From: an uncultured Saprospiraceae bacterium
GTDB taxonomy: Bacteria > Bacteroidota > Bacteroidia > Chitinophagales > Saprospiraceae
Assembly (NCBI GenBank): GCA_937973995.1
Contig: CALJIQ010000113.1
Span: 1 to 37,935, forward strand
Reading direction: 5' to 3'
DNA: 37,935 nucleotides
The position numbers were made by a program, and so were the translations under genes. The notes under the pieces were generated by a model, which was not told the origin of the DNA, did no database searches, and was given only the letters and a program-made list of their open reading frames with translations. Positions 1 through 37,935 of the stretch are shown in pieces. Within the stretch, counting starts at the first letter, position 1. Each line of letters starts with the position of its first letter.

Positions 1-141
1 TATCGGCTGAAAACCAATATTTTACGAACCTGACTTTGAAAAAATTAGTTTACTTAGCTCGCTAAACGCACTAATTTTTTCTTCCTCAGAACCGCAAACT
101 ATTGATCTTCAACTCGAAATAAATTTTAGACATACTCTAAA
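1..141 (+). repeat. Dispersed palindromic MITE-like element, family 1, copy A (left end cut by window edge)
   Basis: Near-identical to 19739-19879 (tatcggctgaaaa.caatatttta.gaacctgactttgaaaaaa ... ttttcaactcgaaataaattttagacatactctaa). Confidence 0.85.
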
Positions 142-152
142 TTGAAAAGCGA

Positions 153-1721
153 ATGACTATTCACTTTTTATCATCAAAATCATTATTAATAACAAGTTGT
201 TGTCTTATAGTTGTCACTGCTTGTACCAATCTTGAACAAGAAGTATTTAGTGAACTAACTCCAGATAACTTTCTCCAAACGGAAGAGGAATTGGTTGCGG
301 CTATTGGTCCTGCTTATACTTCATTATACCCATACATGGGGACTACTTCTCTTTGGGCTGCTCAAGAAATTTCTTCTGATGAACTGGTTGTGCCTACAAG
401 GGGGGCTGATTGGGATGATGGAGGACATTGGGTGAGATTACATCAACATGCTTGGACACCTGATGATCCGACCATTAATAACACTTGGGATTTCCTTTAC
501 AATGGAGTGTTTACCTGTAATCGCCTCTTGTTTGAATTAGAGGAACTAGATCGCCCAATTACCATTCCATTTAGTCGAGAGATAAGAGTGTTGCGAGCTA
601 TCTATTATTTATGGTTGTTGGATGTATATGGGAATGTTCCGATCATAACAAGCCATATTATAGATGATTTCTTTCCTAGAACGGTACCACGTGAAAAGGT
701 ATATGAGTTTGTTGAATCTGAATTATTGAGGAATTTGCCATCAGTAACTAAAAAAGTAGATGGAACTACTTACAGTAAAGTGAACCAAATGGTAGTCCAT
801 GCGGCGTTAGCGAACTTATACCTAAATGCTCAAGTGTATAAGGATTCATCGGAATGGCCCAAAGCAATTGCAGCTTGCGATGTCATCATTGATTCTGGTA
901 ACTATCAGATGGAAAGAGATTACTTCGCAAATTTTGATGTAGATAACGCAAGTTCTTCAGAATTTATTTTTGCTATTCCTTATGATGCAACCTATGCTTC
1001 AGGATTGCAAATAGCTGTGCATACGTTGAGCCCTCTTCACCAGCAAACGTATGACCTAGCAATTTCTCCTTTGAATGGATGGTGTACTTTGAAAGAATTT
1101 TATGATTCTTATGAGGATGGAGATATTAGGAAAGGAATGCCTAGTACAGAAGAAGGACCTTTTATGGGCAGAGGTAATTTTTTGGTTGGTCCCCAATGGG
1201 ACCTATCAGGTGTCGTAAGATTAATGGATACAAACGCTGTCAATACCAGCATTGACCCTGACGGACCGCCCTTTACTTTGCGATCAGAAATTAATGAATT
1301 ATTTCCAAGTGCTTGGAACGAAGCTGGAGCTAGAATAGGGAAGTATGAAATAGAAATCGGTGGAACTTTCGATATGAATAATGATTTTCCTATCTATCGT
1401 TATACAGATATATTACTCATCAAAGCAGAAGCTCTTTGGAGAAAGAATCCGAATGATATAGAAGCCCTGGAGTTGGTGAATCAGGTTCGAGCAAGAGCTG
1501 GAGTTATTCCATTTACAGAATTAACGGCAGAGAATTTACTGGCTGAAAGAGGAAGAGAGTTTTTCGCAGAATCTAAGCGACGTACAGACCTTATCCGTTT
1601 TGGAAAATTTACAGATGCTTGGTGGGAGAAAAATCTTCAAGAGTCTTGTAAAACGCTATTTCCTATTCCGCAAAACCAACTAGATGCTAATCCTAATTTA
1701 TTCCAAAACCCATGCTATTAG
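153..1721 (+). CDS. SusD/RagB family nutrient-binding outer membrane lipoprotein
   Basis: Lipobox (LIVVTAC), N-terminal TEEELVAAIGPAYTSLYPY, C-terminal YRYTDILLIKAEALWR...ELVNQVRARAG...LLAERGREFFAESKRRTDLIRFGKF typical of SusD. Confidence 0.95.
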   Translation: MTIHFLSSKSLLITSCCLIVVTACTNLEQEVFSELTPDNFLQTEEELVAAIGPAYTSLYPYMGTTSLWAAQEISSDELVVPTRGADWDDGGHWVRLHQHAWTPDDPTINNTWDFLYNGVFTCNRLLFELEELDRPITIPFSREIRVLRAIYYLWLLDVYGNVPIITSHIIDDFFPRTVPREKVYEFVESELLRNLPSVTKKVDGTTYSKVNQMVVHAALANLYLNAQVYKDSSEWPKAIAACDVIIDSGNYQMERDYFANFDVDNASSSEFIFAIPYDATYASGLQIAVHTLSPLHQQTYDLAISPLNGWCTLKEFYDSYEDGDIRKGMPSTEEGPFMGRGNFLVGPQWDLSGVVRLMDTNAVNTSIDPDGPPFTLRSEINELFPSAWNEAGARIGKYEIEIGGTFDMNNDFPIYRYTDILLIKAEALWRKNPNDIEALELVNQVRARAGVIPFTELTAENLLAERGREFFAESKRRTDLIRFGKFTDAWWEKNLQESCKTLFPIPQNQLDANPNLFQNPCY

Positions 1722-1751
1722 GAAATAATTTTATCTTCTTGTGTGAGATAT

Positions 1752-1790
1752 AAAAAAGGGCGATTAGTTATAAACCAATCGCCCTTTTTT
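1752..1790. terminator. Bidirectional intrinsic terminator between convergent genes
   Basis: Perfect 14-bp stem aaaaaagggcgatt / aatcgccctttttt with terminal A/T tracts. Confidence 0.9.
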
Positions 1791-1810
1791 GACTAAGTTT
1801 AAATCAGCGC

Positions 1811-3412
1811 TTAATGGAAAGAAGCCTTCACACCAAAGGAGATCGCCCAAGAATTAATAACATCTTGTGTAGGACCAATTCTAGTTTTGTTAGAAATATA
1901 ATGATTGTATTCTGGCTCAAAAAATATACTCCATTTAGGAGATGGATAATATTCTGCGCCAAAGCCAAAGTTAGCGGTATAGAACCTATTTTCTCTGAAA
2001 GTATCTCCACCGAATAATCCTCTATTATATTCGATCTTAGCTAGTCTAGAAGAGGCAGCTATATTATTAAATAATTTACTACTGGCTTGTGGCGTGTCCA
2101 CAATATCGTATTGCGCTCTTAGAATGGCGTTCATTGCTGCACCGGTTTTTACGTATAAATGCAATTTTCCTTTACCTAAAACAGCATAGTTAATTAGCAG
2201 ATTTACAGGAATGCGAACGGTCTGTAGCTCAATCTTTTTAAACTGCTTTAAATTAATTCCACTACCTCTTTCATAAGCATCATCTATATTAGGTGCATAA
2301 GATTTAGCTGCATAAACCAAACCCGTTTCTATCTCGAGCGAATTATATTTAAAACCTAAAGTGAAACCACTACCATATCCATTTCCTTTTTGAGTGAGCG
2401 CACTCGTGGAAAGAATTTGACTAACTGAGGTGGATCGCTGTGCACTTGTACCGCCAACATGAGCGACCATTCCAAACCTAAATCGAGCAGGTATTTTAGC
2501 TTTTTCACACTTCTTACATCCCAAAGGAACAGTAGCAGTTGCTAGACTAGCCGGTTGTAAAGAAGGAAGTACCTCTACGAAAACAGAATTGCTCAATCCT
2601 ACATAATCCAAATGACGAGTCATCTCTGGAACCGTAATCGTTAACCCTGTTTTACCGTCAATCCCAAATGCTAGTTGTTGTATGCTAAGTTGGGAGGAAA
2701 CGCCATTAACGGCAATCGAGTTAAGCGTAGGAGGGATAAATAAACGATTATCAGTAGGCATATCTTCTGCTACCACCACTTGCATGGTTGGTGTGAAAAT
2801 AGTGGTGGCAATAGCTGCTTCGTTCTCCTTTTCTTTTTGTACTGGAACTTGTGCCAGTGGTTTGTCAACGTTTTGGGTAGTAGGGGTATAGACAGGTGGT
2901 GGATTTTTTAGCTCTTGATTTTCTTCTATGGTTTTAGGGGAAATAGGGAGACTTTGTATAGGGTGGAAATCAGGAAAATATTGATAAAAGTTAAGGAGTA
3001 ATAAAATTAAGATGGTGAACTCAGCCACCTTATTCTTAAATAAACTTTCCTTAACTGCTTTTTCTCTTCTTAATCTTTCCGCTAATAATTCCCAATGGCT
3101 AGCTTGATAAGCTGGATTAATTCTGGCTACTTTGGATTTTACCTCTGTATCAAACACTTTATTGGGGATGCCGGCTTGGTCCAAGGCGGCCTGCATTCTA
3201 TTCCAGTCAGGTACTTCTATATCAGAAGAGAAGTTTTCTAATTTCCCACTAATAATAGCATCAAACGCCGCTTCTTTGGAAGAAGCAATAGCACTTCCCG
3301 CTTCCGCATCAAGGGCGGATTCCAATCGCTGCCAATGGTCCCCATTGAAGGGAACCTCTAGTTGCCGCATAGATGCTTTTATATGTTCGTCAAATTGGTT
3401 ATTTTCCATCAA
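1811..3412 (-). CDS. Outer-membrane beta-barrel protein with cytosolic N-terminal region and one TM helix, downstream of ECF sigma gene
   Basis: TM segment (FTILILLLLNFYQYF), C-terminal barrel-like strands ending in aromatic residue; gene directly follows a sigma-factor ORF. Confidence 0.75.
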   Translation of the reverse strand: MMENNQFDEHIKASMRQLEVPFNGDHWQRLESALDAEAGSAIASSKEAAFDAIISGKLENFSSDIEVPDWNRMQAALDQAGIPNKVFDTEVKSKVARINPAYQASHWELLAERLRREKAVKESLFKNKVAEFTILILLLLNFYQYFPDFHPIQSLPISPKTIEENQELKNPPPVYTPTTQNVDKPLAQVPVQKEKENEAAIATTIFTPTMQVVVAEDMPTDNRLFIPPTLNSIAVNGVSSQLSIQQLAFGIDGKTGLTITVPEMTRHLDYVGLSNSVFVEVLPSLQPASLATATVPLGCKKCEKAKIPARFRFGMVAHVGGTSAQRSTSVSQILSTSALTQKGNGYGSGFTLGFKYNSLEIETGLVYAAKSYAPNIDDAYERGSGINLKQFKKIELQTVRIPVNLLINYAVLGKGKLHLYVKTGAAMNAILRAQYDIVDTPQASSKLFNNIAASSRLAKIEYNRGLFGGDTFRENRFYTANFGFGAEYYPSPKWSIFFEPEYNHYISNKTRIGPTQDVINSWAISFGVKASFH

Positions 3413-3426
3413 TACGTTCAGTTTCT

Positions 3427-3987
3427 TTAGTGTTCCTTAATACCTGCAAGAATTTCTTGCAATTTTGATCTAGCTTTCACTAAATTAGATCTAGAGGTAC
3501 TTTCTGTTATGCCTAGTAATTCTGCCACCTCTTTATGTGGGTATCCTTCAATGATATTCAAATTGAATACCGTTCTATAAGAAGGACTCAGTTGTTGTAT
3601 CGCTATTAGGATTTCTTTTTCCGTACATTGGCTAACCGCATCTGCATCTACCGAAGGTACTTCAAAAGCTTCGCCAATATCTTCTGTACGTTGTCTAACC
3701 GTTTTTCTATAGCTATCAATAGCCGTATTTACCATAATTCGGCGAATCCAAGCACTCAAAGAAGTGCCCACTTGATATTGACCTATATTTTTAAACACCT
3801 TAATAAAGCCATCATGTAATATGTCTAGGGCATCCGCTTCGCAATTGGCATAACGAAGACAAACACCCATCATCTTACTGTAATGAGCTTCATACAATTC
3901 TTTTTGCGCCCAGCGTTCATTGCGGACGCAAGCATTTATAAATTCCTGTTCCCCGCCGTATTCATAAGGAATAGTAATGTCCATCAT
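3427..3987 (-). CDS. ECF RNA polymerase sigma factor
   Basis: Region 2 (ALDILHDGFIKVFKNIGQY...LSAWIRRIMVNTAIDSYRK) and region 4 (LSPSYRTVFNLNIIEGYPHKEVAELLGITESTSRSNLVKARSKL). Confidence 0.92.
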   Translation of the reverse strand: MMDITIPYEYGGEQEFINACVRNERWAQKELYEAHYSKMMGVCLRYANCEADALDILHDGFIKVFKNIGQYQVGTSLSAWIRRIMVNTAIDSYRKTVRQRTEDIGEAFEVPSVDADAVSQCTEKEILIAIQQLSPSYRTVFNLNIIEGYPHKEVAELLGITESTSRSNLVKARSKLQEILAGIKEH

Positions 3988-4165
3988 GAATAATGAATTT
4001 GATAATTCGGAATATACCAGAGAGAAATGCTTTTATTGAGATAGCTTAACCCTATACATTTAAATGTAGGTTTTTTTTTAGAGAACGCCAAGAAAATAGA
4101 TTACCAAAAGGGCTATTTGCTTATTGAGAAACGAATTGAAGGAAGGATTTGCTGCCACGTAAAGG

Positions 4166-4234
4166 AAATTCCAAGTACCAAATTCCAAAAAGAGATAAGG
4201 TATATTGGAATTTGGTGCTTGAAATTTGGAATTT
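4166..4234. repeat. Imperfect intergenic palindrome
   Basis: CAAGTACCAAATTCCA (4172-4187) pairs with TGGAATTTGGTGCTTG (4206-4221), 15/16. Confidence 0.75.
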
Positions 4235-4564
4235 TAAAAATAGCTTGCTTTTATAGGAATTTTTTATATAAATTTGTGGAACGTTGTCAAAACGTAGATT
4301 AGTATTTGAAATAATTCACGTATCTAGCCCTTTTCGGTTAAATTTGTGTTAACAGGTAGCCAAAAAATAGCATTGAACCTTCTTTTGTTGCAACTTGGCT
4401 TCGTATTTGAAACGATACTAGAAATTTCGTTCTTCATTTTCTTCATTTCATAAAATAATTCTTCTATAAGTTAAAACTTTTACACTTAACAAATTTTAAT
4501 TTTTCATTTGTACACAATGCCTTTTGGTAGGTATTCCTGTATAATCAGTTAAAAGACGCTAAGT

Positions 4565-5146
4565 ATGGAAGTTTTAAAGCTTAATGACCAGCAACTAATT
4601 GCCGAATACTTAAATGGCAACGAAAAAGCATTCGAAGAATTACTCTCCCGTCACAAGGACAAAATCTACACTTCTATCTATCTGTTTGTGAAAGACCACA
4701 GTCTTGCAGAAGATATTTTCCAAGAAGTTTTCATCAAAATTATTGACACCTTAAGAAAAGGTAAATACAACCACGAAGGTAAATTTCTTCAGTGGGCATT
4801 GCGTATTTCCTATAATATGTGTGTTGATTATTTCCGACGTACTCGTCGAAGACCTAAGGTATCTCCTACAGAGACCTTCGATATTTTTGATGTACTACAA
4901 AATCCTGACTTGAATGCGGAGCAAAGCATTATCAAAAGTCAGACACATCAAAAAATCCGAAACTTAGTAGATATGCTTCCTCCCGAGCAAAGAGAAGTTG
5001 TGATTTTGCGCCACTATGCGGATATGAGCTTTAAAGAAATCGCTCAATTGACAAGAGTAAGTATCAATACTGCCTTAGGTAGAATGCGATATGCCCTTAT
5101 TAATATCCGTAAAATGGTGGAAGAGAAAGAGGTAGTACTACAGTAG
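4565..5146 (+). CDS. ECF/sigma-70 family RNA polymerase sigma factor
   Basis: SLAEDIFQEVFIKIIDTL, FLQWALRISYNMCVDYFRRTRR, LPPEQREVVILRHYADMSFKEIAQLTRVSINTALGRMRYAL. Confidence 0.93.
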   Translation: MEVLKLNDQQLIAEYLNGNEKAFEELLSRHKDKIYTSIYLFVKDHSLAEDIFQEVFIKIIDTLRKGKYNHEGKFLQWALRISYNMCVDYFRRTRRRPKVSPTETFDIFDVLQNPDLNAEQSIIKSQTHQKIRNLVDMLPPEQREVVILRHYADMSFKEIAQLTRVSINTALGRMRYALINIRKMVEEKEVVLQ

Positions 5147-5348
5147 AAAAAATTCCATTACTTAGATAAAATCAATTAGTGAATGAATTAAAAATGAGTA
5201 GCAATTCAATTTATTCATTTACTCATTGATTGATGCCACCCCTAAGCTGTCGGGTCATCCTTAGTTGATAAACCGATTATCATGTGAAAGCGGTTACTTT
5301 ATTGTTTCCAATTTCACATTGATTATAATCCCCCTATATATACTTTTT

Positions 5349-5386
5349 AGTAGCGATACGTTTGCTTTATGCATCGTATCGCTACT
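5349..5386. terminator. Strong stem-loop (possible terminator) in acs upstream region
   Basis: Perfect 12-bp stem agtagcgatacg / cgtatcgctact, followed by T-rich sequence. Confidence 0.6.
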
Positions 5387-5618
5387 TTGTTTTGGAGGCA
5401 ATCATTATCCCGTTACTTTCCGTCACGGGATAATTTTGAAAAGAAATGAGGAAGATTCCTCAAAGGAATCATTTCCTTTTCCTTTCAAACAGGCAGTTTT
5501 ATATAATTACTCTCCATCCGCTTCTTCATTTATCTTTTTTTTAAATCTTTCCTTACCTTTGGTTCTCCAGAAATCACGAGTGGTAGTCCGTCCATCGTCT
5601 AATTACTAAAAAAGCATC

Positions 5619-7517
5619 ATGACATTACAGATCAAATCACTTAAACAATACAAGAGTGTCTATAAGAAAAGCGTCAAAGACCCTGAAGGCTTTTGGGCAG
5701 AACAAGCGGAAACTTTTCAATGGCAGAAAAAATGGGATACGACCTTAGAGTGGGACTTTAAAGAACCGAGTGTCAAATGGTTTAAAGGAGGTAAATTAAA
5801 TATTACAGAGAATTGCTTAGATCGACATTTGAAAGATAGAGGCGATCAAGCTGCTATTATATGGGAACCTAATAATCCAGAGGAAGCAGCCATCACTTAT
5901 ACGTATAAAGAGTTACATGCTGAAGTGTGCAAATTTGCGAATGCCCTACGGGCCAATGGCATCAAAAAAGGAGATCGAATTTGTTTCTATATGCCGATGG
6001 TGCCAGAGTTAGCGATTGGGGTATTGGCTTGTGCTAGGATAGGGGCGATACACTCGGTAGTGTTTGCAGGATTTTCAGCGACTGCTTTAGCGGATAGAAT
6101 CAAAGATGCTTCTTGTAAAATGGTGATCTGTTCGGATTATAATTCCAGAGGAACCAAAAACATCCCCGTAAAAGCAGTAGTAGATGATGCCCTGAAGCAA
6201 GGTTGTAAAAGTATAGAAACCGTAATTGTGCATAAAAACACAGGTGGCAAAATCAAATGGAATAAGAAAGATAAATGGTGGCATGAAGTAATGAAGCGTA
6301 GGCGTTCTACTTGTAAACCTGCTACAATGGATGCAGAGGACATGCTCTTCATTTTATATACTTCTGGATCTACAGGAAAACCCAAAGGAGTGGTGCATAC
6401 CTGTGGAGGATATATGGTATATACTTGCTTTTCTTTTAAAAATGTTTTCCAATATAAAGAGGGTGATGTGTATTGGTGTACAGCGGATATTGGTTGGATA
6501 ACGGGTCACTCTTATATCGTATATGGTCCGCTATTGGCAGGCGCAACAACCATGATGTTTGAAGGAGTTCCAACCTATCCAGATGCAGGTCGCTTCTGGC
6601 AAATCTGTGAAAAACATAAGGTCAATCAATTCTATACCGCCCCTACTGCGATCCGTGCCTTAATGGCAAAAGGAGATGAATTTGTAGAGGGCTATGATTT
6701 AAGCGATTTAAAGGTTATTGGCTCAGTAGGAGAACCGATTAATGAGGAGGCTTGGCATTGGTATAATGAAAAAGTGGGAAAAGGGAATGCTCCCATCGTA
6801 GATACTTGGTGGCAAACCGAAACAGGGGGTATTATGATTACGCCTTTGCCAGGGATTACGGATACAAAGCCTTGCTATGCGTCTTATCCGATGCCCGGTA
6901 TTCAACCCGTTTTGGTTAATGCAGAAGGGAAGGAAGTAAAAGGCAATGATGTAGAGGGCTTATTATGTATTAAATTTCCTTGGCCTTCTATGATTCGAAC
7001 GACTTATGGCGATCATGAGCGCTGCCGACAAGTGTATTTTTCTGCCTTTGAAAATATGTATTTTACAGGTGACGGTTGTCGTAGAGATGAAGAGGGACGA
7101 TTAAGAATTATTGGACGGGTAGATGATGTCATCAATGTATCTGGACATAGAATGGGGACTGCCGAGGTAGAAAATGCCATCAACGAACATGCGGGTGTGA
7201 TTGAATCAGCAGTCGTAGGTTATCCGCATGACATAAAAGGGCAGGGTATATTCGCTTACATCATTGCCCAAGAAGGAATAAAAGACAATGCCGCTTTTGA
7301 AAAAGGGGTAAGAGCTACCGTAACCAAAGTGATTGGTCCTATTGCTAAACCTGATAAAATATTAATAGTCCCAGGATTACCCAAAACTCGATCTGGTAAA
7401 ATCATGCGCCGTCTTTTACGAAAAATTGCATCGGGTGATGCCTCTAATTTAGGAGATACCTCGACTTTATTGAACCCAGAAGTGGTCAATGCTATTCGGA
7501 AAGCGGCTGGGGTGTAA
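5619..7517 (+). CDS. acs: Acetyl-CoA synthetase (acetate--CoA ligase, AMP-forming)
   Basis: YTSGSTGKPKGVVHT, DTWWQTETGGIMITP, VDDVINVSGHRMGTAEVE, LPKTRSGKIMRRLLRKIASG. Confidence 0.97.
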   Translation: MTLQIKSLKQYKSVYKKSVKDPEGFWAEQAETFQWQKKWDTTLEWDFKEPSVKWFKGGKLNITENCLDRHLKDRGDQAAIIWEPNNPEEAAITYTYKELHAEVCKFANALRANGIKKGDRICFYMPMVPELAIGVLACARIGAIHSVVFAGFSATALADRIKDASCKMVICSDYNSRGTKNIPVKAVVDDALKQGCKSIETVIVHKNTGGKIKWNKKDKWWHEVMKRRRSTCKPATMDAEDMLFILYTSGSTGKPKGVVHTCGGYMVYTCFSFKNVFQYKEGDVYWCTADIGWITGHSYIVYGPLLAGATTMMFEGVPTYPDAGRFWQICEKHKVNQFYTAPTAIRALMAKGDEFVEGYDLSDLKVIGSVGEPINEEAWHWYNEKVGKGNAPIVDTWWQTETGGIMITPLPGITDTKPCYASYPMPGIQPVLVNAEGKEVKGNDVEGLLCIKFPWPSMIRTTYGDHERCRQVYFSAFENMYFTGDGCRRDEEGRLRIIGRVDDVINVSGHRMGTAEVENAINEHAGVIESAVVGYPHDIKGQGIFAYIIAQEGIKDNAAFEKGVRATVTKVIGPIAKPDKILIVPGLPKTRSGKIMRRLLRKIASGDASNLGDTSTLLNPEVVNAIRKAAGV

Positions 7518-7539
7518 GGGACTTTAGAAACACAGTTAG

Positions 7540-7680
7540 CGCAAAGGCCCGCTAGCGCAAAGGCTCTGCCTTGTGCTGATTATTTTAAAGGCTCAGCCTT
7601 TAGGATAGTAGGCATAAGGCAGAGCCTTTATGCCAGCGAGTACAAGCAGAGCCTTCATGCCAGCGAGTGTAAGCTTTTAA
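7540..7680. repeat. REP-like GC-rich repeated palindromes
   Basis: Repeated GCTCTGCCTT / AAGGCAGAGC and TGCCAGCGAG units in direct and inverted orientation. Confidence 0.75.
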
Positions 7681-7874
7681 AATATAATGATTAAATAGGA
7701 CGTTCGTTTTAACAAGAATATTTAGGGAAATCAGGGCTTCATTTTATTCTTTTACTCATGGAGAAGTTACCTTAACGTTCCATTAATAACAATTCTTACC
7801 TTTTTTTCGTCTGATAAGAGAACGACGATATTTTTCCCGTTCCTTAGCGTAGAATAGCGCATAAATTCCATTTA

Positions 7875-8846
7875 ATGAAAAAAATATTTCCATTTATAGT
7901 CCTCTTGTTTGTCAGCATTACCACTTTTGGACAGGAGGCAGCAGAGATGCAAAAAGCGGTTAAGGATACCATTCAAAAAACTACGTATCAACCACCCGTT
8001 AATGCGCTACTATGGGCGATTTCTGGTAAGGATTTAAAAGATACTTCTTATTTATACGGTACCATCCATTTAATTGGAAAAGAAGATTTCTTTTTGACAG
8101 AAGCAACCAAGAAAGCATTTGATGCTAGTAAAAAAGTAGTCTTTGAAATCAATTTGGAGAACATGAATGATATGATGTCTCAGTTTGGTTTATTAATGAA
8201 GGCTTTTATGGCAGATGGTAAAACCTTAAAAGACTTAATGAAGGAAGAAGACTATAAAGAGGTAAAGGAGCACTTTGCACAAAAAGGGATGACCGACTTC
8301 TTGTGGAATATGATGGAACGTATAAAGCCTATGTTTTTGACCATGTTTGCGTCCACAGATTTAACAGGCGAAAACCCTATGATGTCTGGAGATATGAAGA
8401 GTTATGAAATGGAGTTAATGGCAAAAGCTAAATTACAAAAGAAACCTATGGATGGTTTAGAGACAGCAGAATATCAAATGAGTATGTTTGATAGCATTCC
8501 TTATGATGCGCAAGCACAGATGCTTTTGCAAAGTATTCGAGTGGATAGTGTGGCGAGTAATGAAATGGAAGAAATGGTGGAGCTATACAAAAACCAAGAC
8601 ATCAATGGCATGATTAGTATGTTCGATGAAGATGAGGAAGGTATTGGTAAATACGAAGATTTCTTACTCATCAATAGAAATAAAAACTGGATCCCTGTCA
8701 TGGGTGAAATGATGATTAAACAACCTACTTTCTTTGGAGTGGGGGCTGGTCATTTAGCGGGAGAATTTGGAGTGATTAATTTGCTAAAAGAACAGGGCTA
8801 TACGTTGACTCCTATTAAAGACAAAACCGTCTTGCGCAGGTTATAA
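7875..8846 (+). CDS. TraB/GumN family protein
   Basis: Signal peptide; NALLWAISGKDLKDTSYLYGTIHLIGKEDF...KKVVFEINLEN, C-terminal RNKNWIPVMGEMM...FFGVGAGHLAGEFGVINLLKEQGYTL. Confidence 0.9.
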   Translation: MKKIFPFIVLLFVSITTFGQEAAEMQKAVKDTIQKTTYQPPVNALLWAISGKDLKDTSYLYGTIHLIGKEDFFLTEATKKAFDASKKVVFEINLENMNDMMSQFGLLMKAFMADGKTLKDLMKEEDYKEVKEHFAQKGMTDFLWNMMERIKPMFLTMFASTDLTGENPMMSGDMKSYEMELMAKAKLQKKPMDGLETAEYQMSMFDSIPYDAQAQMLLQSIRVDSVASNEMEEMVELYKNQDINGMISMFDEDEEGIGKYEDFLLINRNKNWIPVMGEMMIKQPTFFGVGAGHLAGEFGVINLLKEQGYTLTPIKDKTVLRRL

Positions 8847-8874
8847 GCAGATATTCCGAATTTTATAAATAAGC

Positions 8875-8947
8875 AAAGGTTGTAAGCGGCATAAAAAAAG
8901 GCAAGTTTTTAAAAAACTTGCCTTTTTTTATGCCGCTTACAACCTTT
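8875..8947. terminator. Perfect 36-bp-arm palindrome, likely terminator core
   Basis: Arms 8875-8910 and 8912-8947 are exact reverse complements; inner aaggcaagttttt/aaaaacttgccttttttt. Confidence 0.85.
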
Positions 8948-9104
8948 ACTGTGGGTCGTTCCTAACCAGTTTTGTAGGGGATAAAGATTTTTTTTGACGA
9001 ACGTATTCGCTTTTAAGTCGAAAGGAGGTAAATTGTCAATGAAAGATCAATAGTCTCTTTCTTTTTCTTCATGAACCATCCTGATACAAAATTTCTTAAA
9101 ATCA

Positions 9105-10565
9105 ATGTTTAGCCAATTCAATGATCGCCAAAGTCTATCTGCTATTTTATTAATAGCCTATTTTCTGTTTATTCTTCTGGTAGTTTTCAGAAGTCAAAAA
9201 GATGAAAATAGTGAAGACTATTTCTTAGCAGGAAGGCGACTGCCCTTTTGGGCATTGTCCATTACGTTTATTGCTTCTTGGTGGGGCGGTGGGTCAGCGG
9301 TGGACTTAATTGACCAAGCATTTACGAACGGTATCAGTTCTTTTTGGATTTATGGGATGCCTGTTTTGTTTTCTACTTTCCTGATGTTTTTGTTTGCAAA
9401 AGGCATTCGTAAGATTGGAACGATTAGCCAACCTCAATTAATGGAAGCTCGGTATAATGTTGCTTCAGCTCAATTGTTATCCGTACTGATATTAATTTTT
9501 ATGGTGATTGGGAGTGCCGTGCAGGTGATTGTCATTGGTCGGTTTTTTAGTACCTTTTTTTCTATTAGCTATGAATTAGCAGCAATTATTGGAACCTTGA
9601 TTGTATTGGCGTATTCTGTGGTGGGCGGTTTTAAAGGAGTGGTGTTGACCGATATTTTACAATTTGTTTTTTTATTAATTTCAGCTATTACTCTATTTCT
9701 TTTTGCCTATAATGGGGCAGGGGGCTTTAGTGGTTTGACTGCTACGATTGAGCAACAAGATCTTCCTCACTTCTTTGATTTTACCCATAATCTAAGTCAA
9801 AATATGGCGTACATTATCACTTTCGGTGCAGCATGGATGATACAAGCAAATATCTGGCAACGCATTTCCGCTACCCGAACGCCTACGGATGCGAAGAAAA
9901 TGATGATGATGAGTTTTTGTGCCTTTTTACCGCTCTACTTATTGGTCACCCTGACAGGGATGTTGAGCAAGGGATTATATGAAACCATTCCAGAAGGAGG
10001 CATTGCTGCGGCCATGATTTTCGACCATATGCCCACTTTTTTGTCCGCGCTTATTTTCGTAGGTATTTGCTCAGCGATTATGTCCACGATGGATTCCCTG
10101 ATTAATACAGGTGCCTTGGTGTTGACGGTTGATTTGTATCAACAAAAATATAAAGAGGCAACTGACCAGAAAATGGTTTCGGTTGGTCGATACGCTACCT
10201 TACTGGTTGCACTACTTAGCTTATTTATCGGCATCAATATCAACTCTATTTTAACCGTCTCTTGGATTGGTTCTGACTTCCTAGCTACAGGGGCTTTTGT
10301 ACCGTTGGTGATGGGCTTTATTTGGAAACGAGGGACTTCGGCTGGGGCGATGGCTTCGATGATTTTTGGAATTTTATTTTCTTCTTTCAATTTATTAGCT
10401 GCCTTTGAGATTGGCATTACGATGCCATGGGAAATAGCTTCTACGCAACAGGCAATGACGGGGATGTTGATTTCTTTACTGCTATATGTGGTTGTTAGCC
10501 TATTCACGACCCCTTCAACTAAGGCAACGACTTTTATCCAGAAAGCTGGGATGTTGGAAACATAG
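9105..10565 (+). CDS. Sodium:solute symporter (SSS family)
   Basis: Multi-TM; YFLAGRRLPFWALSITFIASWWGGGSAVDL, VVGGFKGVVLTDILQFVFLL, CSAIMSTMDSLINTGALVLTVDLYQ. Confidence 0.93.
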   Translation: MFSQFNDRQSLSAILLIAYFLFILLVVFRSQKDENSEDYFLAGRRLPFWALSITFIASWWGGGSAVDLIDQAFTNGISSFWIYGMPVLFSTFLMFLFAKGIRKIGTISQPQLMEARYNVASAQLLSVLILIFMVIGSAVQVIVIGRFFSTFFSISYELAAIIGTLIVLAYSVVGGFKGVVLTDILQFVFLLISAITLFLFAYNGAGGFSGLTATIEQQDLPHFFDFTHNLSQNMAYIITFGAAWMIQANIWQRISATRTPTDAKKMMMMSFCAFLPLYLLVTLTGMLSKGLYETIPEGGIAAAMIFDHMPTFLSALIFVGICSAIMSTMDSLINTGALVLTVDLYQQKYKEATDQKMVSVGRYATLLVALLSLFIGININSILTVSWIGSDFLATGAFVPLVMGFIWKRGTSAGAMASMIFGILFSSFNLLAAFEIGITMPWEIASTQQAMTGMLISLLLYVVVSLFTTPSTKATTFIQKAGMLET

Positions 10566-10707
10566 GGCTTGTGCAGAAATAAACGTTTCAATTTTAGGAT
10601 AGGATGTTCGTTTTCTTTCGTACCTTGAAACTACTGCTACGTTTCGAAACTTATGAAACACAGCACTACTTTATTATCTTTTTGAAAAATCAACTAATAC
10701 AAACACC

Positions 10708-11598
10708 ATGCAAAGAATAGGAATTTTTCTTTTCACAATCTTATGCCTTGCTTGCAATCCTTCCATAAAAAACCTTACTAGCAATAATGCGAATACCTCC
10801 AAATGGACAGATATTTTCAATGGAAAAAATCTAGAGGGTTGGACCATGAAAATTAACACGTACCCATTGGGAGAGAATTTTGCCAATACCTTTCGAGTAG
10901 AAGACGGCATACTGAAAATTAGGTATGATGGCTACGGTGATAATTTTAATAGTCGCTTTGGAGCGCTTTTCTATAATAAAGAGTTGACGAATTATCGCTT
11001 AAAAGTAGAGTATCGCTTTGTAGGCGAGACTGCCCCTGGCGCACCTGAGTGGGGCTATCGAGATAGTGGGGTGCAATTCCATAGTCAGTCCCCTAGTTCT
11101 ATGAAAATTGATCAACCTTTTCCTGTTAGTTTAGAATACAATCTTCATGGAGGGAATGGAACGGATGAGCGACCTGTCGGGGAGATTTGTGCCAATGGAA
11201 TGCTGGTAGAAATTGATGGAGAACCTAATACGTCTTACTGCACGCCTGCAAGGGTCAAAAGAACTTTTCATGGCGACCAATGGGTTACTTTGGAGATTGA
11301 TGTAAGGGACGGAACGATCACCCACTTTGTAAATGGAGAAGAAATATTATCCTATGCTAATCCAGTGTTTAATGCAGAACATGAACTGGGAAAAACCTTT
11401 ATTGAAAATGGAAATAAGACCGTGTCTAATGGATATATTTCGTTACAATCAAATAGTCATCCGATTGATTTCCGGAACATTCAGTTAATGGAATATCCCT
11501 CGAAATCTGCCGACCTCCTTATCAAAAATGGTCGCATCATAGGCACGGGTAATCCTTGGTACTATGGCGACCTTGCGATCCAAGATGGAAAAATCTAG
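10708..11598 (+). CDS. DUF1080 (3-keto-disaccharide hydrolase-like) lipoprotein with truncated amidohydrolase/D-aminoacylase N-terminus at its C-end
   Basis: WTDIFNGKNLEGWTMK...YRLKVEYRF...YRDSGVQFHSQ; C-terminal DLLIKNGRIIGTGNPWYYGDLAIQDGKI then TAG. Confidence 0.85.
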   Translation: MQRIGIFLFTILCLACNPSIKNLTSNNANTSKWTDIFNGKNLEGWTMKINTYPLGENFANTFRVEDGILKIRYDGYGDNFNSRFGALFYNKELTNYRLKVEYRFVGETAPGAPEWGYRDSGVQFHSQSPSSMKIDQPFPVSLEYNLHGGNGTDERPVGEICANGMLVEIDGEPNTSYCTPARVKRTFHGDQWVTLEIDVRDGTITHFVNGEEILSYANPVFNAEHELGKTFIENGNKTVSNGYISLQSNSHPIDFRNIQLMEYPSKSADLLIKNGRIIGTGNPWYYGDLAIQDGKI

Positions 11599-11703
11599 GC
11601 TATTGACCAATCATTAAATGATGGAATTAACCAGCCCAAAAAATTCCAAAATCCATTTTTTTAAACTAAATTTGGAAAAATAACTCAAGAAATTAAATTC
11701 AAA

Positions 11704-12318
11704 ATGAATTCGACAACATTTGGCGAATTAATTAAGCAAGCAAGAATAGAAAAGGGATTGGCGTTGAGAGAAGTAGCCGCAGCGATCGCATTAGATCAAT
11801 CTCAACTAAGTAAGGTAGAGAGAGATAAAATGGTGGCACCGCAACGTGTTATCTCAAAATTGGCTACCTGCTTGGATGTGGAATACAAGGAACTTCAAAT
11901 AAAATATTTGAGCGATAAACTTTACCAAGAATTAATAGACGTGGATTTTAGTATGGAGTCTTTAAAACTAGCAGGCAAAAGGTTAGCAACGGAGAAATCA
12001 ACTATCTCTTCTGATGCAGCAAAAAAGAAATTGATTAAACGAATAGCTAGCTATCTGAAAAATAAGCCGATTGAAAGAGTATGGGTATTTGGGTCTTTTG
12101 CCAGAAATGAAGAAGGGGTAGATAGTGATATTGACCTCTTGATTAGATTTTCAAAACCTAATAAGATGGATTTATTCGAGTACATCGGTATCCGACAGGA
12201 CTTGGAAGACTTAACTGGCAGACCAATAGACTTGGTGGAAGAGGGGCAGGAACTGGAGAAAATCAAACCATTCATAAATAAAGACAAACAATTAATTTAT
12301 GAAAGAAAAGCTAGCTAA
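11704..12318 (+). CDS. mntA: XRE-family HTH fused to MNT-type nucleotidyltransferase (MntA-like antitoxin)
   Basis: HTH FGELIKQARIEKGLALREVAAAIALDQSQLSKVE; NTase GSFARNEEGVDSDIDLLI (GSx10DxD). Confidence 0.88.
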   Translation: MNSTTFGELIKQARIEKGLALREVAAAIALDQSQLSKVERDKMVAPQRVISKLATCLDVEYKELQIKYLSDKLYQELIDVDFSMESLKLAGKRLATEKSTISSDAAKKKLIKRIASYLKNKPIERVWVFGSFARNEEGVDSDIDLLIRFSKPNKMDLFEYIGIRQDLEDLTGRPIDLVEEGQELEKIKPFINKDKQLIYERKAS

Positions 12319-12658
12319 GGAAGAAAGACTAACCCATATCTTAGAAGCCATTGATCGAATTTTTAGATTTGTAGAGGACTTAGATTTTGAAGCATTTCTA
12401 AAAAATGAAATGGCTCAATATGCAGTGATAAAAAATTTTGAAATCATAGGAGAAGCAGCTTATCAATTACCAAAAGAATACAGGGAAGAAAATGAAGAAA
12501 TTGAATGGCGAAAAATAATGGGTCTAAGACATGTTCTAGTACACGATTATTACAAGATCAACAAAGAAATCGTATGGAATACGATACACGAAAAATTATT
12601 AGAATTAAGAGCAGCTATTATTCAGCTCATTGAAAGAGAAAAAGGAAAAACTTCCTGA
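12299..12658 (+). CDS. hepT: HEPN-domain RNase toxin, HepT-like (DUF86)
   Basis: RHVLVHDYY (Rx4HxY); GEAAYQLPKEYRE; overlaps the MNT gene by 20 bp. Confidence 0.9.
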   Translation: MKEKLAKEERLTHILEAIDRIFRFVEDLDFEAFLKNEMAQYAVIKNFEIIGEAAYQLPKEYREENEEIEWRKIMGLRHVLVHDYYKINKEIVWNTIHEKLLELRAAIIQLIEREKGKTS

Positions 12659-12760
12659 GCAAAAAAACACACGAGTCTAGATCCGTGACTAACTAATCTG
12701 TAGCTTAAATTCTGTATTTTATTAATCCCTTATTACTTAGAGACTAATTTTTTAAAAAAA

Positions 12761-13096
12761 ATGAATGTACCAAACATCATAACCGCCATTTGCAGCCTCC
12801 TATTTTTTATGGTCGGAGCGGATAAATTTTTATCTTTTTTAGAACCCCCTTGTTCCTTAGAGAGTAGCATCTCCCCGATGGTTTGGATGGGATTAGGCGC
12901 TTTACAATTGGTTTCAGGTATCCTTTTATGGTTACCTAATTTTAGAAAGCCAGTGGCAGGGTTCTGGGCAGTTTTTATGGTAGTCTTCACAATCGTACAT
13001 CTCACGCAGAATACCTATGATGTGGGTGGTGCTGCGTCTATGGCATTGATGTTAGGCGTGTTAGCTTGGAATCCCAGTTTCTTAAGAGGTAAGTAG
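12761..13096 (+). CDS. Small DoxX-like integral membrane protein
   Basis: About four TM helices; FMVGADKFLSFL...GLGALQLVSGILLWLP. Confidence 0.6.
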   Translation: MNVPNIITAICSLLFFMVGADKFLSFLEPPCSLESSISPMVWMGLGALQLVSGILLWLPNFRKPVAGFWAVFMVVFTIVHLTQNTYDVGGAASMALMLGVLAWNPSFLRGK

Positions 13097-13230
13097 TCTG
13101 ACAAAAATAAGTTAACAACTTTGCTTGTCAGTTGATTGATTATTAATTACTGATTATTAGCTAATTAGGCGTGTTCAGTAGCGTCTGGAAAATAATTAAT
13201 AATCAATAATTAATAATGTCACACTACTTA
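13090..13230. repeat. MITE-like element, family 2, copy A
   Basis: TIR taagtagtctgac / gtcacactactta (12/13 complementary); second copy at 34375-34508. Confidence 0.9.
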
Positions 13231-13255
13231 AGGGTAAATAAATAAGACACCAACT

Positions 13256-13603
13256 ATGGAAGAAGAATTACTGTTCGAAAGAATAAGAAATCTGCTAACT
13301 GTCAAAGAAATCTATTGGACAGAAAAGAAAATGATGGGGGGCATCACTTTTATGATAGATGAAAAAATGTGTTTTGGTAGTTTTAAAGGAGGGCTATTGT
13401 GTCGGATAGATCCAGAAGAAAAAGAGACCCTTCTAGCTAAGGAAGGTACGGAACGAGTGTTTCAAGGAGGTAGAGAAATGAAAGGCTATGTTTTAGTTTT
13501 ATCCGAAAAATATGATTCAGATCATGAATTAGAATTTTGGATTTCCAAGTGTTTGGAGTTCAATCCGAAGGCAAAAGCTAGTAAGAAAAAGAAGAAGAAA
13601 TGA
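13256..13603 (+). CDS. TfoX N-terminal-domain family protein
   Basis: EKKMMGGITFMIDEKMCFGSFKGGLLCRIDPEEKE...GREMKGYVLV. Confidence 0.8.
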   Translation: MEEELLFERIRNLLTVKEIYWTEKKMMGGITFMIDEKMCFGSFKGGLLCRIDPEEKETLLAKEGTERVFQGGREMKGYVLVLSEKYDSDHELEFWISKCLEFNPKAKASKKKKKK

Positions 13604-14007
13604 TGATGAAGAAATTGCTACAATGGATAGAAACGAATCCTAAAAATCTATTCCTAATTGATGGAGTGGGAGCGCTGGTGACTGCATTTTTTTTGGGCGT
13701 CCTACTAGTCCGTTTTGAATGGTTTTTTGGTATTCCAGCTTCGATTTTATATTACCTTGCCATACTACCTGTTTTTTATGCAGGGTATGATTTTTTTAGT
13801 TACCAAAAGAAGATTCACCAAATAAGTCCTTACCTGAGAGGCATAGCTATTTTGAATTTATTGTATTGTTGCTTATCCCTTGGTCTTGCGTTCTATCATA
13901 AAGAGACCATAACTATGTGGGGATGGATCTATATTTTAAATGAAACTATTATTATCGTTTCTCTTGCTGTCTTTGAACTAAAAACTGCAAACAAACTGAT
14001 AGAATAA
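13600..14007 (+). CDS. Hypothetical integral membrane protein, translationally coupled to upstream gene (ATGA overlap)
   Basis: Four hydrophobic segments; start overlaps upstream stop. Confidence 0.7.
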   Translation: MMMKKLLQWIETNPKNLFLIDGVGALVTAFFLGVLLVRFEWFFGIPASILYYLAILPVFYAGYDFFSYQKKIHQISPYLRGIAILNLLYCCLSLGLAFYHKETITMWGWIYILNETIIIVSLAVFELKTANKLIE

Positions 14008-14026
14008 AACGACTGCTTAAGCGTCA

Positions 14027-15214
14027 TTAAACGGACTGATAAGTCCTCCGCAATTGAATAAACGTCAACCCCAAAGCAATCACCACCGAGAACGATAAAA
14101 AACCAAAGCTCCAAATCAAATTAGTCCTATTAGAAATAAATCCTAATAGGACAGGTCCAAGAAGAAACCCAGCGAATCCAATTCCTGAAACAAGGGAAAT
14201 ACCAACTGAAGCAACCACTCCATCCGTTCTCCCCGCCAATCGAAAAATCTCTGGGATAATAACAGAAAGCCCTAGACCCAATATGCCAAAGCCTAATATA
14301 GCTAAATATAGATTAGAAGTAATGATAAAGAAATAGGCACCAAAAGCGATCAAACAACCATAGCCGATCGTATTGACCGTTCCAAATTTTTGACTAATGC
14401 CATCTCCTAAAAATCGACCAATGGTCATACAAAGAGAAAAGGCAATAAATCCAAATCCTGCTTTGCTTTCAGTTACTTTGACAATATCAAAAAAGAATAA
14501 ATTGCTCCAGTGTTCCACGGCCCCTTCATTAAACATGATAATAAAGGCGATGATAGACAAACCAAGCAACAGTCGAATACTTTTGAATTGATTCCCCTGA
14601 TCTGTTTTAGGAATTACTTTTTCCTTAATGGATTGATAGTGTTTTGCTAACCATATATTGGAGGCAATAATAAAGAAGGTGATCGTCAGCATATGCCAAC
14701 TTGGACTGGAAAAAATCGTCATTAGCGCACTACCGATACTAGCACCGATAAAGCCTCCTAAACTAAAAAAACCATGCGCAGCAGACATGAAATTTTTGTC
14801 ATTGGTTTCTTCTATGGTAGAGACCAACGCATTCATGGCTATATCGGTATATCCTGAAAATATCCCGGTCATCAACAGACTACCACAAAGCAGCCAATAG
14901 GTGGGAGCTATGATGGGAAGATTATAAGATAAAGCAAATAAAACAATGCCAATAATGGTGGAATTACCAACGCCAATTTTTCGATTGACCAAGGGGATAA
15001 AAGGAATAGAAATTAGCAATCCCAAGGCCAAGGAGAAGAGCGCTACTCCTATTTGCGCATCATTCAATTCCAATTTCGTTTTTACATAAGGGAGATACAA
15101 TACCCAAGTCCCTGTTACAATATTGAGCGAAGCAAATACCCAAGCAGGCGCAAAATAGATTCGATTGGATAAAATAAGTCTTAATGACTCCATGTATATA
15201 TGTTTAGAAGTCAC
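14027..15214 (-). CDS. MFS transporter
   Basis: 12-TM pattern; LNDAQIGVALFSLALGLLISIPF, FSLCMTIGRFLGDGISQKFG. Confidence 0.88.
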   Translation of the reverse strand: MTSKHIYMESLRLILSNRIYFAPAWVFASLNIVTGTWVLYLPYVKTKLELNDAQIGVALFSLALGLLISIPFIPLVNRKIGVGNSTIIGIVLFALSYNLPIIAPTYWLLCGSLLMTGIFSGYTDIAMNALVSTIEETNDKNFMSAAHGFFSLGGFIGASIGSALMTIFSSPSWHMLTITFFIIASNIWLAKHYQSIKEKVIPKTDQGNQFKSIRLLLGLSIIAFIIMFNEGAVEHWSNLFFFDIVKVTESKAGFGFIAFSLCMTIGRFLGDGISQKFGTVNTIGYGCLIAFGAYFFIITSNLYLAILGFGILGLGLSVIIPEIFRLAGRTDGVVASVGISLVSGIGFAGFLLGPVLLGFISNRTNLIWSFGFLSFSVVIALGLTFIQLRRTYQSV

Positions 15215-15426
15215 GCTTTACTGTCAGACCGCTTACGGCTGTCAGATTGATTGTTATGACAGTTATTGGAAGATAAAATCTCTGACTTCTTTTGAGAATA
15301 GTGCAGCAAAGAAACAAGAAAGACCAGACTTATCCTATAAAGAAATACGCCTTCTTGAATACGATCTATTCTATGGCTTTCTAATGGCGAACAAAAAAAT
15401 TATATTTGTCATAGTTAAAGCCTACT

Positions 15427-15454
15427 TGCCGAGCTGGCGTCAGCCAGCGAGGCA
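15427..15454. repeat. REP-like hairpin
   Basis: tgccgagctggcgtcagccagcgaggca; related to 24285-24311. Confidence 0.7.
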
Positions 15455-15482
15455 GATCAATAATTAGTGATAATCCCCGAAA

Positions 15483-15965
15483 ATGCAGAAATTTAAATCC
15501 ACTTTAGAAATCATAGTTGGAAATCCATTTGTGTTTCTTCCCTTGCCAATTCTGCGGTTTGTTTTCCAACAAGCTAAAAAGAATAAAGGTCCTATTCCCG
15601 TAAGAGGAACGATCAATGGAAAGCCCTATCAGCAAACCTTAGTAAAGTATAGTGGAGATTGGCGATTATATATTAACTTGAAAATGCTTAAAAATTCGCC
15701 TAAGAGAATTGGAGAAACAATTGAAGTAGCAATTGAATTTGACCCAAGCGATCGAACCATTGCTCCCCATCCTAAATGGACCAAAGCTTTAGCGAAGAAT
15801 AAAGCTGCCAAAAAAGTATTTGAACAACTCTCTCCCTCTAGACAAAAAGAAATTGTACGGTATATTGCTAATTTAAAAACGGAGAAGAGTGTTGACAAAA
15901 ATGTAACTAGAGCCATTAATTTCTTACTTGGAAAAGAAAGTTTTGTAGGGAGGGATCAACCATAA
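15483..15965 (+). CDS. DUF1905/YdeI (OmpD-associated) family protein
   Basis: GPIPVRGTINGKPYQQTLVKYSGDWRLYINLKML...; C-terminal ALAKNKAAKKVFEQLSPSRQKEIVRYIANLKTEKS. Confidence 0.82.
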   Translation: MQKFKSTLEIIVGNPFVFLPLPILRFVFQQAKKNKGPIPVRGTINGKPYQQTLVKYSGDWRLYINLKMLKNSPKRIGETIEVAIEFDPSDRTIAPHPKWTKALAKNKAAKKVFEQLSPSRQKEIVRYIANLKTEKSVDKNVTRAINFLLGKESFVGRDQP

Positions 15966-16015
15966 GATAGAAGTGCCCACATGCTGGTAGAAAAAAGACA
16001 GCGAAATCATAATTT

Positions 16016-17008
16016 ATGAAAATATTAGTAACAGGCAGTAGTGGTCATTTAGGAGAAGCCCTTTGTCGAACTTTGAAAAAAAAACAAATTGGTTGTATTG
16101 GGATTGACATTAAAGAAGGGCCATATACCACTCAGATTGGTTCCATAACCGATCCTTCATTTGTTAACCAAGTTGTAGAAAATATAGATTATGTAGTACA
16201 CACAGCCACCCTCCATAAACCACATATAGTTACTCACTCTAAACAAGATTTTATTGATACCAATATAACTGGTACGCTCAATCTTTTAGAAGCTGCTAAG
16301 CGTAAAGGTGTGAAAGGATGTATTTTCACCAGTACTACTAGCACCTTTGGTGACCAATTACGCCCAACCAAAGGAGAACCTGCTGTTTGGGTAACGGAAG
16401 ACCTTACTCCAATACCCAAAAACATCTATGGCGTAACAAAATTGGCAGCAGAAGATTTATGTCAATTGTATGTTCGCAATCACCAATTACCTTGCCTTAT
16501 TTTGAAAACATCTCGATTCTTCTCAGAAGCGGATGACAATAAACAACTCCGAGAAACGTATGAGGATTTAAATATCAAAGCTAATGAATATCTGCATAGA
16601 AGAGTAGATATTGAGGATGTCGTTTCAGCGCATTTGCTAGCTATTGAAAAAGTAGTGGACCTTGGTTTTCAAAAATATATTATCAGTGCCACATCGCCTT
16701 TTACCAAAAAAGACTTATTAAATTTACATACAGATGCTACGAAAGTAGTTTCTAGTATTTATCCTGAATTTGAAACACTATATAAACGAAAGGGATGGAA
16801 AATGCTACCTCAAATAGGTCGAGTGTATGTCAATGCAAAGGCAAGAAATGAGTTAGGTTGGCAACCCAAATATGACTTTCAACATATTTTAAATTGTCTT
16901 GAAAAAGACCAAGATTATAGAAGTGCTTTAACCTTAGAATTAGGGATTAAAGGTTACCACACTACGAAATTTGAAGAAAGCCCTTATCCAGTAATTGAAA
17001 AAAAGTAG
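16016..17008 (+). CDS. NAD-dependent epimerase/dehydratase (extended SDR)
   Basis: VTGSSGHLGEAL nucleotide-binding motif; NIYGVTKLAAEDL (YxxxK). Confidence 0.92.
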   Translation: MKILVTGSSGHLGEALCRTLKKKQIGCIGIDIKEGPYTTQIGSITDPSFVNQVVENIDYVVHTATLHKPHIVTHSKQDFIDTNITGTLNLLEAAKRKGVKGCIFTSTTSTFGDQLRPTKGEPAVWVTEDLTPIPKNIYGVTKLAAEDLCQLYVRNHQLPCLILKTSRFFSEADDNKQLRETYEDLNIKANEYLHRRVDIEDVVSAHLLAIEKVVDLGFQKYIISATSPFTKKDLLNLHTDATKVVSSIYPEFETLYKRKGWKMLPQIGRVYVNAKARNELGWQPKYDFQHILNCLEKDQDYRSALTLELGIKGYHTTKFEESPYPVIEKK

Positions 17009-17197
17009 ACCACATCTAAGCATACAAAATGTACATTCAAAAATGAGTACTAAGAAAGATTTTCTAACCATCATTAACAATATAAGGAGTTAGTAAAATG
17101 GTCTAGATTGGTATTTCAAAAAAAAACAAACACCATCAAAAAGATGATGATGCCTGATTAAAAATTCACGATATTTTATAGGGATTTTTCTATTGGC

Positions 17198-18454
17198 TTA
17201 TTTTTTAACTATGCCTTCTTTCTTCTTAATTAGATATTTTTTTTCAGCCTCATTTTTAACAAGCGCAATAGCCTTGTCAAGACTCTCCAAAGCTTTCTGA
17301 ATTTCTTTCTTTAAAAGATGTAACTCAGCAACCGTACCGTAATACAAATAGGACCTTTGTTCCAAAGTTGCTGGTTGGATTTTTTTCAGTATAGTGGAGG
17401 CTTCCGTAGCATTATTTAAGCGAACATACACATAAGCAAGGTTCATTAAGTATAGGTCAGAAGGTTGTAATTCATAGAGTTGTTGGTAATACTGAAGAAT
17501 CTTTTTCCAATTTGTCTGTTGAAAGGTTTTTGCTTTTAAATGTTCGGCAGCAATCGCCGCTTCGTAATGGTAAGTAGATAGGGTATTTTCTTTTGTTGCT
17601 TTTACCATAGCATCATGTCCAGCAAAAATTAATGGTCGAAACCATTTTCTTCTATCTTGTTGTTGCAGGTCTATTATTTCATTAGCTTCGTTTAATTTAC
17701 TATCCAATCTGGCTGCCTGAAAGCACATTAATCCAAAGAGCGCATTGGCGGCAGCCGTGTCGGTAAACTTGTTTTTTAAAAGCATTTTATTTAATCGAAT
17801 GGCCTCCCCGCAAAGATCTTTTCGTACCAATATTTCTTTGCTGCCCGAATGAAAACCTTCGTTGAATAACAGATATAATACTTCCAACACACTTTCCATT
17901 CTACTCGGTAATTCTTTTCCTTGAGGTATTTGAAATTCGATTTGGTTGGATTTAATAGTCTTTCTTGCTCTGGTTAATCGCTTTTTTACGGTTTCTTCTT
18001 TGAGCAATAAGGCGGAAGCAATTTCTTTTCGACTAAATCCCGATATGGTCTTTAACGCAAATGCAATTTGATCTCGTAAATGGAGCGTTGGATGACAGGC
18101 CATGAAGATCATTCTTAATTGTGCATCCTCTATCTCGTGGTCCAGGAAAACCTCTCGCAATGCGATTACCGCCAAGCCGTTATTGAGATTGGGTAATCTT
18201 TTGTGTTCGGCGTTAATCTTTCTAAACAAATCGATGACTCGATTCTTAGCAGCCGTCATTAGCCATCCTTCTGGGTTGGGGGGGATTTCCTTGCGCCACA
18301 TAGCTAAGGCTTTCGCAAAAGTATCCTGTACGGCATCTTCGATGGTCTCTAGATGTTCCGAACCAAAAATACGAATCATGACCGCTACCATTTTTCCGTA
18401 TTGATGACGGAATAGATGGTCAACGATTTGTTCTTTGTTTTCTCTGTTTAGCAT
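17198..18454 (-). CDS. ECF42-like RNA polymerase sigma factor with C-terminal TPR-like extension
   Basis: Sigma regions 2/4 plus VLEVLYLLFNEGFH and helical repeat C-terminus; adjacent DGPF protein. Confidence 0.9.
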   Translation of the reverse strand: MLNRENKEQIVDHLFRHQYGKMVAVMIRIFGSEHLETIEDAVQDTFAKALAMWRKEIPPNPEGWLMTAAKNRVIDLFRKINAEHKRLPNLNNGLAVIALREVFLDHEIEDAQLRMIFMACHPTLHLRDQIAFALKTISGFSRKEIASALLLKEETVKKRLTRARKTIKSNQIEFQIPQGKELPSRMESVLEVLYLLFNEGFHSGSKEILVRKDLCGEAIRLNKMLLKNKFTDTAAANALFGLMCFQAARLDSKLNEANEIIDLQQQDRRKWFRPLIFAGHDAMVKATKENTLSTYHYEAAIAAEHLKAKTFQQTNWKKILQYYQQLYELQPSDLYLMNLAYVYVRLNNATEASTILKKIQPATLEQRSYLYYGTVAELHLLKKEIQKALESLDKAIALVKNEAEKKYLIKKKEGIVKK

Positions 18455-18484
18455 AGCTGGATTGCTAGATCATCAGCGCCTAAA

Positions 18485-18518
18485 TTTACGGGGGCACCCT
18501 TTTAAGTGACCCCGTAAA
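18485..18518. terminator. Stem-loop between DGPF gene and ECF42 gene
   Basis: tttacgggg / ccccgtaaa perfect 9-bp stem. Confidence 0.5.
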
Positions 18519-18536
18519 GCTCAACCAACAAGATTA

Positions 18537-18890
18537 CTAAGACGGTTTATCAAACACAATTACCTCTCGTATTTCAACTCTCCCACCCAAGTCATAATCT
18601 GGATAATCTTGAGAAATTTCAATAGCGCCCTCATAGTCCTTCGCTTTGACAATATAATACCCGCCTACCAATTCCTTCAATTCTGTAGAAGTCTTGTCGG
18701 TTACTACTCGCTGTGGACCTGTTACGTGCTTTCCGTGAGAATGTAAAGCATGACCACTTTTAAGTTGACCAGCCGCTTCCATTTTTTCTTGCCAAGTCCA
18801 CCATTTGCCCATTCTCTCCTGCATTTCTTCAGGAGAAAGATCCATGGTTTCATAATTTGTACCAACGAATATTAGCATAAAGTCTTTCAT
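18537..18890 (-). CDS. YCII-related/DGPF domain protein
   Basis: MKDFMLIFVGTNYETMDLSPEEMQERMGKWWTWQEKMEAAGQLKSGHAL...GGYYIVKAKDYEGAIEISQDYP. Confidence 0.9.
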   Translation of the reverse strand: MKDFMLIFVGTNYETMDLSPEEMQERMGKWWTWQEKMEAAGQLKSGHALHSHGKHVTGPQRVVTDKTSTELKELVGGYYIVKAKDYEGAIEISQDYPDYDLGGRVEIREVIVFDKPS

Positions 18891-18941
18891 GATTTCGATT
18901 TTTTAATTTTAGGAATTGTTTTAAAATTTGATTTTATGTTT

Positions 18942-19445
18942 TCAAACCAGCGTCCATCCCCACTTAGAAATGATGGCACCCATAATGGCTAACGACAAGA
19001 TCCAATAGCCAGAATACACCCAAAAATATTTGGCCGATTTTCTTTCAAATATGACCACATACAAAAGTACAGGCAATACGAAACAAATATATCCAGGCAA
19101 AATGCCATGAAAGATACCATGTTTGATGGTTAAATAATTAGAACCATACTCTTGCAAAAAAGAAGCCGCTGTTCCCGTTTTCAATAATTCTGTATCGCCT
19201 CCCACCAAACCAAATACACCAGACCCATGGACGATTAAATTATAGAGACCAAAGGCAATCAAGAAGTTCGGAATCATGGTGGCAATTACTTTCATAAGGG
19301 GTACTTCTTTATTGGCTAGTTCTCGGTTTATTCCAGCAATTTGAATCCACCGCTCTCCGCCAAATAAGGACTCACTAAACCAAATGTAACCAAGGACGAG
19401 GGGTACAAAAGCTACCAAAGCTAGTGTTAACAGATTTGGAATCAT
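18942..19445 (-). CDS. DUF1761 family membrane protein
   Basis: LVALVAFVPLVLGYIWFSESLFGGERWIQIAG-type N-terminus, four TM segments. Confidence 0.7.
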   Translation of the reverse strand: MIPNLLTLALVAFVPLVLGYIWFSESLFGGERWIQIAGINRELANKEVPLMKVIATMIPNFLIAFGLYNLIVHGSGVFGLVGGDTELLKTGTAASFLQEYGSNYLTIKHGIFHGILPGYICFVLPVLLYVVIFERKSAKYFWVYSGYWILSLAIMGAIISKWGWTLV

Positions 19446-19590
19446 TATTTTTATTTTTAGTCCAAATAGAGTATATTCGAACCGACCTAGAAATTGAATA
19501 TCACTCCTATCACGAAACTGAACTTAGAGGTGGGGACAACTCAGGAAAAAATCTTTGATTTTATGGTTCTTTGACCATTTTTGCAATTTC

Positions 19591-19659
19591 CCCGTCGGAT
19601 GGCTATCGCCGTCGGATGGGAATATCCATCTCATCGGACGGCGGTAGCCATCCGACGAG
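19591..19659. repeat. GC-rich long hairpin
   Basis: cgtcggatggctatcgccgtcggatggg pairs with ctcatcggacggcggtagccatccgacg. Confidence 0.85.
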
Positions 19660-19718
19660 TAGGTAAAAATAACTTTTGCAAAAATTTAATAAAGAACTGT
19701 TTTTATGTAAGACTAAAC

Positions 19719-19879
19719 TAAGAGTATGTCTAAATTTCTATCGGCTGAAAATCAATATTTTATGAACCTGACTTTGAAAAAATGAGTTTGCTTAGCCCGC
19801 TAAACGCACTAATTTTTTCTTTGCCAGAACCACAAACTATTGATTTTCAACTCGAAATAAATTTTAGACATACTCTAAA
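19719..19879 (+). repeat. MITE-like palindromic element, family 1, copy B
   Basis: TIR agagtatgtctaaattt / aaattttagacatactct; whole element is an imperfect hairpin; copy A at 1-141. Confidence 0.88.
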
Positions 19880-19909
19880 CTCATCACTATCCAACGTGTT
19901 AATAAAACC

Positions 19910-20482
19910 ATGGAAGCGTTCAATAAATTCTTACAAAATTTTCCGCATTATCAACCTTCTGTATTTGAGGAAGTCCAGCCTTATATTTCAACCAAAGAAA
20001 TTGCTGCTGGAGATTATTTTTTAAGGGAAGGGCAAGTGTGTCAACATATTGGCTTTATTGAAAAAGGATTGTGTCGATTGTATTATTTGAATGACGGCAA
20101 AGAAGTGACCAATTGCTTTTGTAAAGAAAACACCATTACTTGTTCCTACCGAAGCCTCATTACCCAACAGCCAAGTGATGTTGCCATTCAAGCAATAGAA
20201 GATGTCACACTTTTGACCCTCTCCAACGAATCTCTTCAAGCCTTGTATAAAAAGAATCTATTTTGGCAACAAGTCGGAAGACTAGCTGGCGAAGCGGAAT
20301 ACATCAATGTGGATTGTCACAATCGCTTTTTGACGGATCTCACTGCTACAGAACGATACCTCCAAGTGTTAGAAGAGGAACCCGACTTGCTACAACGTGT
20401 CCCGCTCCAATATTTAGCCTCTTACCTGCAAATTGCTCCTGAAACCTTGAGTAGAATTCGCAAAAAAATTGCTCGAACTTGA
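19910..20482 (+). CDS. Crp/Fnr family transcriptional regulator
   Basis: GDYFLREGQVCQHIGFIEKGLCRLYYLNDGKEVTNCF; HTH LQYLASYLQIAPETLSRIRKK. Confidence 0.9.
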   Translation: MEAFNKFLQNFPHYQPSVFEEVQPYISTKEIAAGDYFLREGQVCQHIGFIEKGLCRLYYLNDGKEVTNCFCKENTITCSYRSLITQQPSDVAIQAIEDVTLLTLSNESLQALYKKNLFWQQVGRLAGEAEYINVDCHNRFLTDLTATERYLQVLEEEPDLLQRVPLQYLASYLQIAPETLSRIRKKIART

Positions 20483-20542
20483 TCTAGGTCAATTGATAAG
20501 TGGTTGATGTGGGGGATATTTGTGTTATTATTAATTTTTTAA

Positions 20543-20763
20543 ACCACATTAGGGCACATTAGTATTTTCACATTAGTTCACATAAGGCAAATTTGATTAA
20601 GCAAGTGGTAGGACATTATTAATTACTGATTATTAATTATTCTACAAACGTGATAAACACGCGTAATTAGCTAATAATCAATGATTAGTAATCAATAACA
20701 TTTGGACTTGAACTTCAATTCTATGTGCACTTATGTGAATCAACTAATGTGCCCTAATGTGGT
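20543..20763. repeat. Palindromic element, family 3, with a nested family-2-like insert (about 20601-20699)
   Basis: Arms accacattagggcacattag / ctaatgtgccctaatgtggt; interior resembles family 2 in reverse orientation. Confidence 0.8.
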
Positions 20764-20780
20764 AAAATAAAACACAAAAA

Positions 20781-21614
20781 ATGGATACAACAACCGTAAA
20801 AAAATCAGTTATCGAGAGTTATGGAAAATTAGCAAAATCGACCAGTAGTGGGTTATTCTCCAAACTATTCGCCTGTTGCGACCCAACTGCCAATGCTAAT
20901 AAAGTAGGAGAAAAGATTGGCTATTCTAAAGAAGAATTAAATGCCGTACCAAAAGGAGCAAATTTGGGCGTGGGCTGCGGCAATCCCTCTGCCTTTGCTA
21001 AAATTAAAAAGGGAGAAACGGTGGTAGACTTAGGATCAGGCGCAGGTTTTGATGCCTTTATTGTTGCTCCAATTGTTGGAGAAAATGGAAAGGTGATAGG
21101 GGTAGACTTGTCAGATGACATGTTGAAACTAGCCAATAAAAATGCTAAACAAGGTAGCTATGGTAATGTAGAATTTGTCAAAGGAGATATAGAAGAATTG
21201 CCCTTAAATGCCAATATTGCTGACCATATTATTTCCAACTGCGTTATCAACCTGTCTTTAAATAAAGGCGCTGTTTATAGTGAAGCCTATCGGGTATTAA
21301 AACCGGGCGGAAAATTATCTATTAGTGATATTGTTTTAGAAAGGGAATTACCAGACTTTGTTAAAAATTCTTTAGCAGGGCATATTGCCTGTGTGTCGGG
21401 TGCAGAGAAATTAGAGGACTATTTACAGTATGTTAAGGATGCTGGATTTAAAGAAGTGAAGGTAGAAACCAAAACCGAATTTCCATTGGAGCTAATGTTA
21501 ACTGATCCTCAAGTGATGCAGATAGCGAAGGAAATGGATTTTGATTTAGACAGTGAACAAGCGAAGGATATAGCTGCTAGGGTAACGAGTATTTCCTTGA
21601 GTGCGATAAAATAA
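20781..21614 (+). CDS. arsM: Arsenite S-adenosylmethionine methyltransferase
   Basis: LGVGCGNPSAFAKIKKGETVVDLGSGAGFDAFIVA, ISNCVINLSLNKGAVYSEAYRVLKPGGKLSISDIV, CVSGA. Confidence 0.93.
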   Translation: MDTTTVKKSVIESYGKLAKSTSSGLFSKLFACCDPTANANKVGEKIGYSKEELNAVPKGANLGVGCGNPSAFAKIKKGETVVDLGSGAGFDAFIVAPIVGENGKVIGVDLSDDMLKLANKNAKQGSYGNVEFVKGDIEELPLNANIADHIISNCVINLSLNKGAVYSEAYRVLKPGGKLSISDIVLERELPDFVKNSLAGHIACVSGAEKLEDYLQYVKDAGFKEVKVETKTEFPLELMLTDPQVMQIAKEMDFDLDSEQAKDIAARVTSISLSAIK

Positions 21615-21619
21615 CATCC

Positions 21620-21859
21620 ATGAAAGATTACAAGAAAACACTATCTGGAAGCGTGGCTGCCTTTTTTGTAGGCACTAGTTGTTGTTGGATGAGTTCTCTG
21701 GCCATTTGGTTGGGTGGTGCTACCTTATTGGGAACTTTCGTTACCTTTATCGAAGATATACAATTGTGGCTGATTGGCTTGGGAGGTGTGCTAGCTGTTC
21801 TTTCTTTGTATTTATATTTCAAAAGAAGAAATGAAAGTAAAACAAAAACAGAGTTTTAG
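21620..21859 (+). CDS. Small MerT-like (mercuric/metalloid transport-like) membrane protein
   Basis: 79 aa, two hydrophobic segments, vicinal cysteines VGTSCCWMSSLAIWLGG. Confidence 0.6.
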   Translation: MKDYKKTLSGSVAAFFVGTSCCWMSSLAIWLGGATLLGTFVTFIEDIQLWLIGLGGVLAVLSLYLYFKRRNESKTKTEF

Positions 21860-21885
21860 AAAGTAACTATATATCTAGTGCTAAG

Positions 21886-21953
21886 TTTTAGGAGGCAAAA
21901 AATTCAAAAATTGGCTTTTCAAAGCCAATTTTTGAATTTGTTGCCTCCTAAAA
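21886..21953. terminator. Long palindrome (33-bp arms, one mismatch), possible terminator
   Basis: ttttaggaggcaaaaaattcaaaaattggcttt tc aaagccaatttttgaatttgttgcctcctaaaa. Confidence 0.8.
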
Positions 21954-22141
21954 ACCTTTTTGCGAGACGCCGAAGGCGGCGAGCAAATATTTAAATTCCT
22001 TACTCATACAACATGAACCCAATCCTACTAAAAATCTTCTACAATTTCATGGGAGCGGTCAGTATCGGCAATGGATTGTGTTTACAAGGTGTGGTGCAAT
22101 TGTTGACATAGCATTAGTATTGTGACTAAATATTACTACTT

Positions 22142-22906
22142 ATGAAATATTATCCAATTAAATTACTCTGCCTTCTTTGCGTTGTTCTTGGGGTATCGAA
22201 TTTCGGTTTCTCCCAAGATAGTTTACCGTTTGACTTCGAATATGAAGTACATAGGGTGTATCCGTCTCCTTCCATCACTAAAGAAAAATTAGTAGCAGCC
22301 CATACTTTGATTGATCTGAATAAACATTATAAACCTGCTTGGGTGAGATCCTATATTTCAGTTGAACTTTCAACCAGCCAGAATGGTAAGATAAAAAAAT
22401 CGGTAAGTGAAAATGATACCCTTAGTCAAGCACAAAAGGAGGACCTAAAGCTAGCGGATGTCAATACAATAATTGGCATTAAAGTCAACTATATTCCTGA
22501 AAATACCTTGAAGCAGAATGACCCAAAGGAATTCAATTTTACATTTACAGTCGATCCTGATCGAGAAGCAACCTATGCCAGTGGGAAGCAACAGTTACAA
22601 AAATATTTAAAAGACAATGCAATTGATAAAATTTCAAAAAGCCAATTTAGACAGCATCATGCTACTGCTCTAAAGTTCGCTATCAATGAAGACGGGCAAG
22701 TAGTAGATGCTCAAGTATTCGAATCTTCTAAAGATGAAGAAGTAGATACCATATTACTAGAAGCTATTTGTAATATGCCCAATTGGAAGCCTGCCGAATA
22801 TGCGAATGGCTTAAGGGTCAAACAGGAATTTGCATTAACCGTAGGCGATCATAAAAGCTGTGTAATGAACCTTTTAAATATCCGTAAAAAAATGCTAGGA
22901 GAGTGA
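22142..22906 (+). CDS. Secreted protein with TonB C-terminal-like domain
   Basis: Signal peptide; ALKFAINEDGQVVDAQVFESSKDEEVDTILLEAICNMPNWKPAEYANGLRVKQEFALTV. Confidence 0.7.
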   Translation: MKYYPIKLLCLLCVVLGVSNFGFSQDSLPFDFEYEVHRVYPSPSITKEKLVAAHTLIDLNKHYKPAWVRSYISVELSTSQNGKIKKSVSENDTLSQAQKEDLKLADVNTIIGIKVNYIPENTLKQNDPKEFNFTFTVDPDREATYASGKQQLQKYLKDNAIDKISKSQFRQHHATALKFAINEDGQVVDAQVFESSKDEEVDTILLEAICNMPNWKPAEYANGLRVKQEFALTVGDHKSCVMNLLNIRKKMLGE

Positions 22907-22924
22907 TAAGGATTGAAGTTAATT

Positions 22925-24061
22925 TTAATGACTATGCACTAACTCTCCTTTCCCAAGCTGATCCAAATAAATAAAGTGACTCTTGAGTGCATCCAAAAAG
23001 GTAGTATGCTGATGATAAGGCAAGTTATATTCTAATGCAGTGCTTTTAACAATTTTTGAGAGCGATTTATAGTGAACGTGGCAGATGTTGGGAAAAAGAT
23101 GATGTTCAATCTGAAAGTTCAGTCCGCCAATTAACCAAGAAAACAAAGAATTAGTATTGGCAAAATTAGCGGTAGTTCGTAGCTGATGAATCGCCCAATT
23201 ATTTTCCATTCTTCCCTGGTCATCTGGATTGAAAAATTCCGTTTCCTCTAAAATGTGTGCAGATTGAAAAATCAATGCTAGTATCAATCCACAAATAAAA
23301 TGCATCAGTAAAAAGCCTAGAATAATTTGACCAAAGGAAAAGTCTAACAAGAAAAGCGGTAAACAAATAGTTAACGCTATATACCAAATCTTATGGAAGA
23401 TCAATTGACCTAAAGCAGTTGCAAATGTTAATCCTTCTCCCGCTAATAATCCATTCTTACTAAAACTTGCGATCTGTTGAAAATCTTTCATTAAGAAGCG
23501 ATTCAAACTCATTAGGCAATAAACAAAAGGTGCGTAATAAGCTTGATATCGAAAGCGTTTACTAGGCTCTCGTTTAGGAGAAAAACGCATAAGGGGATTG
23601 TCTGTATCCTCATCGAATCCATTGATATTGGTATAGGAGTGATGCAATACATTGTGTTGAATTTTCCAAGTACTGTGAAAGCAGCCCATGAAATTTATGA
23701 CGAATCCAACCACTTTATTAATCGTTCTATTAGTAGAGTAGGACCCATGATTCGCATCATGCATCACGCATAAACCAATCCCTGCCATGCCCAATCCCAT
23801 GATGCCCCATATGAGTATCATGCCTCCAAAGGAAGTAATCATACCAGATAGTAAGAAAAAGAAGGGAATAAAATAAAGACCAAGCATAAACGTGGTCTTT
23901 AGTACCATGTTTAAATTAGCCTTTTTAGATATGTTTTTCTCTTTAAAATATTGATTTACTCTCTTATTCAATACTCTAAAGAAGTCAGGTTGATCTGCCT
24001 TGTTGAACTTAAGTCTTGTCTGGTCCATTCGTTTATTAGTCTGTTGGTAGGGGCGGGGCAT
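22925..24061 (-). CDS. Membrane fatty acid (acyl-CoA) desaturase, front-end-like
   Basis: His boxes HDANHG, HNVLHHSYTN, QIEHHLFP. Confidence 0.92.
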   Translation of the reverse strand: MPRPYQQTNKRMDQTRLKFNKADQPDFFRVLNKRVNQYFKEKNISKKANLNMVLKTTFMLGLYFIPFFFLLSGMITSFGGMILIWGIMGLGMAGIGLCVMHDANHGSYSTNRTINKVVGFVINFMGCFHSTWKIQHNVLHHSYTNINGFDEDTDNPLMRFSPKREPSKRFRYQAYYAPFVYCLMSLNRFLMKDFQQIASFSKNGLLAGEGLTFATALGQLIFHKIWYIALTICLPLFLLDFSFGQIILGFLLMHFICGLILALIFQSAHILEETEFFNPDDQGRMENNWAIHQLRTTANFANTNSLFSWLIGGLNFQIEHHLFPNICHVHYKSLSKIVKSTALEYNLPYHQHTTFLDALKSHFIYLDQLGKGELVHSH

Positions 24062-24284
24062 TGATATAAGCCTCCCTTGAATTGATAGGTGATTTTCTTA
24101 GTAAGCTTATACTATTTGAACCAGTAGTAAACTAGCAAAATTCAAATACAAAGCGAAAGATAGGCTAATTTATTGATTATCTTAGTAGTGGGGCAAAAAA
24201 ATCAAGTTAATACACCAAATTCATGTTATTGATCTTTAAAAGCCCGCAAAGTATTTCGATAGGCTTGCTGCTGAAGAACCTCAC

Positions 24285-24311
24285 TGCCGAGCTTGCGCAG
24301 CAAGCGATGCA
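24285..24311. repeat. REP-like hairpin
   Basis: tgccgagcttgcgcagcaagcgatgca. Confidence 0.65.
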
Positions 24312-24486
24312 TGAAAGTTAGGTTAGGTCAAATTTTTATCTTTTAAAAATTTAGAACTAACACAACATGCAGAACTTACTTTTTAACTACTTTTATACCA
24401 TCTTAAATTTAGTGTAGAATAAGAAGTAAGGAAGAAAAAGCACGTTATACTCCTCACTCCTCATTCTACACCCCTCACTCTTACTC

Positions 24487-26007
24487 ATGTCGGAATTCGG
24501 TTTCCTTTCTATTCTACCACCCGTGCTTGCGATTTTTTTAGCCATTCGTACCAAGCAAGTTTTTGTATCCCTGCTATTTGGAATTTGGCTGGGTTGGATG
24601 ATTATTGGCTGGCAGCCATTAGACGGTAATGTCTTAGGAATTTTTTCTAATCTATTTCAAGGCACCTTGGATACCATCCAAGCTTTAGTAGATGTATTTA
24701 AAGATTCTGGCAATACTCGCACTATCTTATTTTCCGCCTTGGTCGGTGCATGGATTATTTTTATTCAACGCTCAGGAGGGGTAGAAGGCTTTATTCATCG
24801 GATTAGTCATTTCTTAGAACGGTATGAAAAAAAGAAAGCAGGGAATAATCGCATCATCGTTCAATTATTAGCATGGGTGACGGGCGTATTGATTTTTGTA
24901 GAGTCGAATATTTCCGTTTTGACGGTCGGGGCTTTATATAGACCTGTCTTTGATAAGCTGAAAATCCCAAGAGAAAAGCTCGCTTATATCGCTGACTCCA
25001 GTTCGGCACCCGCTTCTATTTTGATTCCTTTTAATGCCTGGGGCGCCTTTATTATGAGTTTGTTATTAGCGCAAGGATTTGAAAACCCATTTGGCACTTT
25101 GTTTAGGGCAGTCGCTTATAATTTTTATCCGATGCTTGCCTTATTGATCGTCTTAATTGTCATTCTTACAAAAAAAGATTTTGGACCAATGGCAAAAGCA
25201 GAGCGGCGAGCCAAAGAAGAAGGAAAGCTATTAGCAGATGATGCGCAACCGATGGTCGCAGATGAATTGACAGGGGTAGAGACAAAAGAAGGGGTAACGC
25301 CCAAAGCTAGGAATATGATTTTACCAACGGTCATTATGGTTTTATTAATGCCCGTCATGTTGTCTTATACAGGTTGGGAGGCTGCTTTGGAGAATAGATC
25401 GGATAGTGGATTTTGGGGAAAATTTTTCTATGCCATCGGACAAGGTTCTGGTTCTACGGCTGTTTTGACCTCCGTTATTTTTTCCTTACTCTTTTCCATG
25501 GCTTCTTATCGAATACAAGGGATTATGCGTTCCAAGGAAATGGTGGATTTGACCTTGAAAGGGATGGCAGGTATGATGCCTTTAGCCTTATTGATGGTCA
25601 TGGCATTTGCAATCGGGGCGGTTTGTAAAGCCTTGGGTACGGGTGTCTATGTAGCAGAAGTTTCTAAAGCATGGTTATCTCCTTCATTAGTGCCTTTTAT
25701 TGTTTTTTTAGTTAGCTGTTTCATTGCTTTTTCTACGGGTACCTCTTGGGGTACTTTTGCGATTATGATTGCCATAGCCGTACCAATGGCACAGTCGATG
25801 GATGCCAATGTGCACCTAGCGATTGCAGCGGCATTGGGTGGTGGTGTTTTTGGCGATCATTGTTCTCCTATTTCTGATACAACTATTTTGTCTTCGATGG
25901 CAGCAGCAAGCGATCATATCGATCATGTGAAAACGCAATTTCCTTATGCTTTGATTGCGGGAGGGATAACGGCAGTGTTGTATTTGATCATTGGGTTTCT
26001 GGGTTGA
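24487..26007 (+). CDS. nhaC: Na+/H+ antiporter NhaC family protein
   Basis: LPPVLAIFLAIRTKQVFVSLLFGIWLGWMI; STGTSWGTFAIMIAIAVPMA; GGGVFGDHCSPISDTTILSSMAA. Confidence 0.9.
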   Translation: MSEFGFLSILPPVLAIFLAIRTKQVFVSLLFGIWLGWMIIGWQPLDGNVLGIFSNLFQGTLDTIQALVDVFKDSGNTRTILFSALVGAWIIFIQRSGGVEGFIHRISHFLERYEKKKAGNNRIIVQLLAWVTGVLIFVESNISVLTVGALYRPVFDKLKIPREKLAYIADSSSAPASILIPFNAWGAFIMSLLLAQGFENPFGTLFRAVAYNFYPMLALLIVLIVILTKKDFGPMAKAERRAKEEGKLLADDAQPMVADELTGVETKEGVTPKARNMILPTVIMVLLMPVMLSYTGWEAALENRSDSGFWGKFFYAIGQGSGSTAVLTSVIFSLLFSMASYRIQGIMRSKEMVDLTLKGMAGMMPLALLMVMAFAIGAVCKALGTGVYVAEVSKAWLSPSLVPFIVFLVSCFIAFSTGTSWGTFAIMIAIAVPMAQSMDANVHLAIAAALGGGVFGDHCSPISDTTILSSMAAASDHIDHVKTQFPYALIAGGITAVLYLIIGFLG

Positions 26008-26016
26008 TAACAGAAT

Positions 26017-26122
26017 AATGGCTGATACCTGTGGGAAGTTTGGGGAGTGGAGGTAGCAGACATTTTAAATAAGATGTCTGCCATTGCCTATACTATTTCT
26101 ATCCACCCAAAATGTCAGCCAT
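26017..26122. repeat. Imperfect palindrome downstream of nhaC-like gene
   Basis: Inner gcagacattt / aagatgtctgc and outer atggctgat / atgtcagccat arms. Confidence 0.65.
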
Positions 26123-26216
26123 CAGTGCCCATTTTTTCAGAACTGCGGTACTTAAATTTTAATTCTATGGCCTGCCTATGTGGATTTCCTGATGTGATCT
26201 ATGTGGTAAGCAATTA

Positions 26217-27188
26217 CTAAAGACTCTTCCTCCCAATCGCCATCATCACAATATCCCAATAGCCTTGTTCCAATAACCCCTTTTTATAAAAGCCTCTTTC
26301 TTTTAATAGCCGATGCATCTTAGGTAAGTTGTACGAAGGAACACTCATTAATAAATGATGCTCTACGTGGTAGTTTACGTGATGGGGAGCAAATAAAATT
26401 CTTTCCAAGAAATTCGCATAAGTAGTGCGGGTATTGCGCATTACATCTTCCGTGTCTTCCACCATGGAATGTTCCGCCATTGAGCGAATGCGGATCGAAA
26501 AATTAAAGGTGGTCAGTAGTGCGCCGACCCATAATAAATATAGCCAAGGACTCGCTAAAAAAAAACAAAGCGCAAATAGAATAACCTGCGTTACAATAGG
26601 TCCTGTTGCATTGTGATAAGCTACCTCGAAAAATTCCTTCCAAGTTCGATCTTGTTGATTTATTTTTTCAATTTTTTTACTCAAGCTATATTTTAAATAG
26701 CCCAAGTGCATACTCATCAAGCCAATTTGAGACTTGGTACCCGTTGCTCCTAATAAATCTCTTCCCAATTTTCGTAGCATACTAGCCACAGAAGTCGGAT
26801 ACCCTTTAGTCAAAGAAATATCAGGGTCTTCTGCGGTGCCTGTTGTCAAGTGGTGCTCCAAATGATAGGTCCGATATTTCAACATATCATTCATGATCGG
26901 ATAGCTGCCCAACCATTTTCCGACAAAGTCATTTAGCTTTTTATTTTTAAATAAAGCATAATGTCCCGTATCGTGCATGATAATGGAACAAGCTAATTGC
27001 TGTCCACCCAATACAAATAAGGCGATCAAAATTACCAATGGATTTGGGAATAGATAAACCACTGTGAAAGTGGCAATGATTCCACCCCAAGTTTGCAGCA
27101 CTTGCCAGACTCCTTTCCAATCGTTTTTTTGAATGAGTTCTTTTCTTTCTTGTGGGGTGAGGTATTTGGAGACTACTGATGGATTCAT
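26217..27188 (-). CDS. Fatty acid desaturase
   Basis: His boxes HDTGHY, HLEHHLTTG, HVEHHLLMSVP. Confidence 0.9.
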   Translation of the reverse strand: MNPSVVSKYLTPQERKELIQKNDWKGVWQVLQTWGGIIATFTVVYLFPNPLVILIALFVLGGQQLACSIIMHDTGHYALFKNKKLNDFVGKWLGSYPIMNDMLKYRTYHLEHHLTTGTAEDPDISLTKGYPTSVASMLRKLGRDLLGATGTKSQIGLMSMHLGYLKYSLSKKIEKINQQDRTWKEFFEVAYHNATGPIVTQVILFALCFFLASPWLYLLWVGALLTTFNFSIRIRSMAEHSMVEDTEDVMRNTRTTYANFLERILFAPHHVNYHVEHHLLMSVPSYNLPKMHRLLKERGFYKKGLLEQGYWDIVMMAIGRKSL

Positions 27189-27335
27189 AGATATTTTATT
27201 ATGCTAAAGCTACCAAACAAATATAATCTTTTCTTCACAATTATGGGTGCAAAATTTAGATCCATCAAAAAAGAAATAGTACCTTCGATCACTATTTAAC
27301 GACTGGTGTAAAAACCATACTTGAGACGGAATAAT

Positions 27336-27758
27336 ATGAAAAATCAATTGTATCTATTTGCAGTATTGTTATTGGTAAGTAGTTGTTCGCTTAAAATAAA
27401 TACCCAAGATAACGATAAGCAATTTTCTAGTAGTATGAAAAAAGTGATGGCCCAAAAACAACTACGCCATGTAGTCATGTTTAAATTCAAAGAATCAGCA
27501 ACAACTGCGGATATTCAAAAAGTAGAAAATGCCTTTGCGGCACTGCCTTCCAAAATTGCAGCCATCAGTGATTTTGAATGGGGCCTTAATAATAGTCCAG
27601 AAGGATTAGACAAAGGCTTTACACATGTCTTTTTTGTGTCATTCAATAGTGAAGCGGATCGGGAGATATATTTGCCGCACCCTGCGCATAAGGCATTTGT
27701 GGACGTGTTGAGTCCGCACTTAGAAGATGTGATGGTGATGGATTATTGGTCGAAGTGA
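27336..27758 (+). CDS. Dabb (stress-responsive alpha/beta-barrel) domain lipoprotein
   Basis: Lipobox LLLVSSCS; RHVVMFKFKESATTADIQKVENAFAALPSKI...FTHVFFVSFNSEADREIYLPHPAHKAFV; start moved to ATG at 27336. Confidence 0.85.
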   Translation: MKNQLYLFAVLLLVSSCSLKINTQDNDKQFSSSMKKVMAQKQLRHVVMFKFKESATTADIQKVENAFAALPSKIAAISDFEWGLNNSPEGLDKGFTHVFFVSFNSEADREIYLPHPAHKAFVDVLSPHLEDVMVMDYWSK

Positions 27759-27781
27759 GGGGAAGGAGTGGATGGCTAGAT

Positions 27782-27962
27782 TGTTTGATGGTTCACATGA
27801 TGTTAAAGTTATGTGGCAGAAGGAATCGAACAACCAATAACTCATCAGCTCACTTTGGAGTGAGCAGATGAGGCGCAATCGTTCAATCTGCTCACTTTAA
27901 GCTGAGCTGATTGATAATTGGAACTGTTTCATTTCTTTTGTCATACAACTAACCATCAAACC
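27782..27962. repeat. Large imperfect palindromic element, family 4
   Basis: tttgatggtt (27784-27793) / aaccatcaaa (27951-27960); inner ..cagctcactttggagtgagcagat / atctgctcactttaagctgagctg.. Confidence 0.8.
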
Positions 27963-27969
27963 ATCACCT

Positions 27970-29646
27970 TCAATTCTTTTGGACAATACCATTCCGAAGA
28001 ATCGCCTCCATAACGGGGTCTTTTAATTTCTTCAAGGTCGTTGAATCCACTTTTTTCAAATAGGGATTTTTTTGTAACTCAGGGAGGCTAATGCTGTTGT
28101 CCTGAAAATATTTAGCCTTTATTAATTCTTTAATAGCCTTTCTGTTTTTAGGATTTTTTTGCAAGATGGCGATTGCTTTTTCTTCTGCTTCTTTATTGTT
28201 CCCGATAGCATTTTGGGATACTACTTGTTCCAATAAATTTTCAACAGTTGCCTCTCTTGTCACTTGTGGACGACCAGGTCTTGGTGTTGAAGGGGTGGAA
28301 GTAGCATTTCCTCTTCGTCGTGAAATTCTATCCTTTTCGGTCGCTATTTTTTTCTCTACTCGTTCTAGATCGTCTTTAATAGGTTTTTTCATTTTAGGTG
28401 GGCATGCCTTTTCTGCTCTGCTATAGTCTTTTTTTGCTGCTCCCAAATTGCCTAACTGTTCATGAATTTCTGCTTTTTTATAAATAATTTCAGGGCTACC
28501 GTTATTTAATGTTTCTAAGGTATTGAAATCTGCCAGTGCTTCATTCAATTGTTTTTGCCTCAACTGGAGGTGCGCCCGATTGTTTAATGCTAAAGTGGCA
28601 GTAGGTTCTTCTGCTAGAATTTTTGAATAAGTAGCGATTGCTTCATTGGGTTTGTTTAATTTTTTATAACTCTCCGCTTCCATATATTGTAACTTCTTGG
28701 CTATTCCTTTTTCTACGACTACAGGAGTTTTTTCTTGGAGATCGGCAACGGCTGAATAATTTTTTTCCTTAAAAGCAACGGTTGCTTTTAGGACTCTTTT
28801 CAACACTTTTTCTATTTGTTGGGTTGCCCCTTCAAAAGAAGCAGAAGTGAGTGCCTTTTGAAGTACCGTGTCTATTTTTCCGTCCGTTTCAAAATCCGAT
28901 AACCATTCAAATTTAATAGGATCCGTAAGCGAATAATGAACGGTAATGCCCGTTGTAGCATCCAGTATATCTGCCTGTCCCCATACTAGCATATTTGGGT
29001 TGCATTGTTGCAGATATTCATTCGCTTCTTCTTCACTATAAATGGCTTTAATCGCTCCATCTGGTTGTATCGTACCAATAGTAACCGCTAAGTTTTCTTC
29101 TTTTGAAAAGGCAGCTAATTGACTAACGATATGTTTATGAGGAGCGGTCCTGCCAGCCGGTAATTCATTATGAAATGGTAAGACTAAGACCTTGAAGGAG
29201 GGAGAATTATAGGCAGGACATTCCCACTCAATTTTTTCTTCCTTATTGAAAAAGAAAAAGTAAGAAGCCGCACCAATACCTCCCAATATTCCTACTAATA
29301 AAATCGCTAAAATGGCAGCAATTTTCCAAAATCCTGTAAAAGAAATGGCATCTACGTTATGGGAATGATAGGCTTTTCCTTCCTTTAAATCTTCCAGTAT
29401 CTCTAATACCGCATTGCTGATCTGATTGGACTTAGTCGTATAATTCTGAAAGCCAATCACATCAATTCTTCTGGCTCGTTGCAACTGCGAATAATTATTA
29501 GAAAGGAGGGTTACTTCTTTGTGATAGGCTGCATAGGTAGGTTGATCTTTTAGGCTGGTCGCTAACACCTCCAATACCTGTTCCGTCTTGGCTTCGCCAA
29601 TTAGATCTATTAGGTTTTGGTAGTTGATGTTTAGCGGTGTAGGCAT
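27970..29646 (-). CDS. EAD11-like N-terminal domain + TM helix + TolB/FlgO-like domain + TPR repeats + C-terminal helical region
   Basis: LIDLIGEAKTEQVLEVLATSLKDQ...KEVTLLSNNYSQLQRARRIDVIGFQNYTTKSNQISNAVLEILEDL; TM FWKIAAILAILLVGILGGIGAASYFFFF; TPR-like AIATYSKILAEEPTATLALNNRAHLQLRQKQLNEALADFNTLE. Confidence 0.7.
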   Translation of the reverse strand: MPTPLNINYQNLIDLIGEAKTEQVLEVLATSLKDQPTYAAYHKEVTLLSNNYSQLQRARRIDVIGFQNYTTKSNQISNAVLEILEDLKEGKAYHSHNVDAISFTGFWKIAAILAILLVGILGGIGAASYFFFFNKEEKIEWECPAYNSPSFKVLVLPFHNELPAGRTAPHKHIVSQLAAFSKEENLAVTIGTIQPDGAIKAIYSEEEANEYLQQCNPNMLVWGQADILDATTGITVHYSLTDPIKFEWLSDFETDGKIDTVLQKALTSASFEGATQQIEKVLKRVLKATVAFKEKNYSAVADLQEKTPVVVEKGIAKKLQYMEAESYKKLNKPNEAIATYSKILAEEPTATLALNNRAHLQLRQKQLNEALADFNTLETLNNGSPEIIYKKAEIHEQLGNLGAAKKDYSRAEKACPPKMKKPIKDDLERVEKKIATEKDRISRRRGNATSTPSTPRPGRPQVTREATVENLLEQVVSQNAIGNNKEAEEKAIAILQKNPKNRKAIKELIKAKYFQDNSISLPELQKNPYLKKVDSTTLKKLKDPVMEAILRNGIVQKN

Positions 29647-29657
29647 TGTGTAAATAT

Positions 29658-29697
29658 TGGTGTTTTGGCATTATGGCTTTGTGGCGTTTTGACACAT
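29658..29697 (+). repeat. 8-nt periodic degenerate tandem repeat (TGGnnnnn)
   Basis: tggtgttt tggcatta tggctttg tggcgttt tgacacat; inverted relative at 37310-37349. Confidence 0.8.
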
Positions 29698-29827
29698 AGG
29701 CATCATGCTTTATAAAAAAACAACCTAATTATATATCTTATTATTGTTATATAAATAAATTCTAACGTAGAAAAGTTTCCTATTTAACTTTGTTTTAGGA
29801 GTTTTCTGTCCGATTGATGAATTATTT

Positions 29828-30178
29828 TTAAGTTATTAACTGCTTTCCCAAATAGCCTATAAGCGTACCAAATCCACCAACAATGCCGCCTATTAAGCTA
29901 GTTAACAAAACCATACTACCACTAGATAAGGCTCCAAATAGATTCCCCATTTTGGTAGATAAAAGGTGTCCGTTTTGAATATCTAAATATCCTGCATAAA
30001 TCCCCCACAATAAAGCCACTGCCACAAATCCCGTTAGATAACTCCAGAAACCATTAGTAGATTGTATCATAAAGCCTACGATGGCTGCTACTATTACAAC
30101 CGTCCACCATGGGAAATAGGATTGTAATAAAAATCCAATAAGGGTAATTAATAGAATACTTATCAAGAATTTTTTCAT
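29828..30178 (-). CDS. Small hypothetical membrane protein
   Basis: 116 aa, 3-4 TM segments. Confidence 0.65.
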   Translation of the reverse strand: MKKFLISILLITLIGFLLQSYFPWWTVVIVAAIVGFMIQSTNGFWSYLTGFVAVALLWGIYAGYLDIQNGHLLSTKMGNLFGALSSGSMVLLTSLIGGIVGGFGTLIGYLGKQLIT

Positions 30179-30192
30179 TTTTTGTTTTTGAA

Positions 30193-30292
30193 AACCACAT
30201 TAGTTCACATAAGTTGATTCACATTAGCACACAAAGTAGTACACGTAACTTTGTGAACTTATGTGAAAAAACTAATGTGAACTAATGTGGTT
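30193..30292. repeat. Palindromic element, family 3, copy B
   Basis: aaccacattagttcacataag...cttatgtgaaaaaactaatgtgaactaatgtggtt; related to 20543-20763. Confidence 0.85.
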
Positions 30293-30302
30293 AATGACCC
30301 CT

Positions 30303-32735
30303 TCATTTCAACCGCTGCGTAAATAAAATAGGTTGTCCTCGATCATCTTGATCCTTCATGAAAAACAACTCATGGTATTTTCCTTCCGTCCATTCATCCA
30401 CACTATCATCATAATAGGCGCTACCTGGATTTCCTGATTGTCCACCAGGAAAAACACCGTAGCCCTTGACTCGATCTCCCAACTCAATCACCATCCGCCA
30501 AGAAGGACCGTGGATTCGACTAATGGCATTTAGGGCATATCTGTATCCCCCATTATCTATTGTTCTAGAAAAAGATGAAATACGACCTAAGTGCTGAACA
30601 ATGGTTTCTTTTTGTTGAGACCAATTGAAGTCCTCTTGGTTTAATTTATCTTTTAACTCTTCCGCCATTTCTAGAAAGGAAGTAGTCACGATCTCTTTTG
30701 CTGTTTCTTTTTCAGTTGTTCTTTTATCATCAAAAAAGACATGATTCGGTGTTTCTTCTAGTAGGGTAATAGTACGCCAATTTTCTGGCATTAGGATGGG
30801 CATAGACTCTCTGGTAGTGTATATTTCATCCCAAGTAAGTTCATAGAATTTATCCCACCAAACGGTAAATAAGGCAGGGGCTATTTTTTCTTTATCAAAA
30901 TGATAATCCCACTCTTTCAAAGTGTTGACCAATGATTGCTGCTCGTCACTTAGGTTATCCGTATTCAAATGCGTCAATAATAAAGGCAATAGTTCTTCCG
31001 CAAAAATGCTATAGTTACTATTTTGCATTGCCATCATATCTTCGACTGTAGAAATATTCAAAGAGTCTAAAAATCGATTGGCAACCCGCCCACGGTAATC
31101 TCCAAATCCACCATTATAATAATAAGGATAACTAGGATCGGTGGAGTGTTGATTCGCCGAACTTACATAGCCTCGTTCTGGATTTTTAATTTGTGGCACT
31201 TGGGTTTTGGGAATCCATCCTTGCCAAGCATTTTCGGTTTGGTCTCCTTCTTGAACAAAACGACCTTGCTGGTCTTTTTTTACTGGTAGTTTACCATTTA
31301 CCTTAAGTGCGATGTCGCCATCTCTAGCCGCAAAAACAAAATTTTGGGCAGGGGTTTCATACTTCACCAAAGCACTCGAATAATCGTCATAATTTTTGGC
31401 TTTGTTTAATTCTAATATAGAAGCTGCCTCCTGTCCATTACCGGGATCATGAGCTACCCAATGCATCGCTAAATCATGTCTAGGTAAACTATCTGCTTCG
31501 TAAACAATGGGTCCCCAGAAAGTATATTTTACCGTATCAATTAAAGGTGTTCTACCTTTTATTTTAATCGTTTCATAGACATATTCTACCTCCTGTTTTT
31601 TATTATCTAACCAATAGGTCGTCTTCTCTTCATCCGCCCATTTAATCCGATACCAATCTAATACATCCTGCCCGACATTGGTTTGGCCCCAAGCTATATC
31701 CTCATTGAAACCAATCACTACGCCAGGAAACCCTGGTATGCACACCCCATAAGCATTCATGGATGGCGTATGTAATTGGGATTCAAACCAAATAGAGGGT
31801 AAGGTTAATTGTAAGTGAGGATCGCTCGATAAGATGGGATGACCATTCTTAGTTCGTTCCCCTGCTACTGCCCAATTATTACTGCCAAGGTGTTCCGCTG
31901 GTTTGGTGTAGGGTTCGTGTTTTAGGAAATCCATTACCTCCGATAAAGTAGGGGTTTGCTCGGTTGCTTCTAATACAGACTCCCATTCGTATTCAGTGCC
32001 TTTCGGAATAATGGGATCTTGTTTTGGATTCCACTCAGGATATAAAAAATCAAAGGTTTCTTTCCCATATAATTTCAAGGCATTGGTAGCTTCCAAATCC
32101 GTCTCTCGCCCTGCTAAGTTCTGCGCCATATATTTAATGACCAAAGCAGATTTAATAGGTTCCCAATTTTCAGGTTTATAATTTAAAATTTTAAACTCAA
32201 TCGGATAATCGGCTGGAGATAGTGTTGCTACATACGCATTTACTCCTTTTGTAAAAGCGGTTAGACTAGCATATTCTGCGGGATGTGTTTTCCAAGCTTC
32301 TACGGTTTTTTCAGCTGCCCATATCATCCCTCTTCGCCGCTGCAAACGATCATTTGCTAATAAGCCTTTGCCTAACACTTCTGCTAGTCGCCCTCCTGCA
32401 AATCGAGTCAGAAAATCCATCTGCCATAAGCGATGTTCTGCCATGATGTAGCCATGCGCAAAAGATAGATCCTCCTCATTTTGTGCGAAGATGTGTGGCA
32501 CCATTCTTTCGTCATATACTACGGTTACTTCTTCTTTTAGAGTAGGAAAATTTAGCACCTGATTTTTGGATGGGGTAGTGCTTTCTCCGTTTTGCCAGAA
32601 GCCTGAAAAGGGATTGAATAACTTTCCTAAAGGAGGAATTTCCGTTGGTAAGCTGGCTATTTTATGCGAATTATCTAAGAAATATACTAAGCCGATCGTT
32701 AGTAATAAGGACAACAAAAATTTTATCCATTTCAT
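30303..32735 (-). CDS. Penicillin acylase (penicillin amidase S45) family protein
   Basis: FAHGYIMAEHRLWQMDFLTRFAGGRLAEVLG; GSNNWAVAG with Ntn-type Ser-Asn; VFPGGQSGNPGSAYYDD. Confidence 0.95.
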   Translation of the reverse strand: MKWIKFLLSLLLTIGLVYFLDNSHKIASLPTEIPPLGKLFNPFSGFWQNGESTTPSKNQVLNFPTLKEEVTVVYDERMVPHIFAQNEEDLSFAHGYIMAEHRLWQMDFLTRFAGGRLAEVLGKGLLANDRLQRRRGMIWAAEKTVEAWKTHPAEYASLTAFTKGVNAYVATLSPADYPIEFKILNYKPENWEPIKSALVIKYMAQNLAGRETDLEATNALKLYGKETFDFLYPEWNPKQDPIIPKGTEYEWESVLEATEQTPTLSEVMDFLKHEPYTKPAEHLGSNNWAVAGERTKNGHPILSSDPHLQLTLPSIWFESQLHTPSMNAYGVCIPGFPGVVIGFNEDIAWGQTNVGQDVLDWYRIKWADEEKTTYWLDNKKQEVEYVYETIKIKGRTPLIDTVKYTFWGPIVYEADSLPRHDLAMHWVAHDPGNGQEAASILELNKAKNYDDYSSALVKYETPAQNFVFAARDGDIALKVNGKLPVKKDQQGRFVQEGDQTENAWQGWIPKTQVPQIKNPERGYVSSANQHSTDPSYPYYYNGGFGDYRGRVANRFLDSLNISTVEDMMAMQNSNYSIFAEELLPLLLTHLNTDNLSDEQQSLVNTLKEWDYHFDKEKIAPALFTVWWDKFYELTWDEIYTTRESMPILMPENWRTITLLEETPNHVFFDDKRTTEKETAKEIVTTSFLEMAEELKDKLNQEDFNWSQQKETIVQHLGRISSFSRTIDNGGYRYALNAISRIHGPSWRMVIELGDRVKGYGVFPGGQSGNPGSAYYDDSVDEWTEGKYHELFFMKDQDDRGQPILFTQRLK

Positions 32736-32784
32736 AGGGAGTGGTACTTTATTTTATAAAGACTTGGTAAGATACAAATTACAA

Positions 32785-32916
32785 TTAAATATGAGGTAAT
32801 TCTGAAACCCCATTAACAGACTTTTCGATATCATCCATATGAACGGCTACTCGCCCACGTGCCCAATCAAAATTAAACTCAAAATTATATATCTGAATTT
32901 TTAAATCATGCAACAT
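32785..32916 (-). CDS. Candidate 43-aa small ORF MLHDLKIQIYNFEFNFDWARGRVAVHMDDIEKSVNGVSELPHI
   Basis: Hand translation of the intergenic minus strand; below the ORF-track size cutoff. Confidence 0.3.
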   Translation of the reverse strand: MLHDLKIQIYNFEFNFDWARGRVAVHMDDIEKSVNGVSELPHI

Positions 32917-32977
32917 AAATCCATGCTAATAGTATCCCGAATGGATTTATGTTATATGAATGTACCATTCCTAAGAC

Positions 32978-34078
32978 TTAGGATTTTATGGATACTCGAC
33001 ATCCCTCCCTAACCGATCGATGAATCGCATCCACTACCTCAATATCCCGCAAGCCTTCTTCCCCAGTTACTAGCACTTCTTTATTGTGCAAAATAGCCAA
33101 CGCATTATCATCCATTTGCTTGGTTTGTTGATTCGGAATTACTTTATCCAAAACACCATCGCTGGTAATGCCTTTGATACCCGTGTAAGATTGAAAGGGA
33201 GATAAATTATAAAAGCCATCCGTAGCCGTCACGTTTAGATAATTGACATTCATGCCAATGCTCGTCGTACAGTTGGCAATCGCACCACTCGGAAACTCCA
33301 ATTGGAAATTGGTAATCATATCCGATTTTTCGTACTTCACAGGGTCGTCATTAAACTCTTGCGCAAAGACGGCAATGGGTTCTTCGCCTATCACGTAGCG
33401 AGCTGCATTGATGCAATAGACGCCCATGTCATAGAGCGCACCGCCTCCTTTCTCCTTCTCTAATTTCCAATGGTCGGTCCATTTTTTCCATCCATTCCTA
33501 AAACCTGCAGCGGCAGTAAGGTACTGGACTTTTCCATAAGTTTTTTCTCGACCAAAACGGATCACCTCCTGCGTATTGGGTTCATGCTGCATGCGATACC
33601 CAATCGTTAATTGCCGCTTGTTTTCTTTACAAGCTTTGATCATCGCTTCGCATTCCGCAGCCGTCATTGCCATTGGTTTTTCACACCAGACATGTTTGCC
33701 TGCTTTTGCTGCTCGGATCACATATTCTTTGTGCATAAAGGGCGGCAATACAATATAGACTACGTCGATCTCTTTATTATTGGCAATGCTATCGAAGTTG
33801 TCGTAATTATAAATATTTTGATCTGGAATATTGTGGTCTTTTTGCCATTGCGCAGCTTTCTCTGGAGAGCCCGTTACGATTCCAGCTAGGTAACAATGTT
33901 CGGTTAATTGCAAGGCTGGAAGTAATAGCTTGGTGCTATAATATCCAAGCCCTACCAATGCCACACCAATTTTGTCCTTCTTTGTTTGGGAAAAACTTTT
34001 GTTAATGGCGCAAGTGGTGAGACCAAGAGTAGCGGTTCCTACCGCTGCTTGTTTAATGAATTTTCTACGATTTAACAT
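32978..34078 (-). CDS. Gfo/Idh/MocA family oxidoreductase with Tat-like signal
   Basis: NRRKFIKQAAVGTATLGL; VALVGLGYYSTKLLLPAL; VWCEKPMAMTAAECEAMI. Confidence 0.95.
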   Translation of the reverse strand: MLNRRKFIKQAAVGTATLGLTTCAINKSFSQTKKDKIGVALVGLGYYSTKLLLPALQLTEHCYLAGIVTGSPEKAAQWQKDHNIPDQNIYNYDNFDSIANNKEIDVVYIVLPPFMHKEYVIRAAKAGKHVWCEKPMAMTAAECEAMIKACKENKRQLTIGYRMQHEPNTQEVIRFGREKTYGKVQYLTAAAGFRNGWKKWTDHWKLEKEKGGGALYDMGVYCINAARYVIGEEPIAVFAQEFNDDPVKYEKSDMITNFQLEFPSGAIANCTTSIGMNVNYLNVTATDGFYNLSPFQSYTGIKGITSDGVLDKVIPNQQTKQMDDNALAILHNKEVLVTGEEGLRDIEVVDAIHRSVREGCRVSIKS

Positions 34079-34309
34079 TGGTTATTCGTTTTGTTAAATT
34101 ATCTGAACTAAGTCCAAGCGGTTTAGCGAGTAAGTTAAAATAATTTTCGGTAGTGCATATCCAAGTGACAAAACAAAATTAATAAAGATAACAGCTTTTG
34201 TAAAAGTAAATACTATCTGCTATGAAGATAGTGGGCGCAAAGCTAGGCAGATGTCCTTTTTGGATACAATAAAATTTTTCTCATAGGTTGTCTTATTGCA
34301 CACAAAAAA

Positions 34310-34338
34310 GGGTGAATCTAATTAATATAGACTCACCC
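34310..34338 (-). terminator. Intrinsic terminator for minus-strand transcription
   Basis: gggtgaatcta / tagactcaccc stem; T tract on minus strand. Confidence 0.7.
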
Positions 34339-34374
34339 TATTATCATAGATGATCTGTCAAGATTTTAATTATG

Positions 34375-34508
34375 TAAGTAGTCTGACAAAAATAAGTTAA
34401 CAACTTTGCTTTTCAGTTGATTGATTATTAATTACTGATTATTAGCTAATTAGGCGTGTTCAGTAGCGTCTGGAAAATAATCAATAATTAATAATGTCAC
34501 ACTACTTA
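34375..34508. repeat. MITE-like element, family 2, copy B
   Basis: Near-identical to 13090-13230 with a 7-bp deletion; ends taagtagtctgac / gtcacactactta. Confidence 0.9.
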
Positions 34509-34509
34509 T

Positions 34510-34720
34510 TTTACTCAGTTTTTCCCAATTGTCATTGGCTACACCTACTAGTTTGTTATGGTCTTTTTCGTCTAGCCACAATTACTTGGCATCTAATTCT
34601 AAGTTATTAAGATACAGGAAATATTTTCCATTCTTGTTTATGAATTTAGAATTATTATCTGTCTCATTTTTTTGATTTTGAAATTTTGAAAGAATGTTGT
34701 TAATTTTTAAGTATTCGGAA
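34510..34720 (-). pseudogene. Possible gene remnant with in-frame stop
   Basis: Minus-strand reading SEYLKINNILSKFQNQKNETDNNSKFINKNGKYFLYLNNLELDAK*LWLDEKDHNKLVGVANDNWEKLSK. Confidence 0.4.
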
Positions 34721-35069
34721 TTGCCGACTCTGGTTTGTGCATACTCACGACAAAAAGAACGGCTGCGGCATTTATCCAATAAAAGTATGCGTCTAGTCCG
34801 TTGAAGCCAAAAATGAACGGGGCAAGTGCAAAGGTTATTCCTACTAAAAAATCTACAATCAAGTGGATTCGGTAAGGAATGACGCGAAGGATGCCCGTTT
34901 GATGATCTGTTAGTATGGTTAAAATCAAGGCTGCTACGCCTGTTGCGACAGACAACTGAAAGGCTATCGGATTGGAACTACCAAGCCCTAAAATAAAAGG
35001 AAGTCCTATGAGTGCTAGTGCGACAGGGTAATCTAAAAAAGCATGAATTTGCTTGGTTATAAATTTCAT
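34707..35069 (-). CDS. SPW-repeat-like small membrane protein
   Basis: Four TM segments; HAFLDYPVALALIGLPFILGL, HLIVDFLVGITFALAPFIFGFNGLDAYFYWINAAA. Confidence 0.7.
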   Translation of the reverse strand: MKFITKQIHAFLDYPVALALIGLPFILGLGSSNPIAFQLSVATGVAALILTILTDHQTGILRVIPYRIHLIVDFLVGITFALAPFIFGFNGLDAYFYWINAAAVLFVVSMHKPESAIPNT

Positions 35070-35116
35070 GATATGGAATGTTATATGATTAAAAATAGAA
35101 ATGACGTGCTCAGTTA

Positions 35117-35467
35117 TTATGCTAGAAAATATTCTTCGGCAATTACCTTCCCTTCTTCATTCCATACTCTTCGGATGATTTCATGCCAATAGATTTTACT
35201 ATCGTCTTTCATGTCAAAATCAAAAGTGAATTCTGATGCAGAAACCTTGTCGTTAACCATAGTATGATGATGGGTAATTCCATTTACCTTAGCAATGGAT
35301 CCTAAGAAGTTTTCCATCTTTTCTACCATTTGTTTTTTTCCACTTGTCTTGACATTGTTATAGTCAGAAGTGTTTGCCGTCTCTGCAAAAAAAGTTTTAA
35401 CGGCATCAACGATTGCACCTTGTGCGACCATTTCATCCATTTGCTGTACTTGATTTTTGATATTCAT
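35117..35467 (-). CDS. SnoaL-like/NTF2-like protein
   Basis: 116-aa; DAVKTFFAETANTSDYNNVKTSGKKQMVEKMENFLGSI...YWHEIIRRVWNEEGKVIAEEYF. Confidence 0.7.
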   Translation of the reverse strand: MNIKNQVQQMDEMVAQGAIVDAVKTFFAETANTSDYNNVKTSGKKQMVEKMENFLGSIAKVNGITHHHTMVNDKVSASEFTFDFDMKDDSKIYWHEIIRRVWNEEGKVIAEEYFLA

Positions 35468-35672
35468 TTTATATTGAATTTTTGATTAATATTACTGCAA
35501 AGATGTTGCAATGCACCAGTTGTTTGGGTACAAAAAAATCCCTTTTCGTTGTACTTTTAAATTTTTATTTTTTAATTAGGTAAGACGTTGACAAAGCCCA
35601 TGAAAAGGCTTATTCCATTGAAAATGGCACTGCAATCTAGTGCAAGAAAAGCTAGATAGAAGAGACAGGATT

Positions 35673-36725
35673 TTAATTTTTCGATAGAAGCTGACGATAT
35701 TCTAAGGGAGAATAAGAGGTGTGATGTTTGAAAAACGAAGAAAAGTGATTGGCTTCAGCAAACCCTAATTCATAGGCAATTTCTTTGACCGTGCTATCGG
35801 TTTGTAGCAGGAACTTTGCTGTATTAATTAACTCTTGTCGGATGAGTTGTCCTAAGGTAATATTGAGTTTGTCTTTTACTTTTTTGGATAAGGTCTTGAT
35901 AGATAAATTCATTTTATTCGCATAAAAATCTATCACTCGTTGTTCTTTATGATGGGTGGCTAATAGCTCATATAACTCAGGTAGGAAGGTGTCTTTGCTA
36001 GCATAATCAGTGGTTTTTCTAAAGGTTGCGGGGCTTTGTCCAGCCATTTTACTGAAGACTCGATTAAAATAGGCAGGGTCCTTAAATCCAAATTCATAAG
36101 CAATTTCCTTGATGCTTTTATCGGTGAAGGCAATTTCTTTTTTACTTTCTAAAAATCTTTTTTGCCCTAGCATAGACTTGACAGTGATACCAATCTTGCT
36201 TTTGAATAAAGCTTGTGCTTCATAGCCTCGAACCCCAATTATTTTTGAGAGTCTATCATTGGATAAATGATTTTTATACTGTTCATCGATGATATCTTTA
36301 ATATCGAAAATAACATGGTATTCTTCTTGTTTTGCATGGAAGGGGTTTTGCCAATACCATTGCTCGGAGGAGACATCTATGATGTCACTAGCCTGTTTTG
36401 AAAAGACAGAATTACTAAGATATTTTTGGCAAGTAGTACATTCATTAAAATTAATATATCCTAGTGCAATCAGATGCTTAAATAGCACCCGTACATCTTT
36501 ATTACTAAATACTTTTTCCTCTTCAAATTCTATTTTTCTAACTAGAAAATTTTCTGATGAAAATTTGATGTATTGCCCTACTCCTAGAAAGATTAACTTA
36601 TCCTTCCAATCATGGTAATTTTTAAAATCCACTTCAATGCCACCAGTTCCTTCTAGTATATGAAACATGGTGTATTTTTCAATTAAATACACCCTGTTTA
36701 ATGCCGGCTTAAATTTACTGACCAT
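35673..36725 (-). CDS. AraC-family regulator with two tandem HTH_18-like DNA-binding domains
   Basis: KEIAYEFGFKDPAYFNRVFSKMAGQSPATFR and KEIAYELGFAEANHFSSFFKHHTSYSPLEYR. Confidence 0.9.
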   Translation of the reverse strand: MVSKFKPALNRVYLIEKYTMFHILEGTGGIEVDFKNYHDWKDKLIFLGVGQYIKFSSENFLVRKIEFEEEKVFSNKDVRVLFKHLIALGYINFNECTTCQKYLSNSVFSKQASDIIDVSSEQWYWQNPFHAKQEEYHVIFDIKDIIDEQYKNHLSNDRLSKIIGVRGYEAQALFKSKIGITVKSMLGQKRFLESKKEIAFTDKSIKEIAYEFGFKDPAYFNRVFSKMAGQSPATFRKTTDYASKDTFLPELYELLATHHKEQRVIDFYANKMNLSIKTLSKKVKDKLNITLGQLIRQELINTAKFLLQTDSTVKEIAYELGFAEANHFSSFFKHHTSYSPLEYRQLLSKN

Positions 36726-36776
36726 GTTAATTCTTATTTCCTATGAACGCGATCAATCCCTTATTCTGATTACTGA

Positions 36777-37175
36777 CTAAAGTGATTTTTCAGTTCTCTG
36801 ATTAACAGCCGTCACCTCAATTTCCAATTTTATTCGATCATCATGCAACTGTGCGCCAATAGCCGTTAAGGTAGGTCTAATATGTTCAAAGTGTTTTTTG
36901 AAAATGGGTTTGCAATCATTAAAAACACTTGGATGGGCAAAATAAAAGGTCGTTTGAACCACGTCTTCGAGACTAGCCCCCGCTTTTTCTAAAGCATTTT
37001 TAATGTTTAAAATGGTTTGCTCACATTGTTCCTGCACATTGTCTGAAATGACAGAGGTTTCGTAATTGAAGCCGGTACAGCCAGACATAAATATAAAATC
37101 TCCTACCACCACTGCTCTTGAATAACCCACTTCTTCTTCAAAGATAGAACCGGAGCTGATTAATTTTTTTTCCAT
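36777..37175 (-). CDS. ridA: RidA/YjgF/UK114 family protein
   Basis: SRAVVVGDFIFMSGCTGFNYET...QTILNIKNALEKAGASLEDVVQTTFY...RPTLTAIGAQL. Confidence 0.9.
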   Translation of the reverse strand: MEKKLISSGSIFEEEVGYSRAVVVGDFIFMSGCTGFNYETSVISDNVQEQCEQTILNIKNALEKAGASLEDVVQTTFYFAHPSVFNDCKPIFKKHFEHIRPTLTAIGAQLHDDRIKLEIEVTAVNQRTEKSL

Positions 37176-37309
37176 GTTTGATGATTATCGGTTTAATTTT
37201 TTTAGTCTTTTTATTTAATGGACTAGGTGTTGTGGAAATATAGTTTTTTGGTTGAATTATCAATATCAAGAATAGAAGTAAAATTCGATAAAATCTTCGT
37301 AATAGTAGG

Positions 37310-37349
37310 CTCTACCATAACACCATAATGCCATAACGCCAAAACACCT
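37310..37349 (-). repeat. 8-nt periodic repeat, inverted relative of 29658-29697
   Basis: + strand ctctacca taacacca taatgcca taacgcca aaacacct. Confidence 0.75.
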
Positions 37350-37585
37350 ACCCTATTATCTTTTTATAATAAAACAAGATGTTTTCCATATCGTTTTTTG
37401 TCTTTTTGCTTTGGTTCGTTTTTCCAGGTAGGTGAACTTCGAAAAGGAAGGTAAGCACTTTGTAGGGATTACAGAAAATTTCTGCTAATTAAATCATGGT
37501 ACTTGGCGAATCGAAGATACAATCTTCTAGGTTGTCCGTTGTTATTATGTTGGGTTTCAGATATAATCTGAAACCATCGATGGTT

Positions 37586-37799
37586 TTTCCTGATAATAAC
37601 GAATTGCGTACCTACAATCCAAATAGGATAGGATGGGAACACGGATCAAACGGATTCGACGGATCAAAACGGATTTCAAATTAGGACTTGTTCTATTTTA
37701 CTAGTACACGACCTATTTAGCATCCGTTCTTATCCGTTAGATCTGTTCTATCCGTGTTCTCATCCTATCTAGGTACGCAAAGTGTTACAATCAGGATTT
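37586..37799. repeat. Large imperfect palindrome
   Basis: ttgcgtacct...ataggatgggaacacggat...aacggat pairs with atccgtt..atccgtgttctcatcctat..aggtacgcaa. Confidence 0.85.
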
Positions 37800-37888
37800 T
37801 TCTTATATCCGTTGTCTGTTTTTTCTTATTATCGCTAGCTTAAATATTATAATAAAATCCGTACCTTCCCCTTTTAAAAATAATTTCA

Positions 37889-37935
37889 ATGTCAAAAATT
37901 ATAAAACTCTTGTTCGTTCTCTTTTTTGGAATTCT
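37889..37935 (+). CDS. Possible start of a secreted protein, truncated by window edge
   Basis: atgtcaaaaattataaaactcttgttcgttctctttttt = MSKIIKLLFVLFFGI signal-peptide-like. Confidence 0.4.
   Translation, partial: MSKIIKLLFVLFFGI

Follow-up and report, generated by a model that had tools for sequence, protein, structure and literature searches.

We found that a gene from an uncultured Saprospiraceae bacterium encodes a putative transmembrane receptor which, judging from sequence comparisons and predicted structures, probably recruits separately encoded effectors through an N-terminal effector-associated domain of the EAD11 type. The window analysed here is a stretch of 37,935 nucleotides which forms an entire contig (C113) of a 5.4 Mb genome that is 94.6% complete. 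The gene lies at positions 27970..29646 on the minus strand, starts with ATG and encodes a protein of 558 amino acids in which the open reading frame, Pfam and AlphaFold2 together place EAD11, a transmembrane (TM) helix, a TolB-like domain and TPRs, in that order.

Domain layout and predicted topology of the putative receptor

The EAD11 domain spans residues 9–87 (29386..29622, minus strand) and is predicted to be a cytoplasmic four-helix adaptor. It matched the Pfam model PF19964 with E = 2.5e−13 and 50.3 bits, and when residues 1–92 were searched alone EAD11 was matched with E = 3.7e−15. The initial annotation had recognised an EAD11-like N-terminus by eye, and this call was right, as the match is well above the curated cut-off of 26 bits. 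The EAD11 model gave no match above cut-off in any of 14 control genomes. In an AlphaFold2 model of the whole protein (12-sequence alignment, mean pLDDT 75.4) the helices of this domain were found at residues 9–17, 21–32, 36–60 and 66–89. They are followed by a hydrophobic helix at residues 108–133 (29248..29325, minus strand), with a hydropathy of 2.59 from residue 109. The C-terminal part is a TPR solenoid at about residues 313–525 (28072..28710, minus strand), which was matched by Pfam TPR_1 and TPR_2 (significant matches spanning residues 319–416), was modelled as a helical solenoid up to approximately residue 525 and gave TPR matches in Foldseek. The one TM helix and the TPRs which had been proposed at the outset were thus borne out by hydropathy, AlphaFold2 and Pfam. 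A search of the window protein against NCBIfam returned nothing useful, and PADLOC gave no match to the full protein and only a match to PDC-S42 (E = 0.0049) for the EAD fragment.

Between the TM helix and the TPRs lies an α/β receptor domain, delimited by the family profile at residues 143–297 (28756..29220, minus strand), which is probably extracytoplasmic. This domain had no sequence matches in Pfam or PDB. Residues from approximately 143 to 270 were modelled as a β-α-β-α-β-β domain, and a family member from Phaeodactylibacter was predicted by AlphaFold2 to have the same fold as the window protein. Foldseek, run with PDB and BFVD as targets, gave nothing beyond TPR matches or matches of low TM-score and so was uninformative on the identity of the domain. 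When compared by hhalign with COG5616-type TolB-like domains, it scored 31 (probability 46–60%), with VLPF and VIWG in register, against a mean of 12.6 (SD 2.4, maximum 20.9) for 100 column-shuffled controls and scores of 9.7–13.3 for unrelated decoy profiles; segments of the domain's own family scored more than the decoys, at 103 for a segment overlapping the domain, as expected, and 22 for the adjoining TPR segment. As the score of 31 exceeds both the shuffled maximum and the decoys, a TolB-like identity is probable, although the relation is a distant one only. The "TolB/FlgO-like" label given earlier therefore stands as a profile–profile likeness to COG5616-type domains, but not as a sequence match in Pfam or PDB. 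The window's genome also encodes a class III cyclase-TM-TolB-like-TPR protein (L176, 829–3294), which is of equal layout and has a different output domain.

Two cysteines of the outer domain, Cys143 (29218..29220, minus strand) and Cys215 (29002..29004, minus strand), were invariant in two homologue alignments (A1 and A5) and among 46 homologues were present in 87% and 80%, respectively. The typical homologue in this set of 46 had two cysteines C-terminal to the TM helix and none N-terminal to it, and the EAD side of the helix was richer in K/R in 38 homologues. As regards K/R, the window protein is an exception, since it lacks a positive-inside bias (1 inside, 2 outside). In one relative (L196) the receptor domain follows a lipoprotein-type signal sequence, as judged by inspection. 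The outer part is inferred to lie in the periplasm and to contain a disulphide.

Candidate EAD11 partners in the same genome and in relatives

Including the window protein, four proteins in the window's genome matched EAD11 above the cut-off. The first of the other three (C155, 394 aa) contains Peptidase_C14 (E = 8.2e−15) followed by EAD11 (E = 1.2e−8), with the catalytic motifs GHG and DSCFSG present; the second (C159, L163:3730-4290, 186 aa) contains EAD11 (E = 5.7e−16) followed by a winged helix (HTH_27, E = 4.7e−5); and the third (C198, L199:6418-7287, 289 aa) is a short paralogue of the receptor which lacks the TPRs but has EAD11, the TM helix and the outer domain. None of these four proteins, from a genome which is 94.6% complete, was found to contain an NTPase domain. 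The receptor had been described as an orphan, a reading which we dropped because of these three further proteins; the search for an EAD11 partner in the genome, which had been named beforehand as a check on the proposal, did find partners, the caspase-EAD11 protein among them. With its fusion of EAD11 to a winged helix, C159 may give an EAD a transcriptional output.

EAD11 was found in 96 of the 199 Saprospiraceae genomes, with a highest copy number of at least 26. All 66 of the proteins examined in seven genomes matched EAD11, and their added domains included SIR2_2 (n = 4), caspase (n = 3) and Trypsin_2 (n = 2); TIR and CHAT were also visible in the sequences of EAD11 proteins from relatives. 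A further EAD11 protein was present in 51 of 54 receptor-positive genomes and any EAD11 in 44 of 145 receptor-negative genomes (kinship ignored). At the level of genera EAD11 occurred in 35 of 37 receptor-positive versus 27 of 75 receptor-negative genera (P = 8e−10, with the receptor's own EAD11 counted and kinship ignored). Caspase-EAD11 proteins were found in 16 of 50 receptor-positive versus 6 of 149 receptor-negative genomes, an excess which was modest within EAD11-positive genomes (P = 0.028, kinship ignored).

Some genomes have very small sets of EAD11 proteins. There are exactly two in G063, which is 100% complete: the receptor and an EAD11-TIR protein, so that the idea can be tested with one receptor and one effector. 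The set of G072 consists of the receptor, an EAD11-TIR protein and an EAD11-TPR protein, and that of G112 of the receptor, an EAD11-trypsin protein and a third protein with EAD11 as its only Pfam match. None of these three minimal sets includes an EAD11-NTPase.

Approximately one third of the EAD11 proteins in the seven genomes have a TM segment directly C-terminal to the EAD, and in some relatives EAD11 is joined to STAND/NACHT-like and other NTPases (assigned by eye). These arrangements would suit a receptor which is a membrane-targeting or membrane-acting end point, to which cytoplasmic EAD11 sensors (STAND or other) signal. We consider this improbable, given that EAD11-NTPase fusions are absent from the window's genome as well as from G063, G072 and G112, that the single TM helix is accompanied by a large conserved outer domain of disulphide type, and that a TIR or CHAT domain joined to the inner end, as described below, suits a receptor better. 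We also observed a second membrane class, in which EAD11 and a TM segment are followed by a carboxypeptidase-regulatory-like β domain (L027, L041, L048, L055, L056, L098 and L104).

The EADs themselves are very divergent. Those of the receptors fell largely into one clade (35 of 40, with weak to moderate support), outside of which lies the receptor subtype of the window, and pairs of EADs within the window's genome were 10–23% identical. The mean similarity between receptor and effector EADs was the same within genomes as between genomes, so the sequences give no sign of matched pairs, and co-evolution of the two kinds of EAD within a genome was rejected. The divergence and the outlying subtype would fit an EAD11 which is vestigial in this lineage, or a purely structural oligomerisation domain, with the protein acting alone. 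So would the two nearest relatives, G008 and G003 (86% and 90% complete), which have the same receptor subtype and no detectable second EAD11; genome incompleteness alone would account for both absences with a probability of approximately 1.4%. We nevertheless regard a vestigial EAD11 as very improbable, since the domain is kept in 57 of the 68 distinct receptor-domain copies, scores 50 bits in the window protein and has three further representatives in the same genome.

Family range, gene neighbourhood and exchange of the inner domain

Of 199 genomes which GTDB assigns to Saprospiraceae, 54 were matched by a profile of the post-TM domain, and a broader receptor-domain profile matched 102 of 398 Saprospiraceae genomes. 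Among 396 genomes sampled across the phylum, no genome matched besides the window's own. The group is Saprospiraceae-like, as Phaeodactylibacter and Lewinella cohaerens are among its named members. When the contigs of the genomes were scanned with the window protein as query no match was found, and a mixed alignment was too divergent for the scan; a profile built from a closer subset of homologues gave matches.

A single receptor copy was present in 50 of the 54 receptor-positive genomes. Both the window's genus and genus g64 have long (approximately 550 aa, with TPRs) and short (approximately 300 aa) forms side by side, which hints at a receptor pair. The receptor gene is placed between proC and rmuC in several genera, some of which also have a MarR gene close by (gene names assigned by eye). 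The window gene sits away from this site and has ordinary neighbours, encoding a Dabb protein, a penicillin amidase, a fatty acid desaturase and a Na+/H+ antiporter. A defence-island neighbourhood was rejected because housekeeping genes adjoin the receptor in relatives and ordinary genes do so in the window. The window contains two fatty acid desaturase genes (22925–24061 and 26217–27188), with the Na+/H+ antiporter gene between them.

The strongest evidence for a receptor that works through an adaptor is domain swapping at the inner end. The 11 receptor-domain copies without EAD11 carried TIR (n = 4), CHAT (n = 1) or no or another domain (n = 6). The TIR-TM-receptor-TPR proteins came from genus g74 (TIR_2: E = 2.3e−14 in G180, E = 2.9e−13 in G633) and genus g25 (TIR_2: E = 2.9e−11 in G032, E = 2.3e−9 in G160), and the CHAT-TM-receptor (CHAT: E = 5.5e−8) is an extra receptor copy in G009, whose gene (L195:3495-8128) divergently adjoins a caspase/WG-repeat gene. 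None of the three surveyed TIR-receptor genomes (G180, G032 and G160) was EAD11-positive, an outcome expected in all three by chance at P = 0.14. With TIR or CHAT standing in place of EAD11, the inner end of the receptor is a slot for either an effector or an EAD11 adaptor. The earlier suggestion that this protein is the membrane-anchored half of a split system is well supported by these swaps and by the receptor and EAD11-TIR pair of G063; the overall interpretation of which it was part is partly supported, by the EAD11 match and the partners in the genome, while homotypic EAD pairing and a conflict role are its conjectural elements. In G217 (L198:1249-3938) the receptor looks split in two: an ORF with EAD11 alone and a TM-receptor ORF overlap by four bases, and both contain the motif GKGDNVGRDKN.

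In the mechanism that we propose, the receptor would be a single-pass inner-membrane protein whose periplasmic TolB-like and TPR part senses a ligand or an envelope event, and sensing would alter its oligomerisation. The cytoplasmic EAD11 would then nucleate homotypic EAD11 contacts and thereby recruit separately encoded EAD11 effectors, which would become activated. The candidate effectors in the window's genome are the caspase-EAD11 protease C155 and the EAD11-winged-helix regulator C159; in relatives they would be TIR, SIR2-like, trypsin, caspase or CHAT proteins, and in some of these TIR or CHAT fused straight to the receptor may bypass EAD11 altogether. Several of the observations above count against this mechanism: G008 and G003 lack a second EAD11, receptor EADs bear no special likeness to the effector EADs of their own genome, K/R in the window protein do not favour the inner side, and neither the caspase-EAD11 excess within EAD11-positive genomes nor the absence of EAD11 from the three TIR-receptor genomes is strong.

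The main rival is a housekeeping envelope-stress receptor of the CadC/ToxR-like kind. CadC/ToxR-type receptors have a cytoplasmic winged-helix DNA-binding output, one TM segment and an outer domain. In a receptor of this kind EAD11 would only dimerise or recruit the EAD11-winged-helix protein, and the output would be transcriptional, with no immunity or cell death. The near single-copy receptor and its frequent position beside proC, MarR and rmuC across genera are consistent with this, as are the EAD11-winged-helix protein and the cyclase-TM-TolB-like-TPR proteins of equal layout in the window's genome. However, the TIR and CHAT swaps and the partner caspase, TIR, trypsin and SIR2-like proteins point to toxic or proteolytic outputs, and a winged-helix partner was seen just once. 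We consider such a regulator unlikely, with the membrane end point and the vestigial EAD less likely again. A receptor which recruits effectors through EAD11, as we favour, may be the conflict component that the initial annotation had in mind, but it could equally serve envelope-stress signalling, since it is single-copy and often found in a conserved housekeeping neighbourhood.

Comparison with known systems

In their main texts, Kaur et al. define EADs and describe how these recruit effectors to NTPase-centred cores (PMC7159879, 2020; PMC8195603, 2021). Those main texts make no mention of EAD11, FlgO or TolB-like receptors, and a search of the available literature for EAD11 returned only unrelated uses of the string. 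As in the EAD-linked conflict systems, the small helical EAD is also found on caspase, TIR, trypsin, SIR2-like and CHAT effectors elsewhere in the genome, and the adaptor position is interchangeable with a fused effector, which is TIR in four genomes and CHAT in one. In contrast to those systems, the hub that bears the EAD is here a predicted transmembrane receptor, whose TolB-like/TPR part is of periplasmic type; no EAD11 protein with an NTPase domain, as expected of a core such as VMAP, iSTAND or GAP1 with an NTPase switch, was found in the window's genome or in G063, G072 and G112; and the EADs are not more alike within a genome than between genomes. Because the four EAD11 proteins of the window's genome carry no NTPase domain and the hub is a transmembrane receptor, we did not file the family in the ternary or GTPase systems; with a shared EAD and interchangeable effectors but no NTPase core, it is better seen as a variant beside the systems of Kaur et al. 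than as a member of them.

EACC1, a two-gene membrane-associated system described in the main text of PMC7159879, has a short TM domain whose flanks are small, lies in an operon with its effector and is linked to EAD1 or EAD2. The receptor resembles it in having a TM component, which in EACC1 is sometimes fused to an EAD, and caspase-type partners, but its outer part is far larger (approximately 420 aa) and its partners are unlinked: no caspase-type effector gene adjoins the window receptor, whose neighbours are the Dabb, penicillin amidase and fatty acid desaturase genes. With CadC/ToxR-type receptors and the COG5616 cyclase-TM-TolB-like-TPR receptors (as in L176) it shares a cytoplasmic output domain, one TM helix and a TolB-like α/β domain followed by TPRs. 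It differs from these and from the CadC/ToxR type in that the output is EAD11 (or TIR or CHAT) and not a cyclase or winged helix, and from the COG5616 receptors in that its TolB-like domain is distant and has a lineage-specific cysteine pair.

We tentatively put forward the family as an undescribed, NTPase-independent class of "death-receptor-like" signalling, in which a conserved, single-copy transmembrane envelope sensor would be coupled through EAD11 to changeable, unlinked caspase, TIR, trypsin or SIR2-like effectors. If true, this would supply the many "orphan" EAD11 effectors of Saprospiraceae with a sensor and would represent an outside-in pathway for death or stress whose layout resembles, by analogy alone, that of animal death receptors, with a transmembrane receptor as its hub where the EAD-linked systems so far described are built around cytoplasmic NTPase cores.
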